The position numbers and the translations under genes are program-made. The notes under the pieces are model-generated. The model saw only the letters and a program-made list of their open reading frames with translations, ran no database searches and was not told the DNA's origin. This document shows positions 1 through 64,000 of a stretch of 64,000 nt of DNA, piece after piece; within the stretch, counting starts at the first letter, position 1, and every line of letters starts with the position of its first letter. The DNA is from Longimicrobiales bacterium. Lineage in GTDB: Bacteria > Gemmatimonadota > Gemmatimonadetes > Longimicrobiales > Gaopeijiaceae. The stretch is taken from assembly GCA_951828585.1 (NCBI GenBank), contig OX639991.1:2078576-2142575 (forward strand). Direction: 5' to 3'.

Positions 1-1
1 C

Positions 2-652
2 GAGGCGGGCAAGGACGAGATGTGGTTGATCCTCCACGCGGAGCCGGGCGCGTGCATCATTCATGGACTCGCGCCGGAGGTGGACCGGGCGGCCTTTCGC
101 CGCGCGGTGGCGGAGGGACGTGTCCAGGACATGCTGAACCGGGTTGCCGTCCATCCCGGGGACTCGGTCATGGTACCGGCGGGGACGGTGCACGGGATAC
201 TTTCGGGCGTGGTCCTGCTCGAGGTGCAGCAGACATCGGACACGACCTACCGCATCCATGACTGGGACCGGCTCGGGCCGGACGGGCGGCCGCGGGAGCT
301 GCACCTGGACAAGGCGCTGGAGGTCATCGACTTCGAGCGTCGGGGCCCGGCGCTGGTGGAGCCGCGGCTGGTCGAGGCGAGCGGGGGCGTCCGACGTGAG
401 GTGGTCGCCGCCTGCCGGCACTTCGTCGTGGAGCGGATCCGGGCCGATGCCGGCGCGGTCTTCGCGGCCACCCTGGACGGCGAATCCTGCGAGATCTGGG
501 GAGCGGTCGCCGGTACCGCCTCCCTGCGCGCTTCCCGCGCCCCGGCCCTCGACCTGGAACCGGCGCGCTTTTCTCTGCTGCCCGCGACCGTGGGCCCGTT
601 TGCGCTCCGTGCCCACACCCAAACCGTCGCGATCCGCATCTTCCTGCCGTGA
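2..652 (+). CDS. manA: Mannose-6-phosphate isomerase, class I (3' part; cut by window start)
   Basis: The reading frame is open from base 2, so the gene enters from outside the window and only its last 216 or so residues are seen. Class I phosphomannose isomerases interconvert mannose-6-phosphate and fructose-6-phosphate using a zinc-bound cupin site. Family signatures are GKDEMW at the very start, the cupin strand GDSVMVPAGTVHGI with its zinc-binding histidine, and EVQQTSDTTYRIHDWDR. The C-terminal half is a second, degenerate cupin-like region ending in RIFLP. The family assignment is secure; the symbol is by family. A hairpin follows directly after the stop. Confidence 0.9.
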   Translation, partial: EAGKDEMWLILHAEPGACIIHGLAPEVDRAAFRRAVAEGRVQDMLNRVAVHPGDSVMVPAGTVHGILSGVVLLEVQQTSDTTYRIHDWDRLGPDGRPRELHLDKALEVIDFERRGPALVEPRLVEASGGVRREVVAACRHFVVERIRADAGAVFAATLDGESCEIWGAVAGTASLRASRAPALDLEPARFSLLPATVGPFALRAHTQTVAIRIFLP

Positions 653-656
653 AAAA

Positions 657-680
657 GGGCGGCCGCTTCCGCGACCGCCC
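657..680 (-). terminator. Rho-independent terminator of tRNA-Lys (possibly bidirectional)
   Basis: GGGCGG and CCGCCC arms close a hairpin with one internal mismatch and a TTCC loop. On the minus strand the stem is followed by five T residues, which fits termination of the tRNA-Lys gene just upstream on that strand. It sits 4 bases after the manA stop, so it may also stop plus-strand transcripts. Confidence 0.7.
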
Positions 681-700
681 TCAATCATGCCCGCAGTCAG

Positions 701-773
701 TGCCCCGCCAGGGACTCGAACCCCGAACCTGCCGATTAAGAGTCGGATGCTCTACCAGTTGAGCTAGCAGGGC
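701..773 (-). tRNA. tRNA-Lys (anticodon CTT)
   Basis: The minus strand folds into a standard 73-base cloverleaf. The acceptor stem is GCCCTGC with GCGGGGC, the D stem is GCTC/GAGC, and the anticodon loop CTCTTAA gives CTT. The T stem-loop contains the TTCGAGT loop. The discriminator is A and CCA is not encoded. The first anticodon-stem pair is a mismatch. CTT reads AAG codons, which are preferred in a GC-rich genome. Confidence 0.95.
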
Positions 774-874
774 CAGAACGGGTTCAAATGTAAATCACCG
801 GCAATGGGTGCAACACCGGGCCGGACCGCAACCCTCCGATCGTCGCTACAGCGCAAGGGCACTCGGGGCCGTCT

Positions 875-1558
875 CTACACGCCGGATCCGCCGGGGCGCC
901 TCCAGCCGCGCGACCGGTCGCCTCCGCGCCCGCGGTCCATTTGTGCCCGCCCGCGTATTCCCCGCCCGCGGTCGATCTGTCCTCGCCCGCGTGTGCCGCG
1001 ACCGCGATCCATCCCCGGCCGACCGGGCATGCCACGGCCACGGTCCATCGCCGGCCGCCCACGCGTGCCGCGCCACCGATCCGTCCGCGTCCGGCCGCGC
1101 ACGGCGCCCTGCCGCCACGCAGCCCTCCGTGTCATCTGTCTCAGCTCCTGCTTCTGTTCATCGGTCAGGATGCCGTCGTACTGCTCCCTGAGGGCCTTCC
1201 GGCCCGCCTCGGCTTCCTCCCGGATGGGGGCGAGCGCCCCCCGGATGGAGGCCCGTTCCCGGATCCCGGCGCGGATTTCCGACTGGAGACTCATCAGCTT
1301 CGCGGAATGCGCGGCGCGCTGTTCCTGCATGCCGACCCTGACCGCCTCCAGCTGGGTGCGCTGCTCCTGCGTCAGCTCCAGCCTCTCGGCGAGGCGAAGC
1401 GACTGCTCCACGGGGTTCGTTCCGACTGCGGTCCGCGCCGAACCCCGGCGCTGGGCCGACAGGTCCGGTACGGCCACGGACATCACGGTCGCGGCGGCAA
1501 AGGTGGCGCCGGCGGTTCTCAGCATTGCTCTCGATATGGTGAAATGTGCGGGAATCAT
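875..1558 (-). CDS. Spy/CpxP-like periplasmic protein with Arg-Gly-Asp repeat tail
   Basis: The protein has 227 residues. An N-terminal signal peptide (about residues 1-36, ending DLSAQ) is followed by a helical region with ERLELTQEQRTQLEAV and LTDEQKQELR. These resemble the LTxxQ motifs of Spy/CpxP/heavy-metal-resistor proteins, which act as periplasmic chaperones or stress sensors. From about residue 160 the sequence becomes a low-complexity basic tail with a 12-residue period built on MDRGRG. That tail is not part of the family and may bind nucleic acid, polyanion or cell wall; this is inference. The gene is divergent from the metallo-hydrolase gene at 1676. Methionine 12 is an alternative start. 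Confidence 0.7.
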   Translation of the reverse strand: MIPAHFTISRAMLRTAGATFAAATVMSVAVPDLSAQRRGSARTAVGTNPVEQSLRLAERLELTQEQRTQLEAVRVGMQEQRAAHSAKLMSLQSEIRAGIRERASIRGALAPIREEAEAGRKALREQYDGILTDEQKQELRQMTRRAAWRQGAVRGRTRTDRWRGTRGRPAMDRGRGMPGRPGMDRGRGTRGRGQIDRGRGIRGRAQMDRGRGGDRSRGWRRPGGSGV

Positions 1559-1675
1559 CGTTTTCTCCCTGCTCTGGTGGGTTGTGATGGTGCATCGTAT
1601 CGAAACGGGGTTTACGTTTATTGTCCCCGTCTCGAAACGAGGACAGGCCGGGACCCGAGTCCGTTAGGAACGCAG

Positions 1676-3094
1676 ATGTTCTTCAAGCAGATCGTCGACG
1701 AGAAGCTGGCGCAGTACGCCTACCTCGTCGGCTGCCAGCGAACCCGCGAAGCGTTGCTCATCGACCCGCAGCGCGACATCGACCGCTATGTGAGGATTGC
1801 CCGCCGTGAAGGGCTGCGGATCACGGCGGTCACCGAAACCCACATTCACGCCGACTTCCTGTCCGGCTGCCGCGAATTCGTGGAGCGGCGCGGGTGCCAG
1901 GCCTTCCTCTCCGCCGAGGGCGGGCCCGACTGGCAGTACGCCTGGGCCGAGGGGAACGATGGCGTCACCCTGCTCGGGGACGGCGACCGGTTCTCCGTGG
2001 GCGGGATCGACTTCCAGGCGGTGCACACGCCCGGCCACACCCCCGAGCACATCAGCTTCCTGATCACGGACCGGGGTGCCGGGGCCGGCGAGCCGATGGG
2101 AATGGTCTCGGGAGACTTTGTTTTCGTCGGCGACCTGGGGCGGCCGGACCTGCTCGAATCGGCGGCGGGCCGCACGGGCGAAATGGAGCCCTCGGCGCGA
2201 CGCCTCTACGGCTCGGCGCTCGGAGTCTTCGAACTGCCCGACTACCTGCGCATCTGGCCGGGCCACGGGGCCGGAAGCGCGTGCGGCAAGGCGCTCGGCG
2301 CCGTCCCCGACACCACCGCCGGCTACGAGAAGCGGTTCAGCCCCGCGCTGGCGGCGGTGAAGGACGGCGAGGATGCCTTCGTCGAGTACATCCTCGAAGG
2401 CCAGCCCGAACCACCGCTCTACTTTGGCCGCATGAAGGAGGAGAACCGGCTGGGTCCTCCCGTTCTGGGACCGCTGCCCCGGCCCCGGCGACTGTCGGGG
2501 GCGCAGCTCATCAGGGCCGCCGGCAAGGACGCAACGGTGGTCGTGGACACCCGCATCGACCGTCTCGACTACTACGGCGGCCATATCCCGGGCTCCATCT
2601 ACGCCCCGCTCAACAAGTCGTTCCCCACGGTGACCGGCTGCTACGTGGATCCGTCGTGGCGCATCGTGCTCGTCTGTCGCGAAGACGAGGTGGAGGAGGC
2701 GGTGCGGGACCTGGTGCGCATCGGGCTGGACCGTGTGACAGGGTGGGCGCCTCCCGAGGAGCTGCCCGCCTTCGAGGCCGCGGGCGGAGCGCTGGCCAGC
2801 ATCGAGGTAATCGACTTCGACGAGGTGGGCCGCCGCCTTCCCGATCCGGAGGTTCAGGTGCTCGACGTGCGCCGGGCCGCCGAGTTCGCCGCGGCGTGCA
2901 TCGACGGAGCGGCCAACATCGCGCACACACGGCTGGCCGGGAGGCTCCAGGAACTGCCGCGCGACCGGCAACTGCTCGTCCACTGCCTGAGCGGGGCGCG
3001 GGCTTCGGCGGCCGTATCGCTGCTGGAGCGCGAAGGCTTCGAGGTCGCCGCGGTGAACGACATCTTCACGCAGGGTTACCGACATGCGGGATAG
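1676..3094 (+). CDS. MBL-fold hydrolase with two C-terminal rhodanese domains (persulfide dioxygenase-like)
   Basis: The protein has 472 residues. The N-terminal metallo-beta-lactamase domain (about 1-250) has the THIHADFLSG metal motif, TPGHTPEHIS and GDLGRPDL, as in ETHE1/BlrB-type persulfide dioxygenases. The first rhodanese-like domain (about 285-370) has the HIPGSIYAP motif. The second (about 380-470) has its candidate catalytic cysteine in VHCLSGARAS near residue 437. Such proteins oxidise glutathione persulfide or move sulfane sulfur in the cytoplasm. The start follows a TTAGGAA ribosome site. The end overlaps the next gene by 11 bases, so the two are probably co-translated. Confidence 0.85.
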   Translation: MFFKQIVDEKLAQYAYLVGCQRTREALLIDPQRDIDRYVRIARREGLRITAVTETHIHADFLSGCREFVERRGCQAFLSAEGGPDWQYAWAEGNDGVTLLGDGDRFSVGGIDFQAVHTPGHTPEHISFLITDRGAGAGEPMGMVSGDFVFVGDLGRPDLLESAAGRTGEMEPSARRLYGSALGVFELPDYLRIWPGHGAGSACGKALGAVPDTTAGYEKRFSPALAAVKDGEDAFVEYILEGQPEPPLYFGRMKEENRLGPPVLGPLPRPRRLSGAQLIRAAGKDATVVVDTRIDRLDYYGGHIPGSIYAPLNKSFPTVTGCYVDPSWRIVLVCREDEVEEAVRDLVRIGLDRVTGWAPPEELPAFEAAGGALASIEVIDFDEVGRRLPDPEVQVLDVRRAAEFAAACIDGAANIAHTRLAGRLQELPRDRQLLVHCLSGARASAAVSLLEREGFEVAAVNDIFTQGYRHAG

Positions 3095-3662
3095 CGTCCT
3101 GCTTCGCCGGCGTTCCGCACCCCGCGGGCGGGTGCGCGTCCTGGCCATGGGCTGCCGGGTCGCGCTGGCAGCGGTTCTGCTCCTTCCGGCCACCGCCTTC
3201 GCACAGGACCGGAAGACGGAAGCCGGGCGCCGCGCGCTGGTGGAGCGGATGGCCGCGGAGATCAAGGCCGAGCACCCCGATGTCGCCACCATCACCGCCG
3301 CCGCGCTCAAGGACGGTCTCCCGACCGGGAACTTCATCCTCGTCGATGTCCGTACCGACAAGGAGCGTGCGGTGTCGACGCTGCCCGGCGCGATTACCCC
3401 GAAGGATTTCGAAGCGCGGATGGAGGAATTGCTGGCCGAAGGTCGCACGGTGGTCGCCTACTGCACCATCGGCGCCCGCAGCTCCTCGTACGTGCGCAGA
3501 ATGGGGAAGCGCGGGATCACGATGCTGAACCTGGAGGGCAGCGTCCTGGCCTGGACACACGCAGGGGGCGACTTCGTGAACGGTTCCGTGTCCACCCGCC
3601 GGGTACACGTCTACGGACGGGGCTGGAACCTCGCCGCCGACGGCTACGAGACCGTCTGGTAG
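3084..3662 (+). CDS. Exported single-domain rhodanese-like protein
   Basis: The protein has 192 residues and overlaps the upstream sulfur hydrolase gene by 11 bases. A signal peptide ends at ATAFAQ near residue 41; methionine 22 is a possible alternative start. The rhodanese fold is marked by FILVDVRTDKE, LPGAIT and the active-site loop YCTIGARSSS, whose cysteine would carry the persulfide. Location in the periplasm, next to a cytoplasmic MBL-rhodanese, suggests sulfur handling on both sides of the membrane, though the substrate is unknown. Confidence 0.75.
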   Translation: MRDSVLLRRRSAPRGRVRVLAMGCRVALAAVLLLPATAFAQDRKTEAGRRALVERMAAEIKAEHPDVATITAAALKDGLPTGNFILVDVRTDKERAVSTLPGAITPKDFEARMEELLAEGRTVVAYCTIGARSSSYVRRMGKRGITMLNLEGSVLAWTHAGGDFVNGSVSTRRVHVYGRGWNLAADGYETVW

Positions 3663-3683
3663 ATCATCATTAGGGGCCTGCGC

Positions 3684-4517
3684 GTGGCCCTGGTGGCGGT
3701 GTTGGCGCTCTCGCTGGTACCGGGGCGCGGGGCCGCGCAGACCGGGGACGGCTGGAAGAACTCGACCGAACTGAGCTTCGTGCGCACCGGCGGCAACGCG
3801 GAATCCTCGACGCTCGGGATCTCCACCACGGTCACCCGCTTCTGGGAGAGGACCGAACTGAAGATCGAGGCGGGGGGAATCCGCACCCGCACCACGCGCT
3901 TCGAGCGGATTGCGGTGGGCACCGAAGCGGACTACCGAATCGAGGAGAAGTCCGACAGCGAGGTCTCGGCCGAGAACTACCACGCCCGCATTCGGGTCGA
4001 GCGCCGGTTTGCGCGGCGGACTTCGGTCTTCGTCCAGTCGGGCTGGACCCGCAATACCTTTTCCGGGATCCGTCACCGCGTGGTGAACGTTACGGGGGTG
4101 TCGACGCGCTGGCTCGACCGCGAAAGCCAGCGGCTTCGCACGGCCTACGGACTCACGCACACGGTGGAGAGGGACGTGGTGACGGACCCGGAGGATTCCG
4201 GCCGCTTCCTGGGGCTCAGGCTATCCACCGAGTACTGGCTCAAGGTCACCGGCAACACTGAGTGGAGCAGCAATCTGGTGGTGGACGGCAACGGAAACGA
4301 CCGTTCGGATCTCCGGGCCGACTGGGTCAACGCGCTGAGCGTGGCCATGAACGAGCACCTGGGGCTGAAGACCTCGCTCCGGACCACCTTCGACAATCAG
4401 CCCGCGCTGGCCAGGCTGCCGCTGCGCTCTCCGGCAGGCGAACCGGGCGGTACCGTACTCGTTCGCCGCGAGAAGCTGGACCGCGTCTTTACGGTGGCGC
4501 TGGTGGTGAGCTTCTAG
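3684..4517 (+). CDS. DUF481 family outer-membrane protein
   Basis: The protein has 277 residues, with a GTG start preceded by a weak TAGGGG. A signal peptide ends at GAAAQ or nearby (about residue 19). It is followed by alternating beta-strand sequence rich in Thr, Arg and aromatic residues and a terminal FTVALVVSF, a typical outer-membrane C-terminus ending in Phe. These features and the TELSFVRTGGNAESSTLG opening match DUF481 (YdiY-like) proteins, whose role is unknown. It lies 21 bases after the rhodanese gene and probably belongs to the same operon. Its TAG stop forms part of the TA-flanked inverted repeat at 4515-4577. Confidence 0.75.
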   Translation: MALVAVLALSLVPGRGAAQTGDGWKNSTELSFVRTGGNAESSTLGISTTVTRFWERTELKIEAGGIRTRTTRFERIAVGTEADYRIEEKSDSEVSAENYHARIRVERRFARRTSVFVQSGWTRNTFSGIRHRVVNVTGVSTRWLDRESQRLRTAYGLTHTVERDVVTDPEDSGRFLGLRLSTEYWLKVTGNTEWSSNLVVDGNGNDRSDLRADWVNALSVAMNEHLGLKTSLRTTFDNQPALARLPLRSPAGEPGGTVLVRREKLDRVFTVALVVSF

Positions 4518-4577
4518 TGTTGTGTCCCAGAAGTTCGTGTGCTCGAATAGCCAAGAAATCTCCGGGACACGACACTA
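4515..4577. repeat. TA-flanked short inverted-repeat element (IS630-type MITE remnant, or convergent terminator)
   Basis: The arm CTAGTGTTGTGTCCC at 4514-4528 pairs with GGGACACGACACTAG at 4564-4578 with one G-U pair, around a 35-base centre. The element is bounded by TA on both sides within CTAG, the target preference known for IS630. Its inner sequence CAGAAGTTCG also occurs in the left end of the IS630 copy at 20012. It lies between convergent genes, so a bidirectional terminator role is possible as well. Confidence 0.5.
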
Positions 4578-4626
4578 GCAGTCCGCGGAGCGCACGGACA
4601 ATGTGGCGAGGCGGGGGGGCGAAGCT

Positions 4627-5259
4627 TCAGCGTAGCTCTCGAGAGCTGCCGCGCGGTCCGCGTCGCGGCGGCTCGGCTCGCAGGCCGAAGTCGCGACCCT
4701 CCACGTAGGGCTCGCCGAAACGCAGCAGCGTCGTCACGGTCGACTCCCCGGGCCCGATCACGAGAATGTAGAGTCGGTCGTACTCCAGTTCGTCGATCTC
4801 GCCACCCGGATCTCCGCCCAGCGCCGCAACGAGCTGCGGGGTCGTGTTGCTGTGGCCGGCAACGAGATGACGGCCGGGGGTGGCCATGATCCCGGTGGCC
4901 AGCGTCTGCAGCTCGCGAGGATCGTACATCGCGAGCTCCACGCCGGCCTCTTCGGCGAAGGGGCGGGCGGTGTCGCGGGTGCGCTTCCAGTCCGTGGTGT
5001 GGACGTGGGTGAGGCTCACATCGGCCAACAGCGTCTTGAGGGTCTGTACCCGAATCCGTCCGGCGATCGCGAGGGGTGGGTCGTCGGTGCCGTCGTCGGC
5101 CTTCTCGGCATGGCGAACGAGGTAGACGACAACTGGTTCCTGGCGGGTGGAGTCGGGGTCCGCCGGCGTCTGGAAGGTGGGGGTGGGGACGGGGAGCGCC
5201 GAAGTTGGAGAGAATCCGGGGGCAGCGAGGCAGAACAGCCACGACAGGGCCGCTCTCAT
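4627..5259 (-). CDS. Histidine phosphatase family protein, exported (SixA/phosphoglycerate-mutase-like)
   Basis: From the start chosen here the protein has 210 residues; an ATG 18 codons upstream (5313) is also in frame. MRAALSWLFCLAAPG looks like a signal peptide. The RHG-type active site is VYLVRHAEKADD, and the second catalytic histidine is in AGHSNTTP. HTTDWKRTRDTA supplies the expected arginines. These enzymes remove phosphate from small molecules or phospho-histidine; the substrate here is not evident. It converges on the DUF481 gene. A promoter for it is seen at 5348-5376. Confidence 0.75.
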   Translation of the reverse strand: MRAALSWLFCLAAPGFSPTSALPVPTPTFQTPADPDSTRQEPVVVYLVRHAEKADDGTDDPPLAIAGRIRVQTLKTLLADVSLTHVHTTDWKRTRDTARPFAEEAGVELAMYDPRELQTLATGIMATPGRHLVAGHSNTTPQLVAALGGDPGGEIDELEYDRLYILVIGPGESTVTTLLRFGEPYVEGRDFGLRAEPPRRGPRGSSRELR

Positions 5260-5347
5260 CGGGGCGAACCGGATTCTCGATGGTCCCATAAGCAGATTCC
5301 TGGGTTCCTCCACGGATTTCCCGACTCAGGAGAACACTCCGACTCCA

Positions 5348-5376
5348 ATACTACACAATATATGGTAGGAAAGCAA
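5348..5376 (-). promoter_or_regulatory. Sigma-70-like promoter for the histidine phosphatase gene
   Basis: On the minus strand, TTGCTT (5376-5371) and TAGTAT (5353-5348) are separated by 17 bases. The site lies in an AT-rich patch that stands out from the GC-rich surroundings. Transcription would begin near 5341, about 80 bases before the preferred ATG. Confidence 0.5.
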
Positions 5377-5464
5377 GCCATTTGTTCCCGAGGGCCACAA
5401 CCACTTACGTGTGTTGGAAAACATTTGTTTCTCTGGATTCAGAAATCTATCCCCCCAGGGACTT

Positions 5465-5531
5465 GGCCAACAGATCGCGGCGGGACCGGCCAACAGACCA
5501 CGATCAGATACTGGCCAACAGACCACGGTCG
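5465..5531. repeat. Three spaced copies of GGCCAACAGAYC upstream of rnpB
   Basis: Copies start at 5465, 5488 and 5513 (spacings 23 and 25 bases). The last two share GGCCAACAGACCACG. They end 17 bases before the RNase P RNA, so they overlap where its promoter should be. Their roughly two-turn spacing would place bound proteins on one face of the helix. No clear -35/-10 pair is visible there. Confidence 0.5.
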
Positions 5532-5547
5532 GCACCATCATTCGTAA

Positions 5548-5938
<391 letters not shown>

Positions 5939-5993
5939 CACCCTCCCCCGGGCTTGACCCGCGATCAACGCTCGTGGATCATTACTGCTCCAT

Positions 5994-6067
<74 letters not shown>

Positions 6068-6109
6068 CTTCTTCAGTCCCCGGGACCGAGTGGCTTCCTG
6101 TCCCGTCCG

Positions 6110-6874
6110 CTACGCGTCCACGGGTGGTTCGGCCGCCTTCGGCTTCCGCGGCGGTCGCCGCAAGCGGATGGGCTCGCCCGCACGGGCCCGCAGGTTGAGC
6201 GCCTCGACGAAGATCGAGAATCCCATGGCGAAGTAGATGTAGCCCTTCGCGATGTGCTGGCCGAATCCCTCCGCCACCAGTGTCATCCCGAGGAGCAGGA
6301 GGAAGCTCAGCGCCAGCATCTTCACCGTGGGGTGGTCGTTGACGAAGCGGGAGACGGCACTGGCGGCCAGCATCATCACGGCCACGGCCAGCACGATCGC
6401 GATGGCCATGACGGCGAAGTCCTCCGCCAGCCCCACGGCCGTGATCACCGAGTCCAGCGAAAAGACCATGTCCATGATCGCGATCTGGAGGAGGATCGCC
6501 CCGTAGCTCGCGGTGCGGGCTTTGCCCGCGTGTTCGTCGTCCCCTTCCAGGCGATGGTGGATTTCGCGCGTGGACTTGGTGAGCAGAAACAGCCCCCCGA
6601 CAATGAGAATGAGATCGCGTCCCGAGAAGGCGTGGCCAAGCATGCTGAAGAGGGGCTCGGTCAGTCTCATGATCATGTTGATCGTGCCGAGCAGCGCCAG
6701 ACGTGTCGCCATCGCCAACAGGAGTCCCAGGCGCCGGGCGCTTGGCTGTTGCTCCGCGGGGAGCTTGTCCGCCAGGATCGAGATGAAGATGATGTTGTCG
6801 ATCCCCAGCACGATTTCCAGCACGGCCAGGGTGGCCAGAGCGATCCAGGCTTCCGGGGTCGAGATCCATTCCAT
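6110..6874 (-). CDS. TerC family integral membrane protein
   Basis: The protein has 254 residues with about seven predicted hydrophobic helices. Family hallmarks are the acidic membrane motifs LGIDNIIFISILADKLP near the N-terminus and DMVFSLDSVITAVGLAEDF in the middle, which form the putative metal-binding core. TerC/YgdQ proteins are linked to manganese export or metal loading of exported proteins and to tellurite resistance. The tail is proline- and lysine-rich and cytosolic. The gene is transcribed toward the tRNA-Arg and divergently from DUF3052. I see no yybP-ykoY manganese riboswitch upstream. Confidence 0.85.
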   Translation of the reverse strand: MEWISTPEAWIALATLAVLEIVLGIDNIIFISILADKLPAEQQPSARRLGLLLAMATRLALLGTINMIMRLTEPLFSMLGHAFSGRDLILIVGGLFLLTKSTREIHHRLEGDDEHAGKARTASYGAILLQIAIMDMVFSLDSVITAVGLAEDFAVMAIAIVLAVAVMMLAASAVSRFVNDHPTVKMLALSFLLLLGMTLVAEGFGQHIAKGYIYFAMGFSIFVEALNLRARAGEPIRLRRPPRKPKAAEPPVDA

Positions 6875-7029
6875 TGCGGTGCCCTTCCGGTATTGTTGGG
6901 GAATGATGGAGAGCTACGAACCAGCGTCCCAGCGTGTTCAGGCAGACGGAGTTGGGAGACAGGAAGCTATATCTTCGCAAGGGCCGTGGCAGCCCTCGGC
7001 CGGACAACCACAGCACGATAGGAGATGCA

Positions 7030-7443
7030 ATGGCGGGCTACTCGGGCACGCGTCTCGCGAAGAAACTTGGTATCGGAGAGGGACACCGCGTCGGGTGGGA
7101 CGGGGCGCCCGCGGGGTTCGCCGAACTTTTGGACCTGGGCGCCTCAGTCGTGGTCGACCTCGGGTTGTCGGAACGGCGCAGCTACGATGTCATTGTCGCG
7201 TTCCTGCCGGCTTGGGCCGCGCTGCCGGGTGTCGTCGCCCGTCTCGCACCGTTGCTGAGGTGGAACGGCGGACTGTGGCTGGCCTGGCCGAAGCTGAGCG
7301 GCGCGCTGGCGAGCGATATCCGAGAGGCGGACATCCGCCGGACGGGCCTGGAGGGCGGTCTGGTCGACAACAAGATTTGCGCCATCGACGAAAACTGGTC
7401 GGGGCTGCGTTTCGTATACCGGAAGGCGGACCGTCCCACGTAA
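7030..7443 (+). CDS. DUF3052 family protein
   Basis: The protein has 137 residues. The ATG at 7030 follows ATAGGAGATGCA, a good ribosome site, and begins MAGYSGTRLAKKLGI, the conserved opening of DUF3052. The rest (WNGGLWLAWPK, VDNKICAIDENWSGLRFVYRK) agrees with the family, whose function is unknown. It is followed 73 bases later by leucine dehydrogenase on the same strand. Confidence 0.8.
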   Translation: MAGYSGTRLAKKLGIGEGHRVGWDGAPAGFAELLDLGASVVVDLGLSERRSYDVIVAFLPAWAALPGVVARLAPLLRWNGGLWLAWPKLSGALASDIREADIRRTGLEGGLVDNKICAIDENWSGLRFVYRKADRPT

Positions 7444-7516
7444 CGGCAACGTATCACCCGGGGGTCCCCGGACAGCCGGGATGGCACGCTGAACACTCCA
7501 CAGGGAGAATCACTTA

Positions 7517-8575
7517 ATGGAACATGGCCTGGAATCTCTGATCGAGGATTGGGATGGGTTGGGGGTGATGACATCGTACCACCGGGAGACCGGAAGCTGG
7601 ATATTCATCGCGCTCCACGACGCGACGCTGGGGCGGCCGACGGGCGGATGCCGACTCGGGACATACCGGTCGCCAGCCGCGGGACTTCGCGACGCCATGC
7701 GTCTGGCCGAGGGGATGACATACAAGTGGGCCGCGATGGACTTCCGCTACGGGGGCGGCAAGTCGGTGCTGGCGGTCCCCGGACCCATGGAAGGCGAGCC
7801 CAGGCGCAGCCTCTTCGCCCGTCTCGGCCACCTCATGAACGCCCTGAACGGGGGTTACGGCGTGGGTGAGGATATGGGCACCACCCCGGAAGACATGGCC
7901 TTTCTTGCCACCGTCACCCCCTACGTAGCCTGTACGAGCCACGGTGAATCGGCTCCGGATCCCGGACCCTTTACCGCCGCGGGTGTGCACGCGGGAATCG
8001 AGGCCGCGGTATCCCATCTCGACGGCAGTCCGGCGCTCGCGGGCAAATCGGTGCTGATCGAAGGGGCGGGGGATGTCGGTTGGCCGTTGGCACGGCTGCT
8101 CGGCCGCGCGGGGGCAGGGGTGATCGTCGCCGACCTGGACGAGGAGCGGGCCCGAAGGGTGGCCGGGGAGTGTGGGGGCACCACGGTGGACTGCCGGGAC
8201 GTGTACGGGACAGAGTGCGACGTGTACGCCCCGTGTGCCGTCGGAGCCACGGTCAACGCCCGCACCGTGCCTCTTCTCCGCTGCAGGATCGTGGCCGGAT
8301 CGGCCAACAACCAGCTCGAGGTCCCCGAGGATGCGGACCGGCTCCTGGAGCGCGGCATCCTCTACGCGCCGGACTATGTCATCAACGGCGGCGGCGCGAT
8401 GGCCTTCGGTTTGATGGAGCAGGGGATTCGCGACCATGGCGAGCTGAACGCGCGGGTCCGCTCGATCGGAAGTACGCTGGCGGAGATCTTTCGCGAGGCC
8501 GAGGTGGTGGGCGAGTCGCCCGTTGTGGCGGCTCGGAAACGGGCTCGCCGAGTGTTGGGGCGGGCTGGCGGGTAG
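7517..8575 (+). CDS. ldh: Leucine dehydrogenase (Glu/Leu/Phe/Val dehydrogenase family)
   Basis: The protein has 352 residues, the usual length for leucine dehydrogenase, which deaminates branched-chain amino acids with NAD. Substrate-site lysines lie in EGMTYKWAAMDF (Lys70) and GGGKSVL (Lys82), and the catalytic aspartate is in VGEDMGTT (Asp119). A Rossmann motif, EGAGDVGWPLA, is near residue 180. NGGGAMAFGLMEQG replaces the N-G-G-G-x-I region that contacts the cofactor. Valine or phenylalanine could also be substrates. The start has AGGGAG nearby. Confidence 0.85.
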   Translation: MEHGLESLIEDWDGLGVMTSYHRETGSWIFIALHDATLGRPTGGCRLGTYRSPAAGLRDAMRLAEGMTYKWAAMDFRYGGGKSVLAVPGPMEGEPRRSLFARLGHLMNALNGGYGVGEDMGTTPEDMAFLATVTPYVACTSHGESAPDPGPFTAAGVHAGIEAAVSHLDGSPALAGKSVLIEGAGDVGWPLARLLGRAGAGVIVADLDEERARRVAGECGGTTVDCRDVYGTECDVYAPCAVGATVNARTVPLLRCRIVAGSANNQLEVPEDADRLLERGILYAPDYVINGGGAMAFGLMEQGIRDHGELNARVRSIGSTLAEIFREAEVVGESPVVAARKRARRVLGRAGG

Positions 8576-8729
8576 CAGCCCGGGGACAACCCACCCGGGT
8601 GCTCGGGCGACTTTGTCCACGGACCGCCAGGCACCCCCCGACTAGCGGACAGTTGCCGATGCGGTGACATTTGTAGAGCGGTCCGTGGGGGGTTTTCCGC
8701 GGGCTGCCAAAGCCATTGGAGGCGCTGTT

Positions 8730-9302
8730 ATGCGGTTCACCATAGTAGTCAAGCGGTTCATCGGGACCCACCTTCCCGCCGTCATCCTTCTCTGCCTCGC
8801 GGCCCCCACGGCCCTCGAGGGGCAAAAGGAAGGCGCGGGCAAGTCGGACGAGGCGGCCTTTCTGCGCGCCGTCGGCGAGCACTTCGGCACGCCCCGGAGC
8901 GAGGTGCAGGTACTGACGCGCTGGAGCCTGTCGGCCAGGGACATTCCCGTTGTTCTGCGGCTGGCGAAGCGGGCGGGGGTATCGCCCGATGTAGTGGTGG
9001 CGAAGCGGCGTCAGGGCGAAGGCTGGATGGAGATCGCGCACGGCTACTCCGTGCACGCCGGCGATTTCCACGTCCCGGTCGACGGGTCTACCGGGTTCCT
9101 CAGTGCGGCGTACGAGCGTTTCGGAGCCCGTCCAGCCTCGGAGTGGCGTGACATCTCCCTCTCCGACGCCGAAGTCGTCGGACTCGTCAACGTGCGGTTT
9201 CTCTCCCGTGCGCTGGACTTGCGTCCGGGGCGGGTGGTCGAGGCCATGGGCGACGGCACCGACATCGTGGGCGTGTTCATCCGGCTGAGAGGCGGCGGTT
9301 GA
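8730..9302 (+). CDS. Exported protein of unknown function
   Basis: The 190-residue protein is not recognised. The ATG at 8730 follows [44 protein letters not shown] is a signal peptide. The mature part has a helical region ([57 protein letters not shown]) in which HFG, DIPVVL and GWMEIA stand out. This region resembles small exported proteins described only as hypothetical. No membrane anchor follows the signal. It sits 22 bases before the nitroreductase gene. Confidence 0.6.
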
Positions 9303-9324
9303 CCGCCACACCGGGAGTAATCCG

Positions 9325-9993
9325 ATGAGCGAGCCTCGGTTCATTCCGCTGGACACCCATGTCGAGTATTCAACGCGGGACATGGTTCGCCGCGCCGCCG
9401 CCTTCCGGAAACGCGCGGCCCGTCGCCGCACGGTGCGCGAGTACAGCGACAGGCCGGTGCCGCGCGCCGTGATCGAGGAGTGCATACGGGCGGCGGGCAC
9501 GGCCCCCAGCGGCGCGAACCACCAGCCTTGGCACTTCGTCGTCGTCTCCGACCCCGAGGTGAAGGCCCGCATTCGCGTTGCGGCCGAGGAGGAAGAGCGA
9601 GCCTTCTACCGCGGCGGCGCCCCGCGGGAGTGGCTGGACGCCCTCGCCGCGCTGGGGACCGACGAGAACAAGCCGTTTCTGGAGACCGCGCCGTACCTGA
9701 TCGCGATCTTCGCCGAGCGCTACATGCTGCGCGAGGACGGAGGGAAGCTGAAGAACTACTACGTGCAGGAGAGCGTCGGCATCGCCACCGGCATCCTCAT
9801 CACCGGTCTTCACCACGCCGGTCTGGCGACGCTGACCCATACCCCGTCCCCCATGAACTTCCTGAACGAAATCCTCGGCAGGCCCGCCAACGAGCGGCCC
9901 TTCCTGCTCCTTGTTACCGGCTATCCGGCGGAGGATGCCAGGGTTCCCGCCATCACGAAGAAGCCGCTGGAGGAGATCGCGACCTTTCGTTAG
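9325..9993 (+). CDS. Nitroreductase family flavoenzyme, iodotyrosine-deiodinase-like
   Basis: The protein has 222 residues. The FMN phosphate contact [13 protein letters not shown] and [17 protein letters not shown] are typical of nitroreductases. The insertion region with [28 protein letters not shown], the [26 protein letters not shown] stretch and the ending [12 protein letters not shown] match the iodotyrosine deiodinase (IYD) subgroup, which removes halogen from halotyrosines. The substrate in a bacterium may be a halogenated phenol, or the reaction may differ. AGTAATCCG precedes the ATG with only a weak ribosome site. Confidence 0.8.
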
Positions 9994-10112
9994 GGTGGCT
10001 GGTTTCGCCGCCCTCGGTGCAATGCGGGGTTTCACGACAGCGTGGCAAGCGATAAGATTTTCCCCTATAACCATGCGCGAATTGCGTGCCCGGTCCAGCC
10101 CCGGAGGAACAG

Positions 10113-12026
10113 ATGGGCGTTGACGTTGCCCCCAAGCGGTCGCCGGAAGCGATCCGGATATTCACACGCGCGCTGCTCAGAGACCTCAAGGCAATGGAGC
10201 GGCTGCTCGCCGAGGATCTGATCGAGACCGGGGTGCGCCGTTTCGGGGCCGAACAGGAGCTGTTCCTCGTCGACGAGGCGTGGCGGCCCGCACCGGTCGC
10301 GGTCGAGGTTCTCGAGGATCTCAACGACGATCCCTTCACGACCGAGCTGGCGCGCTTCAACCTCGAAGCCAACCTGTCACCGCGGCTCCTGGAAGGATCC
10401 TGCTTCTCGGACATGCACACGGAGCTCGACGGCTACGTCGGTCGCGTGCGCGAGGCGGCCCAGCGCCAGAACTGCGAGGTCGTGCTGACCGGCATCCTCC
10501 CCACGCTCTCCAAATCGGATCTTTCGCTCGACAACATCACGCCCCGGGCGCGCTACTACGCCCTCAACGAGGCCATGAACGCGGCCGGGCCGGGCGCCTT
10601 CCGCCTGCGCATCCAGGGAACCGACGAGCTCATGATCGAGCACGACTCGGTCATGCTCGAGGCGTGCAACACGAGCGCCCAGGTTCACCTGCAAGTCTCG
10701 GCCGACGAGTTCGCCCACTTCTACAACGTGGCGCAGGCAGTGACCGGGCCCATCCTCGCCGCCTCGGTCAATTCGCCGCTCCTCTTCGGCAGACGGCTCT
10801 GGGCGGAGACCCGGATCGCGCTCTTCCAGCAGTCGCTCGATACGCGGGGCGCCGACCTGCACATGCGCGAAATGAGCCCGCGGGTCCGTTTCGGGGGCAG
10901 TTGGCTGAAGCGATGCGTCACCGAGCTGTTCCACGAGGACATCGCGACCTTCCAGGTGCTCCTGGCCACCGAGATCGACGAGGATCCGATCGAGGTTCTC
11001 GAAGCGGGCGGAGTACCTAAGCTGAAGGCGCTCCAACTCTTCAACGGCACGGTCTACCGGTGGAATCGTCCCTGCTACGGCATCTCGAATGGGAAGCCCC
11101 ATCTGCGCATCGAATGCCGTGTGCTGCCGTCGGGTCCGTCGACCCTCGACGAAATGGCCAACGCCGTGTTCTGGATCGGTGCGGTGTTGGGGGTGGCCAA
11201 GAGAATCCCGGACCTGGCCGAGCGCATGGAATTCGACGACGCGAAGGCCAACTTTCTGGCCGCCTCGCGCCTGGGACTCCGCGCCGGCATGACCTGGCTG
11301 GACGGGGCCAGCGTTCCCGCCGACCGTCTCCTTCTGGACACCCTGCTGCCCCTCGCCGAGGAGGGATTGAGCGACTACCCCGTCTTCCGGAGCGAGGTGG
11401 ACCGGTATCTGGGTGCCTTCGAGGAGCGTGTGAAGGCCGACGTAACGGGCTCCGCCTGGGCGCTGCGCTCGCTGCGCAATCTGAAACAGGCCGGAACCCG
11501 GGGTGAACAGCTGGCCGCGCTCACCGCCGCCACCGTCCGTCAGCAGAAGGCGGGGATTCCGATCGCGCAGTGGGAACCCGCGGAACTACACGAGGCCGGG
11601 GGGTGGAAGTACAACTATCTCCGCGTCGAGCAGTACATGACCACTACGCTGACCACGGTCAACCAGGAGGAGCTGGTGGAGATGGTCGCCTACCTGATGC
11701 ATGTGCGCCAGATCCGCCATGTGCTCATCGAGGACAACGAGCACAGGCTTGTGGGGATCGTATCCTACCGTTCGATTCTCCAGCTGATGGCGGAGGGCCG
11801 GACGCGGACGGAAGTCGAGAACATGCCCGTGAGCGAGGTCATGGAGCGACACCCGGTGACGGTGGCGCCGGAGACCCCCACGCTCGAGGCCATCAGCATG
11901 ATGCGGGGCCAGCGGGTGTCGGCGCTGCCGGTGGTCAAGAATGGACAACTGGTTGGAATCGTGAGCGAGGTGGACTTCATGCCGATGGCGTACCACCTGC
12001 TCGAGGATGCTCTGGAAGGGGAATAG
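10113..12026 (+). CDS. GCS2-type glutamate-cysteine-ligase-like enzyme fused to a CBS pair
   Basis: The protein has 637 residues. The first 430 or so match the GCS2 carboxylate-amine ligase family: [12 protein letters not shown] near residue 45, [11 protein letters not shown], and [14 protein letters not shown]. These correspond to ATP/metal and substrate segments. A helical linker follows. The last 140 residues are two CBS motifs ([21 protein letters not shown] with [18 protein letters not shown], and [22 protein letters not shown] with [16 protein letters not shown]), which commonly bind adenine nucleotides and regulate enzymes. GGAGGA precedes the ATG. A deacylase gene lies 20 bases downstream. 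The acceptor substrate is unknown. Confidence 0.8.
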
Positions 12027-12046
12027 ACCCCGTGGACGGGAGGGGA

Positions 12047-13057
12047 ATGAACAGCTTTGGAAGGAATGCGAGCCGAGAGGCGAGGGACGGCCTGATCGGG
12101 TGGGTAAAGGGAGACACGGAGGGCCCGTTGCTCCTGTGTGTGGGCGGTCTCCACGGGAACGAGCCCGCCGGGGTGGCGGCGTTGGAGGAGCTCGTGGCGG
12201 AGATCGAGGCCTGCAGGCACCTGGTCAGGGGGGACTTCGTGGCCGTGGCGGGCAACCTGCAAGCGCTGGCCGCCGGGCGACGCTTCATGTCCTACGACCT
12301 GAACCGGACCTGGACGGCGTCCCGGATCGGCGAGGCCAGCGACCGGATCCGGTCCGCAAATGGCAGGCCAGCGGCGCCCGAGGACGTGGAACTGGTCCGC
12401 ATACTGAGCGTCCTCGACGAGGTGGCGTCACGGCGGAGGGGCCCCGTTTGGTTCCTGGACCTCCACACGACCTCGGGCGGCGGTGGTGCATTCACCACAT
12501 CGGCCGACGAGCCGCGACACAAGCGCTTCGCCATGTCGATTCCCGCCCCCCTGATTCTGCGCCTCGACGAACACCTCGAGGGTACGCTCACCAGTTACAT
12601 GGACGGTCTTGGATACACGACAGCGGTTTTCGAGTGCGGCCAGCATGAAGAGGCGGAGTCCCGGGTCAGGGCCGCGAGCGCGGTCTGGCTGGCGATCAGG
12701 GCGGCCGGGCTGTTGGCGGATGGGGACGCGCCCGAGGCGCGGAGCGGCTACCAGAGGCTGGAGAAGGCGTACCGGCGTCTGCCGCGTATTCTGGAGATGA
12801 GGTACAGGCACCCGGTCGAGGAGGAGGACCGGTACACTACCCGGCCGGGATTCCGGAACTTCCAGCCGGTGCGTGCCGGCGATGTCATCGGCGACGATCG
12901 CAACGGCGAGGTGACGGCGCCGAAGGGCGGAAGGATCCTCATGCCGCTCTACCAGGAGCTGGGGGAAGACGGGTTTTTTGTGGTGAGGGACGTGGTGGCA
13001 GCGAGGTCGGCGGCGCGGCCCGACGGGGAGCTGGCGGGCGTCACCGCGAGCCGCTAG
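12047..13057 (+). CDS. Succinylglutamate desuccinylase/aspartoacylase family (M14-like) deacylase
   Basis: The protein has 336 residues, with GGGAGGGGA just before the ATG. Zinc ligands are His36 and Glu39 in GGLHGNEPAG and His140 in FLDLHTTSG. MSYDLNRTW (residues 81-89) is the substrate carboxylate motif, and Glu196 in AVFECGQH is the likely catalytic acid-base. Family members hydrolyse amide bonds of N-acylated amino acids. Placement directly after a GCS2-CBS ligase suggests that the two make and break the same type of amide; this is inference. Confidence 0.8.
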   Translation: MNSFGRNASREARDGLIGWVKGDTEGPLLLCVGGLHGNEPAGVAALEELVAEIEACRHLVRGDFVAVAGNLQALAAGRRFMSYDLNRTWTASRIGEASDRIRSANGRPAAPEDVELVRILSVLDEVASRRRGPVWFLDLHTTSGGGGAFTTSADEPRHKRFAMSIPAPLILRLDEHLEGTLTSYMDGLGYTTAVFECGQHEEAESRVRAASAVWLAIRAAGLLADGDAPEARSGYQRLEKAYRRLPRILEMRYRHPVEEEDRYTTRPGFRNFQPVRAGDVIGDDRNGEVTAPKGGRILMPLYQELGEDGFFVVRDVVAARSAARPDGELAGVTASR

Positions 13058-13058
13058 C

Positions 13059-13066
13059 GTTTTTTT
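13059..13066 (+). terminator. T8 tract after the deacylase gene
   Basis: Eight T residues follow the stop codon directly, preceded by the small palindrome CGCTAGCG. The stem is short, so this is only a possible Rho-independent terminator. Confidence 0.4.
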
Positions 13067-13122
13067 TGGGCAAGAGTCGCCCGGGCGCTTGCGGCAAGGT
13101 CACCGTGGACGGCTGACGGACC

Positions 13123-13803
13123 GTGTGCGGCCGCTTCACCCTGACGGCGGAACTGGGCCAAGTCGCCGAGATCTTCGCGGCCGGGATCTCGCCTGCGCTG
13201 GAAGGGTTCCATCCGCGCTACAACATCGCGCCCACCGACGAGGTGCCCGTGGTCATCGCGGCCCCGGAAGGACGGCGTGCGGGGCCGATGCGGTGGGGAC
13301 TCGTGCCTCACTGGGCCGACAGTCCCCGCATCGGGGCCCGGATGATCAACGCCCGATCGGAGACGGTCGCGACCCGGAGCGCGTTCCGCGAATCCTTCCT
13401 GGCGCGGCGCTGTCTGGTGCCCGCCGACGGCTTCTACGAATGGGAGGCGCGCGCGACGGGCAAGCAGCCCTATTGGATCCACCGTCCCGGCTCCGCCCTC
13501 TTCGCCATGGCCGGGATCTGGGCGCTGTGGGGGGGTGGCGACGGCGGCCGTCTCGCCACCTTTTCGATTCTCACGCGCGAGGCGCCGGAACCGATTCGCT
13601 GGCTGCACGATCGTGTCCCCGTCATTCTCCCCGAGCGACGCTGGACCGACTGGCTGGCGCGGGGGACGGTCGTGGAATCGCTGCACGCGATCGTGGCGCG
13701 GGCCGATTCTCCCGAGCTGCGGCTCCATCCCGTGGGGCGGGCGGTCAACCGCGCCGGCTACGAGGACCCGGATTGCATTGAAGAGGTGGCGCTCACCGAC
13801 TGA
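13123..13803 (+). CDS. SOS response-associated peptidase (SRAP; HMCES/YedK-like)
   Basis: The protein has 226 residues with a GTG start. After removal of Met, Cys2 in MCGRFTL is the N-terminal nucleophile that forms a thiazolidine crosslink with abasic sites in single-stranded DNA. Other family motifs are YNIAPTDEVPVV, MRWGLVPHWA, MINARSETV (conserved Asn), CLVPADGFYEWE (conserved Glu) and LHDRVPVIL (active-site His). No LexA box is visible at the short upstream gap. The gene probably ends at the hairpin 13869-13893. Confidence 0.9.
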   Translation: MCGRFTLTAELGQVAEIFAAGISPALEGFHPRYNIAPTDEVPVVIAAPEGRRAGPMRWGLVPHWADSPRIGARMINARSETVATRSAFRESFLARRCLVPADGFYEWEARATGKQPYWIHRPGSALFAMAGIWALWGGGDGGRLATFSILTREAPEPIRWLHDRVPVILPERRWTDWLARGTVVESLHAIVARADSPELRLHPVGRAVNRAGYEDPDCIEEVALTD

Positions 13804-13852
13804 GTGGGCGGTGGTGATCCAGCGTGGGTTCTCCCGCCTCGCGTCCCCGTAA

Positions 13853-13870
13853 GTCAACTCCGGTTTCCAG
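13853..13870. repeat. Left copy of an 18-base direct repeat (IS21-end-like)
   Basis: GTCAACTCCGGTTTCCAG recurs with one change at 14616-14633. The two copies flank the group II intron. The GTCAAC core is also the core of the repeat array at 14615-14710. Confidence 0.55.
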
Positions 13871-13893
13871 CGCGCCGTGGAAAGGCGCGCTTT
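13869..13893 (+). terminator. Hairpin plus T tract just upstream of the group II intron
   Basis: AGCGCGCC pairs with GGCGCGCT around GTGGAAA and is followed by TTCCT. It could terminate the SRAP gene. Group IIC introns are known to insert just after such terminator hairpins, and the intron 5' end (GTGTG) starts within about ten bases. Confidence 0.45.
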
Positions 13894-13897
13894 CCTG

Positions 13898-14505
13898 GTG
13901 TGTGCGAATCCCACCCAGCTATCGCTCCGGCTGGTAGCGGCCAGAGCGGTTCATGGAGGTAACGACATGGGCTGAAGCACTTTGGCGAGACGGGCCGCCT
14001 TGGGCGGCTCAGCGACCATGCAGGCCGGAACGCGAGTGAACGCCGAGCAGGCCTCGAAACACATAATGCGGAAGTCGACCCTCCTGTCAATAGGGGAAGG
14101 CCGTCGGTCGGCCGGGATGCCCGTCGAGGAAAGGGGCCTCACAGGTGTGGAGGGATGACGGAGGAGCGAAAGCCTGCGGGAGTGGCTTTGCCTACGAACC
14201 CCGCGTGAAGGGGCGGAGAGTTCCGAAGCATCACATGTGTTAAGCGAAGGGGCCGGGCCGAATGGAGGCTCGGTGCCGCCGGGGCGTGAACAGGCCCGGC
14301 GGCGCGACGGCGAGGGACACCGCGCGGGTGAAGCCGTGCAGCCTCTGGAAGCCGGAGGAACGCAAGCCACCGGCACCGTGAGTGTGACCCCGAACCGGCG
14401 TTCCGCGTGCGAGTGGCATGATCCCACTGGAGAGCTGGATGCGGGAAATCCGCACGTCCGGTTCGGAGGGCAGGGGGTGGAAACGGACCTACGGGAGCCG
14501 GACTG
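13898..14505 (+). mobile_element. Group II intron lacking its reverse-transcriptase ORF (3' end approximate)
   Basis: Domain V is clear at 14432-14465: GAGCTGGA pairs with TCCGGTTC, a CG bulge follows, and the upper stem is TGCGG/CCGCA with a GAAA-type loop. This includes the catalytic AGC triad. The 5' end is GTGTGCG near 13900. Between them are structured motifs usual in bacterial introns, such as GGTAACGACATGGGC, CGAACCCCGCGTGAAGGGGCGGAGAG and TGTTAAGCGAAGG. Domain VI probably lies at 14470-14505 with a CCTAC branch region. There is no open frame for a reverse transcriptase/maturase, so mobility would need help in trans. Confidence 0.7.
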
Positions 14506-14614
14506 AGCACCGCCGCGAAAGCGAGTGGAATTGACGCACCGGACCCTAAAGGGCACCGCGCCACCCCCTGACCCTACTATTGTAAACCACGCATGACAGT
14601 GCGGCGGCTTCGGA

Positions 14615-14710
14615 TGTCAACTCCAGTTTCCAGTTTGTCAATCGTGGTTGACAGTGCGTCCTGACTTGCGGTGCCAGCATGTCAACCGCGATTTCCTTTG
14701 TGTCAACCGC
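14615..14710. repeat. Tandem TGTCAAC repeats resembling an IS21-family terminus
   Basis: TGTCAA begins at 14615, 14636, 14680 and 14701, with an inverted copy (GGTTGACA) at 14646-14653. Two spacings are exactly 21 bases. Two copies read TGTCAACCGCG. IS21 elements carry such multiple terminal repeats as transposase-binding sites. No istA or istB gene remains nearby, so this is a remnant or a solo end. Confidence 0.5.
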
Positions 14711-14713
14711 GCT

Positions 14714-15835
14714 TTACACCACACCCGCCGCCGCAAACACCGACCCCAGCCGCTCCAGCCCGCTCGCCAGCTCCTCCTCAGGAGGACCGAAACCGATCCT
14801 CATTGTCCCCTCGACCCCGAAGTGGGCACCCGGCACCACCAGTAGGCTGTGCTCGACGCGCAGCCGTTCGGCCAGCTCCAGCGAGGGGTCCGGCGCATCG
14901 TACCGCACCATGCAGATCGCGCCGGCGTCGGGCGGGGTGCAGCTGAACAGGCCGTCGTGGGACTCCACCCAGTCGGTCAGCACGCCCAGGTTGTGGCGAA
15001 TAATGCCTTGGGTCCGCGCCAGCACGCGGGGGCGCACAGCCGGTGACAGCGCGACGGTGGCGAGCGCGTCGGAGATCGACGGCGGCGCGATGGTCGTGTA
15101 GTCGGTGCGGGCCCAGAGCCGCGCCACCACCTCGTCCGGCCCCACCACCCACCCCAGCCTCAGCCCCGGAAGACCGTACGCCTTGGACAGCGTGTTCGTC
15201 ACCAGAACCCTGTCGTAGCGGCCCCAGAAGCTCGGGACGGGATCGGCCCCGACTTCGGCCCCCCGATACACCTCGTCGGCCAGGATCCACGCGCCGTGCC
15301 GGTCCGCGAGCGAGACGATGTCGTCCATCTCGGCGGAGGTCAGGGCCACGCCCGTGGGGTTGTTCGGGTTCGTGATCAGGATGAACCCCACCCCCGCCGC
15401 CAGCGCCGACGCCAGCTCGTCCAGGTCCGGACGCCACCCCGTCTCCTCGCGCAGATGGAAGGGGATGAAGCCCCCGTCGAAGTTCTCGACCAGACCCGGC
15501 ACCTGCATGTAGTTGGGAAGCATGACCGCGACCGGTTTCCGGTTGTCCGCAAGCTCCCAGAAGGCCACGAAGTTCGCCTCGGCGCCCCCGATGGTGACGA
15601 CCACGGAACTGTCCGAGGCGCCCGGGTAGAGCGACGCGATCAGTGCGCGCAGCTCGTCAGTGCCGTTGGACTGGCTGTAGCCGAGTCGCACGGACGACAG
15701 GTCGATGCCGCCGTCGGCGAGAGCCAGAAGCTCGCCCACGGTCAGGGGGTGGACACCGCTCTCGGAGAGGTTGAACCGGACCCGGTGCTCGTAGGTGGAC
15801 TGCCAGCGTTCCATCTGGAAGGGAGTGAATCCCAC
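14714..15835 (-). CDS. PLP-dependent class I/II aminotransferase
   Basis: The protein has 373 residues from a GTG start preceded by AAAAGGAG. An ATG 22 codons upstream is in frame but has no ribosome site. The fold-type I signatures are NPNNPTG (carboxylate binding), ILADEVYRG (Asp for the pyridine nitrogen) and NTLSKAYGLPGLRLGW, whose lysine forms the PLP Schiff base. The C-terminal arginine is in GTMRIGFG. It could be an aspartate-type transaminase or a biosynthetic enzyme; the sequence does not decide. It is transcribed divergently from the M16 peptidases, sharing a gap of about 100 bases. Confidence 0.8.
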   Translation of the reverse strand: MGFTPFQMERWQSTYEHRVRFNLSESGVHPLTVGELLALADGGIDLSSVRLGYSQSNGTDELRALIASLYPGASDSSVVVTIGGAEANFVAFWELADNRKPVAVMLPNYMQVPGLVENFDGGFIPFHLREETGWRPDLDELASALAAGVGFILITNPNNPTGVALTSAEMDDIVSLADRHGAWILADEVYRGAEVGADPVPSFWGRYDRVLVTNTLSKAYGLPGLRLGWVVGPDEVVARLWARTDYTTIAPPSISDALATVALSPAVRPRVLARTQGIIRHNLGVLTDWVESHDGLFSCTPPDAGAICMVRYDAPDPSLELAERLRVEHSLLVVPGAHFGVEGTMRIGFGPPEEELASGLERLGSVFAAAGVV

Positions 15836-15937
15836 GGGTGTTTCTCCTTTTGGGAGCTGAGGCGCGCCTTGTGCCGACCCGCCGTTCGCGAGACTGTTCA
15901 TCGCTTCAAAGATGATGTCGCAGAGGGTTCGGGGGAA

Positions 15938-17242
15938 ATGCTCGATATCCAACAACACGTGCTCGACAACGGCCTGAGGGTGGTCCTCGCACCGGATCGC
16001 ACCACACCGGTGGTGGGGGTCAACCTGTGGTACGGGGTGGGGTCCCGGAACGAGCCCGAGGGGCGGACGGGGTTCGCGCACATCTTCGAGCACATGATGT
16101 TCCAGGGATCGGCCCACGTGCCCACGAACGGACACTTCCACCATATCGAACGGGTCGGGGGGTCGGCGAACGCCACGACGTGGTTCGACCGCACCAACTA
16201 CTACGCAACGGTGCCGTCCCACAACCTGGATCTCGCCCTCTGGCTGGAATCGGACCGCATGGGGTGGATGCTGCCCGCGATGACCGCCGAGAAGCTGGAG
16301 AACCAGCGCCAGGTGGTCATGAACGAGCGGCGCCAGCGCTACGACAACCAGCCCTACGGCGACTGGGACGAGCGGGTCCAGTCCCTCCTCTTTCCCGGGG
16401 ACCACCCGTACCACCACACCGTCATCGGGTCCATGGAGGACATCGCCGCGGCCACCCTCGACGACATCCACGACTTCTTCGCGACCTACTATCTCCCCAA
16501 CAACGCCGTCCTATCGGTGTGCGGCGACTGCGACCCGGATCACGCACTCGACCGCGTCCGCCACTACTTCGAGGCGATCCCCCCCGGGGCCACCCCTCCG
16601 CCCCTTCCGGGCACGACCGAAATCCCCCTCTCCACCGGCGAGACGGTGCGCAGCGATGTGCACGCCGCGGTGCCGCTGCCCAGGGTCTACATGGCTGCCC
16701 GGGTGCCTCCATTCACCACGGAGGCCTTCTACGCCGGCGAGGTCGTGTCCAATGTCATCGGCCGGGGCCGCTCCTCGCGGCTCTACGACCGCCTGGTACG
16801 CTCCCGCGTGGCCAAGTCGGCATCCTGCCACATTCTGCCCCTCACCACCGGCGCGACCATGTTCCTGGTTGTCGCGACGGGGTTCCCCGACACGCGGGCG
16901 GAGGAACTGGAAGCGGCCGTAAGCGGAGAACTCGACGCGGTGGGCGACCTCACCGAAGCGGAAGTCGCGCGGGCGGTGATCGGCAGCGAAACCCGCACCC
17001 TGCGCGCGCTGCAGCGGCTCGAGACGCGCGCCGACCTGCTTTCCATGTACGCCACTCTCTTCAACGACGCCCGTCGCCTGAACGAGGACCTGAGCCGCCT
17101 GCGCCAGGTCACGCTGAACGAGGCGCGGGAGTGGTGCGGCGCGTATCTGCACGCCGGAAACCGTGCCGTGGTGCGGTACCTGCCCGACGACGCCTCACGG
17201 GCACGGCCGGCGGGTACCGCGGGACCGGGTGCGAGCGCATGA
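15938..17242 (+). CDS. M16 family zinc metallopeptidase, catalytic subunit
   Basis: The protein has 434 residues. The inverted zinc motif is His48-Ile-Phe-Glu51-His52 (HxxEH) in GFAHIFEHMMF, with the third ligand Glu130 in VVMNERRQ. The C-terminal half is the M16 inactive domain with SNVIGRGRSSRLYDRLVR. No signal peptide is seen. The ATG follows GGGGGAA. It overlaps the next M16 gene by 4 bases (ATGA). Such pairs form a clamshell that degrades short peptides; paired subunits resemble PqqF or mitochondrial processing peptidase. Confidence 0.88.
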   Translation: MLDIQQHVLDNGLRVVLAPDRTTPVVGVNLWYGVGSRNEPEGRTGFAHIFEHMMFQGSAHVPTNGHFHHIERVGGSANATTWFDRTNYYATVPSHNLDLALWLESDRMGWMLPAMTAEKLENQRQVVMNERRQRYDNQPYGDWDERVQSLLFPGDHPYHHTVIGSMEDIAAATLDDIHDFFATYYLPNNAVLSVCGDCDPDHALDRVRHYFEAIPPGATPPPLPGTTEIPLSTGETVRSDVHAAVPLPRVYMAARVPPFTTEAFYAGEVVSNVIGRGRSSRLYDRLVRSRVAKSASCHILPLTTGATMFLVVATGFPDTRAEELEAAVSGELDAVGDLTEAEVARAVIGSETRTLRALQRLETRADLLSMYATLFNDARRLNEDLSRLRQVTLNEAREWCGAYLHAGNRAVVRYLPDDASRARPAGTAGPGASA

Positions 17243-18612
17243 CAGGCCGCTCCGCCCCGCCAACCGCCAGTCCGATCCGCCCCTTCGAGTTCCCGGCGGT
17301 CGCCGAAGAGCGTCTGGGCAATGGAATGGAGGTGCGGCTGGTGTCCGGGGTTCCGCTGCCGGTCGTCACCGCCATGGTGGTGCTGCGGGCGGGAGAGACC
17401 GCCTCGCCCGCGGGCCGGGAGGGACTTGCGGTCCTGGCGGGAGACGCGCTGGAGGGAGGCACGACGCGCCTCTCGAGCCGGGAACTGGCGCGGGCGCTGG
17501 AGGACATCGGCGCGAGCTTCGGGGCGGCGACGGGGTGGGACTCGACCACCGTGGCCGTCTCCTGTCTGGCCGAACACCTTCCCGACGCAATGCCCATCTT
17601 GGCCGAAATGGTGCGGTCGCCGGCCTTCGAAGACGAGGAGTTCGCGCGGTACCGGGACCAGCGCATGGCGACGGCCGCCCAGCGGCGCATGGATCCCGCG
17701 GCGCTGGCCGCCGACGCGCACGCGCGCTTCGTGTTTGCGGAGGGCGGTACCTATGCGCGACCGGTGGGGGGGACCGAAGCCTCCATCGGCCGGATCGATG
17801 CGGGTGATGCCCGCGACTTCGTGGCGGGCCGCTACGGGCCCTCGGAGGGGGCCCTGGTCATGGTCGGCGGTTTGGACGTGCGCGCGGCGCTGGCCGTCGC
17901 CGAGGCGGGGTTGGGCGATTGGCACGGGGAGGTGGACCCGGTGCCGGAGCCCGTCGCGTCGCCCCGGCGGCGTGAGCGAGTGGTCCATGTAGTGCACCGG
18001 GCCGAATCGGTGCAGTCGCGGATTCGCGTGGGGCATATCGGGGTGCCGCGTTCGGTCGAGGACTACTTTGCGCTGATCGTGCTGAACCTGGTGCTGGGCG
18101 GATCGTTCTCGTCGCGGCTGAACCTCAATCTGCGCGAACGGCAGGGCTTTACCTACGGCGTGCGGTCCTCCTTCGCGCCGAGGCGGGGGCCGGGTCCGTT
18201 CGCGGTCTCCACCGCGGTCGAGAACGCGGTGACCGGGGCGGCCGTAGGCGAGATCTTTCGGGAAATCGAGGGGCTCGTGGACGACGGGCCGACCCGGGAC
18301 GAGGTCGAGGCCGCGACGAGCTACCTTGCCGGGGTGTTCCCGTTGCGGCTGGAGACCACCGGGCAGATCGCGTCCAGAATCGCCGGGATGGTCGTCTACG
18401 ACCTTCCGGGTGACTACTACCGGAGCTATCGAGACCGCGTCCGCGAGGTGACCGCGGCGCATGTGGCCCGCGCGGCGCGCCGGCATATCCGCCCGGCCGA
18501 GCTGTGTACCGTCGTGGCTGGCAACGCTGACGATGTCGTGCCGCAGCTGGAAGGCCTGGACATTGGCCCGGTGAGCGTCCACGAGGAGGCTCTGGCGAGG
18601 TCCGCACCGTGA
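17239..18612 (+). CDS. M16 family peptidase, non-catalytic partner
   Basis: The protein has 457 residues and is translationally coupled to the catalytic subunit by ATGA. It keeps the M16 fold (LGNGMEVRLVSGVPLPVVTAMVVLRAGE and VLNLVLGGSFSSRLNLNLRERQGFTYGVRS). At the zinc site it reads AGREGLAVLAGDAL, so HxxEH is lost. The arginine-tyrosine pair in NLRERQGFTYG that binds peptide in the partner domain is present. It should complete the active chamber of the upstream protein rather than act alone. Confidence 0.85.
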   Translation: MTGRSAPPTASPIRPFEFPAVAEERLGNGMEVRLVSGVPLPVVTAMVVLRAGETASPAGREGLAVLAGDALEGGTTRLSSRELARALEDIGASFGAATGWDSTTVAVSCLAEHLPDAMPILAEMVRSPAFEDEEFARYRDQRMATAAQRRMDPAALAADAHARFVFAEGGTYARPVGGTEASIGRIDAGDARDFVAGRYGPSEGALVMVGGLDVRAALAVAEAGLGDWHGEVDPVPEPVASPRRRERVVHVVHRAESVQSRIRVGHIGVPRSVEDYFALIVLNLVLGGSFSSRLNLNLRERQGFTYGVRSSFAPRRGPGPFAVSTAVENAVTGAAVGEIFREIEGLVDDGPTRDEVEAATSYLAGVFPLRLETTGQIASRIAGMVVYDLPGDYYRSYRDRVREVTAAHVARAARRHIRPAELCTVVAGNADDVVPQLEGLDIGPVSVHEEALARSAP

Positions 18613-19166
18613 GCGAGGACAGGCGCGCCCTTCTCGGGACGACCGTCATTCACGACGGCCGCGTCGTCCACCTGAGCGTGGACACCGTGCGTTTTCCGGA
18701 CGGGTCGGTGGGCAAGCTGGAGCTGGTCCGCCACAGGGGCGCGGCCGCGGTTCTGCCGGTACTGGGCCAAAGGGAGGACCGCGACCCGGATGTTCTTCTG
18801 TTGCAGCAGTATCGATACGCCGCCGGAGGTGTGATCTACGAGGTGCCGGCCGGGATCATCGAACCCGGCGAGAGCTGGGAGGAGTGTGCGCGGCGCGAGC
18901 TTGAGGAAGAGACAGGGTTCCGGGCCGGGACGCTGGTGAAGCTGACGACCATCCACACCACCCCCGGCTTCACGAACGAGGAGATTCACCTCTACGCGGC
19001 CTTCGATCTGACGGAGGGGACGGCGCGCACCGACGACGACGAGTTCCTGCAGGTGGAGCGCATGCCGCTGTCGAGGGCGCTCGAGTTGGCGCGGTCGGGA
19101 GAGATGACCGATGCGAAGTCCCTGGTCACCATCTTTTTTGCTGCCCGCTTTCTGCTGGGAGAATAG
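18609..19166 (+). CDS. NUDIX hydrolase, ADP-ribose pyrophosphatase-like
   Basis: The protein has 185 residues. The GTG start overlaps the previous stop (GTGA). The NUDIX box is AGIIEPGESWEECARRELEEETGF (about residues 81-104), with the catalytic REL-EE core intact. The N-terminal beta strands and LLLQQYRYAAGGVIYEVPAG match ADP-ribose pyrophosphatases (NudF), which clear ADP-ribose. Its link to the peptidase genes is positional only. Confidence 0.82.
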   Translation: MSEDRRALLGTTVIHDGRVVHLSVDTVRFPDGSVGKLELVRHRGAAAVLPVLGQREDRDPDVLLLQQYRYAAGGVIYEVPAGIIEPGESWEECARRELEEETGFRAGTLVKLTTIHTTPGFTNEEIHLYAAFDLTEGTARTDDDEFLQVERMPLSRALELARSGEMTDAKSLVTIFFAARFLLGE

Positions 19167-19255
19167 GGGCGTTTCCGTCACCCGGAAGGGAAACCGGTGT
19201 CCCCTTGTGTGGACGCATTGTCGGCTTTGGACCAATGTATACACTGCCAAACGGG

Positions 19256-19273
19256 TTGGCACGCTTCGTGCGT
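19256..19273 (+). promoter_or_regulatory. Possible sigma-54-type promoter before the ECF sigma gene
   Basis: TTGGCACGCTTCGTGCGT matches the -24/-12 pattern (TGGCAC, five bases, then TTGC) with one change (GTGC). It lies 83 bases before the ATG of the sigma factor gene. No enhancer-binding site was identified, so this stays tentative. Confidence 0.3.
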
Positions 19274-19355
19274 GTAGTGCGTGGTACCAAGACCTTGACC
19301 CGAGGGGTCCCGGAACGGGATCCCGCAAACGCCCGGAAGGGCGAGGGAGATAACG

Positions 19356-20012
19356 ATGTCCCGCGGCAAGCTGCTTCAAGCAGGGAATGGCGGTGTCGGG
19401 AACGCACACACAGCCAGGGAAGCCAGGCGGCGAATCGAGGCACTGAATGACGCTCAGGTCGTACAGCAGTTTCTGGATGGAGACGACAGGGCTTTTGCAG
19501 AAATAGTGCGCCGCTACGACAAGCGGCTTCATAACTTCGTCTCGCGCACCGTAGGAGACCGCGAGCAGGCGGAAGACCTGGTACAGGAGACCTTCGTGCG
19601 AGTCTACAGGCACCTTCACCGATTCGACCAGACGAGGAAGTTCTCCACCTGGATCTACACGATCGCCGGCAATCTGGCCAAGAACGAGCTGCGCAACCGC
19701 TCGAGGAACCCGCTGGTGCTGTTCCAGGCCATCATGAAGAACTGGGATGCCGATTTTCGGCCCCTGGAATGGGAAGACCCGAAGACTCGTCCCGACGACC
19801 TCTACCGCAAGCGCTTCCTGCGCGAGAAGGTGAACGAGGCCGTCGAGCAACTTCCCGAACATCACCGGACCGTGTTCGTCCTTCGGGAGCTGCACGGCAA
19901 GAGCTACGAAGAGATCGCCGAGATTACCGGCTGCAATCTGGGAACCGTGAAGAGCCGGCTGAACCGGGCTCGGAACAGCTTCGCCCAGATCATCGCGCCC
20001 ATGATCGACTAG
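19356..20012 (+). CDS. ECF-type RNA polymerase sigma factor (RpoE-like)
   Basis: The protein has 218 residues. Region 2 spans about residues 45-115 (AFAEIVRRYDKRLHNFV, EDLVQETFVRVYRHL, FSTWIYTIAGNLAKNELR). Region 4 spans about 160-215, with the helix-turn-helix in YEEIAEITGCNLGTVKSRLNRAR. The ATG follows GAGGGAGATAACG. The expected anti-sigma gene should follow directly, but an IS630 element now separates them. The insertion TA is within the TAG stop codon, and the first G of the element restores the stop, so the sigma protein is unchanged. Confidence 0.9.
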   Translation: MSRGKLLQAGNGGVGNAHTAREARRRIEALNDAQVVQQFLDGDDRAFAEIVRRYDKRLHNFVSRTVGDREQAEDLVQETFVRVYRHLHRFDQTRKFSTWIYTIAGNLAKNELRNRSRNPLVLFQAIMKNWDADFRPLEWEDPKTRPDDLYRKRFLREKVNEAVEQLPEHHRTVFVLRELHGKSYEEIAEITGCNLGTVKSRLNRARNSFAQIIAPMID

Positions 20013-21290
20013 TACACCGGTTCAGAAGTTCGGTGACGTATTCTCATGCGGCTTCGCGGAGTGAGGGATGGGCGGTGGTGGGCGAGCGGGCCAGGAGGCG
20101 GTTGAGATCGCAGCGGGTGAACTTCCATTCGAAGGGCGAGGCGATTTGCTGGTAGTGCTGCTGGAAGCCGAGGATGCGCTTCGGCGACTGCGTCCTGGGA
20201 AGAGAAGTGGGCGGGGGGTGAGTGCCTTGCGCTGGAGGATCGAGAAGTAGATCTCGATCTGGTTCATCCCGCTGGCGTGCGTGGGCAGATGCACCAGAGT
20301 GAGGTTGTCGAACCGTGCCTGGAGACGGTCGGCGGCGCGCTGGCCGCGATGGATCGTGCCGCCATCGACGATCCAGAAGACTCGCTCGGCGGACCGGTAG
20401 GGTTCACGGGCCATCACCTGGGCGACGAGGGCATCGAAGGCAACGATGGAGATCTTGGCGACGAACATCGCCGAAAAGCCGGGCTCGGTGGACGTCCCAC
20501 GCGGCAATGTAGGCACAGACGCCATGGCGGCGGTACTCGTGCTCGACCCGCATGGAGCGGCCCGGACCCGGCGGCGTGATCGGATGGGGGCGGGTGCGGA
20601 TCGGGATCTGCGTCTTCTCGTCGGCGCTGATGACGAACTCGTCGCCGGAGAGCGCACGCCCGTTCCATTGCCGGTGATAGAGGTCGAGGACGCGCTCCGC
20701 CTTGGGCCCAAACTCGGGATCGCGCGGAAAGATCCAGCTCCGCCGGCTCCAGGGGCGCAGGGCGTCGGCATGAAGCCACCGCCAGATCGTGGTGCCGCTA
20801 ATGTCGGCGACGATGCCGGCCGCCAGGACCTGCCGCCGCAGCTCGGAGCGGCTGAAGCGCGACAGCGGCAGCCCCAGCGTGGAGGGCAGTTCACAGGCCA
20901 AGGCCTTCACTTCGGCGACGACCCGAGGGGGGAAAAGCCGGCGGCCGACCTCGCCGCGACCGGTCCTCGAGTCCCTCGAGGCGTTCTCGGAAGAAACGTT
21001 TGCGCCACTTGCTCACCACCGGGCGCGGCATATCGAGACGCTCGGCGATCTCCTTGTTCTGGGTACCCTCGGCAGCCAGCAGGACGATCTTGGCGCGTAT
21101 CACGTCCCGATACGGTAACGTATACTGGCGGGCTCTCGCTTCGAGGACACGACGTTCGTGGGGCGTCAACGTGATGATGTACGGGCTGGATCTGGGCATC
21201 ATTGGCCTCCTGGTTGAACCAAGATGGCCATTCCTTACCGCAGGCGCCAGTGGTTTGCTGATACGTTCTAATATTTATGTCCATGTGTAC
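20012..21290 (-). mobile_element. IS630-family insertion sequence, decayed
   Basis: The 1279-base element is flanked by TA at 20010-20011 and 21291-21292, the IS630 target duplication. Both ends begin GTACAC; beyond that the inverted repeats are imperfect, with ACGTAT shared further in. The empty site reconstructs as GACTAGCGG, which contains CTAG, the preferred target known for IS630. The transposase on the minus strand is broken by several frameshifts. Confidence 0.85.
20044..21202 (-). pseudogene. IS630-family transposase with multiple frameshifts
   Basis: The N-terminal part (21202 down to about 20930) has the helix-turn-helix stretch NKEIAERLDMPRPVVSKWRKRF. Near TTTTCCCCCC the frame shifts to continue as VVAEVKALACELPSTLG, WRWLHAD and SADEKT (first catalytic Asp). 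Around 20490 it shifts again to FDALVAQVMAREPYRSA, FWIVDGGTIHRG (second Asp) and MNQIEIYFSILQRKA (Glu). Near 20200 it shifts once more to give EWKFTRCDLNRLL and the end at 20044. The first shift could be programmed, as in some IS630 elements, but the later ones indicate decay. Confidence 0.85.
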
Positions 21291-21344
21291 TAGCGGTCTT
21301 CAGCGAGACTCCGGCCCCGGCCCGGCCGGACTGCCCCGCAGCCA

Positions 21345-21386
21345 CCCCGCAAGGGCCGCGAGCCGACGCTCACGGCCCTTGCGGGG
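21345..21386 (+). terminator. Strong GC hairpin between sigma and anti-sigma genes
   Basis: CCCCGCAAGGGCCG pairs perfectly with CGGCCCTTGCGGGG, and the loop contains an inner GAGC/GCTC pair. No T tract follows. It may be a Rho-aided terminator or an RNA processing or stability element that sets the ratio of sigma to anti-sigma. Confidence 0.5.
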
Positions 21387-21445
21387 ACTTCCCCGGACCG
21401 CCGGGGCACCCCCTTAGTGGAACATCGAGTGCCCTTCGGTTGTAC

Positions 21446-21475
21446 TTGTAGGCAAGCTCTCACGCGCGCTAGATT
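21446..21475 (+). promoter_or_regulatory. Sigma-70-like promoter for the anti-sigma gene
   Basis: TTGTAG and TAGATT are separated by 18 bases. Transcription would begin near 21482, after the GTG at 21417, which favours the later GTG (21591) as the translation start. It could let the anti-sigma gene be expressed despite the IS630 insertion. Confidence 0.4.
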
Positions 21476-21590
21476 GGAGTTTGAGTTGAGCCGTCGACGT
21501 CCGGTGAAGGGTTCGAGCCTGCTTGAGCCGCTCCGAATTTGTTCGCGCGTCGCCAAGAAATTCTCAAGCCTGGATGGGGCTAAGAGCATA

Positions 21591-22181
21591 GTGGACAGGA
21601 AGATCGCAGATCGAGGAGCTCCCGCGGGGACCAGCGCGGCGTCCCTGCCCAGGGGGTGTCGCGAGTTTATCGACGGGTATTCGGATTTCCGCGACGGCCG
21701 ATTCGATATGGAGGATCGGTCGTTTTTTCTGGGCCATATGGCCGAGTGCTCCGCGTGTGGACGCTATGACCGCGTGATTCGCCGGGGAGTCCAGGTGCTT
21801 CGCGAACCGGTTGAAGCGTCGGCGTCGGCGCCCATGAGCATTGCCGAGGTGAGGTTCCGGGCCGCGGCCTTCGAGCGCGAGTCGCTGGCTCTGGGGACGG
21901 CGGGCTCGGGGGTGACGCTTTCGGCCGCCGTGGTGGTGGCCCTGCTCCTGGCCGCGGTCGCGTGGAGCCCCTTCTTTTCCGGGACGACGCCCGAGGTAGA
22001 GATGCCGCCGGTGGTTGCCGGCGCGCTGTCTCCGGCGAGCGCACCGTCCTTCGCGCCCCTGGAGAGGCGGACGCCTCTGAACTCGGGGGAGCCGCACCTG
22101 TGGGATGCCATCCGCTCGATGGTCGGCGAAGCGGAACTCGGCCGCGCGCGGGAGTCCGAGGCGGGCACGGATCCGAACTGA
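21591..22181 (+). CDS. Zinc-finger anti-sigma factor (membrane-anchored)
   Basis: From the GTG chosen the protein has 196 residues; the frame is open upstream to a GTG at 21417. The N-terminal zinc-finger domain has CREFIDGYSDFRDG and His49-Met-Ala-Glu-Cys53-Ser-Ala-Cys56, the HxxxCxxC metal site of ECF anti-sigma factors. One transmembrane helix follows (VTLSAAVVVALLLAAVAW, about 105-122), then a proline-rich periplasmic tail. It should bind the ECF sigma factor at 19356, from which an IS630 element now separates it. Start codon certainty is low; family is fairly sure. Confidence 0.7.
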   Translation: MDRKIADRGAPAGTSAASLPRGCREFIDGYSDFRDGRFDMEDRSFFLGHMAECSACGRYDRVIRRGVQVLREPVEASASAPMSIAEVRFRAAAFERESLALGTAGSGVTLSAAVVVALLLAAVAWSPFFSGTTPEVEMPPVVAGALSPASAPSFAPLERRTPLNSGEPHLWDAIRSMVGEAELGRARESEAGTDPN

Positions 22182-22194
22182 CGGGAAGCCGGAG

Positions 22195-23193
22195 TTGCTT
22201 CCCCGGTCGCTGACCACCGCGAAAGACGGCGGGGTCTTCTTTCTCCACGGCGGGGACGAGTACCGCAAGGCCATCGCCGCCAAGGCGTTGCTGGAGCGGT
22301 ACGCGGACCCGGCCACCGAAGCCTTCAATGTGGACCGGATCGTGGGTACCGAGACCACGGTCGAGCGGTTGGCGTCGATCATCGCGACACCGCCCATGAT
22401 GGCTTCCTGGCGGGTCGTTCAGGTAAAGGAAGCCGAGGGTCTGGCCGGAAGCCCGAAGGCGCGCGAGGTGGTGCTCGACGCGGCGAAAAACCCCCCTCCC
22501 GGCCTCGTCCTGATCCTGCAGGCCACGGTCCCCGCCCGATCGAAGGCGAAGTTCTACAAGGACCTGGCTCGCATGGCGACGGCGGTCGAGTTCAAGCCCG
22601 TACCGGCCGAGGCGGTGCCCGGCTGGCTGGTGACCTGGGCCCGGGACGAGCTCGGCGTGACCGTGGAGATCGAGGCCGCGCAGGCGTTGGCGGGAGCGGC
22701 CGGCACCGAGCTGGGCATGCTCACCCAGGAGGTGAGGAAGCTGGCGGAGATGGTCGGCGAGGGGGCCGTGGTGGACCTGGAAGCCGTGAAAAAGGGAGGG
22801 CTCCGGTTGCCCACTCAGGATCGCTGGGCATGGTTCGACCTGGTCGGCAACCGGCGGATCACGGAGGCGGCGAAGGGTCTGCCCGTGCTCCTCCAACAGG
22901 GCGAATCGGTGGTCGGGCTGGTCATCGGGCTTTCGTCGCAGCTGCTGCGTATCGGGGTCGCCATCGAAGGCGGCATCCCGGCGGTGCAGGCCGCGCTGCC
23001 GCCGTATCAGCGCTTCCTGGCCCGGCGCATCGTGGGGCAGGCCCGGCGCTGGACCCGCGCCGAACTGGCGGACGCGGTGCGCGGGTTGCGCCGGCTGGAC
23101 CAGCTTCTCAAGGCCAGCGCGATACCCGGCGAGGTGCTCATGGAGGAGTGGTTGCTGGGGTTGATGGTGCGGGGTCGGGGGGGGGGCGTGTGA
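22195..23193 (+). CDS. holA: DNA polymerase III delta subunit
   Basis: The protein has 332 residues from a TTG start preceded by GGGAAGCCGGAG, 13 bases after the anti-sigma stop. It opens with [23 protein letters not shown], the HolA start that corresponds to the former P-loop (G-D-E-Y). It continues with [17 protein letters not shown], and a C-terminal collar domain with [21 protein letters not shown] and [12 protein letters not shown]. HolA is the wrench of the clamp loader. The end overlaps the copper ATPase gene by 4 bases. The exact start is uncertain. Confidence 0.85.
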
Positions 23194-25493
23194 ACGGAGC
23201 GGACGGGGTGGTCCGAGCGGGAGAGGGGGAAGCGCCAGGCGAGGAGGCGGGCGAGGTGCAGCTGCGCATCAGGGGGATGCACTGCGCCTCGTGCGTGAGG
23301 ACGGTCGAGAAGGCGCTGGGTGCGGCGAAGGGGGTGGGGGAGGCCAGCGTGAGCCTCGTCGAGGAGGTTGCGCGGGTGCGGCTGGTGCGGGGCGCGGGGG
23401 ATTCGGCCGCGTTGGTGGGCGCGGTCGAGGAGGCCGGGTACGGGGCCGAGTTGCTGGCCGGGACGGAGGCGGTTCTGGACGCTTCCCGGGAACGCGACGA
23501 GGAACAGGCGACGGAGCGGGCCGAGCTGATGAGGCGGTTCCGGGTGGGGGTGGCGTGCGGACTTCCCGTGGTGCTGATCGGGCACTGGGAGATGATTCCG
23601 GGACTGCCGAGCCTGGCCGACGGAGTGCGCGCGGCGGGCGGGTGGCTCTCGGGTCTTCTGACTCTGCCCATCCTCCTCTACACGGGACGCGGTTTCTTCA
23701 CCGGGGCGTGGACGGCCGCCCGGAGGCGTTCGGCCAACATGGACACGTTGGTCGCGCTGGGAACGGGCGCGGCCTGGCTCTATTCCACGGTGGCGATCGC
23801 GGCGCCGCACCTCTTCCCGGGGGGCAGCGCGCGCCCCTTCTACGAGGCGGTCGCGGTGGTGATCACCCTGGTGGTGCTGGGCCAGGCGATCGAGGCGCGC
23901 GCCCGGGGACGCACCGCGCGGGCGTTACGCTCCCTCTTCGACCTGAGCCCCGAGACGGCCGACCGGGTCACCGCAGACGGGGTGGAGACGGTGCCGGTGT
24001 CGGAGATCGCTCCGGGGGACATGCTTCTGGTGCGGCCCGGGGCGCGGGTTCCGCTGGACGGACAGGTCCGCGACGGCGAGAGCGAGGTCGACGAGTCGAT
24101 GATCACCGGCGAGAGCGCACCGGTGGCGAAGTCCGTGGGGGACGAGGTGGTGGGTGGCACGGTCAACGGCATGGGGGCGCTCACCGTCGAGACGACCCGT
24201 GTGGGTGCGGAGACGGTGCTGGCGCGCATCATTCAACTGGTCCAGCGCGCCCAGGGCACGAAGCCGCCCATCCAGAGGACCGTGGACGTGATCGCGGGCT
24301 ACTTCGTGCCGGCGGTGCTGCTGGTTTCGCTGGTCACCTTCAGTGTGTGGGCCCTGGCCGGGCCGGAGCCGCGGATCAACTTCGCCGTGGTGACCGCGGT
24401 GGCCGTCCTTGTGATCGCCTGTCCGTGCGCGCTCGGGCTGGCCACGCCGATTTCGGTGATGATCGCGATCGGCAAGGCGGCCGCGCACGGCGTGCTGATC
24501 CGCGACGGGGAGGCGCTGCAGCGGGCGCGACGGGTGGACACGGTGGTCCTGGACAAGACGGGGACGCTGACGGTGGGCAAGCCGGCGGTGGCCTTTGCCG
24601 GTGTCGCGGGCGGGGTCTCCGAGAGCGAGATGCTCGAAGCGGCCGCGAGCGTGGAGGAGGCGTCCGAACACCCGGCGGCGCGCGCGATCGTGCGGTATGC
24701 GGGGGAGCGAGGCGTAAGGTGGCCGAAGGCGAGGCACTTCGTGGCGCATCCGGGGCGGGGAGCCTCCGCTTCGGTGGCCGGGCGGCGCGTGCTGGTGGGG
24801 TCGCCGTCGTTTGCGAGGGAGGCGGGGGTGGAGTTGGGGACGGTGGATGGGGATCTCGGGCGAGCCGCGGAGGAGGGGGCGACCCCGGTGGTGGTGGTGA
24901 TGGACGGGGTGGCGGCGGGGGTGTTCGGGGTGGCGGACGTGCTGCGCGCGGAGGCGCGGGGGGCGGTGGGGCGGCTGCGGGGGGGTGGGGTGGAGGTAAT
25001 GATGCTGACGGGGGATGAGGAGGCGGCCGCGAGGAGGGTGGCGGGGGAGGTGGGGATCGATCGCGTGTCGGCCCGGGTCTCTCCGGACGAAAAGGCGCGT
25101 GTGGTGCGCGGCCTGCGCGACGAGGGGCGGGTGGTGGCGATGGTGGGGGACGGGATCAACGACGCGCCCGCGCTGGCGACCGCCGATGTGGGGATCGCGA
25201 TGGGGAGCGGCACCGATGTGGCGCTGCAAACCGGCGACGTGGCGCTGCTGGGCGACTCGCTCCGGGGCGTGGAGACCCTGCTGGACCTTTCGCGGGCCGC
25301 GCACCGCAACATCGTCCAGAACCTGGTGGGCGCCTTCGCCTACAACGTGGTCGGCATCCCGCTCGCCGCGGGCGTTCTCTACCCCTCGCTGGGACTGCTG
25401 CTCTCGCCGATGTTCGCGGGCGCGGCCATGGCCTTCAGTTCCGTCACCGTGGTGGCCAACGCCAACCGGCTGCGGGGGTACGAGCCCGGTTGA
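23190..25493 (+). CDS. copA: Copper-translocating P1B-type ATPase
   Basis: The protein has 767 residues; GTG start overlapping holA (GTGA). An HMA domain with Cys32-Ala-Ser-Cys35 (GMHCASC) is followed by eight expected transmembrane segments. Landmarks are MITGESAP (actuator), [12 protein letters not shown] (the CPC metal site, near residue 411), [10 protein letters not shown] (phosphorylated Asp, near 454), SEHPAARA (P1B His-Pro) and [11 protein letters not shown] (near 652). The CPC motif indicates Cu(I) or Ag(I) export from the cytoplasm. No copper chaperone or CueR-type regulator is adjacent, and no operator is visible. Confidence 0.93.
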
Positions 25494-25578
25494 TCGCCGG
25501 TTCCGGCTGCGGTATCGTAGACGTGGCACCCACACCGCTCCGGGTCTGTGGGCTCGGTGCAAGGAGCCCTCCACAGCC

Positions 25579-28191
25579 TTGGCGACCGCTCAGATTCGCA
25601 GCACCGACACCCCGCTCATGCGGCAATGGCGGGAGGTGAAATCCCGTCACCGGGACGACCTCGTTTTCTTTCGCGTGGGGGACTTCTACGAGTTGTTCTG
25701 CGAGGACGCCGAAGAGGGCTCCCGTCTCCTCGGCCTGACCCTGACCTCGCGCAACAACGGGGCCGCGAGCGGCGTCCCGCTGGCCGGCGTCCCCGCCAAG
25801 GCTCTCGACCACTACCTGGAGCGTCTGGTCAAGCTCGGCAGGAAGGTCGCGATCTGCGAACAGACCGAGGACCCCGCCGAAGCCCAGGGAATCGTACGGC
25901 GCGAGGTGGTCGAGACGGTCACTCCCGGGACCGTGGTGGCGGACGCGCTCCTGAAGGCCGAGAGGAACAACTACGTCGTCGCCCTCGTGCCCGATGGCGT
26001 CGCGGTGGGACTGGCCGCGCTGGACGTCTCGACGGGGGAGCTTGTGGTACTCGAGGCTGACCCGGCCGAGGTTTCCGGCGAACTGGAGCGCCTGGAGCCC
26101 AGCGAACTTCTCATGCCGGAGTCCGTCGGCGATCCCCCCGAGGCCGGAACCGGAGCCGTTCAGTCAACCCGCGCCGATTGGCTCTTCGACGTCGATACGG
26201 CACGGGACGAGTTGGAGCGGCGCTACCGGGTGCAGTCGCTCGACGGATTCGGCTTCGAGGCGGGGGACGAGCTGCTGGTGCGCGCGGCCGGAGCCCTGGT
26301 CGCCTACGCCGAGGAGATCCGTCCCGGCTCGGCCGAGCATCTGCGCGCACCCAGGATCCAGCGCCCCAACGCGGTCATGACCCTGGACTCCATGACACGC
26401 CGCAACCTGGAGCTGGTCGAACCGCTGCGTCCCTACGACGGGGACGCCTCCCTGCTCTCGGGGCTCGACGCGACGACAACCCCGATGGGGGCGCGCCTGC
26501 TCCGTACCTGGCTCCTCAATCCACTCTTGAACGCCGACGAAATCCGGCGCCGACACGACGGAGTCGCGGAACTCTTCGAGGACCCGGACGCTCGTGCCGA
26601 TCTGCGCGGGGCGCTCCGCAAGATCCGCGATCTGGACCGGCTCGGCACCAAGATCGGCTCCGGGCGCGCCACGCCCCGCGAGGTGCTGGCGCTGGGACAA
26701 TCGCTCGGGGCGCTGCCCGCGCTCGCCGGTTGCGGAGAGGGGCTGGGGAGCGAGGTCCTTTCGGGACTGCTGACGGACATGGACACGCTCGATGACGTCG
26801 CGAAGCTCATCGCGGAGGCCATCGCCGAGGACGCGCCCGCCGCGCTGGCCGACGGCGGCGTGATCCGGGAGGGCTTCAACGAGGAGGTGGACGAGTTGCG
26901 GGCCATCCGCGACGGGGCCCGCGACTTCATCGCCCGGCTGCAAACCACGGAGCGCGAGCAGACCGGCATCTCCTCGCTCAAGGTCGGTTTCAACAAGGTC
27001 TTCGGGTACTACCTGGAGGTCACCCGCGCCAACCTGTCGCGCGTCCCCGAGCGCTTTATCCGCAAGCAGACCCTGTCCAACGCGGAACGCTACTTCACCC
27101 TCGAGCTGAAGGAGTGGGAAGAGAAGGTCTTCGATGCAGACGACCGCATCACCCGTCTCGAACAGACTCTTTTCCTGCGGGTCCGGGGCGAGCTGGCCTT
27201 CGCCGTTGCGCGCGTCCAGGAGGCTGCCCGGCGCGTGGCGGAGCTGGACGTGCTGGCCAACCTGGCCGAGGTGGCCGAGAAGCGCGGCTACGTCCGCCCC
27301 GAGATCACCAACGGATTCGGACTTCGCGTCATTGCGGGACGGCACCCGGTCGTCGAGACGATGATGCCGCGCGAGGAGTTCATCCCCAACGACCTCGAGC
27401 TGGACGAAGACGGGCGCATCGTGATCCTGACCGGGCCCAACATGGCCGGGAAGAGCACCGTGCTGCGCCAGGTCGGCCTCATCCAGCTCATGGCCCAGAT
27501 CGGGTCGTACGTGCCGGCGGACAGCGCGCGGCTGGGTGTTTGCGACCGCGTCTTCACCCGGGTGGGCGCCTCGGACAACCTGGCGCGCGGCCAGTCCACC
27601 TTCATGGTCGAAATGAGCGAGACCGCGGCGATCATCCACGGGGCGACCGAGCGCAGCCTCGTCCTGCTCGACGAGATCGGGCGGGGCACCTCCACCTACG
27701 ACGGGGTGTCGATCGCGTGGGCGGTCACCGAGCACCTGCACGAGAACGTCGGCGCGAAGGGGATCTGCGCGACGCACTATCACGAGCTTACCCAGCTCGG
27801 CGATCAGCTCCCGGGCGTGAGGAACCTGAACGTTTCGGTCCGCGAGTCGAACGACGACATCGTCTTCCTGCGGCGGCTGGAGGAGGGGGGAGCGGACCGG
27901 TCCTACGGCATCCAGGTCGCGCGACTGGCGGGCTTCCCACCGGGGTTGATCGGGCGCGCGATGGAACTTCTGGCCGAGTTGGAGGGAACACACACAGGAG
28001 GGGGAGGTGGTCTCGGCCGGAAGGGGACCGGGGCGGCCGGCGCCAAGGACGACGAGGGCCAGCTGTCATTGTTCGAAGCGCACCACCCCGTGGTCGACCG
28101 GCTGCGCGCACTGGAGCCTGATCGCATGACTCCCATGGAAGCGTTGAACGTACTGCATGCCCTGCGGGCCGCGGTCGCCGAGGAACAATAG
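25579..28191 (+). CDS. mutS: DNA mismatch repair protein MutS
   Basis: The protein has 870 residues from a TTG start after AAGGAG (12-base spacing). VGDFYELFCEDA carries the Phe-x-Glu that reads mismatches. The connector, lever and clamp domains follow, with MTLDSMTRRNLEL. The ATPase has Walker A TGPNMAGKST (near residue 618), Walker B LVLLDEIGRGTSTYDG and FMVEMSET. A Gly-rich linker and GQLSLFE (beta-clamp binding) precede the end. MutL is not in the window. Two bases separate it from the next gene. Confidence 0.95.
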   Translation: MATAQIRSTDTPLMRQWREVKSRHRDDLVFFRVGDFYELFCEDAEEGSRLLGLTLTSRNNGAASGVPLAGVPAKALDHYLERLVKLGRKVAICEQTEDPAEAQGIVRREVVETVTPGTVVADALLKAERNNYVVALVPDGVAVGLAALDVSTGELVVLEADPAEVSGELERLEPSELLMPESVGDPPEAGTGAVQSTRADWLFDVDTARDELERRYRVQSLDGFGFEAGDELLVRAAGALVAYAEEIRPGSAEHLRAPRIQRPNAVMTLDSMTRRNLELVEPLRPYDGDASLLSGLDATTTPMGARLLRTWLLNPLLNADEIRRRHDGVAELFEDPDARADLRGALRKIRDLDRLGTKIGSGRATPREVLALGQSLGALPALAGCGEGLGSEVLSGLLTDMDTLDDVAKLIAEAIAEDAPAALADGGVIREGFNEEVDELRAIRDGARDFIARLQTTEREQTGISSLKVGFNKVFGYYLEVTRANLSRVPERFIRKQTLSNAERYFTLELKEWEEKVFDADDRITRLEQTLFLRVRGELAFAVARVQEAARRVAELDVLANLAEVAEKRGYVRPEITNGFGLRVIAGRHPVVETMMPREEFIPNDLELDEDGRIVILTGPNMAGKSTVLRQVGLIQLMAQIGSYVPADSARLGVCDRVFTRVGASDNLARGQSTFMVEMSETAAIIHGATERSLVLLDEIGRGTSTYDGVSIAWAVTEHLHENVGAKGICATHYHELTQLGDQLPGVRNLNVSVRESNDDIVFLRRLEEGGADRSYGIQVARLAGFPPGLIGRAMELLAELEGTHTGGGGGLGRKGTGAAGAKDDEGQLSLFEAHHPVVDRLRALEPDRMTPMEALNVLHALRAAVAEEQ

Positions 28192-28192
28192 G

Positions 28193-28678
28193 ATGCCCCG
28201 TCACGTTGCGATGTCGGCGCTGGCGCTGGGGGCCATGGCGGCGCTCGGCTGCGGCGGCGATGCGGAGATCGAAAGACCCACGCCGCTCTTCACCCGGAGT
28301 CCCGTGGAATACCCGCTCGAACTGTGGGACCAGGACGTCGAGGGGAGTACCCTGGTGCGCGTCCTGGTGAATGAGGAAGGCGGGGTCGACAGCGCGATGG
28401 TGATGGAGAGAAGCGGCCACTCTGCACTCGATTCAGCGGCCGTTCATGGGGCCCTTTCCATGGAGTTCGATCCGGCGACGAAGGAGGGCGAGCCGCTGCG
28501 GGTGTGGGCGCGCGTGCCCGTCCACTTCTCGAAGGACGCCCAGCCGACGACGCCCGGTGGGACGGGAAACCCGGGCGGGGAGCCCGCCCTCGAGGAACCT
28601 GCGGCAACCCCGGGCGAAGAGTCCACCCGCGACGGACCGGCGGCAAACCCTAACGTAACGTCAGGGTTTAAGGGATGA
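28193..28678 (+). CDS. Lipoprotein with TonB C-terminal-type domain
   Basis: The protein has 161 residues. MSALALGAMAALGC is a lipoprotein signal with the lipid cysteine at about residue 20. The centre, VEYPLELWDQDVEGSTLVRVLVNEEGGVDSAMVMERSGHSALDSAAVHG, matches the TonB C-terminal fold. The tail is Pro/Gly/Glu-rich. The family usually links energy or structure to the outer membrane, but a free lipoprotein form has no known job. It overlaps the CBS gene by 4 bases (ATGA). Confidence 0.65.
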   Translation: MPRHVAMSALALGAMAALGCGGDAEIERPTPLFTRSPVEYPLELWDQDVEGSTLVRVLVNEEGGVDSAMVMERSGHSALDSAAVHGALSMEFDPATKEGEPLRVWARVPVHFSKDAQPTTPGGTGNPGGEPALEEPAATPGEESTRDGPAANPNVTSGFKG

Positions 28679-30084
28679 CGGAGCGGCCCGACGGGGGGCA
28701 GACGCGCCACCGGAGACCTTACGAGAGCGTTCTCGACCTGGTGGGCTGGACCCCGCTGGTCCGACTGAACCGGGTGACGACGGGCATCCGCACCCCGGTC
28801 TACGGAAAGGCCGAGTTCATGAATCCCGGCGGTTCGGTGAAGGACCGGATCGGTCTCGCCATGATCGAAGCCGCGGAGGAAGCCGGCCTCCTGAAGCCGG
28901 GCGGGACGATCGTGGAGGGGACGAGCGGCAACACCGGACTGGCCCTCGCGATGGCCGCCGCCACCCGCGGCTACCGCTGCATCTTCACCATGCCCGACAA
29001 GATGAGCCGCGAGAAGGTCAAGCTGCTGCGCGCCTTCGGGGCCGAGGTGGTCATCACCCCGACCGCGGTGCCGCCGGACCACCCGGAGCACTACGTCAAC
29101 CGGGCGCGCACCATCGCCGAGGCCACGCCCGGCGGCTTCCTGGCGGACCAGTTCTACAACCGCGCCAACCCCGAAGCCCACTACCGCACAACTGGCCCCG
29201 AGGTGTGGGAGCAGACGGACGGGAAGGTCACGCATTTCGTTGCGGGCGCCGGCACCGGGGGGACCATCTCCGGGACCGGCCGGTACCTGAAAGAGATGAA
29301 CCCTGACGTTCAGGTCATCGGGGTGGACCCGGCGGGATCGGTCCTTTCGGGGTTCTACCACACCGGAACGGTGGAACGGAGCGAGCCCTACAAGGTCGAG
29401 GGTCTGGGCAACGACAAGGTCCCCGGAACGCTCGACATCGAGTACCTGGACGAGTACTGCATCGTCACCGACGCCGAGGCCTTCGGCATGGCCCGCCGCC
29501 TGGTTGCCGAGGAGGGACTGTTCGTGGGTGGCTCGACCGGCCTGATCGTGCACGCCGCGGTGGCCCTGGCCCGTCAACTCGACGACCCGGACGCGTGCGT
29601 GGTGGCCGTGCTCTGCGATTGGGGCGAGCGCTACCTGACCAAGCAGTACGACGACGAGTGGATGCGCAACAACGGGTTCCTGGCGCAGCCCCGCGCGACG
29701 GTGGCCGAGATGGCGGCCGCAAAGCTCGAACCGCTGCCCGGCCTCCTCACGGTGACGCCGTCGACTCCGGTACGCATGGCCATCTCGACGCTGTCGTCCC
29801 ACCACGTGTCGCAGCTGCCGGTCGTGGTCAACGGCGAGTGCATCGGGAGCGTCGCCGAACGAAGGCTGATGAGCGCGGTGCTGGCCGACCCCGAGGTGCT
29901 GGAGCAGGAGGTGGAATCGGTCATGGAGGCGCCATACCCGGTTCTGGATGAACACGCCGACTCCGAGGCGGCGACACGGCTGCTCAGCGGCGGCGCACCG
30001 GCGGTCCTGATTCGGGCGAACGGATCGCTGGACGGTATCCTGACGCGCCACGATCTGGTGCGCGCGCTGGCGGCGGCGCCTTGA
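28675..30084 (+). CDS. Cystathionine beta-synthase (PLP domain plus CBS pair)
   Basis: The protein has 469 residues. The PLP domain has the Schiff-base lysine in NPGGSVKDRIGLAMI (near residue 55), the phosphate loop EGTSGNTGLALA and GAGTGGTISGTGRYLKE. The C-terminal 130 residues form two CBS motifs (LLTVTPSTPVRMAIST with VSQLPVVVNGECIGSV, and VESVMEAPYPVLDEHADSEAATRLL). The order matches cystathionine beta-synthase, which condenses serine (or O-acetylserine) with homocysteine. A cysteine synthase activity cannot be ruled out. No heme-binding N-terminus is present. Confidence 0.85.
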   Translation: MTERPDGGQTRHRRPYESVLDLVGWTPLVRLNRVTTGIRTPVYGKAEFMNPGGSVKDRIGLAMIEAAEEAGLLKPGGTIVEGTSGNTGLALAMAAATRGYRCIFTMPDKMSREKVKLLRAFGAEVVITPTAVPPDHPEHYVNRARTIAEATPGGFLADQFYNRANPEAHYRTTGPEVWEQTDGKVTHFVAGAGTGGTISGTGRYLKEMNPDVQVIGVDPAGSVLSGFYHTGTVERSEPYKVEGLGNDKVPGTLDIEYLDEYCIVTDAEAFGMARRLVAEEGLFVGGSTGLIVHAAVALARQLDDPDACVVAVLCDWGERYLTKQYDDEWMRNNGFLAQPRATVAEMAAAKLEPLPGLLTVTPSTPVRMAISTLSSHHVSQLPVVVNGECIGSVAERRLMSAVLADPEVLEQEVESVMEAPYPVLDEHADSEAATRLLSGGAPAVLIRANGSLDGILTRHDLVRALAAAP

Positions 30085-30148
30085 GGACGATGACCTGGGG
30101 GGAGTGGGGAGGCCGCAGGCTGGGTCGGGCCGAGGTTCGGAGGTCGGC

Positions 30149-31207
30149 TTGACCCGGGATGCGGGTGGGTCAGGTGGGAACCGGCTCAACGTTGCGGTGC
30201 TCATGGGGGGCAGCTCGGAGGAGCGGGGGGTTTCGCTGGCCAGCGGCTGCGAGGTGGCCGCTGCGCTGCGCTCCAGGGGGCACCGGGTGACGAGCATCGA
30301 CGCGGCGGTGGGGGTGATGGCGCCCGCGCTCGAGCGGCGGATTCTGGAGTCGGGGATCGGTCGGGCCGAGGTGCCGGGTCCGCCGCCGGGCCCGGAGGGC
30401 GTGCTGGCCGAACGGGCGGTGATCGCCTCGGAGCGGGCTCTTGCCGAGGTGGATGTGGTGTTCGTCGCGCTGCACGGCGGCGCCGGAGAGGACGGGACCA
30501 TCCAGACCCTGTTGGAGGTCGCGGGGATTCCCTACGCCGGCAGCGGCCCGGTGGCGTGCGCGCTGGCCATGGACAAGGATCTGACCAAGCGGCTGTTCAG
30601 GGACGCGGGGGTGGCGACGCCGGACTGGATGGCGGGGGCGGCGACGGGTGCGGAGGTGGTGGAGCGTTTGGGGCTTCCGGTGATCGTGAAGCCGATGTCG
30701 GGGGGGTCGTCGGTGCGGCTGGCGCTGGCCCGGTCCGTGGGTGAGGTGGAGACTGCGACGGGGGAGGCGGGGGGTGGTGGGGATGTGGTCATGTACGAGG
30801 GGTACGTGGAGGGGCGCGAATTTACCGTCGGGATCGTGGACGGGGAAGCGCTGCCGGTGGTCGAGATCGAGCCGGCGCGCGAACTCTTCGACTTCGACTG
30901 CAAGTACGAGCCGGGGATGGCGGTGGAGACGGCGCCTGCACGGATTCCGGACGAGTTGGCCAGGGCGCTCCGGGCAGAGGCGCTCAAGGTCCACCGGCTG
31001 CTCCGCTTGGAGCACTTTTCGCGGGTGGACTTCATGGTGGATGCGGACGGCGGCGTGTGGTGCCTGGAGGCCAATGCGCTGCCGGGGCTCACCGGGAACA
31101 GTCTTCTGCCGAAGGCGGCGCGGGCAGCTGGAGTGGAGTTCGCGGAACTGTGCGAGAGGATCTGTATGCTGGGGTGTGGAAAGGGACAAAGACGTCGAGC
31201 CTGGTGA
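30149..31207 (+). CDS. ddl: D-alanine--D-alanine ligase
   Basis: The protein has 352 residues. The TTG at 30149 follows GGAGGTCGGC, which decides the start; a GTG at 30104 is in frame without a good site. The N-terminal lobe has VLMGGSSEERGVSLASG. The ATP-grasp region has ALHGGAGEDGTIQ, MDKDLTKRLF, VIVKPMSGGSSVRL and EGREFTVGIV, and the metal site is CLEANALPGLTGNSLLP. It makes the D-Ala-D-Ala end of peptidoglycan precursors. The final 15 residues (CGKGQRRRAW) are not family-like. Confidence 0.9.
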   Translation: MTRDAGGSGGNRLNVAVLMGGSSEERGVSLASGCEVAAALRSRGHRVTSIDAAVGVMAPALERRILESGIGRAEVPGPPPGPEGVLAERAVIASERALAEVDVVFVALHGGAGEDGTIQTLLEVAGIPYAGSGPVACALAMDKDLTKRLFRDAGVATPDWMAGAATGAEVVERLGLPVIVKPMSGGSSVRLALARSVGEVETATGEAGGGGDVVMYEGYVEGREFTVGIVDGEALPVVEIEPARELFDFDCKYEPGMAVETAPARIPDELARALRAEALKVHRLLRLEHFSRVDFMVDADGGVWCLEANALPGLTGNSLLPKAARAAGVEFAELCERICMLGCGKGQRRRAW

Positions 31208-31208
31208 A

Positions 31209-31258
31209 ATAATCCTTGAATATCCGCAATTGACTTGAGGATTTTCAAGGATTATAAT
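31209..31258 (+). promoter_or_regulatory. Consensus promoter embedded in a 12-base dyad
   Basis: TTGACT (31230-31235) and TATAAT (31253-31258) are exactly 17 bases apart. Transcription should start about 31264-31266, at the ATG of the following ATPase. ATAATCCTTGAA (31209-31220) and TTCAAGGATTAT (31244-31255) are perfect inverted repeats; the right arm overlaps the -10 box. This looks like an operator for a dimeric repressor, possibly autoregulatory. Confidence 0.65.
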
Positions 31259-31263
31259 TCGAA

Positions 31264-32427
31264 ATGATCCTTGACCGCCCCACGCCGACCGCGCGCATCC
31301 ATGAAGCCTTCTCGGTGCATCCGGTGGCGGCGTTGACCGGACCGCGCCAGTGCGGAAAGACGACTCTGGCGAGAGCGATCGCGGCGGAGTCCCCGGCCAC
31401 CACCTACTTCGACCTTGAGAGAGCGACCGACCGACGCCGCTTGGCTACCCCGGAGACCACGCTCGGCCCACTCACCGGCCTGGTTGTCATCGACGAGGTG
31501 CAACAGGCGCTATCGCTCTTCGAAACGATAAGGGTGCTTGTGGATCGGCCGGACAACCCGGCACGGTTCCTTTTGCTGGGCAGCGCGTCCCCCACGCTCG
31601 TCAGGGGTGTCTCCGAGTCCCTCGCCGGACGCGTCGGCCTCGTGGATCTGGGGGGCTTCGATCTTGGAGAGGTCGACCCCGGCGCATGGCGAACGCTGTG
31701 GCAGCGGGGAGGGTTTCCCCGATCCTACCTGGCTGCGAATAGCCGCGGTTCGGCGCTGTGGCGGCGGAACTTTCTCCGGACCTTTCTGGAGCGCGATCTT
31801 CCCCGGTTCGGGATCACCGTACCGGCCGAGAGGCTCAGGCGTTTTTGGACCATGGTCGCCCACTACCACGGCCAGGTCTGGAATGCCGCCGAGTTTGCCC
31901 GCGCCCTGGGTTCGAGCGAGGGAACCGCGCGAAACTACCTCGATATCCTCGTCGGGGCGTTCATGGTGCGCGCACTGCCCCCCTGGTTCGAGAACCTCGG
32001 GAAGCGGCAGGTCAAGTCACCCAAGGTGTACCTCCGCGACAGCGGATTGCTGCATGCTCTTCTCGGCCTCCCCGACGCCCGGACGCTCTCCGGCCATCCC
32101 AAGCTCGGTGCTTCGTTCGAGGGGTTTGCCATCGAACAGATCCTTGCCGCCTTCGACACCCAGGACGCCTATTTCTGGGCCACCCACGGCGGCGCGGAAC
32201 TCGACCTGTTCATCCGGCATCATGGAAAGCGCTACGGCTTCGAGTTCAAGTACGCCGACGCCCCCGGTTCGACGCGGTCGATGAGGGTGGCGCTTCAGGA
32301 CGTGAGGCTCGATCACCTCTGGGTGGTGTACCCCGGCGGGGATGCCTATGACCTGGACGAGAGGTTGTCGGTCGTGCCGGTCGCCGAGGCCTTTGCGCTC
32401 GCGGCGGCACTTCGGGAGCGTTCGTAG
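31264..32427 (+). CDS. AAA-type ATPase with DUF4143 domain
   Basis: The protein has 387 residues. Walker A is TGPRQCGKTT (residues 25-34) and Walker B is LVVIDEVQQ. LLLGSASPTLVRGVSESLAGR is the sensor region. The C-terminal DUF4143 domain has LGSSEGTARNYLDILVGAFMVR (a winged helix) and FEGFAIEQIL, ELDLFIRHHGKRYGFEFK, a PD-(D/E)xK-like nuclease fold. Such proteins are widespread, often horizontally moved, and of uncertain role. The ATG falls at the predicted transcription start, so the mRNA is probably leaderless, and no ribosome site is seen. The upstream AT-rich promoter differs from its surroundings. Confidence 0.85.
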   Translation: MILDRPTPTARIHEAFSVHPVAALTGPRQCGKTTLARAIAAESPATTYFDLERATDRRRLATPETTLGPLTGLVVIDEVQQALSLFETIRVLVDRPDNPARFLLLGSASPTLVRGVSESLAGRVGLVDLGGFDLGEVDPGAWRTLWQRGGFPRSYLAANSRGSALWRRNFLRTFLERDLPRFGITVPAERLRRFWTMVAHYHGQVWNAAEFARALGSSEGTARNYLDILVGAFMVRALPPWFENLGKRQVKSPKVYLRDSGLLHALLGLPDARTLSGHPKLGASFEGFAIEQILAAFDTQDAYFWATHGGAELDLFIRHHGKRYGFEFKYADAPGSTRSMRVALQDVRLDHLWVVYPGGDAYDLDERLSVVPVAEAFALAAALRERS

Positions 32428-32643
32428 TGGAGGCGTGTCGGATGCTCGCCAGAGGGGGGCCTTGTCCGGAACGAGGCTGAATTGGCAAGGATTGGCGGCT
32501 GATTCGGCGACTCCATCCCAGCCGGAACCGCCCCCACTTTTGCACGATTTGGAACCGAGAGCTGTCCATATAGGTAGAGGGGGACGCACCGGGAGATCCT
32601 GCCGTCCTTACCCGGCGACCGCCTTTGCCCTACTCTGGTAGCG

Positions 32644-32683
32644 GGCGCCCGCGGCCGCCAACGGTCCCGACGCCGCGGGCGCC
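32644..32683. promoter_or_regulatory. Perfect 12-base-pair GC hairpin before the rhomboid gene
   Basis: GGCGCCCGCGGC pairs with GCCGCGGGCGCC around a 16-base loop. It ends 12 bases before the ribosome site of the rhomboid gene. It may be a terminator for the ATPase transcript or a 5' leader structure. No T tract follows. Confidence 0.4.
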
Positions 32684-32704
32684 ACAGTCACAATGGAGGA
32701 AACC

Positions 32705-33685
32705 GTGAGATACATGAGCCAGCCCCCGTCATACGGAGGCGCATCCCCGCGCCTGCGGGTGACGCCGTGGGTCAAAATACTGCTCATGGCGAACGCGGGG
32801 ATATTCCTGGTGACGGTCCTCGTGGGCCAGGGGGTCATGTTCGATCTCTTCGCCTTCTCGCCCGACCGGCTTCTGCAGCGGCCGTGGGGGATGGTCACCT
32901 ACATGTTCATGCACGCGGGTCTCTGGCACCTGCTCATGAACCTCCTCTTCCTCTTCTTCTTCGGGCCGCCGCTCGAGGCGCGCTGGGGTTCGGACCTCTT
33001 CCTCAAGTTCTACCTGGTGTGCGGACTGGGAGGTGTTCTGCTCAGCTTCGCGTTTTCCGATTCGGTGATCGTGGGGGCGTCGGCGGCGTGCTACGGCATC
33101 ATGCTGGCGTTCGCGCTGGCGTGGCCGAACCAGACGGTCTACGTCTGGGCGCTTTTCCCCGTCAAGGTGAAGTGGCTGGTTGGGTTCCTGGTGGCGTTGA
33201 GCTTCGTGAGCGCTATCGGTCCGAACCGGGACGGGATCGCGCACCTGGCCCATCTGGGCGGGGCGGTCGCGGGATTCCTGATGGTGAAGAGCGGGTGGAT
33301 GCCGGCGTACGGCGGGGCCATGCATGCGGGGAGGGGGGATTGGGGACCCGGGGTGGGGGGTGCGGGGGTGAAGGGGGGCAGGACAAGGCGCCGGCGCCGA
33401 GGCGGCTGGCGCCGGCGCATTCGGACTCTGGGCCGAACCGCGCCCGGGCCGAAGCTTTGGAAGGGGGATGGGGCGGGACGCAGGGCACCGCGACCGGTAC
33501 GGGACCCCAGGGAAGCGGCGGCCATGCGCGTCATCGAGGAACACATGGCCGAGGAGCGGGCACGCCTGGAGCTCGACAAGGTGGATGAGGTGCTCGACAA
33601 GATCTCCGCGCGTGGGATCAACTCGCTGACCGAGGAAGAGCGCGCGCTGCTGGACCGCGTTTCGCGGCAGACCCAGCTGAACTGA
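32705..33685 (+). CDS. Rhomboid family intramembrane serine protease
   Basis: The protein has 326 residues. GGAGGAAACC directly precedes the GTG at 32705, so this start is preferred over the ATG at 32693, which lies upstream of that site. Six or so membrane helices contain HAGLWHLLMNLLFLFFFG, VGASAACYG (the serine; the usual GxSG reads GASA) and AHLAHLGG (the histidine). The cytoplasmic tail is strongly basic (RTRRRRRGGWRRRIR) and ends with a helical EEHMAEERARLELDKVDEVLDKISARGINSLTEEERALL, seen in many rhomboids of related phyla. The substrate is unknown. Confidence 0.85.
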   Translation: MRYMSQPPSYGGASPRLRVTPWVKILLMANAGIFLVTVLVGQGVMFDLFAFSPDRLLQRPWGMVTYMFMHAGLWHLLMNLLFLFFFGPPLEARWGSDLFLKFYLVCGLGGVLLSFAFSDSVIVGASAACYGIMLAFALAWPNQTVYVWALFPVKVKWLVGFLVALSFVSAIGPNRDGIAHLAHLGGAVAGFLMVKSGWMPAYGGAMHAGRGDWGPGVGGAGVKGGRTRRRRRGGWRRRIRTLGRTAPGPKLWKGDGAGRRAPRPVRDPREAAAMRVIEEHMAEERARLELDKVDEVLDKISARGINSLTEEERALLDRVSRQTQLN

Positions 33686-33876
33686 ACCGGAGTTCGTAAC
33701 TGCCGGGCGCCTTGCGGGCCGCCCGCCACCTTGACCCGCCCGCAACCGGGTTTCTACAATCCCCGTCCCGTCGCCCATTCCCGAGGCGCACTCGAATCTC
33801 TCGACGCGGTGCCGCCGTCGGCGTACTCTCGTTCGGCCGAATGGGTTTTTCGAAATACAGTCTCCAAGGAGGTGGC

Positions 33877-35967
33877 ATGGCCGCGGCCAAGTCGTTCAGA
33901 ACGGAACAGATTCGCAATGTGGTGGTTCTCGGGCACGGAGGGTCGGGGAAGACGACGCTCATAGACGCGGTGTGTTTTGCCGCGGGAACGTCCAATCGCA
34001 AGGGCAGCGTGGGCGCGGGAACTGCGCTGACAATGACGACTCCCGAAGAGACCGGCCACGGCATGTCCATGCAGCTAACGGTCGCGCACGCCATCCGGGA
34101 GGGGACGAAAGTCAACCTCCTCGACACGCCCGGCTACATGGACTTCGTGGGCGATGCCACAGCGGCCGCGCGGGTGGCCGACGCCGCGCTCGTCACCGCG
34201 AGCGCCACCTCGGGGGTCGAGGTCGGCACCGAGATGGTCTGGCAGCTGTGCGACGACCGTGCGCTCCCCCGCATGATCTTCGTCTCGATGATGGACAAGA
34301 TGCACGCGAACTTCGGCAAGGTCCTGAACGAGGTGAGGGAGAAACTCGCGCCCGGGGCCATTCCCGTCCAGATCCCGATTGGGGCGGCGAGCACCTTCAA
34401 GGGCGTGGTCAACCTTCTGACCAATAATGCCTACGCCTACAAGGCCGGGTCCACGACCGGCGAGTACGAAGAGATCCCCATCCCGGACGAGGTGGCGGAC
34501 GACGTCGAGAACTGGCAGACCGAGCTCATGGAGACCCTCGCCACCACCGACGAGGAACTCCTGGACCGCTACCTGGAAGGGGAGGAAATCAGCCTGGAGG
34601 AGCAGTTGGCCGCGCTGGCCGGTGCAGTCGCCGAGGGAGAGGTGGTACCGGTCTTCTGCGGCGCCGCGGAGCAGTCCTTCGGGGTCCGCGAACTCACCGA
34701 AATGATGGTCGCGTTGCTGCCGCATCCCGGCCAGGCCGGCGAGGTGGAGGCCACGAACGGAGGCGGCGACCCCGTCCAGCTGCGCGCCGCCGACGACGAG
34801 AGCGTGAGCGCGCTGGTCTTCAAGACGACCGCGGAGCCCCACGTGGGCGAGCTGTCGCTCTTCCGCGTGTACTCGGGGATGATCGTCAACGGGACCGAGC
34901 TGCGAAACGTGAGCCGGAACGCGTCGGAGCGCATCAACCACCTGGCCATTCCCCAGGCGCGGGAACGCGTCGACGTGGACGGGCTCCACGCGGGCGATAT
35001 CGGGGTCGTGGCGAAGCTCAAGTCGACCCACACCAACGACACCCTGAGCGCGCCGACAAACCCCGTGACGATCGAGGGCGTGGTCTTCCCCCAGCCCGAC
35101 ATCTCGATCGCCGTGCGCGGAGCCGCCCGTTCCGACGAGGACAAGCTGGGCGAGGCGCTGGGCAAGCTGCACGAGGAGGACCCGACCTTCGCCGCCGGGT
35201 TCAACCCCGAGATCCGCCAGACGATCGCGCGTGGCATGGGGGAGCTGCACCTCGATGTGCAGTTTGAGAGGATGAAGAGGAAGTATGGGGTTTCGGTGGA
35301 AACCGAGCCGCCCCGGATCGCCTATCGCGAGACGATCACCGCCGAGGCGCAGGGGCAGGGTCGCTTCAAGAAGCAGACGGGCGGCAGGGGTCAGTTCGGG
35401 GACTGTTGGGTCCGGCTGCGGCCGCGCGACCGGGGCGAGGGGTACGAGTTCATCAGCTCGATCAAGGGCGGCGTGATTCCCACCAAGTACGTGCCGTCGG
35501 TGGGCCGCGGCATCGAGGAGGCGGCCGCGAAGGGCGTGGTCGCGGGCTACCCCGTGGTCGACTTCGAGGCCGAGTGCTACGACGGCTCATACCACTCGGT
35601 GGACTCGTCGGACATCGCCTTCAAGGTGGCGGGATCGTACGCGTTCAGGAACGTGGCCGAGAAGGCGAAGCCGGCGCTCCTGGAGCCGATCCTCGAGATC
35701 ACGGTGACGGTGCCGGAGGAATACTTGGGCGACGTCATGGGCGACCTGAATGGCCGCTCGGCGCGGGTGCTGGGCATGGAGCCGCTGGGGGGGAAAACGG
35801 CGATCATGGCGCAGGTGGCCGAGGCGGAGTTGTACAAGTATGCGTCGGTGTTACGCTCGATCACGCAGGGGCGGGGGTACCACCGGCGGAAGTTGCTCGG
35901 GTATGATCTGGTGCCGCCGATGAGGGTGGAGAAGATCGTGGCCGAGGCGGCGGAGCGGGAGGGCTGA
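33877..35967 (+). CDS. Elongation factor G-like GTPase (EF-G2 type)
   Basis: The protein has 696 residues. AAGGAGGTGGC before the ATG is a near-perfect ribosome site and decides the start. GTP-binding motifs are GHGGSGKTTL (G1), DTPGYMDF (G3) and MMDK in place of NKMD (G4). The order of the five EF-G domains is kept (YRETITAEAQGQGRFKKQTGGRGQFG in domain IV, PLGGKTAIMAQVAEAELYKYA in domain V). G1 and G4 differ from canonical FusA, and it stands alone rather than in the str operon. It may act in ribosome recycling or stress rather than normal translocation. Confidence 0.85.
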   Translation: MAAAKSFRTEQIRNVVVLGHGGSGKTTLIDAVCFAAGTSNRKGSVGAGTALTMTTPEETGHGMSMQLTVAHAIREGTKVNLLDTPGYMDFVGDATAAARVADAALVTASATSGVEVGTEMVWQLCDDRALPRMIFVSMMDKMHANFGKVLNEVREKLAPGAIPVQIPIGAASTFKGVVNLLTNNAYAYKAGSTTGEYEEIPIPDEVADDVENWQTELMETLATTDEELLDRYLEGEEISLEEQLAALAGAVAEGEVVPVFCGAAEQSFGVRELTEMMVALLPHPGQAGEVEATNGGGDPVQLRAADDESVSALVFKTTAEPHVGELSLFRVYSGMIVNGTELRNVSRNASERINHLAIPQARERVDVDGLHAGDIGVVAKLKSTHTNDTLSAPTNPVTIEGVVFPQPDISIAVRGAARSDEDKLGEALGKLHEEDPTFAAGFNPEIRQTIARGMGELHLDVQFERMKRKYGVSVETEPPRIAYRETITAEAQGQGRFKKQTGGRGQFGDCWVRLRPRDRGEGYEFISSIKGGVIPTKYVPSVGRGIEEAAAKGVVAGYPVVDFEAECYDGSYHSVDSSDIAFKVAGSYAFRNVAEKAKPALLEPILEITVTVPEEYLGDVMGDLNGRSARVLGMEPLGGKTAIMAQVAEAELYKYASVLRSITQGRGYHRRKLLGYDLVPPMRVEKIVAEAAEREG

Positions 35968-35975
35968 GCGGGATG

Positions 35976-35998
35976 GTGCTGGCACTTTCTGCTAGCAC
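35976..35998. terminator. Bidirectional hairpin between EF-G2 and the propeller operon
   Basis: GTGCTGGCA pairs with TGCTAGCAC around CTTTC, with one G-U pair. It lies at the convergent ends of the EF-G2 gene and the propeller operon. A sister hairpin with the same TGCTAGCA arms is at 44250-44270. Confidence 0.55.
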
Positions 35999-36108
35999 TA
36001 TCTGCCGGACCGCTCCAGGCGCCACACCTGGACGGACTCGACCCCGAACTCCTCGTCTTCCGTCTTGCCCACGATGTAGTCCTCGCCGATCTCGTAGATC
36101 TCCAGCCC

Positions 36109-37203
36109 CTACGGCGTTTCCACGAAGCCCAGAACACGTCCTTCGGGGTCGAAGACGGTCCAGAGAACGCCGGGCCGTTCTTCCCCGGGGGGCTCGTATT
36201 CCCTGACCCACAGGTGGTCCACGGCGTCGCACATGATGGAGCTGTAGGCGGGAAGGAACTCGGCCACCGGGACGGACCGGAGATTCAAGCGCGTTTGCGC
36301 CTTCAATTCCACCGGGTCACTCGCAACCCCATCAACCCACCGGTCGATGTAGGCCTGCAGGTGAGCATCGGCCGGTGCACGCCGTACATGGTCCCGGCGG
36401 ACGATCCGGGTCAGCGTCCCATCCGGCGCAAACGCTTTGAACTCGTAGTGATCCGTCGGGCTGATCACGATGAGTTGTCCCCAGGGCTGCAGGTTCAACG
36501 TGCGGCCGAAGATTGTCGTATAGCGCGTGTTGCCGACCCGAGTCCTGGGTTCCAGACCTTCGTGTGTCCCCAGTGATCCACGGAGGTTTCCTTCCGTATC
36601 CCAGACCTCCACCACCACGTTTCCTTCGGCCCAGACCGGATCCTGACCGGCGAGAATCAAACCGTCGCGCGTTGCCGACAACGGACCGATAGGGTGTATT
36701 GGCGGCTCGGCGGCACTCCTGGCCGAGAGTACCCTGCGCGCGTAATTACCCGCCGGGTCGAATACGGTCATCCTCGGATCCAGCTGGCCCCACACGATCG
36801 TCGAGTCGTTCGGCAGACGCTCTATTTGCCTGAGGTTTGTGAACTCTCCAGGCCCTTCGCCCTCGCCTCCCCATGTATCCAGATACGTTCCCTCCGCGTT
36901 GAAAACCCTCAACTCGGTCGTACCCGTGTTCACCACGACGATTCGCCCGTCGGACAGAATGGTCGCGTCGCGGACGGCGAAGAGCATGTAGGGGTCGTCG
37001 CCCTCCAGCACGCCGATGGAGACCTCCGGCTCCGGCCCGATCCGCCAGTCCAATCGGGAGCCGTCGGTTGGGCGGGCGTTCTCGACGATGCGGATGCCGG
37101 CGCTGTCGCGCATTTGGGTGTCGGGCCGACCCCCCGGCTCCGCGTCCTGCTGGCAACCGAGGATTCCGAGGAGCATGGTCGCGATCGTCATGTGCGTCTT
37201 CAT
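36109..37203 (-). CDS. 6-bladed beta-propeller lipoprotein 1, truncated by a nonsense codon
   Basis: The protein has 364 residues. The lipoprotein signal ends LLGILGC (Cys17). The family opening DSAGIRIVENARP is followed by WRIGPEPEVSIGVLEGDDPYMLF and propeller strands (SDGRIVVVNTGTTELRVFN, GGEGEGPGEFTNL, FGRTLNLQPWGQLIVISPTDHYEFKAF). Translation stops at a TAG after GRVLGFVETP. The same frame continues to 35998 as GLEIYEIGEDYIVGKTED and onward to VWRLERSGR, matching the other paralogs. The last blade is therefore lost or made only by readthrough. It is the last gene of the operon. Confidence 0.8.
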   Translation of the reverse strand: MKTHMTIATMLLGILGCQQDAEPGGRPDTQMRDSAGIRIVENARPTDGSRLDWRIGPEPEVSIGVLEGDDPYMLFAVRDATILSDGRIVVVNTGTTELRVFNAEGTYLDTWGGEGEGPGEFTNLRQIERLPNDSTIVWGQLDPRMTVFDPAGNYARRVLSARSAAEPPIHPIGPLSATRDGLILAGQDPVWAEGNVVVEVWDTEGNLRGSLGTHEGLEPRTRVGNTRYTTIFGRTLNLQPWGQLIVISPTDHYEFKAFAPDGTLTRIVRRDHVRRAPADAHLQAYIDRWVDGVASDPVELKAQTRLNLRSVPVAEFLPAYSSIMCDAVDHLWVREYEPPGEERPGVLWTVFDPEGRVLGFVETP

Positions 37204-37218
37204 TCCCGTTCTCGCTTG

Positions 37219-38394
37219 CTACCTGGCGGACCGCGCCAGCGGCCATAGCTGAACCGACTCCACCCCGAGTTCGCTGATCACTTTGCCCAGGATGTAGTCG
37301 GCGCCGATTTCGTAGATGGACAACCCCGCAGGTGTTTCCACGAAGCCCAGCACGTGCCCTTCCGGGTTGAAGACGGTCCAGAGGGGGGTGGCCCTCTCCT
37401 CTCCCGGAAGGTCGTATTCCCTGACCCAGAGGTGGTCGAGCGCGTCGCTCATGATCGAGGTGAACGCGGGGAAGTGCTCGGCGACGGGCACGGAGCGGTA
37501 TTCGCGGCGGTCGGCTTCGTTGAAGAATCTCCTTCCCTCAACGTGGGTCTCGACATCCGCCGAAGTCACCGCACGCGGACTGTGCTCCCGCCGGACGATC
37601 CGGGCCAGGGAACCGTCCGCCTCCAAGGCCTTGATCTCGTAGTGACTCGATACACCTACGGCGACCAGGTCCCCCCAGACTCCCCACACGGGTTCTCTGC
37701 CGAAGATCTTCCAGTACAGCATTTCGCGGTTGGTTCCCTCGTTCATCAGGTAGGGCTCCGAGCCCGGATGCGTCCCCAGCGAGCTTCGCACTGCACCTTT
37801 GCCGTCCCTGAACTCCAGGACGAGCGTGTCCGCGTCTTCGGGTGCCAGCACGGCGAGGAACAGGCCATCCTTCGTCGGGGAGTCCGGCCGGAACCGCCAC
37901 GACCGCGTGCCGTCGTTGATCCCGAAGGTTCGCCCGTAGTTCCCGTCGCCATCGAAGACGGATATGCGCCACCCAGGCGCGAACCAGGCTACAAGGGAGT
38001 CGCCCGGCCACGGTGCCACGTTACCCAGTTCACGAAACTCGCCGGGTCCTTCACCCCGGCCACCGCGGGTTCCCAGGTGACTCCCGTTCGAGTCGAAGAT
38101 TCTCAGCTCGGCCGAGCCGGCGTTGGCGATCACGATGCGGCCGTCGGCCAGCCTGGTGGCATCGGTTACGAAGAAGAGCATGTGTGGCTCGTCTCCCTCC
38201 AGGACGCCGATCGAGAGCGATGGCTCGGGACCGATCCGCCAGGCCAGCCGTGAGCCCTTCGGAATGCGGGGGTTCTCGACGATCCGGATGCCGGCGCTGT
38301 CGCGTAATTGGGTGTCCAACCCGTCCGCCCCCTCGTCCGACTCGCAGGCCATGAATCCGAGTACGACGACGACCACCGGGATACGCGTCTTCAT
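37219..38394 (-). CDS. 6-bladed beta-propeller lipoprotein 2
   Basis: The protein has 391 residues. The signal ends VLGFMAC (Cys17). The mature part has DSAGIRIVENPRIPKGSRLAWRIGPEP-like opening, then IGVLEGDEPHMLF, ADGRIVIANAGSAELRIFD, GGRGEGPGEFREL and VWGDLVAVGVSSHYEIKALE. The C-terminus is intact (GFVETPAGLSIYEIGADYILG). Function is unknown; NHL/propeller lipoproteins usually bind ligands or partners at the cell surface or periplasm. It lies 15 bases before gene 1 and 16 bases after gene 3 in one operon. Confidence 0.8.
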   Translation of the reverse strand: MKTRIPVVVVVLGFMACESDEGADGLDTQLRDSAGIRIVENPRIPKGSRLAWRIGPEPSLSIGVLEGDEPHMLFFVTDATRLADGRIVIANAGSAELRIFDSNGSHLGTRGGRGEGPGEFRELGNVAPWPGDSLVAWFAPGWRISVFDGDGNYGRTFGINDGTRSWRFRPDSPTKDGLFLAVLAPEDADTLVLEFRDGKGAVRSSLGTHPGSEPYLMNEGTNREMLYWKIFGREPVWGVWGDLVAVGVSSHYEIKALEADGSLARIVRREHSPRAVTSADVETHVEGRRFFNEADRREYRSVPVAEHFPAFTSIMSDALDHLWVREYDLPGEERATPLWTVFNPEGHVLGFVETPAGLSIYEIGADYILGKVISELGVESVQLWPLARSAR

Positions 38395-38410
38395 TGTGCT
38401 TGTCACCTTT

Positions 38411-39616
38411 CTACCGGGCGGACCGGTCCAGGCGCCACACCTGCACCGACTCAACGCCGAACTCCTCGTCTTCCGTCTTGCCCAGGATGTAGTCCGCACC
38501 GATCTCGTAGATCCCCAGTTCCTTCGGCGTTTCGACGAAGCCCAGCACCCGCCCCTCGGAGTCCAGCACGGTCCAGAGGACGCCCGGCTGGTCTTCCCCG
38601 GGCACCGCGAATTCCTCGACCCACAGGTGGTCCAGCGCATCGGTCATGACGGAGGTGAAGGCCGGGAAGTACTCGGCGACCGGAATATCCTGCATCTCCC
38701 CTCGGTACTGCACCCTGTACTCAACCATCTCGCTCGGCACTCGGGATACTCGGGCCTCGATGTAGGCATCGACATTTGCCTGCTCCGGCTCACGCGGCTC
38801 GTGCCCGAGGCGAACGATGCGGGCCAGGGTGGCGTCCTTGGTGAACGCCGTGATTTCGCTGCGGTCGGTGGGACTGATGACGACCAGTTCGCCCCAGGGC
38901 GCCATCGCCAGAGTGCGACTGAAGATCACGTTGTTGAGCGAGTTGGCCCGCTCGAGGTAGTAGTTTTCCCAACCGGGATGACTGCCCAGGAAGCGGCGTG
39001 ATCCGCCCTCGGCGTCGAAAATCGCAACGTCAACCGTGTCGGGGTGGGATGGTTCCCGGGCAAGCAGAATCGAGCCGTCTCGCATCACCATGTACAGGCC
39101 AAGCTCGAAGACGGCTCGCGGGCTGACGATGGGAGAATCCTCCAGGCGGACAATGCGGCCCACGTTTCCGTTGGAGTCGAAAACGGTCATCGTCTCGTGC
39201 CGGAAGTCCCCGGCGACGAGCGAGTCTCCCAGCCAGGGGTCGGCCTGATAGAGATCGATGAACTCGCCCGGCCCCTCGCCCCTTCCTCCCCAGGTCTCCA
39301 GGTAGATTCCCATCGGGTCGAACACCCTCAGCTCGTTCGCGCCCACCACGACGATCCGTCCGTCGGACAGAATGGTCGCATCCCGGACGGCGAAGAGCAT
39401 GTACGGGTCCTCGCCCTCCAGCACCCCGATAGAGACGGCCGGCTCCGATCCGATCCGCCAATCCAGCCGGGATCCGTCCGGGGGGCGTGCGTTTTCGACG
39501 ATCTGGATGCCGGCGCTGTCGCGTTGTTGGACGTCCGGGCCGCCCGCGGGCTCGGCGTCCGGCTGGCAGGCGATGAATGCATTGACAGTGATCGCCGCGA
39601 TGGTGCGCATCTTCAT
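38411..39616 (-). CDS. 6-bladed beta-propeller lipoprotein 3
   Basis: The protein has 401 residues. The signal ends NAFIAC (Cys17), then QPDAEPAGGPDVQQRDSAG. Propeller motifs are IGVLEGEDPYMLFAVRDATILSDGR, VVGANELRVFDP, GGRGEGPGEFIDLY and PWGELVVISPTDRSEITAF. The C-terminus ends DYILGKTEDEEFG and VWRLDRSAR, nearly identical to the lost tail of protein 1, so the two are recent paralogs. The ATG overlaps the stop of the M56-propeller gene (ATGA), so translation is coupled. Confidence 0.82.
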   Translation of the reverse strand: MKMRTIAAITVNAFIACQPDAEPAGGPDVQQRDSAGIQIVENARPPDGSRLDWRIGSEPAVSIGVLEGEDPYMLFAVRDATILSDGRIVVVGANELRVFDPMGIYLETWGGRGEGPGEFIDLYQADPWLGDSLVAGDFRHETMTVFDSNGNVGRIVRLEDSPIVSPRAVFELGLYMVMRDGSILLAREPSHPDTVDVAIFDAEGGSRRFLGSHPGWENYYLERANSLNNVIFSRTLAMAPWGELVVISPTDRSEITAFTKDATLARIVRLGHEPREPEQANVDAYIEARVSRVPSEMVEYRVQYRGEMQDIPVAEYFPAFTSVMTDALDHLWVEEFAVPGEDQPGVLWTVLDSEGRVLGFVETPKELGIYEIGADYILGKTEDEEFGVESVQVWRLDRSAR

Positions 39617-41655
39617 TCGCTGGACCGCTCCAGCGGCCACACCTGTATGGACTCCACTCCGAAATCGTCTTGCACCCTTCCCAGGATGTAGTCTCCGCCG
39701 ATCTCATAGATCTGCAGACCCGGCGGCGTCGCGACGTAGCCCAGCACGTGCCCTTCCGGGTCGAAGACGGTCCAGAGCGATCCGGACTTCTCTTCGCCCG
39801 GCGCCGCGTATTCCTCGACCCAGAGATGGCCGAGTGCGCCGGACATGACGGTACCGAAGGCGGGGAGATGATCGGCGACCGGTACGGGCCGGCCGTGCGC
39901 GCGCGACTTCGCCCCATCTTCGATCGTCCCCCCGGGGGTGCGGGCAGCCTGCGCCTCCACGTAGGCATCTACCTGAGCGCGGGACGGCCTGCGCGGCCTG
40001 TGGTCGCGGCGGACAACTCGGGCCAGGGTGCCGTCGTTCGCGAAGGCCCTGATCTCGTAGCGATCGGTCGGGCTGACGACGAGCAGATCACCCCAGCGCT
40101 CCACCGCCAAACTGCGGCCGAAGATGGCATGGGGATCCTTGCGGGCCTGCACAAGGAAGTACCGTTGCAATAGCAGATTGACCGCTTCTCTCTCCGGACG
40201 CAGGATACGACCGAATTCTCCCTCCGAGTCGAGCACCTGCATGCTGCCTTGCCGCCAACTCCAGGCGACGATGGAATCTCCCGGAAACGGTTCGACCCGG
40301 AAGAGATCGGTGAACCTGCCCCCACCCCATCCCTGTCCCCCCCAGGTTGCCACATGGGTTCCCGAGCGGTCGAACACCCTGAGTTCGCTGGTCCCGCGGT
40401 CCGCCACGACGATCCGGCCGTCGCGCAGCATGGTGGCATCGGTCGCGTCCGTGAACCGGGCGGCATCCTCTCCTTCGCGCCCGCCGATCGAAACCACCGG
40501 GCGCGGCCCGATCCTCCAACCCAGCCGCGACCCGTCCGGTGGGCGCGCGTTGTCGACGATCCGGACCTTGGCGCCGCCCGTCGCAAGGATGCGAACCGGG
40601 TGGGTCACGGAGGCCGAAACCCCCACGACACCGATCGCCATCAACACGACTGCGGTAAGGATGGTGCTGCGGCGCGGTCGGCGCGGTTCGAGAATGGATG
40701 CGATTCTCCGCTCCAACCGTGAGCCCGTGTATCGGACCATGGGGAGCGACAGAGCGGACGGGCCCGGGTTCATGCCCCCTGCCGCCACGGCAAGCAGGTG
40801 TCCCGCGTACCGCGAGGGGCGGGTGCCCAGTGCAAGCACCTCCTCGTCGCAGGCTTCTTCGCGCGCGGATGCGGCGAGCCGCACGGCCGCCCAGGCGAGG
40901 GGGTGGAACCAGTAGAGCGCAAGGGCGGCCCGCAGTATCAGTTGCCGGAGGGCATCGCGGCGCCGGACGTGGATCAGTTCGTGCGTCAGAACCGCCTGCC
41001 GTCGTGCCGGGGACCACGCTTTCGCCGACGCGGGAAGCAGGATTGCCGGCCTCCGGAAGCCTCCGGTCATCGGTGTGTTGGCCCGCGCGCTGAGGTAGAG
41101 CGGCACGTCGCTCTGGATGTTGAGGCGCGCGCGGACCCGTGCCGCCTGCCTAAGCCAGACCAGGTCGTGAACCGGTTGCGCGTGGCGAACGAGTCTGCCG
41201 AAGCGAAGCATGCCCACCAGGAGGGAGATCAAGGCCGTTGCGCAGCCAAGGCCCCAGAGCAGAAAGGGCAGCGGAAGCGAATGGGATGATGTGGGGGGCT
41301 CGGCCTCGCGTATCGGGGCGGATGCGGGGTTGGGGGACGCCGGGTTGGGTGGGGGTGGGGGGACTAGCTCTGTGGTCGGTTCCCGGACGATTGGAGCGGC
41401 CGGACTGGGCGTGGCGGGACGGAGGTCGGGTGTGTCGGCGGCAGGGGCGCGCAGGAGCGGGACTTCCCAGGCGGGGCCGAAGAGGCTCAGCGCGGGCAAC
41501 CCGAGCAAAAGCGCGAACGTGGTCGTCCACAGAAGGTGACGGACCCGGGCGGGGTGCCGCCGGACGAGCCACGCCAGAGCCAGCGCCACCGCCAGTAGAA
41601 CCGTGGCCCTGGTGGCGAGTTCAAACAGGCCATGAGAATCGGGTATCGCGAACAT
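39613..41655 (-). CDS. BlaR1/MecR1-like M56 membrane protease fused to a beta-propeller sensor
   Basis: The protein has 680 residues. Membrane helices lie at about 11-31, 40-60, 127-150 and 331-350, with a Pro-rich loop between. The M56 zinc site is His225-Glu-Leu-Ile-His229 in AVLTHELIHVRRRD, with a downstream EEACDEEV for the third ligand. In BlaR1 the part after the last helix is a penicillin-binding sensor. Here residues 363-680 are a 6-bladed propeller (VRIVDNARPPDGSRLGW, VSIGGREGEDAARF, RWGDLLVVSPTDRYEIRAF, YEIGGDYILGRVQDDFG) of the same family as the neighbouring lipoproteins. The gene lies 6 bases after the BlaI-type repressor. A ligand-triggered cleavage of that repressor is the natural inference. 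Confidence 0.88.
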   Translation of the reverse strand: MFAIPDSHGLFELATRATVLLAVALALAWLVRRHPARVRHLLWTTTFALLLGLPALSLFGPAWEVPLLRAPAADTPDLRPATPSPAAPIVREPTTELVPPPPPNPASPNPASAPIREAEPPTSSHSLPLPFLLWGLGCATALISLLVGMLRFGRLVRHAQPVHDLVWLRQAARVRARLNIQSDVPLYLSARANTPMTGGFRRPAILLPASAKAWSPARRQAVLTHELIHVRRRDALRQLILRAALALYWFHPLAWAAVRLAASAREEACDEEVLALGTRPSRYAGHLLAVAAGGMNPGPSALSLPMVRYTGSRLERRIASILEPRRPRRSTILTAVVLMAIGVVGVSASVTHPVRILATGGAKVRIVDNARPPDGSRLGWRIGPRPVVSIGGREGEDAARFTDATDATMLRDGRIVVADRGTSELRVFDRSGTHVATWGGQGWGGGRFTDLFRVEPFPGDSIVAWSWRQGSMQVLDSEGEFGRILRPEREAVNLLLQRYFLVQARKDPHAIFGRSLAVERWGDLLVVSPTDRYEIRAFANDGTLARVVRRDHRPRRPSRAQVDAYVEAQAARTPGGTIEDGAKSRAHGRPVPVADHLPAFGTVMSGALGHLWVEEYAAPGEEKSGSLWTVFDPEGHVLGYVATPPGLQIYEIGGDYILGRVQDDFGVESIQVWPLERSSE

Positions 41656-41661
41656 GTCGGT

Positions 41662-42045
41662 TCACCGTCCCTCTTCGGATGCCTGGTCGATCAGCGCCTT
41701 CATGCGCGCGCGCTCTTCCGGCGTCAGGCTGGTGTCCTCCAGCTCAAGCAAAGTGGCCACGGCACCCTCGACCGACCCGCCAAAAAAGGTTCGGAGGACG
41801 TGCCGCATGACGGAGCGCCGGGCACGCTGGGCCGGGACCGTGGGGGAGTAGACCAGGCGGGGGCCGTCGTATTCTCTGGCCAGGTGTCCCTTTTCGACGA
41901 GGATTCTGAGTATCGAGCGGACGGCGGAGTCGGTGGGGGGTTCGGCCATTCGCTCACGGATTCGGGCGGCGGTGGCGTCGCCCATTTCGTGGACAATGTC
42001 CATGACTTCGCGCTCTCGTCTGCTGAGCGGTGGCAGGTCGGTCAT
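41662..42045 (-). CDS. BlaI/MecI-type transcriptional repressor
   Basis: The protein has 127 residues. A winged-helix domain (LSRREREVMDIVHEMGDATAARIRERM, then TDSAVRSILRILVEKGHLARE) is followed by a dimerisation region with VLRTFFGGSVEGAVATLLE. The latter corresponds to the BlaI segment cleaved (Asn-Phe in BlaI) when the sensor protease is activated; here it reads TFF. GAGGAAATC precedes the ATG, which overlaps the stop of propeller gene 5 (ATGA). It probably represses its own operon from the dyad at 43406-43438. Confidence 0.9.
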   Translation of the reverse strand: MTDLPPLSRREREVMDIVHEMGDATAARIRERMAEPPTDSAVRSILRILVEKGHLAREYDGPRLVYSPTVPAQRARRSVMRHVLRTFFGGSVEGAVATLLELEDTSLTPEERARMKALIDQASEEGR

Positions 42046-43331
42046 GATTTCCTCGCTTGTGTGAGAGTCGGCCCGGCGGACCGAGGCTCTCGGTTCTCGT
42101 TCGGATCCACCTGTCCACTCTCGGATTGAGGGGTGGAAGTTCGGTTCAGACGCCATACCTGAACCGATTCCACCCCGAGGTCGCTTGCCACCCGGCCCAG
42201 GATGTAGTCCTCCCCGATCTCGTAGATCTCCAGCCCCCGCGGAGTCTCGACAAACCCGAGCACCCGTCCTTCCGGGTCGAAGACGGTCCAGAGCGGACCT
42301 GCGGCCTGCTCGCCGGGTACTGCGTACTCCTTCACCCACAGATGGTCCCGGGCATCGGCTATGACGGTGTCGAAAGCCGGGAGGTGCTCAGCCACCGGCA
42401 CGCTTTGGAAGCGCTTCCGCTCCGACTCCCGGACCTCCACCAACGCCTCCGGTAAACGCGAGACCTGTTGCTCGATGTACGCTTCGATGTGTGCGCCGGT
42501 CGGCGGAATCGGCAGATGGTCGCGGCGCACGATCCGGGCCAGCGAGCCGTCCTTCGCAAGCGCCCTGAACTCGTAGTGGTCGGTCGGGCCGACGACGATC
42601 ATGTCCCCCCAGGTCTCCGCTGCCAGCCTCCGTCCAAAGGTTACCGGATAGTTGCTGGCTTCTGTTCGATACCGCTCGGCGGCCGGATACGTACCCAGGG
42701 CAAGCTGGAAGACGCCGTCCATATCCCAGAGTTCGACCGCCACGGTGTCGGTCGTGACAAAGCCCTGATTCTGCACGGCCAGAATCGCGCCATCGCTCGT
42801 TGCGGCCAGTGGGTGGATGAAATCGAAGGGCTGATCGGACAGTCTCCACCTGGCCGGGAAGCTGCGTGCGAAGTTCCCGTCCGGGCCAAACACGGCCACG
42901 TCCGGCTCCATCAGGGCCCACACCAGGGCAGAGTCTCCTGGCAAGGGCTCAATATGGAAGATGTCGTCGAACTCCCCTGGTCCCTCCCCCTTGCCGCCCC
43001 AGGTGTCCAGGTAGGTTCCGCGCGCATCGAAGACCCTCAACTCGGTCGTTCCACGGTTTACCACGACGATCCGTCCGTCCGTCAGTCTGGCTGCATCCGA
43101 TACGTTGAAGAGCATGTGCGGCTCGCTCCCCTCCAACACGCCGATCGAGACCGACGGCTCGGGGTCGATCCGCCAACCCAGCCGGGAGCCGGTGGGCGGC
43201 CGGGCGTTTTCCACGATCCGAATCCCGGCGCTGTCACGGAGCTGGGAATGCAAACCGCCCATCGCCGCGTCCGACTGGCAGGCCATGGCGGAAAGGGCGA
43301 GGAGCGCTGCCGGGATATTCTTCAACTTCAC
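42042..43331 (-). CDS. 6-bladed beta-propeller lipoprotein 5 (first gene of operon)
   Basis: From a GTG preceded by GAGAGGACATCC the protein has 429 residues; an ATG 12 codons upstream is in frame but lacks a site. The signal ends SAMAC (Cys18). Motifs are DSAGIRIVENARP, GVLEGSEPHMLFNVSDAARLTDGR, GGKGEGPGEFDDIF, TWGDMIVVGPTDHYEFRALAKDG and IYEIGEDYILGRVASDLG. It carries a 30-residue polar tail beyond the family end (QSESGQVDPNENREPR). It is the first gene behind the operon promoter. Confidence 0.82.
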   Translation of the reverse strand: MKLKNIPAALLALSAMACQSDAAMGGLHSQLRDSAGIRIVENARPPTGSRLGWRIDPEPSVSIGVLEGSEPHMLFNVSDAARLTDGRIVVVNRGTTELRVFDARGTYLDTWGGKGEGPGEFDDIFHIEPLPGDSALVWALMEPDVAVFGPDGNFARSFPARWRLSDQPFDFIHPLAATSDGAILAVQNQGFVTTDTVAVELWDMDGVFQLALGTYPAAERYRTEASNYPVTFGRRLAAETWGDMIVVGPTDHYEFRALAKDGSLARIVRRDHLPIPPTGAHIEAYIEQQVSRLPEALVEVRESERKRFQSVPVAEHLPAFDTVIADARDHLWVKEYAVPGEQAAGPLWTVFDPEGRVLGFVETPRGLEIYEIGEDYILGRVASDLGVESVQVWRLNRTSTPQSESGQVDPNENREPRSAGPTLTQARKS

Positions 43332-43405
43332 GGATGTCCTCTCCCTTGTCGGCTGGGAAGATGGCAAACCAGCCGCCCTGCGGGGTGCGGAGCGATTGGC
43401 CTCCT

Positions 43406-43438
43406 TTGATTAATACGTCAAAAATGCCGAAAAATCAA
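43406..43438 (-). promoter_or_regulatory. Promoter with overlapping dyad before the propeller/BlaI/M56 operon
   Basis: On the minus strand TTGATT (43438-43433), a 17-base spacer and TATTAA (43415-43410) form a good sigma-70 promoter in an AT-rich patch. TTGATT and AATCAA are inverted repeats bracketing the whole promoter (33 bases). That position suits a dimeric repressor such as the BlaI-type protein encoded in the operon. Binding is inferred only. Confidence 0.5.
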
Positions 43439-43521
43439 CATAAAGGTGAATTTTCAGCGCCGACGCATCGTCCTCCACCCCTGCCCCCCGAATTCAATCC
43501 AACGGACACCGTCTGTCGGAT

Positions 43522-44094
43522 CTACGTACCGCTCGCCCACTGATCCAGATGACGCGAAAAGACCTCGCCAAGGTCGATCAGGCCCAGGCGCTCGCGACCG
43601 TGCCGGACGGGGAGCTTGCCGGAGAAGCGCTCGTGCCCCGACCCATCCCCGAAGCGCCAGACATCGACCAGGTCCTCGACCGGATCCACGATCCAGTATT
43701 GCCGCACCCCGTGACGCGCGTACAGATCCAGCTTGATCCCGCGATCGCGGTGCGCGGTGGACGGCGAGAGGATCTCGACGACGAGGTCGGGTGCGCCCAG
43801 AATCTGCTTCTCGCCGATGATCGCCTGTCTCTCGCTGGACACGAACAAAAGGTCGGGCTGGACCCGGTCGTCGCTTCCCGGGAACTCGACCAGGAGCGGG
43901 GCGGAGAACACTTCTCCGTGTCCGGAGTCCATGAGGATCCGCCACAGAGCTAACCAAAGTCGCCTCAGGACGCGCTGGTGCCGGGTCACCGGGGCGGGCG
44001 TCATGTACAGGCGCCCCCCGATGAACTCGTAGCGGTTGCCGTCTTCCGGCATCCGCAGGACATCCTCCCAGGTCTTCGGTGCTTGAGTCTGCAT
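43522..44094 (-). CDS. Uma2 family (DUF820) putative restriction-endonuclease-fold protein
   Basis: The protein has 190 residues. MPEDGNRYEFIGGRLYMTPAP, VQPDLLFVS, PDLVVEILSPSTAHRDRGIKLDLYARHGVRQYWIVDP are the family motifs. The Asp, Glu-x and Lys positions form a PD-(D/E)xK-type active site. The role of Uma2 proteins is unknown, and they often occur in multiple dispersed copies. It stands alone between two propeller loci. The ATG is close to a TATGAT box (44110-44105), suggesting a very short leader. Confidence 0.8.
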   Translation of the reverse strand: MQTQAPKTWEDVLRMPEDGNRYEFIGGRLYMTPAPVTRHQRVLRRLWLALWRILMDSGHGEVFSAPLLVEFPGSDDRVQPDLLFVSSERQAIIGEKQILGAPDLVVEILSPSTAHRDRGIKLDLYARHGVRQYWIVDPVEDLVDVWRFGDGSGHERFSGKLPVRHGRERLGLIDLGEVFSRHLDQWASGT

Positions 44095-44249
44095 GATGGA
44101 CACATCATACCTCCCCGCTCTCGGGTGCGCGAACCGTTCCGGGGGAGCAGGGTACGGCTGAACGATCAGGGTTCCGTCACCGTGTTGGCCACGCACTGCG
44201 ACCGCGTCCGCCCAGAGGCCCGCTGAAGCAGGAGGGATTGATTGTAAAG

Positions 44250-44270
44250 TGCTAGCATTTCGTGCTAGCA
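44250..44270. terminator. Hairpin with twin TGCTAGCA palindromes
   Basis: TGCTAGCA is repeated around TTTCG, making an 8-base-pair stem. It lies 21 bases after the stop of the minus-strand lipoprotein gene at 44291. The arms equal those of the hairpin at 35976-35998, which also follows a propeller gene. Confidence 0.5.
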
Positions 44271-44290
44271 ACCATCGTCACGAGAGACTG

Positions 44291-45466
44291 TCAGCCCTTG
44301 ATGAGCCCGTAGACCTCCACGAAGGGCACATCGAATTCGTCGCTCCTCACCAGCAGAACATAGTCGTCGCCGACATCCATGAGGCGTGCGCCTGCGGGAA
44401 CCGCGACTGCTCCCTGCAGCCGTCCATCCGAGAGGAAGACCTCGTACGTGTCGTAGGCAGCGTCGGCCATGTCGACTGGTAGCCTGCCCACCCAGATGTT
44501 TCCACTCCGGTCCACCAGCAACGAGTGGCCCGCCGGAAACGCCTCGGGAGCCGGGAAGAGGTCGGCCAGCCCGGACGGGGTGAGTCCCGGCGCCAGGGCA
44601 GTGGCCCGCGCGTACATGGACGCGAGTGCCTCCGGGGTCGGCTCTCCCGCTCCGTGTCGCCGGACGACGCGAACGACCTTGCCCGCGGTCGTCATGTACG
44701 TCAGTTCGTAGCGGTCCGCGCTCAATACAACCACGGTCGCGGGTGATCCTCCAACCGCGATCAGATCCTGTCGTCCGAAGGGGTCCACCACCGTCCAGAA
44801 CCGTCCGTCGGCAGTCCGATACGAGTTGGCGCCGGCCCCGGTGAAAAGACCCAGTGTATCCAGCCGCTCGCCCTCCCAATCGGTGCGGAAGAGACGGAAT
44901 CGGGGGGCGAGAATCCCGTCCCCCAGCTCGATTGCTCCGGGGCCGAAGTCACACAGAAACACATCTTCGCCAAAGAAGGTGAATGGACAGAGGAATTGCT
45001 GGTGCGGGGTCCAGTCGAGCCGTTCGTCGGAGATCAGGTCCCCCGTTGAGCTTAAGCGGATCCGCTTGTCGCCCCCCTTCAGCTGCACGCCGCCCGCGAA
45101 CCGCGACAGATGCCCCGCCGATGTGAGTTCGCCCGGCCCCTCCCCCGGCCCCCCCACCGAGAACAGGTGGGCGCCCCCGCCGTCGAAGAAGCGCAGTTCC
45201 AGCGACTCGTCATCCAGGACCACGATCGTGTCGGGCGCCAAGCGCAGGGCGCCCACAATCCACGAAAACTGAAACTCGGGCCGACCCGTGACCGCCTCTC
45301 CGATCCTGACGAGCGGCTCCCCGGTCAGACGCCACCCATCCCCTCCCCCCGCCAGCGGCCCCCACACGTCCACCACCTCGATCCTGGCGGAATCCTGTAC
45401 CGTGAAGGACCCGCCCTCGCGCGGTGCGGTATCGGCGCACCCGCCCCACCCCGCAACGCCCGCCAC
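44291..45466 (-). CDS. 6-bladed beta-propeller lipoprotein (second locus); start codon unclear
   Basis: From the only nearby accepted start, a GTG at 45466, the protein has 391 residues. However, the lipoprotein signal clearly begins further upstream (PRARLAVLVAGVAGWGGC). No ATG, GTG or TTG precedes it in frame for a long way; the codon near the expected position is GTA. Propeller motifs are DSARIEVVDVWGPLAGGGDGW, GPGEGPGELTSAGHLSRF, FLCDFGPGA and MDVGDDYVLLVR. It follows the carboxypeptidase-regulatory gene with 26 bases or less between. Confidence 0.65.
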   Translation of the reverse strand: MAGVAGWGGCADTAPREGGSFTVQDSARIEVVDVWGPLAGGGDGWRLTGEPLVRIGEAVTGRPEFQFSWIVGALRLAPDTIVVLDDESLELRFFDGGGAHLFSVGGPGEGPGELTSAGHLSRFAGGVQLKGGDKRIRLSSTGDLISDERLDWTPHQQFLCPFTFFGEDVFLCDFGPGAIELGDGILAPRFRLFRTDWEGERLDTLGLFTGAGANSYRTADGRFWTVVDPFGRQDLIAVGGSPATVVVLSADRYELTYMTTAGKVVRVVRRHGAGEPTPEALASMYARATALAPGLTPSGLADLFPAPEAFPAGHSLLVDRSGNIWVGRLPVDMADAAYDTYEVFLSDGRLQGAVAVPAGARLMDVGDDYVLLVRSDEFDVPFVEVYGLIKG

Positions 45467-45492
45467 CAGGACGGCGAGGCGCGCCCGCGGGC

Positions 45493-46866
45493 CTACCTTC
45501 TGCCCCCGCGCTGCGTGTACAGCAACAACACCCCGTTCGCGCCCCGGTCCCCGTAAAGGAACCCGGCCTCCAACGGCGTGATGATCTGGTACCAGCGGAT
45601 GTCGGTCGGGTTGAGTTCCTTGAGGAAGAACATCGGCTCCGGCACCGGTCCGTCGTTGATGCGGACTTCGACCATGTTGCACGCATTGGGCATTCCCCCC
45701 CCGCGCCGCCGCTGGATCTCGATGCACAGGCCCTCGCGCAGCATCCCGAAGGAGTCGGGCACCCACACGTTCCTCACCGACAGGCCAGGCATCTGCGACG
45801 CGCGCACCAGCGACGCCAGGTCGGCCACGCGCGGCAGGACGGAGTCCACCTGCGCCTCGGTCAGCCCGGAAAAGCGTGTCCCCGGCGTCGTGTAGATGGG
45901 GTCGCCTCTGCGCCCCGTGATGACGAGCGGGTCGAGGACGATGGCGTCGGTGGCGAGGAGGATCTCCAGTCCCAGGGCCTCCCTGCTGAAGGCGGTCAGT
46001 GAGTCGGTGCGCGTGGCGTACCCGAGCTGATCGGTCAGGATGACCTGTTTGCCGGGTGGGACGCCCGCAAAACCGAACTTGCCCGCCGAATCGGTGAGCA
46101 TGTCGAAGGCGGTACCCAGGAGCTGGACCCTGGCGCCCGCGAGGGGGGCGCGGGTGGCGTGGTCCAGAACGGTTCCCGTGATGCTGACGGGGTCCGCGAT
46201 CCGGATGCTCATGTCCAGGATCTGGGGGCCGGTCCGGATGATGGCCGCGTGGTCGGTCTCGCTGGTGCCGAAGAAGGCGGTGACCGACAGGTCCAGGGAA
46301 CCGTCCAGGTTGCAGAGCCGGAACTCGCCGGAATCGCCGGTGCGCGTCTCGGCGACCTTGCTCCTGCGAGCCAGCAGGCCGGCGTGCTGGGCGAAGGCCG
46401 TCACCCTCGCTCCGGGCAGCGGCACACCGGTGACTACATCGGTGACGAAGCCCCCGATCGAGGTGCTCCCCACGCCTTCCTCGATCGAACACCAACCGGC
46501 CAGGATCGTTTCCCGGGACGGAACCGCGAGATAGGTCTCGACGACGGACCCGGCGGCCACCACGACCTGTTGGCCGCCGCCGCTCACGCCCAGGGTCCCC
46601 AGGCGGGGGTGGAAGAACATCACCGTGTGCTCTCCGACGGGAACGTCCTCGAGGCGGAACCGTCCCTCTTCGTCCGATTTCGTCATGGCCGAGGTCCCCA
46701 CGACGGCCACGTTGGCTCCCTCGAGAGGGACGCTCGTCGTGCTGTCGTAGACGAGGCCCGTGACGGTCCCGGTCGGGCCCTCCTGGGCGGAGAGGGCCAG
46801 GCCGGTCAATGCGAAGAGGAATGCGGCCAGAGCCGCTACTGTGGGGAGACGGTGGTGCATCATCAT
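45493..46866 (-). CDS. Carboxypeptidase-regulatory-like protein with TonB-plug-like C-terminus
   Basis: The protein has 457 residues. A signal peptide ends TGLALSAQ. Three or so Ig-like regulatory repeats follow (GTVTGLVYDSTTSVPLEGANVAVVGT with SDEEGRFRLEDVP, SIGGFVTDVVTGVPLPGARV, SITGTVLDHATRAPLAGARVQLLGT). The C-terminus resembles the plug region of TonB-dependent receptors (IRWYQIITPLEAGFLYGDRGANGVLLLYTQRG) but the barrel is absent. Such proteins are common in Gemmatimonadota and Bacteroidota. Three consecutive ATGs (46866, 46863, 46860) could start it. Confidence 0.75.
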   Translation of the reverse strand: MMMHHRLPTVAALAAFLFALTGLALSAQEGPTGTVTGLVYDSTTSVPLEGANVAVVGTSAMTKSDEEGRFRLEDVPVGEHTVMFFHPRLGTLGVSGGGQQVVVAAGSVVETYLAVPSRETILAGWCSIEEGVGSTSIGGFVTDVVTGVPLPGARVTAFAQHAGLLARRSKVAETRTGDSGEFRLCNLDGSLDLSVTAFFGTSETDHAAIIRTGPQILDMSIRIADPVSITGTVLDHATRAPLAGARVQLLGTAFDMLTDSAGKFGFAGVPPGKQVILTDQLGYATRTDSLTAFSREALGLEILLATDAIVLDPLVITGRRGDPIYTTPGTRFSGLTEAQVDSVLPRVADLASLVRASQMPGLSVRNVWVPDSFGMLREGLCIEIQRRRGGGMPNACNMVEVRINDGPVPEPMFFLKELNPTDIRWYQIITPLEAGFLYGDRGANGVLLLYTQRGGRR

Positions 46867-46936
46867 CGAATTCGGAGTCCGGCGGGTGTTTCGGCGCTTC
46901 CCCTGGCCGGTGGAGTCCGGTGTCGGGACGAGATTA

Positions 46937-46942
46937 ATTATA
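46937..46942 (-). promoter_or_regulatory. -10 box (TATAAT) for the carboxypeptidase-regulatory gene
   Basis: A perfect TATAAT on the minus strand lies in an AT-rich patch, followed by TAATC like the operon promoter at 43410. The -35 (TCACAT, 17 bases upstream) is weak. The predicted leader is about 65 bases. Confidence 0.4.
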
Positions 46943-47160
46943 CCGCCCAAGGCGCGTGAATGTGACATGGCTCCTGTCCGTTGGACGCGGAATCGGGCGG
47001 GGCGGGTTGGCTGCATGGGGCGCTGAACCGGCCCCTCCGCATTCGGCTATATTACGGGGTTGACCGGGACGAGCGGACCGGATTTTCCACCGGAGACAAG
47101 GGGCGGATTGCCCGCAGTCACCCTGTACGGAGGGTAGCCCGTGGACAAGGACGGCTAGCT

Positions 47161-47907
47161 GTGGCTGGACACAGCAAATGGTCGAAGATCAAGCGCAAGA
47201 AGGCGGTCGACGACCGGAAGCGCGGCCAGATGTTCACCAAGCTCATCCGCGAGCTGACGGTCGCGGCCCGCGAAGGCGGCGGGGACCCCGACTTCAACCC
47301 CCGGCTCCGGCTGGCGGTGGACACCGCCAAGGCCGGCAACATGCCGCTGGAGAACATCGACCGGGCCATCAAGCGCGGGACCGGCGAGCTGGAGGGCGTC
47401 ACCTACGAGGAGATCGTGTACGAGGGGTACGGGCCGGGCGGGGTGGCGCTGTATATCCAGACGCTGACCGACAACCAGAAGCGCACGGTGGCGGAGGTGC
47501 GCCACATCCTGGACAAGAACGGCGGGAAGTTGGGGACCGCGGGGTCGGTGGCGTGGCAGTTCGACCGCAGGGGGATCATCACCGTGGGTGGGGCGGATCT
47601 GGACGAGGACACGGTCTTCGAAGCAGCGGTGGAGGCCGGCGCCGAGGATGTCGGCAGCGACAACGGGGAGTTCGTGGTGACCACGGGGGCGGGCGATCTG
47701 CACGAGGTGAGGGAGGCGCTCGCGGCGGCGGGATTGCCCGTGGCCTCGGCGGAGCTCGCGATGGTGGCGAAGAACGAGGTCGAGGTGGGGGGACGCGAAG
47801 GCGAACGGCTCCTCAAGCTGCTCCACCTCCTCGACGATCACGACGATGTCCAGCAGGTGCACTCCAACGCCGACCTCGACGAGGCGGTTCTGGCGCGCGC
47901 TCGGTGA
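47161..47907 (+). CDS. yebC: YebC/PmpR family protein (TACO1-like)
   Basis: The protein has 248 residues from a GTG start. The family opening is AGHSKWSKIKRKKAVDDRKRG, followed by FTKLIRELTVAAREGGGDP, YEGYGPGGVALYIQTLTDNQKRT and FDRRGIITV. YebC proteins act on ribosomes stalled at difficult motifs, and some are DNA-binding regulators. The neighbour is ruvC, as in many bacteria, and the two overlap by 4 bases (GTGA). Confidence 0.92.
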   Translation: MAGHSKWSKIKRKKAVDDRKRGQMFTKLIRELTVAAREGGGDPDFNPRLRLAVDTAKAGNMPLENIDRAIKRGTGELEGVTYEEIVYEGYGPGGVALYIQTLTDNQKRTVAEVRHILDKNGGKLGTAGSVAWQFDRRGIITVGGADLDEDTVFEAAVEAGAEDVGSDNGEFVVTTGAGDLHEVREALAAAGLPVASAELAMVAKNEVEVGGREGERLLKLLHLLDDHDDVQQVHSNADLDEAVLARAR

Positions 47908-48443
47908 CCGCGCGTCCCGGCGACGGTGGCGGCAGCGTGCTGCTCGGGATCGATCCTGGCACGGCGGCCACCGGTTTCGGCGTCGTCGCGGTGGACTCCC
48001 GGCGCCGCGCGAAGCTGATCGAGTGCGGGGTGATCCGGACCTCGCCGGAGGCGGACCTCGCCGACCGCCTGCTGGAGATTCATGAAGAGGTGGCCGCGCT
48101 GATCGAGCGGTTCTCGCCCGCGGTGCTGTCGCTGGAGAGCGCGTTCTACGGGAAGAACGTGCGCAGTGCGCTCACCTTGGGGCAGGCACGGGGAGCAATC
48201 ATCGTGGCGGCGGGGCGGTTTGGGGTGGAGGTCGCCGAGTACGCGCCCCGCGAGATCAAGAAGGCCGTGGTGGGGACGGGCGCGGCCACGAAGGACCAGG
48301 TCGCGTACATGGTGCGCCGGCATCTGCGCCTCCGCACGGACCCCGCGCCAAGCGACGCGGCCGACGGCGTCGCGGCGGCCCTCTGCCACGCCTTCACGGG
48401 CCCGCTGCCGAGGCCGGCCGCCTCCACGCTGGCCGCCTCGTGA
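47904..48443 (+). CDS. ruvC: Holliday junction resolvase RuvC
   Basis: The protein has 179 residues. The first catalytic Asp is in LLGIDPGTAATGFG, the Glu is in LSLESAFYGKN and the final Asp pair is in PSDAADGVAAALCHA. It cuts four-way junctions symmetrically after RuvAB branch migration. GTG start overlapping yebC; end overlaps ruvA by 4 bases, so yebC-ruvCA is one translation-coupled unit. Confidence 0.95.
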   Translation: MTARPGDGGGSVLLGIDPGTAATGFGVVAVDSRRRAKLIECGVIRTSPEADLADRLLEIHEEVAALIERFSPAVLSLESAFYGKNVRSALTLGQARGAIIVAAGRFGVEVAEYAPREIKKAVVGTGAATKDQVAYMVRRHLRLRTDPAPSDAADGVAAALCHAFTGPLPRPAASTLAAS

Positions 48444-49039
48444 TCAGCCGCATCAAGGGCCGGCTGCTGAGCCTCGACACCGACCGGGTCGAGATCGAGA
48501 CCGCCGCCGGACTCGTCTACGAGGTACACGTCCCCCTCTCGATCTTCCACCGCCTCCCCGGGGCCGGGACCGAACTGGAACTCCTCACCGCGTACGTCGT
48601 GCAGGACGAAAAGCCCCACCTGTACGGCTTCCTCGAGGAGCACGAACGGACGCTCTTCCACCGCCTGCTCGGTGCCCACAAGGTGGGTCCACGTCTCGCG
48701 CTGGCCATGCTGAGCACCTACCACGCGGGGCGTCTGGCCCGCGCGATCGCCGAGAAGGACGCGCGCGCGCTCATTCAGGTCAACGGGCTGGGGAAGAAGA
48801 CCGCCGAGCGGGTGATCCTGGACCTGTCGGACAAGGTGGAGGACATCGCGGCGGCGGAGAGCCGTACGGGGCCCGAGGCGAAGCGGGCGGCCGACGCGGT
48901 GGCCGCGCTGACGGGGTTGGGGTACTCCTTCGCCGAGGCCGACGCCGCGGTGCGAGAGGCGTCCCGCGAGAACGGCGACCGGTCCACCGAGGAAATCGTT
49001 CGGATCGTCCTGGCGCAACGGTCCTCCCGGAAGAAATAG
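48440..49039 (+). CDS. ruvA: Holliday junction branch migration protein RuvA
   Basis: The protein has 199 residues with a GTG start. The N-terminal OB fold has MISRIKGRLLSLDTDRVEIETAAGLVYEVHVP. Two helix-hairpin-helix motifs follow (LLGAHKVGPRLALAMLS and QVNGLGKKTAERVILDL). Domain III that contacts RuvB is at the C-terminus (DAVAALTGLGYSFAEADAAVREA). It binds the junction as a tetramer. Confidence 0.95.
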   Translation: MISRIKGRLLSLDTDRVEIETAAGLVYEVHVPLSIFHRLPGAGTELELLTAYVVQDEKPHLYGFLEEHERTLFHRLLGAHKVGPRLALAMLSTYHAGRLARAIAEKDARALIQVNGLGKKTAERVILDLSDKVEDIAAAESRTGPEAKRAADAVAALTGLGYSFAEADAAVREASRENGDRSTEEIVRIVLAQRSSRKK

Positions 49040-49045
49040 GCGACC

Positions 49046-50092
49046 ATGGCCAGACGCACCGAGATCACGACCCCGGAGGCCTTACCCGACGAGAGCGGTC
49101 CCGAGAGGTCGCTGCGGCCCCGGCGCCTGTCGCAATTCATCGGACAGGAGCGGCTCAAGGAAAACCTGCGCATCGCCATCGAGGCGGCCACGGCCCGGCG
49201 CGATCCCCTCGACCACATCCTCTTCCACGGTCCCCCGGGGCTGGGCAAGACCACGCTGGCCATGCTCCTGGCACGCGAGATGGGGGTGGGCTTCACGACC
49301 ACCTCCGGACCCGTGCTCGAGAAGCCGGCCGACCTCGTGGGCGCGCTCACCAACCTGCAGCAGGGCGACATCCTCTTCATCGACGAGATCCACCGCCTTC
49401 GCCCCGTGATCGAAGAGTTCCTCTACCCGGCCATGGAGGACTTTCGCGTGGAGGTGCGCCTGTCGGACGGACCGCGCGCCCAGACCATGACGATGGCGGT
49501 CGAGCCCTTCACCCTGGTGGGCGCCACGACCCGCTTCGGCCTGCTGACCGCGCCCATGCGGGCCCGCTTCGGAATCACCGAACGGCTCGATTTCTACCCG
49601 GCGCGCGACCTCGCGGTGATCATCGAGCGGAGCGCGGAGGTGCTGGGTATCGAGGCTACGACGGCGGGGGCGCGTGAACTGGCGGTGCGGGCGCGGGGCA
49701 CGCCCCGGGTGGCCAACCGGCTGCTGCGCCGGGTGCGCGACTTCGCCGAGGTGCGCGCCGAGGGGGTCCTCGAGGTGGACGTGGTGCGCGCCGCGCTCGA
49801 GCTGCTGAAGGTGGACGAGTACGGACTGGACGCGATGGATACGCGGATCCTGGTGACGATCATCGAGAAGTTCGAGGGGGGGCCGGTGGGGCTGAATTCG
49901 CTCGCGGTCGCGCTCGGCGAGGATGCAGGCACGATCGAGGAGGTGTACGAACCCTTCCTCATTCAGCAGGGCCTCATGATGCGTGGTCCGAGGGGGCGTG
50001 TCGCCACCGGCAAGGCGTACAAGCGTCTCGGCCGTCCCGCGCCCGACGAGGAGGGTGGGACCCGCGGGGGCCAGCCGAGTCTGTTCCACTGA
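49046..50092 (+). CDS. ruvB: Holliday junction branch migration ATPase RuvB
   Basis: The protein has 348 residues. [18 protein letters not shown] is the family opening. Walker A is [13 protein letters not shown] and Walker B is [10 protein letters not shown]. The sensor region has [20 protein letters not shown] with the arginine finger, and the winged helix ends the protein ([12 protein letters not shown]). It forms the hexameric motor with RuvA. It sits 6 bases after ruvA. Confidence 0.96.
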
Positions 50093-50118
50093 GTGGGGGA
50101 CGAGGTGCGCCGCCTGTG

Positions 50119-52328
<2,210 letters not shown>

Positions 52329-52353
52329 CCCCGCACACCCAGGACGCCGACCC

Positions 52354-52689
52354 ATGCCATTCTTCACCAGCCTCACCACCGCAATCGCCGCCTCGCCGCC
52401 GCCGATGACGCCCCGCGAGGGCGGGAACACCGGAGCCGTCTTTCTGGTCCAGATGTTGGCGATGTGCGTGATCTTGTACTTTGTCCTCATCCGGCCGGGA
52501 CAAAAGCAGCGCAAACAGCAGCAGGAGATGCTGCAGAAGCTGAGCAAGGGCGACAATGTGGTGACCAACGGAGGCATCATCGGGGTGATCGTCCACGCGA
52601 CCGAGCAGGCGCTCACCATCCGCACCGCCGAGAACACGCGCATCGTCGTGGACCGGGGGCACATCGGCCGCAGGATCGAGGAAGAGTAG
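52354..52689 (+). CDS. yajC: Preprotein translocase subunit YajC
   Basis: The protein has 111 residues with one N-terminal membrane helix (VFLVQMLAMCVILYFVLIRPGQKQRK), then the conserved QQQEMLQKLSKGDNVVTNGGIIGVIV. It associates with SecDF. Its place after tgt is conserved in many bacteria, though secD/secF do not follow here. Confidence 0.92.
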   Translation: MPFFTSLTTAIAASPPPMTPREGGNTGAVFLVQMLAMCVILYFVLIRPGQKQRKQQQEMLQKLSKGDNVVTNGGIIGVIVHATEQALTIRTAENTRIVVDRGHIGRRIEEE

Positions 52690-52701
52690 GGGGGACGGGG
52701 C

Positions 52702-53208
52702 GTGGCCCTCCTCGAGATCAAGGTGCTCGGGGCGAAGGTGCTGCGGGAGCCGGCGGCACCGGTCGCAGCCGTCACGGAAGAGACCCGGCGGCTGATCCGC
52801 GACATGTTCGACACGATGTACGAGGCGGAGGGGATCGGGCTGGCGGCACCCCAGGTGGGGGTGTCCGAGCGGGTCATGATCGTGGACGTGCCCGACGAGG
52901 AGGGAGACCATCGTGTGCACGCGCTCATCAATCCGGTGGTCGTCGAATCGGACAAGGAGACGGACAAGGAGATCGAGGGGTGCCTCAGCATTCCCGGGCT
53001 GGAAGAGATGGTGACCCGTCCGGTTCGCGTCGTGGTGGAGGGGCTGTCGCCCTCGGCCGAGCCCGTGCGGATCGAGGCGGGGCGGCTGCTGGCGAGGGCG
53101 CTGCAGCATGAGATCGACCACCTGGACGGAATCCTCTTCATCGATCGGCTGTCGCCTCTGAAGCGCGGGATTCTGATGAGGAAGTGGCGGAAGAAGAGAA
53201 AGGGGTAG
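52702..53208 (+). CDS. def: Peptide deformylase
   Basis: The protein has 168 residues from a GTG start. The three active-site motifs are GIGLAAPQVG (residues 44-53), EGCLSIPG with metal ligand Cys94, and HEIDH with His136, Glu137 and His140. It removes formyl groups from new proteins and is followed by fmt, the enzyme that adds formyl to initiator tRNA. A dispersed repeat begins at its stop codon. Confidence 0.96.
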   Translation: MALLEIKVLGAKVLREPAAPVAAVTEETRRLIRDMFDTMYEAEGIGLAAPQVGVSERVMIVDVPDEEGDHRVHALINPVVVESDKETDKEIEGCLSIPGLEEMVTRPVRVVVEGLSPSAEPVRIEAGRLLARALQHEIDHLDGILFIDRLSPLKRGILMRKWRKKRKG

Positions 53209-53273
53209 CAGCCCGTGGACAGAATCCCCCCGGCATTCGAGCGGCGATGCATCCGCGCTGGGCGCTTCGCTCC
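53208..53273. repeat. Dispersed repeat, copy A (between def and fmt)
   Basis: This 66-base stretch matches 61055-61121 with roughly nine substitutions and one single-base gap. Shared cores are GGCATTCGAGC, GATGCATCCG and GCGCTTCGCTC. Here it is intergenic, starting at the def stop and ending 18 bases before the fmt ATG. Confidence 0.65.
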
Positions 53274-53291
53274 ACCATCCACGGACTGCTG

Positions 53292-54233
53292 ATGCGGGTT
53301 CTCTTCTGGGGCACGCCGGAGTTTGCCCTGCCCGCGCTCCGGGCCGTCGAGGGCTCGGGCCATGAGGTGGCCGGGGTCGTCACCCGTCCCGACCGGCCGC
53401 GGGGGCGCGGAAGGAAGCCGGCTTCGTCGCCCGTTCGCCGATACGCCCAGTCGCGGGGGCACCACGTGCTCACCCCGGAGAGACCGCGCGACGGGGCGTT
53501 TGTCGAGGTGGCGCGGGAGATTGCCCCCGACATCTCGGCGGTGGTCGCCTACGGGCATATCCTGTCGCGTGAGCTCCTCGATGTTCCTCGCCTGGGGTCG
53601 GTGAATGTGCACGCCTCGCTCCTGCCGGCGCTGCGGGGTGCGGCCCCCGTCAACTGGGCGGTCGTACGCGGCCATGCGGAGACCGGCGTCACGGTCATGC
53701 GCATGATCGAGGCCATGGACGCGGGTCCCGTCCTGGCGCGCTCGGAGATCCCGATCGGCGAGAACGACACGGCTTCGCTCCTGTCGCAACGCCTCGCCGA
53801 AATGGGCGCCAAGCTGCTCGCCGAGACGCTGGCGCGCCTTGAAGCGGGCCCCGTCGAGGAGGAGGAGCAGGATCACGCGGCGGCCACCTACGCGCCGAAG
53901 GTCTCGCGCGCAACCGCCCGCGTCGACTGGTCGAGGGACGCACGTACGGTGGCCTGTCTCATCCGCGGGATGGACGCGGTGCCGGGGGCGTGGAGTGTGC
54001 TGAAGGGCCAGCCGGTGAAGTTGTTTGCGCCGGAGGTGGTGGAGGGGGGCGGGCAGGGGCGCGATGTGAAGCCGGGGGGGATCGTGAGGGCTGACCCGCG
54101 GGGGGGGCTTGTGGTGGTGGTTGGGGGTGGGGCGGTTCGTATCGGCGAGGTTCAGCCGGCCGGAAAGCGGCGCATGGAGGCGGCGGCGTGGATTCGCGGG
54201 CGGGGGCCGCGGGCGGGTGACCGTTTCGAGTAG
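53292..54233 (+). CDS. fmt: Methionyl-tRNA formyltransferase
   Basis: The protein has 313 residues. MRVLFWGTPEFALPALRAV is the canonical start and decides the ATG, although the frame is open upstream through the dispersed repeat and no strong ribosome site is seen. Motifs are VVTRPDRPRGRGRK (tRNA loop), VNVHASLLPALRGAAPVNWAV (Asn and His of the active site) and TGVTVMRMIEAMDAGPVL (catalytic Asp region). The C-terminal OB-fold is glycine-rich in the middle (VEGGGQGRD). Confidence 0.94.
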   Translation: MRVLFWGTPEFALPALRAVEGSGHEVAGVVTRPDRPRGRGRKPASSPVRRYAQSRGHHVLTPERPRDGAFVEVAREIAPDISAVVAYGHILSRELLDVPRLGSVNVHASLLPALRGAAPVNWAVVRGHAETGVTVMRMIEAMDAGPVLARSEIPIGENDTASLLSQRLAEMGAKLLAETLARLEAGPVEEEEQDHAAATYAPKVSRATARVDWSRDARTVACLIRGMDAVPGAWSVLKGQPVKLFAPEVVEGGGQGRDVKPGGIVRADPRGGLVVVVGGGAVRIGEVQPAGKRRMEAAAWIRGRGPRAGDRFE

Positions 54234-54237
54234 GGGC

Positions 54238-54903
54238 GTGGGTTCTTCCGGTGGGCCTCTGGCCATTGCGCTGCCCCGGTTGCACGTGATCGCCGGTGAC
54301 GAGGTGCTTGCCGCGCCGGATTTCCGCGACAGGCTGTCAGGGCTGGTGGCGGTGGGCGGGGGGGGGCTGGCGGTGCACCTGCGTGCGCGCGGGATATCGG
54401 CGGCGCGGCTCTACGAGGTGGCGAAGGGGGCGGTGGAGGTGGGGAGGGCGGGGGGGACGGTGGTCGTGGTGAACGATCGGCTGGATGTGGCGCTGGCGGC
54501 GGGGGCGGGGGGGGTGCACCTGCGCGAGGACTCGATGGGTCCGCGCGAGGTGCGTGGGGTGGTGGGGGAGGGGGGGCGGGGGTTTCTGGTGGGCAGGTCG
54601 ATCCACGCGCCGGAGCAGGCGGCCGCTTTGGGGGTTGGCGGGGTGGACTACCTGGTGCTGGGTTCGGTGTACGAGACCATGTCGCATCCGGGTGGGCGGC
54701 CGATCGGCGTGGGCGCGGTGGCGGCGGCCGTGGCGACGGTCGATGTGCCCGTGCTGGCCATCGGGGGGGTGGGGGTGGGGAAAGTCCCCAAATTGCTCGC
54801 GCGGGGTGCATATGGCGTGGTGGTGAAGAGCGGGGTCTGGGGAGCGGAGGACCCGGCGCGGGCCGTCACTCGCTACCTTGAAATGCTCCATGCAGAGGGT
54901 TGA
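54238..54903 (+). CDS. thiE: Thiamine phosphate synthase / TenI-like protein
   Basis: The protein has 221 residues from a GTG just after the fmt stop (AGGGGC site); a GTG at 54217 is an alternative. The TIM-barrel motifs are VVVNDRLDVALAAGAGGVHLREDSM, LVGRSIHAPEQAAALGVGGVDYLVLGSVYETMSHPG and VPVLAIGGVGVGKVPKLLARGAYGVVV. ThiE joins the pyrimidine and thiazole halves of thiamine, while TenI aromatises the thiazole. VGRS and the lack of the full Q-x-R-x-K N-terminal motif make TenI function possible. thiS and thiG follow. Confidence 0.8.
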   Translation: MGSSGGPLAIALPRLHVIAGDEVLAAPDFRDRLSGLVAVGGGGLAVHLRARGISAARLYEVAKGAVEVGRAGGTVVVVNDRLDVALAAGAGGVHLREDSMGPREVRGVVGEGGRGFLVGRSIHAPEQAAALGVGGVDYLVLGSVYETMSHPGGRPIGVGAVAAAVATVDVPVLAIGGVGVGKVPKLLARGAYGVVVKSGVWGAEDPARAVTRYLEMLHAEG

Positions 54904-54906
54904 ACC

Positions 54907-55146
54907 ATGACGACTGCGAAAGCCGGTGGCATGCCGCCCGACAATGTGTCGATCATTCTGAACGGCGAGCGCCGCCGGGTGGCCGCCGGGCTGAGCGTGT
55001 ACGGGCTCCTGCGCAGCCTGAAACTGGAGCCGGGGATGGTCGTGGTGGAACGCAACCGCGAGATCCTCGCCCGTGACGCCATCGGCATCACGGCCGTCGA
55101 GGACGGAGACAGGATCGAACTCGTGCACTTCGTGGGAGGAGGATAG
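54907..55146 (+). CDS. thiS: Sulfur carrier protein ThiS
   Basis: The protein has 79 residues with the ubiquitin-like fold (ILNGERRRVAAGLSVYGLLRSLKLEPGMVVVERNREIL) and ends VHFVGGG. The terminal Gly-Gly is the site of thiocarboxylation for thiazole synthesis. A leader of about 15 residues precedes the usual start. It lies 3 bases after thiE and 6 before thiG. Confidence 0.93.
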   Translation: MTTAKAGGMPPDNVSIILNGERRRVAAGLSVYGLLRSLKLEPGMVVVERNREILARDAIGITAVEDGDRIELVHFVGGG

Positions 55147-55152
55147 CTGGAG

Positions 55153-55938
55153 ATGACCAATCGGCCGGATACGCCCTTCGTGATCAGCGGCACGACCTTC
55201 ACCTCGCGGCTCATCGTGGGGACGGGAAAGTACCGCACCAACCAGGAGATGGTCGCGGCCATCCGGGCCAGCGGCGCGGAGATGGTGACGGTGGCGGTGC
55301 GCCGCGTCGACCTGGACCGCAGCGTGGAGGAGGGCATCCTGCACCACCTCGATCCCGCCGAGTTCTTCCTGCTCCCCAACACGGCCGGCTGCTACACGGC
55401 CGCCGATGCGGTGCGCTACGCCCGCCTCGGCCACGCGGCCGGGCTCAACGACTGGGTCAAGCTGGAGGTGATCGGCGACGAGCGGACCCTGCTCCCCGAC
55501 ACCGCCGCCACGCTGGAGGCCGCCATCGAACTCGTCGCCGACGGCTTCAAGGTCATGGCCTACACCAACGACGACCTCATCACCGCGCTACGCCTGGAGG
55601 ACGCGGGATGCGTGGCGGTCATGCCGCTGGCGAGCCCGATCGGGAGCGGTCTGGGAGTCGTCAATCCCTACTACATCCGCGAGATCAAGCGCCGCCTGTC
55701 GGTGCCGATCATCGTGGACGCCGGGGTCGGCACGGCCTCGGACGCGTGCGTGACGATGGAGCAGGGCGTGGACGGCGTCCTCATGAACACGGCGATCGCG
55801 GCGGCCGAGGATCCGGTCGGCATGGCCCGCGCCATGAAGCTGGCCGTGCTGGCCGGCCGGGACGCGTTCCTGGCCGGACGGATGGAGGCCCGCGAGATCG
55901 CCGTGCCCTCGTCCCCGCTGGGCGGGATGCTCGAATAG
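55153..55938 (+). CDS. thiG: Thiazole synthase ThiG
   Basis: The protein has 261 residues. TSRLIVGTGKYRTNQEM is the family opening; Lys103 in WVKLEVIGD forms the imine with 1-deoxyxylulose phosphate. VMPLASPIGSGLGVVNP and VPIIVDAGVGTASDACVTMEQGVDGVLMNTAIA complete the barrel. It makes the thiazole of thiamine using sulfur from ThiS. ThiF, ThiH and ThiO are not in the window, and no TPP riboswitch was seen upstream of the cluster. Confidence 0.95.
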   Translation: MTNRPDTPFVISGTTFTSRLIVGTGKYRTNQEMVAAIRASGAEMVTVAVRRVDLDRSVEEGILHHLDPAEFFLLPNTAGCYTAADAVRYARLGHAAGLNDWVKLEVIGDERTLLPDTAATLEAAIELVADGFKVMAYTNDDLITALRLEDAGCVAVMPLASPIGSGLGVVNPYYIREIKRRLSVPIIVDAGVGTASDACVTMEQGVDGVLMNTAIAAAEDPVGMARAMKLAVLAGRDAFLAGRMEAREIAVPSSPLGGMLE

Positions 55939-55958
55939 CGGCCCGCGGAGGAAACCGC

Positions 55959-57257
55959 TTGACCCCCGGCCGGACCCTCGCCGCCGCCATCCTGGCGGAA
56001 GTGGAGTCCGGTCGCCGCCTGGACGTTGCCTGGGAGGCGTCGGGGGCCTCCGCGTCGCCCGAGCGGGGATGGATCCGCACTCTCGTGTACGGCACGGTCC
56101 GGCTGCGGGGCAGGATCGATCACCTCCTGTCGCGGTTCACCGGCCGCGCGCCCGGCGAGCTCGATCCGCCGGTCCTCATGGCGCTGCGCATGGGCGCTTT
56201 CCAGATCCTGGAGATGGGCGGGGTACCCGACTACGCCGCCGTTTCGGAATCCGTGGAGCAGGTGAAGGGGACCCGTAGCCGCGCGGCGGCGGGGTTGGTC
56301 AACGCCGTGCTCAGGAAGGTGGCCGCGAGCCCCCGGAACAAGTCACTCTTCCCCGCGCCCGACTCTGACCTGGAGGGACACCTGACCACGTGGGGATCGC
56401 ACCCGGCGTGGCTGGTGCGGCGGTGGATCGACACCCTCGGGGCGGAGGCCGCCAAGGCGCTCGTCAAAGCCAACAACCGGGAGCCGGACATCTACCTCCG
56501 GCCGGTCGGGATGGAGAAGGGCGAGGCGGTAAGGGTGCTGGCCGCCTCGGGGTTCTGCACGGCGAACTGCGAGGACGAGGATGGCGGGGGGCGCTGGATC
56601 CGCCTTCTGCCCCGCACCAACCCCGCCGAGGCCCTCGCACTCGTGCCCGGCGTGATCCAGGACCCGGCCGCGTCGCTGGTGGTGGACTACTCTTCTCCGG
56701 ATCCGGGTGTGGTCGTGGCCGATCTGTGTGCCGCGCCGGGAGGGAAGGCGCTGGCGCTGAGCGAAACTGCCGGGGGCGTCCTGGCCGCCGACCTCTCGCC
56801 GCGACGCGTGGCCCGGGTAGCGCAGGGGGCAGCCCGGCTGGGCGCGCGGGTGTGGCCGGTGGCCGCCGACGCGCGCTTTCCGCCGCTGCGCGAGGCCGCG
56901 ACGGTGCTGGTCGATGCGCCTTGTAGTGGTACGGGCACGTTCAGGCGGCACCCGGACGGCCGTTGGCGCATGACCGCCGCCGACATCGGCAAACTGGCCG
57001 CGGTACAGCGCGCGATCCTGGACGGCGCCGCCTCCGTGGTTCCGCGCGGGGGACTCCTTGTGTACGCTACATGTACCCTCGAGCCGGAGGAGAATTGGTG
57101 TCAGGTGGAGAGTTTCATGGCGCGGCATCCGGGTTTCCGCGTCGAGCCGGGGCCTGCCAGGGCCTCGTTTCTGGACAGGAGGGGGTGCCTGCGCGTGCTG
57201 CCCCATGAGAGCGGGTTCGACGGCGTCTTCGCCGCCAGATTGAGAGGGGTGGGCTGA
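55959..57257 (+). CDS. rsmB: 16S rRNA (cytosine-967-C5) methyltransferase RsmB
   Basis: The protein has 432 residues from a TTG after CGGAGGA. A NusB-like N-terminal domain (VYGTVRLRGRIDHLLSRF, LMALRMGAFQILEMGGVPDYAAVSESVEQVKG) precedes the SAM methyltransferase. Motifs are VADLCAAPGGKALAL (SAM), VDAPCSGTGTFRRHPD (first Cys) and YATCTLEPEEN (catalytic Cys). Its position after fmt is normal in bacteria, although thiESG is inserted between. Confidence 0.93.
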   Translation: MTPGRTLAAAILAEVESGRRLDVAWEASGASASPERGWIRTLVYGTVRLRGRIDHLLSRFTGRAPGELDPPVLMALRMGAFQILEMGGVPDYAAVSESVEQVKGTRSRAAAGLVNAVLRKVAASPRNKSLFPAPDSDLEGHLTTWGSHPAWLVRRWIDTLGAEAAKALVKANNREPDIYLRPVGMEKGEAVRVLAASGFCTANCEDEDGGGRWIRLLPRTNPAEALALVPGVIQDPAASLVVDYSSPDPGVVVADLCAAPGGKALALSETAGGVLAADLSPRRVARVAQGAARLGARVWPVAADARFPPLREAATVLVDAPCSGTGTFRRHPDGRWRMTAADIGKLAAVQRAILDGAASVVPRGGLLVYATCTLEPEENWCQVESFMARHPGFRVEPGPARASFLDRRGCLRVLPHESGFDGVFAARLRGVG

Positions 57258-58466
57258 ATGAATCTCGGTGGGTCGATCCGCCGCAGGAGGTCGTCGAAGA
57301 GCAAGGCGAAGGCGCGCGGGAGGAAGCCTCGTGAGATCGAGGTGCCGGCGTGGAAGCTGGGAGCGCGGCATCGCCGGGGACTGAAGTGGCGGGGGTGGAG
57401 GCTGAACTGGGGATGGCGGCCGAAACGGCAGTGGAGGCCGAGTTGGGGATGGCGGCCGAACTGGAGGTGGAGGCCGAACTGGAGGTGGAGGCCGAACTGG
57501 AGGTGGAGGCCGAACTGGAGGTGGAGGCCGAGTTGGGGATGGCGGCCGAACTGGGAATGGAAGCCGAATTGGGAATGGAAGCCGAATTGGGGACGCAGGC
57601 CGAATTGGGGGTGGAGGCCTAACTGGCAGGGGAAATGGAAGCCGCGAATTGGGGACTTCGGACGATGGCCGGGGACTCCCGTGATGTTGCTGATACTGGC
57701 CGGGACGGGGTTGACGGCCGGGTACGGCGTGTCCACGATTTGGCTCTTCCCGTCCCCTGAATCCCCGTCGGCGCTGCAGGGAGTGCCGGAGTTGCGGGGC
57801 AGCCCCATGTCCGGTGCGTTGGCGCTTTTGGCCGATTCCGGCCTGACTGCGGGGCGGGTGGACTCGATCCGCCATCCGGCGGCGCCGGCCGGGACGGTCA
57901 TCGGCCAGAACCCGCTGCCGGGACGAACCGCGTTGACGGGCGCGGAGGTGAGGGTCACGATGTCGATCGGGCCGGAGATCAGATCCATACCTGATGTCAC
58001 GCGGCTGCGCGGAGCGCGTGCGGTTGCAACGCTGGAGGCCGGGGGGTTCCTCGTGCAGGTGGACACGATCCGGTCGGATTCGCCCGCGGGACAGATCGTC
58101 GCAATCGACCCGCTCCCGGGGACCGAGACCACGATGCCGGGATCGGTTCGGCTGCAAGTAAGCCTGGGTCCCCCCACCTTCCCGATGCCCAACCTGCTCG
58201 GATACGGCGAGATCGAGGCGCGGTCGTTGTTGAGCGCGCTGGGTCTGTCAGTGTCGGAAGTGGACAGAAGGTACAGTATTCTGAACGTAAACCGTATTTT
58301 CGGCCAGAATCCTGAACCGAACACCGATGTACGCTCGGGTGTGCGGGTGCGCCTGATTGTCGGTCAGTCGATGGGCTGGACCCTCTACGAGCCGCTGAGC
58401 GGAGCCCTCCCCACGCGCCAGGTGCGCTCGCGGACGGCACCCGTCACGCAACCGGAGGGGAACTGA
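57258..58466 (+). CDS. PASTA-domain membrane protein with tryptophan-rich repeat N-terminus
   Basis: The protein has 402 residues; the ATG follows GAGGGGTGGGCTGA at the rsmB stop. Residues 1-40 are very basic. Residues 42-128 are about fourteen copies of a 6-residue unit of the type W-R-P-N-W-x. One membrane helix (141-163, VMLLILAGTGLTAGYGVSTIWLF) follows. Three PASTA domains lie outside (about 175-240, 243-312, 315-383), as in cell-wall-sensing kinases, but no kinase is fused. The tryptophan tail would be cytoplasmic. A later start near the helix is possible if the repeat is not translated. Confidence 0.75.
   Translation: MNLGGSIRRRRSSKSKAKARGRKPREIEVPAWKLGARHRRGLKWRGWRLNWGWRPKRQWRPSWGWRPNWRWRPNWRWRPNWRWRPNWRWRPSWGWRPNWEWKPNWEWKPNWGRRPNWGWRPNWQGKWKPRIGDFGRWPGTPVMLLILAGTGLTAGYGVSTIWLFPSPESPSALQGVPELRGSPMSGALALLADSGLTAGRVDSIRHPAAPAGTVIGQNPLPGRTALTGAEVRVTMSIGPEIRSIPDVTRLRGARAVATLEAGGFLVQVDTIRSDSPAGQIVAIDPLPGTETTMPGSVRLQVSLGPPTFPMPNLLGYGEIEARSLLSALGLSVSEVDRRYSILNVNRIFGQNPEPNTDVRSGVRVRLIVGQSMGWTLYEPLSGALPTRQVRSRTAPVTQPEGN
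57405..57621 (+). repeat. Tandem 18-base repeat encoding W-R-P-N-W-R units
   Basis: AACTGGAGGTGGAGGCCG repeats exactly four times around 57461-57532, flanked by degenerate copies on both sides. The period of 18 bases keeps all reading frames in register, so length changes would not shift frame. A second forward frame is also open through it (a V-E-A-E-L-E repeat), as expected from such a repeat. Confidence 0.8.
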
Positions 58467-58469
58467 TTC

Positions 58470-59048
58470 GTGGGCCGGCGACAGGGCTCCGTGGCGCCAA
58501 GGACCGCCAGGGTGCGCACGCTGGCGGTACTCGCCGCGGCCGGCGTCCTGGTCGCGGTCTGGATCGTCCGGCAACGGGACCAGCCTGTGGTCGCCGGTTT
58601 CCGCGCCCCGGACTTCGCGGTCGCGGACGAACATGGCGAGACGGTTACGCTGGCCACCTACGCGGGCAAGGTCGTCCTGCTCAACGTTTGGGCCACCTGG
58701 TGCGGTCCCTGCCGCGAGGAGATGCCGTCCATGCAGCGCCTGTACGACCGCTTCTCCCCCGAGGACTTCGAGATCGCGGCGATCAGCGTCGACGTGCTCC
58801 CCGACCGGACCGACGAGCAGGGCAACCCGGGCGGAGATCCCCTCGCCTTCGCCCGCGACCTGGGCCTCACCTTCCCCATCCTCCTCGACCCGTCGGGCGA
58901 GATCCAGCGGATCTACAGGACCTCGGCGGTTCCGGAGTCATTCCTGATCGGCCGGGACGGCGTCATTTACAAGAAGGTCGCGGGTTCGACGGATTGGGAG
59001 TCGCCGGCCAACGTCGAGCTCGTGCAACGGCTGGTGGAGGGCGGCTGA
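58470..59048 (+). CDS. TlpA-like thioredoxin-fold protein, membrane-anchored
   Basis: The protein has 192 residues. One N-terminal helix (TLAVLAAAGVLVAVWIVR) anchors it, and the catalytic domain faces the periplasm. The active site is WATWCGPCREEMPSM (near residue 76). SAVPESFLIGRDG has the cis-proline loop. TlpA/ResA proteins reduce disulfides in cytochrome c maturation or other exported proteins. GTG start, 3 bases after the PASTA gene. Confidence 0.85.
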   Translation: MGRRQGSVAPRTARVRTLAVLAAAGVLVAVWIVRQRDQPVVAGFRAPDFAVADEHGETVTLATYAGKVVLLNVWATWCGPCREEMPSMQRLYDRFSPEDFEIAAISVDVLPDRTDEQGNPGGDPLAFARDLGLTFPILLDPSGEIQRIYRTSAVPESFLIGRDGVIYKKVAGSTDWESPANVELVQRLVEGG

Positions 59049-59049
59049 C

Positions 59050-60009
59050 ATGGCTTCGTTTCCCGGAATCCTCCTGCGCAACTGGCGCCTGAAGATCACG
59101 GCCCTCGCGCTGGCCGTGGTCCTCTGGGTCACCATGCAGCTCACCGACGACCGGATCGATGGCCTGACCATCTCCAGCGTCCAGGTGCGCATCGAGCATG
59201 TGCACCGGGACTGGTACCTGGTGCAGCCGCCGGCCCCGTCCGCCGTGGAGATGAGCGTGACCGGTCCCCTGCGGGACATCCTGCGGGCCTCGATGTCCCG
59301 GCCGACGATCGAGATCCGGGTCGACACCGTGTTCAGGGAGGACTCGGTGCTGACGCTGATCCCGGATTGGGTGACCGACGTGGACCGCAGCAGCGTGACC
59401 ATCGAGAACTTCTGGCCCAGTTCGGTGCGGCTCCTCTTCGAGCGCAACAAGGAGGAGGAGATTCCGGTGACGGTGCGCCTGACGGGTGAACTGCCCGACT
59501 CCCTGGCCCTGGTCGCGGAACCGCGCGCCAACCTGCTCTTCACCAGCGTGCGGGGTGCGGCCTCGGTGGTGGACGCGCTCGAGACGGTCTTCCTGGAACC
59601 CTTCGACCTGAGCGGGGTCACGGGTCCCGGTCGCTTCGAGATCGCGCTGGACACGGTGGGGCTCGGGGAACTGGTGGTGAACCCAACGAGTGCAACGCTC
59701 ACTGTCGAGGTGGCACCCATGCGGAGCCGCGTGCTGGCGCTTCCGGTGGAGTGGCCCGGCACGGGCGCTGACCTGGTGCTGGAGTCCGCTGTCGTGAACG
59801 TCACCCTGTACGGGGCGGAGGAACTGCTGATCGGTGCGGACACGGCGGCGCTGCGGGTGCTCGTCGACGCGGATGCGGCGGCCGTGCGGAGCGATGTGGA
59901 GGAGGACGGAGAGGCGCGCGTCCCGTTGTCGCTGGTCGGTATGCCGCCGTGGGTGCGGGGTGAGATCGAGGTGGACTCGGTGACCGTGCGGGGGGCCGGG
60001 GGGCCGTGA
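59050..60009 (+). CDS. YbbR-domain (CdaR-like) protein
   Basis: The protein has 319 residues. LLRNWRLKITALALAVVLWVTMQL is the conserved N-terminal membrane segment of YbbR proteins, followed by three YbbR-like beta domains (ISSVQVRIEH, VPVTVRLTG-type strands, VAPMRSRVLALPVEW). In Firmicutes CdaR controls the c-di-AMP synthase CdaA; no cdaA is adjacent here, so its partner is unknown. It starts two bases after the TlpA stop and overlaps tsaD by 4 bases. Confidence 0.75.
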   Translation: MASFPGILLRNWRLKITALALAVVLWVTMQLTDDRIDGLTISSVQVRIEHVHRDWYLVQPPAPSAVEMSVTGPLRDILRASMSRPTIEIRVDTVFREDSVLTLIPDWVTDVDRSSVTIENFWPSSVRLLFERNKEEEIPVTVRLTGELPDSLALVAEPRANLLFTSVRGAASVVDALETVFLEPFDLSGVTGPGRFEIALDTVGLGELVVNPTSATLTVEVAPMRSRVLALPVEWPGTGADLVLESAVVNVTLYGAEELLIGADTAALRVLVDADAAAVRSDVEEDGEARVPLSLVGMPPWVRGEIEVDSVTVRGAGGP

Positions 60010-61094
60010 CGCGGCCGGTCCTGGGGATCGAGACCACCTGCGACGAGACCTCGGCGGCGGTCCTGGACGCGCGCGGGGCGATGCTCGGGCTGGTCATCCA
60101 CTCGCAGGACGTGCACGAGGTCTACGGGGGCGTGGTGCCCGAACTGGCCGCCCGCGACCACCTCAGGCGGATCGAGCCCGTGGTCGAGGCCGCGCTCGGG
60201 GAGGTGGGGGTGCGGCGGGGGGATCTTGGCGCCATCGCGGTGGCGGCGGCCCCCGGCCTGATCGGCGCGCTCCTGGTGGGAGTGACCTGGTCGCGCGCGG
60301 CCGCCTTCGCCCTCGGCATCCCCCTCGTCCCGGTCCACCACATGGAGGGCCACCTCTTCGGCCCGGTGCTGGAGGACCCGGATGCGGTGCCGCCCTTCGT
60401 TGCGCTCCTCGTCTCGGGGGGTCACACCCTGCTGCTGTGGGTCCCCGAGTGGGGCCGCTACCACCTCCTGGGCGAAACCCGGGACGACGCTGCGGGCGAG
60501 GCTTTCGACAAGGTTGCCAGGATCGTGGGGCTGCCCTATCCCGGAGGACCGGCGATCGAGAAGGCGGCTGCCGCGGGAGATCCGGCGCGGTATCGATTCC
60601 CGCGTCCGCTGCTGAAGAAGAAGGGAGGTGCGGGGTCCACCCGTGGACGGACCGGGTTCTTCGACTTCTCGTTCTCCGGGCTGAAGACGGCCGTGGCGCG
60701 CACGGTCGCGGAAGTGGAGAGGGCCGCCCGCCTGGACGCGGAACGTCCCCACCTCGCCGCCTCGTTCCAGGAGGCCGTGGTCGACGTGTTGGCGGGCAAG
60801 ACGCTCGCGGCGGCGGAGGCCGTGGGCTGCAACCGGGTGCTGGTGGGCGGGGGGGTGGCGGCGAACCGTGCGCTCAAGGCCCGCGTTCGGGATGGACTCG
60901 GACCGGGTGGGCGGCTCTTCGCGGCCTCGCCCAGGCTGTCCATGGACAACGGCGCCATGATCGCGCGAGCGGGTCTTTATCGTCTGCGGAGCGGCGGTTT
61001 CGGCGCTCTCGCGGAGGCCGCCGCCCGCGCGCCCATCCCGGGAGTTCTCCCGTGGCAGCCCGCGGACAAGATCCCCGCGGCATTCGAGCTGTGA
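60006..61094 (+). CDS. tsaD: tRNA N6-adenosine threonylcarbamoyltransferase TsaD
   Basis: The protein has 362 residues from a GTG. LGIETTCDETSAAVLD is the family start, PVHHMEGHLF has the metal-binding histidines, LLVSGGHTLLL, GEAFDKVARIVGLPYPGGP and VLVGGGVAANRALK complete the ASKHA fold. It forms t6A37 on ANN-decoding tRNAs. The last 13 codons (about WQPADKIPAAFEL) are encoded within the dispersed repeat shared with 53208-53273, so the C-terminus may have been reshaped by it. Confidence 0.94.
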   Translation: MTRPVLGIETTCDETSAAVLDARGAMLGLVIHSQDVHEVYGGVVPELAARDHLRRIEPVVEAALGEVGVRRGDLGAIAVAAAPGLIGALLVGVTWSRAAAFALGIPLVPVHHMEGHLFGPVLEDPDAVPPFVALLVSGGHTLLLWVPEWGRYHLLGETRDDAAGEAFDKVARIVGLPYPGGPAIEKAAAAGDPARYRFPRPLLKKKGGAGSTRGRTGFFDFSFSGLKTAVARTVAEVERAARLDAERPHLAASFQEAVVDVLAGKTLAAAEAVGCNRVLVGGGVAANRALKARVRDGLGPGGRLFAASPRLSMDNGAMIARAGLYRLRSGGFGALAEAAARAPIPGVLPWQPADKIPAAFEL

Positions 61095-61121
61095 TGCATC
61101 CGGGCCGGAGCGCTTCGCTCT
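61055..61121. repeat. Dispersed repeat, copy B (overlapping the end of tsaD)
   Basis: It matches 53208-53273 along its length. It contributes the last codons and stop of tsaD and continues downstream. Confidence 0.65.
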
Positions 61122-61133
61122 GCGTTGCTCCTC

Positions 61134-61172
61134 GGACGAATAGCCCTGCTATTCTCGTCTCGTCGCGCCTTG
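61134..61172. repeat. REP-like hairpin after tsaD
   Basis: GACGAATAGC and GCTATTCTCGTC pair around CCT with one bulge, next to repeat copy B. It resembles extragenic palindromes common in GC-rich bacteria and may end the tsaD transcript. Confidence 0.45.
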
Positions 61173-61275
61173 CCAGCCCGGCAGGTGGTCGCATGCTCAC
61201 AATCCGTTGCGGGTATTGAACTTGGGAGTCTGACAGGCCCGATTCCCGCCAGTTGACTCCCGCCGATTAGCAGCC

Positions 61276-62436
61276 TCAGGCGTGAGACCGCCGACGAGCT
61301 TCCAGTGCCTTCCGAAGCTGTCCCGCGTCCGGGCGCTGGTAGCATTCGAGCACGGTCTTGGCGGTCTTCCAACCTCCCAAGGCGCAAAGCACCTTGAGGG
61401 GCTGGTCCATGAGGTCGCTGGCGAACTTCCGTCTCAGCGAGTGCCAGCCCCTTCCGGGCTTCGGCTCCAGTCCTGCAAGAATCTGGGCCTTGCTCCACCA
61501 AGCGTGCAACCGGGCGGCACCCACAGCCGCCCTCGGGTTCATGGGCGCGGGCAGCACCGGAGCTTCCCCAGCCAAGGGGTCCCACCTCGGCACCTCCTTC
61601 AATGCGTCGAGGGCCGCAGCGGTCACGGGCGTGATGTGCTCGTAGCCCGACTTGTCGTGCTCGGCGCGCCAAACGATGGTTCCGCCGTCGAAGTCGATGT
61701 CGGGCCACCGAAGCTGGCGGATTGCGCCGATGCGGTGCCCGGTCTCGTGCGCGAGCACGAGCGCGATGTGGAACCGCCAGTCCACCTTCCGCGACACCTT
61801 CAGGAGCGTCCGGTACTCCTCCTCGGTAAGCACCACCCGGTTCGGGTTCTTCTCCGTGGGCGTCCTGAGACCCCTCAGCGGATTCCGGTCGAGCAACAAC
61901 CTGCCCTGCTCGTCGCGGGACTTCGCCGCCCAATTCAGGACGGCAATTAGGAACTTCAGGTCGTATTCGACCGTTCGGTCGGATACGGGCCTTCCGCTCG
62001 GTCCGATCCTGCCCGCGCGCCGGTCCCGGATGAAGCGGTCCCAGTCCCTTTGAGACAGGGTGGCCGGATCGCGGTTGCGTCCGAAGAACCGGAGGAACAT
62101 CCGCATGGCGGCCCGGTCGTGCCCCCGCGAATGCCAGCCCTTGGTGGGCGTCACCTCGTCGCCGTAGATGTCAAAAAGCCCTCCCAGCGTCAGCGGCTCG
62201 GGTTCGGCTTCCGCCTTGCCGTTCAGGTCCGGGTCGGCGAACCCGGCCGCGAACTCGTCCGCTTGCTTCTTCGCTCTCACCCATTCCCGGTGTCCCAGCG
62301 ACCGGGTGAGCCTTCGACCGTTTTCTCGCCACTCCAACTGGTACAGGCCGGTCTTCGAGTCGGGGAACACCCTCACCCGGTTCCGGCCCCACTCGCCGGC
62401 GCCGTACGAGCGCCGACTTCGTTTCGTGCGTGCCAT
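61276..62436 (-). CDS. Tyrosine-type site-specific recombinase (integrase)
   Basis: The protein has 386 residues. An N-terminal arm-binding region (YQLEWRENGRRLTRSLGHREWVRAKKQADEFAAG) is followed by a SAM-like core-binding domain and the catalytic domain. Catalytic residues are Arg in ETGHRIGAIRQLRW, His-x-x-Arg in WHSLRRKF, the GGWKTAKT turn and Tyr in ECYQRPD. AGAGGA precedes the ATG. It points toward tsaD, so an attachment site would be expected in 61100-61275. The element borders are not clear. Confidence 0.9.
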   Translation of the reverse strand: MARTKRSRRSYGAGEWGRNRVRVFPDSKTGLYQLEWRENGRRLTRSLGHREWVRAKKQADEFAAGFADPDLNGKAEAEPEPLTLGGLFDIYGDEVTPTKGWHSRGHDRAAMRMFLRFFGRNRDPATLSQRDWDRFIRDRRAGRIGPSGRPVSDRTVEYDLKFLIAVLNWAAKSRDEQGRLLLDRNPLRGLRTPTEKNPNRVVLTEEEYRTLLKVSRKVDWRFHIALVLAHETGHRIGAIRQLRWPDIDFDGGTIVWRAEHDKSGYEHITPVTAAALDALKEVPRWDPLAGEAPVLPAPMNPRAAVGAARLHAWWSKAQILAGLEPKPGRGWHSLRRKFASDLMDQPLKVLCALGGWKTAKTVLECYQRPDAGQLRKALEARRRSHA

Positions 62437-62784
62437 CTTTCGATTCCTCTCGTGATGGACTGCACGATCTGCACACCCGTAAGCTCGCGGAGAGAAAGCA
62501 TCTTCGCCAGACCGAGGCGCTCGGGGCGAGGGCGCTCGGGGCGCGTGGGACGCCCCACTCGCGCGAGCAATTTCTGGCGCTCAAAACGGATTCGGCAGAT
62601 TTTCGGTTTGTGCTCCGTCGGCTCGATTCGATTGAGCCCGGGCCTCGTCGCTGCAACTATTCGCTTCTTATTTGGTTTCGCTGTAGTTGCGGTTCCTGCC
62701 ACCGCGCACTCATCCTGGTAGGTGCCAGCGGGTCGGAGAAGACCGGCCCGACATCCATCGAACCGAAAGGAAGGTTCGCCTGAG
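62437..62784. other. Intergenic gap between integrase and small membrane ORF
   Basis: This 348-base gap holds divergent upstream regions. A GTGGG/CCCAC hairpin lies near 62552-62573. I found no convincing gene or promoter; open frames here are shadows that run into the integrase. Confidence 0.5.
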
Positions 62785-63111
62785 ATGACCAGACGTTTCG
62801 CTTTTTTCCTGGGTCTAGCACTTGGCATCGCGGCTGCGACTCTGGGATTCCTTCTCAGGGAAGCCCTTACTGCAAAGACCTACACAGTCCAGTCCATCTC
62901 GAGTCATTACTCGTACGACTCCGCCAATTCGCAGACGGAGCTGGTCGTCTACCGAAAGGGCGAAACCGGTCACGTCATGGAGGTCAACTGTGCATTTCCC
63001 CCCAGCTTCCGACTCCCTAATGAGACTGGATGGAGAGTTAGGGTCACGCGCACAGTCAGTGAGGAATTCCTGATGAGTGGGACCTTCTACGTTTGCTCCC
63101 GTGCTCCTTGA
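62785..63111 (+). CDS. Small membrane-anchored protein of unknown function
   Basis: The protein has 108 residues. MTRRFAFFLGLALGIAAATLGFLLREAL is a membrane anchor or signal, followed by an extracytoplasmic region with two cysteines (VNCAFPPSF and FYVCSRAP). AAGGAAGG lies 14 bases before the ATG. It is not recognised. Codon use is less GC-biased than neighbouring core genes, consistent with cargo of the integrated element. Confidence 0.5.
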   Translation: MTRRFAFFLGLALGIAAATLGFLLREALTAKTYTVQSISSHYSYDSANSQTELVVYRKGETGHVMEVNCAFPPSFRLPNETGWRVRVTRTVSEEFLMSGTFYVCSRAP

Positions 63112-63674
63112 GGCCAAAGCTCCCACGGCGTGGTTTCGTGCACATGCAGGTCCGTGCGGTGATGGAATGGGTCGTCGCCATGGACGAGCGGGGGAGGGCG
63201 CGCCATTCTAATCTGGCTAAGCAGCCTACTCGTGATGTACGGCGGGGCTGGCGAGGGAACTCCACCCCCTCGAACCCGGCAGAACCGCGCTCCGGCGGAG
63301 TTCGCGGGCAAAGGGCGGCGCCCTCCCTGCCTGGCCGCGCATCCCGATGGGTGAGCGGCGCTTGGTCATGGTCGCCGTCCGCGTAACCGGCAGCCGGGTG
63401 CGCCGACCGGTGGGCCAAGGCCGTGGCCGCCGCCCATGCCCCTGTCCGCGCTGATACGCCGGGCGATGGTGCGCTCGCAGATGTGGACCGCGCCGTTGGC
63501 CTGACGGCTCCGGGCATCGTGGGGTAAGTGGCTGTCAGACTGCGCCGCCAGTGCTACAGCAGCGCAAGGGAGAGTTGACCCGGTGTCAGAACGGACTAGT
63601 TTCCAAGTCCCCTGAACCCCGACCCTCGATAAGAGGCTATCGGGCGTGGGGGATTGTCGGGTCTACCGGTTGGG

Positions 63675-63694
63675 CGAGCGGTTTCGCTCGTTTT
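63675..63694 (+). terminator. Hairpin followed by TTTT
   Basis: CGAGCG pairs with CGCTCG around GTTT, then four T residues follow. No gene on the plus strand ends nearby, so the transcript it would end is not known. Confidence 0.45.
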
Positions 63695-63749
63695 CGTGGA
63701 GGGTCCAATTCTCTGTGAGTCCTAGCGTGGCTAGGATCATCCGGTAGCC

Positions 63750-63830
63750 CGATTCTCCCATTTCGGTGGTTTCAGCGACCGGGTGAGCCTTCTGCCGTTT
63801 CTCGCGTCTCTGCCGACTGTTGGACGATCC
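63750..63830 (-). pseudogene. Fragment of a second integrase gene (N-terminal arm region)
   Basis: The minus strand encodes RNGRRLTRSLKPPKWENRA, which aligns with ENGRRLTRSLGHREWVRAK of the integrase at 61276-62436. At DNA level CAGCGACCGGGTGAGCCTTC is identical in both. Neither the start nor the catalytic domain is present next to it. Confidence 0.6.
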
Positions 63831-64000
63831 GGGGTTATGACACTGGACGAGGCGCTGGACCTCCGGCCCGACCACCGGTTGGACGCTGGCGACGAAGGCG
63901 CCGCCGGCGGAGGCCGGTTCGCCTTTGGGACGGCTCTGGAAGCCGTTGGACATCGCCGTTTCGGCGGTTGTTGACACCGCCCGAAACGGTCCCCTGACTG

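Follow-up and report, generated by a model that had tools for sequence, protein, structure and literature searches.

Antibiotic resistance is the main context in which BlaI/M56 pairs have been described, and the locus examined here raises the question of what such a pair may sense and control when it is embedded in an operon of propeller lipoprotein genes. The window, a 64 000 nucleotide stretch of the genome of a Longimicrobiales bacterium (G000), carries on its minus strand the series P5-BlaI-M56-P3-P2-P1 (Table 1), which the gene positions place in one six-gene operon. A preliminary description had given 4-base overlaps or gaps of 16 bases or fewer throughout, and the refined gene starts agree with this: P5/BlaI and M56/P3 overlap by ATGA, and gaps of 6, 16 and 15 bases separate BlaI/M56, P3/P2 and P2/P1, respectively. 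Reading of the ORFs and Pfam domains of the locus found no beta-lactamase or PBP gene among the operon genes. A Uma2-type endonuclease gene (43522–44271, minus strand) lies directly upstream of the operon, and apparently the same gene lies upstream in G019. Two further minus-strand regions, 45493–47016 and 44291–46495, comprise a partial SusC/RagA-like match, in a protein far too short for a barrel, and then another propeller protein. The host lifestyle is probably marine and sponge-associated.

Table 1. Features of the operon and of its upstream region (positions in the window)
Feature	Position	Strand	Remarks
P5, propeller lipoprotein, operon gene 1	42042..43331	(-)	429 aa, GTG start
BlaI-type repressor	41662..42045	(-)	127 aa; ATGA overlap with P5; PF03965
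M56 anti-repressor protease with C-terminal propeller sensor (putative)	39613..41655	(-)	680 aa; HELIH at residue 225; sensor about 361–680
P3, propeller lipoprotein	38411..39616	(-)	in the tree, closest lipoprotein to the M56 sensor
P2, propeller lipoprotein	37219..38394	(-)	aligned to P1
P1, propeller lipoprotein ended early by TAG	36109..37203	(-)	homology runs on to 35998
O1, main predicted operator TGTTGATTTTTCGGCA, imperfect palindrome TGYTGA-N4-TCARCA	43425..43440	(-)	genus scan; PWM 29.1 bits
O2, upstream predicted operator of the tandem pair CGCTGAAAATTCACCT	43444..43459	(-)	19 bp upstream of O1; conserved position
Putative promoter: -35 TTGATT (43438–43433, within O1), 17 bp, -10 TATTAA (43415–43410)	43410..43438	(-)	read from sequence

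The M56 protein matches Peptidase_M56 (PF05569; 109 bits, cut-off 31), and the protein encoded 6 bases upstream matches Penicillinase_R (PF03965; 87.4 bits, cut-off 22.6). In structural comparison of the AlphaFold model, whose mean pLDDT is modest (66.9) and is higher over most of the sensor, M56 residues 127–316 superpose on Staphylococcus aureus BlaR1 (8exp; Z 16.7, 186 residues), and residues 376–680 match NHL propellers (Brat NHL, Z 15.3). The C-terminal domain of M56 is an NHL-type propeller, and a penicillin-binding, class D-like sensor is not present in this protein; the NCBIfam model blaR1_generic scores 75.8 bits, where its cut-off is 400. A phmmer search of PDB sequences gave no match for BlaI and matched M56 to NHL propellers only.

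The sensor is about 50 residues, or roughly one blade, shorter than the lipoproteins. A helix (residues 491–505) lies at the site of the missing blade, and the gap is common to both M56 orthologues, those of genomes G007 and G019. Because the sensor is without one blade that is present in the lipoproteins, its binding face may differ from theirs. Among the three orthologues (G000, G007 and G019) sensor identity is 75–78% and dN/dS is 0.22–0.25, on a par with the protease part (0.23–0.35), which indicates that the M56 sensor is under purifying constraint. BlaI is 94–95% identical to its counterparts in G007 and G019.

All four stand-alone propellers of the operon have lipobox-like starts (FIAC, FMAC, ILGC and AMAC). 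The Pfam '6-bladed beta-propeller' domain DUF5128 (PF17170) is above the cut-off in P1 and P5 and below it in P2, P3 and the M56 sensor; in full-length alignment the latter three are 52, 55 and 49% identical to P1, and the other lipoproteins and the sensor taken together span 49–56%. The AF2 model of P5 (mean pLDDT 84.9, pTM 0.83) matches NHL propellers at Z about 20. P1 had been described as ending at 35998. An in-frame TAG (36111–36109) intervenes after 'GFVETP', 36 residues short of the homologous end, and reaching 35998 would be read-through; the P1 homologue in G007 lacks such a stop. Since the part missing from P1 corresponds to the last strands of the P5 model (368–396), the P1 propeller may stay unclosed. 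Only 5 of the 127 long propeller matches contain an in-frame stop, and the places where it falls are scattered. The P1 TAG thus seems to reflect decay, and recoded or programmed stops in the propellers were rejected on these grounds. G007 is damaged elsewhere, P3 being frameshifted and P2 having lost a large internal segment, and taken with the P1 stop this suggests that individual lipoprotein products may be dispensable. The propellers do not form the small private family that was supposed at first: 155 pieces of the G000 genome match the propeller profile, and the 148 that were tabulated fall into about 70 clusters. A diversity-generating mechanism, also proposed at that stage, was not borne out; swapping appears to have taken place between loci over evolution, the stops are scattered, and nothing in the operon suggests such a mechanism, whether a diversity-generating retroelement (reverse transcriptase with variable and template repeats) or another programmed one.

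Alignment of the upstream region of G000 with those of G007 and G019 revealed a conserved operator block. In G007, P5 is absent and BlaI is the first gene, and the block lies directly upstream of it. The predicted operator has the form TGTTGA-N4-TCAGCA, frequently as two copies 19 bp apart, and the position of O2 relative to O1 is kept in G007, in G019 and at several more loci whose BlaI belongs to this subfamily. Both predicted operators fall within the region 43380–43460 that had been proposed for a BlaI footprint. The -35/-10 spacing is equal in G007 (TATTGT) and G019 (TAGCGT); a strict sigma-70 scan called no promoter in the region, and terminator calls were at chance level. Conservation points to a palindromic operator that overlaps BlaI's own putative promoter.

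A scan of 23 genomes of the genus for TGTTGATTTTTCAGCA, with one mismatch at most, found 18 sites and none with the reversed control. Eleven immediately precede BlaI/M56 operons and the other seven precede propeller genes; among these seven, two belong to the P5-BlaI-M56 operons in G000 and in G019. The variant TGTTGANTTTTCAACA gave eight further sites, every one before BlaI/M56 genes, so that 26 of 26 sites genus-wide precede a BlaI/M56 or propeller gene, with none from reversed controls. When 1.29 Mb of fetched loci were scanned with a PWM, symmetric half-site variants such as CGGTGATTTTTCACCG and TGCCGAATTTTCGGCA were recovered, with covariation between half-sites as in CGGTGA..TCACCG and TGCCGA..TCGGCA; their symmetry exceeds that of shuffles (P 0.003), which is supportive only, because the variants came from a scan with a near-palindromic motif.

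Two propeller genes of G000 that are unlinked to the operon carry an operator site upstream. One (2445963–2447152) is a close relative of P5, 72% identical, but is broken. The other, at 2807379, is distant from P5 (about 24% identity); its relatives in G007, G013 and G019 (73–81% identical) all have the site, making four genomes with G000. The window's M56 is the sole member of its class found in G000 (M56 tree), and for this reason the window's BlaI is the obvious candidate regulator of both genes, on which it would act in trans.

The association of M56 with propellers extends beyond this operon. G000 has 13 M56 loci and 10 BlaI loci, and eight of the 13 M56 genes have a stand-alone propeller no more than 5 kb away, where 2.4 would be expected from rotated positions (P 0.0007). 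A recognisable C-terminal propeller is present at 22 M56 loci of the fetched set, a set biased in that it was chosen largely for resemblance to the fused protein. Tabulation of M56 proteins and their propeller neighbours, as had been suggested, found the same fused architecture elsewhere in the genus, where M56-propeller fusions appear to be widespread. Among M56 relatives from many phyla (n=80), BlaI is nearby in 77 and a propeller in six. Loci that part BlaI/M56 from propeller genes, which the preliminary description had taken as telling against its proposal, are thus found outside the genus, whereas within it the architecture recurs.

Other M56 loci vary in their C-terminal parts. L104 (10580–12901) is a second M56-propeller fusion in G000, with a full-length propeller and an M56 of the other class, and L099 (7275–10315) is a probable third, broken by a frameshift and adjoining divergently placed propeller genes. 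The C-terminal tail of M56 resembles a TonB-type domain in L103 (7245–9023) and L108 (10739–12079), and M56 genes are in tandem in L112 (7503–10706). In the M56 proteins of L189–L206 the sensor is a small domain with a long coiled coil, and the operator ahead of these genes is of the kind that the window's operon has. In this type of protein, the sister group of the window's M56 class, a propeller gene follows directly in about ten loci. When the C-terminal domains of the sister proteins were compared with the propeller profile, the coiled-coil types gave no match and a three-locus group a weak one (67%).

Fused propellers do not separate from free ones in a tree built from 160 propellers but intermingle with them, and well-supported branches force at least 10 changes of label; this is a FastTree tree whose long branches make the deep joins unsure, and the conclusions use short joins. 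The M56 protease domains, in the protease tree, fall into two tight groups. Because near-identical proteases bear unrelated propellers (protease distance 0.19 with sensor distance 4.34 between L183 and L185; 0.27 with 5.16 between L185 and L186), the propeller sensor appears to have been swapped repeatedly in evolution. In seven of the 11 fused lineages that have a local lipoprotein, at least one of the three lipoproteins closest to the sensor comes from its own locus (mean of permutations 2.6, P 0.001); in the other four, L104 included, the local lipoproteins are not close to the sensor. For the window's sensor, its own-locus relative P3 ranks first of 138 lipoproteins. The earlier claim of a close relationship between the sensor and the lipoproteins regulated with it is upheld. 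The M56 sensor looks like a captured copy of an operon-type lipoprotein. Against this reading of the kinship, local tandem duplication alone would give similar neighbours.

On balance, and with some reserve, the locus probably encodes an autoregulated BlaI/M56 proteolytic circuit, with a sensor that is related to the circuit's own products. BlaI dimers would sit on one or two of the 16 bp palindromes over the -35 box and repress P5-BlaI-M56-P3-P2-P1 together with one or more unlinked propeller genes. Once a ligand or partner meets the extracytoplasmic propeller of M56, the zinc-protease site would cleave BlaI; the lipoprotein propellers would then be made, and could bind or capture at the envelope the same ligand that the sensor reports. 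Proteolytic relief of repression is taken as the default mechanism because of BlaR1 biology (PMC9834060) and the PetR/PetP pair (PMC7896320). A shared ligand is plausible, and recognition of the same or related ligands by sensor and products is probable, because the sensor seems to descend from the propeller subfamily to which the operon lipoproteins belong. Occupancy of the operator by BlaI, cleavage of BlaI, the identity of the ligand, the location of the lipoproteins at the cell surface and the feedback are steps that we infer. A point against this reading is that sister M56 proteins, which lie behind an operator of this kind, have a coiled coil and not a propeller as sensor. A wider proposal, put forward tentatively as a possibility, is that of a modular surface-sensing cassette, in which the receptor would repeatedly capture a copy of the propeller lipoprotein under its control and the ligand-matched pair would move together between loci and genomes. 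If this is true, propeller sequence would predict ligand matching.

The lipoproteins could instead be co-sensors, which bind the ligand and dock on the extracytoplasmic part of M56, and which have been fused with it into one chain in some lineages. Repeated M56-propeller fusion is gene-fusion evidence of such an interaction, and the propeller genes that directly follow M56 genes with coiled-coil sensors are consistent with it. However, the M56 of the operon already has a propeller, yet four more are encoded, and distant orphan propellers with the same operator fit outputs better; the co-sensor explanation is considered unlikely, if deserving of some weight. The two roles can hold together: outputs are favoured because orphan targets carry the operator, and contact with the receptor is favoured because fusions repeat. 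Still less probable is that this BlaI/M56 pair is a general switch for envelope stress, to which a propeller tail without specific recognition was joined by chance, with the local similarity due to tandem duplication only. Local duplication is indeed common, and several of the 155 propeller match pieces in the genome are damaged, but the sensor is conserved (75–78%, dN/dS about 0.23), and sensors seem to have been replaced by other propellers several times, not simply lost.

That the palindrome is the site of some other regulator, and not of BlaI, seems very improbable. It is unlike the TACA/TGTA-type sites for BlaI, MecI and CopY. However, the site is confined to the window's BlaI subfamily, where 27–29 of 37 genes carry it, and is present at none of 15 from the others. 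In the window's class, whose 37 genes include a few from other classes or at contig edges, it is within 320 bp of 27, and two more, including the window's own, have it ahead of P5; the other classes gave 0 of 10 and 0 of 5. The genus scan with its zero control remains the cleanest operator evidence, because the PWM was built partly from the loci tested. In addition, another BlaI subfamily has a different dyad, of the TACTGC..GTAGTA type, at the same promoter position, a further point against another regulator.

The BlaI/M56 circuit proposed here shares with staphylococcal BlaR1-BlaI and MecR1-MecI an M56 zinc protease, an extracytoplasmic C-terminal sensor and an adjacent BlaI gene. BlaR1/MecR1 sensors have kinship with class D beta-lactamases, enzymes that handle the same ligand (PMC9834060); the propeller sensor is likewise a relative of lipoproteins that would handle its own. 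Unlike those systems, the locus has an NHL-type propeller sensor, propeller-lipoprotein products, another operator and no beta-lactamase or PBP gene, and its sensor has apparently been exchanged repeatedly for other propellers. By analogy, the locus may be regarded as BlaR1 logic, with the sensor kin to the products, moved to another fold and presumably another ligand. PetR/PetP of cyanobacteria is likewise a BlaI/BlaR1-family pair, with a copper signal and a small regulon (plastocyanin/cytochrome c6); it resembles the present locus, for which a non-beta-lactam signal is presumed, and differs in that its description includes neither a propeller sensor nor propeller products (PMC7896320). In the literature, no paper was found that links M56/BlaI with propellers, and a Palauibacterales paper makes no mention of such genes. 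A fold shared by sensor and product was overstated as unprecedented, because BlaR1/MecR1 already provides such kinship with the class D enzymes (PMC9834060) and because BlaI/M56 pairs that answer to a non-beta-lactam signal, as PetR/PetP does to copper, are known (PMC7896320).

We know of no ligand for bacterial DUF5128/DUF4221-type propellers, and of no BlaI/M56 control of BtuG-type lipoproteins. The fold of the lipoproteins and sensor is like that of DUF5128/DUF4221-type and NHL propellers (PF17170; PDB 3s9j and 4raa; Brat/TRIM NHL), the NHL matches being structural only. BtuG-type surface lipoproteins (PDB 8okv and 8ptf) are ligand-capturing surface propellers and offer a plausible model for the output, but the structural match is weak (TM 0.37 to 8okv) and the propeller family is different.

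Sensors and regulons are known for only a minority of the M56 proteins of other phyla. Here the operator, a partial regulon and the sensor are all readable from sequence. The natural sensor swaps on one protease scaffold are ready-made chimeras for finding the sensor's ligand, and the locus offers an initial way into the regulation of propeller lipoproteins, of which these marine Gemmatimonadota have a very large repertoire.
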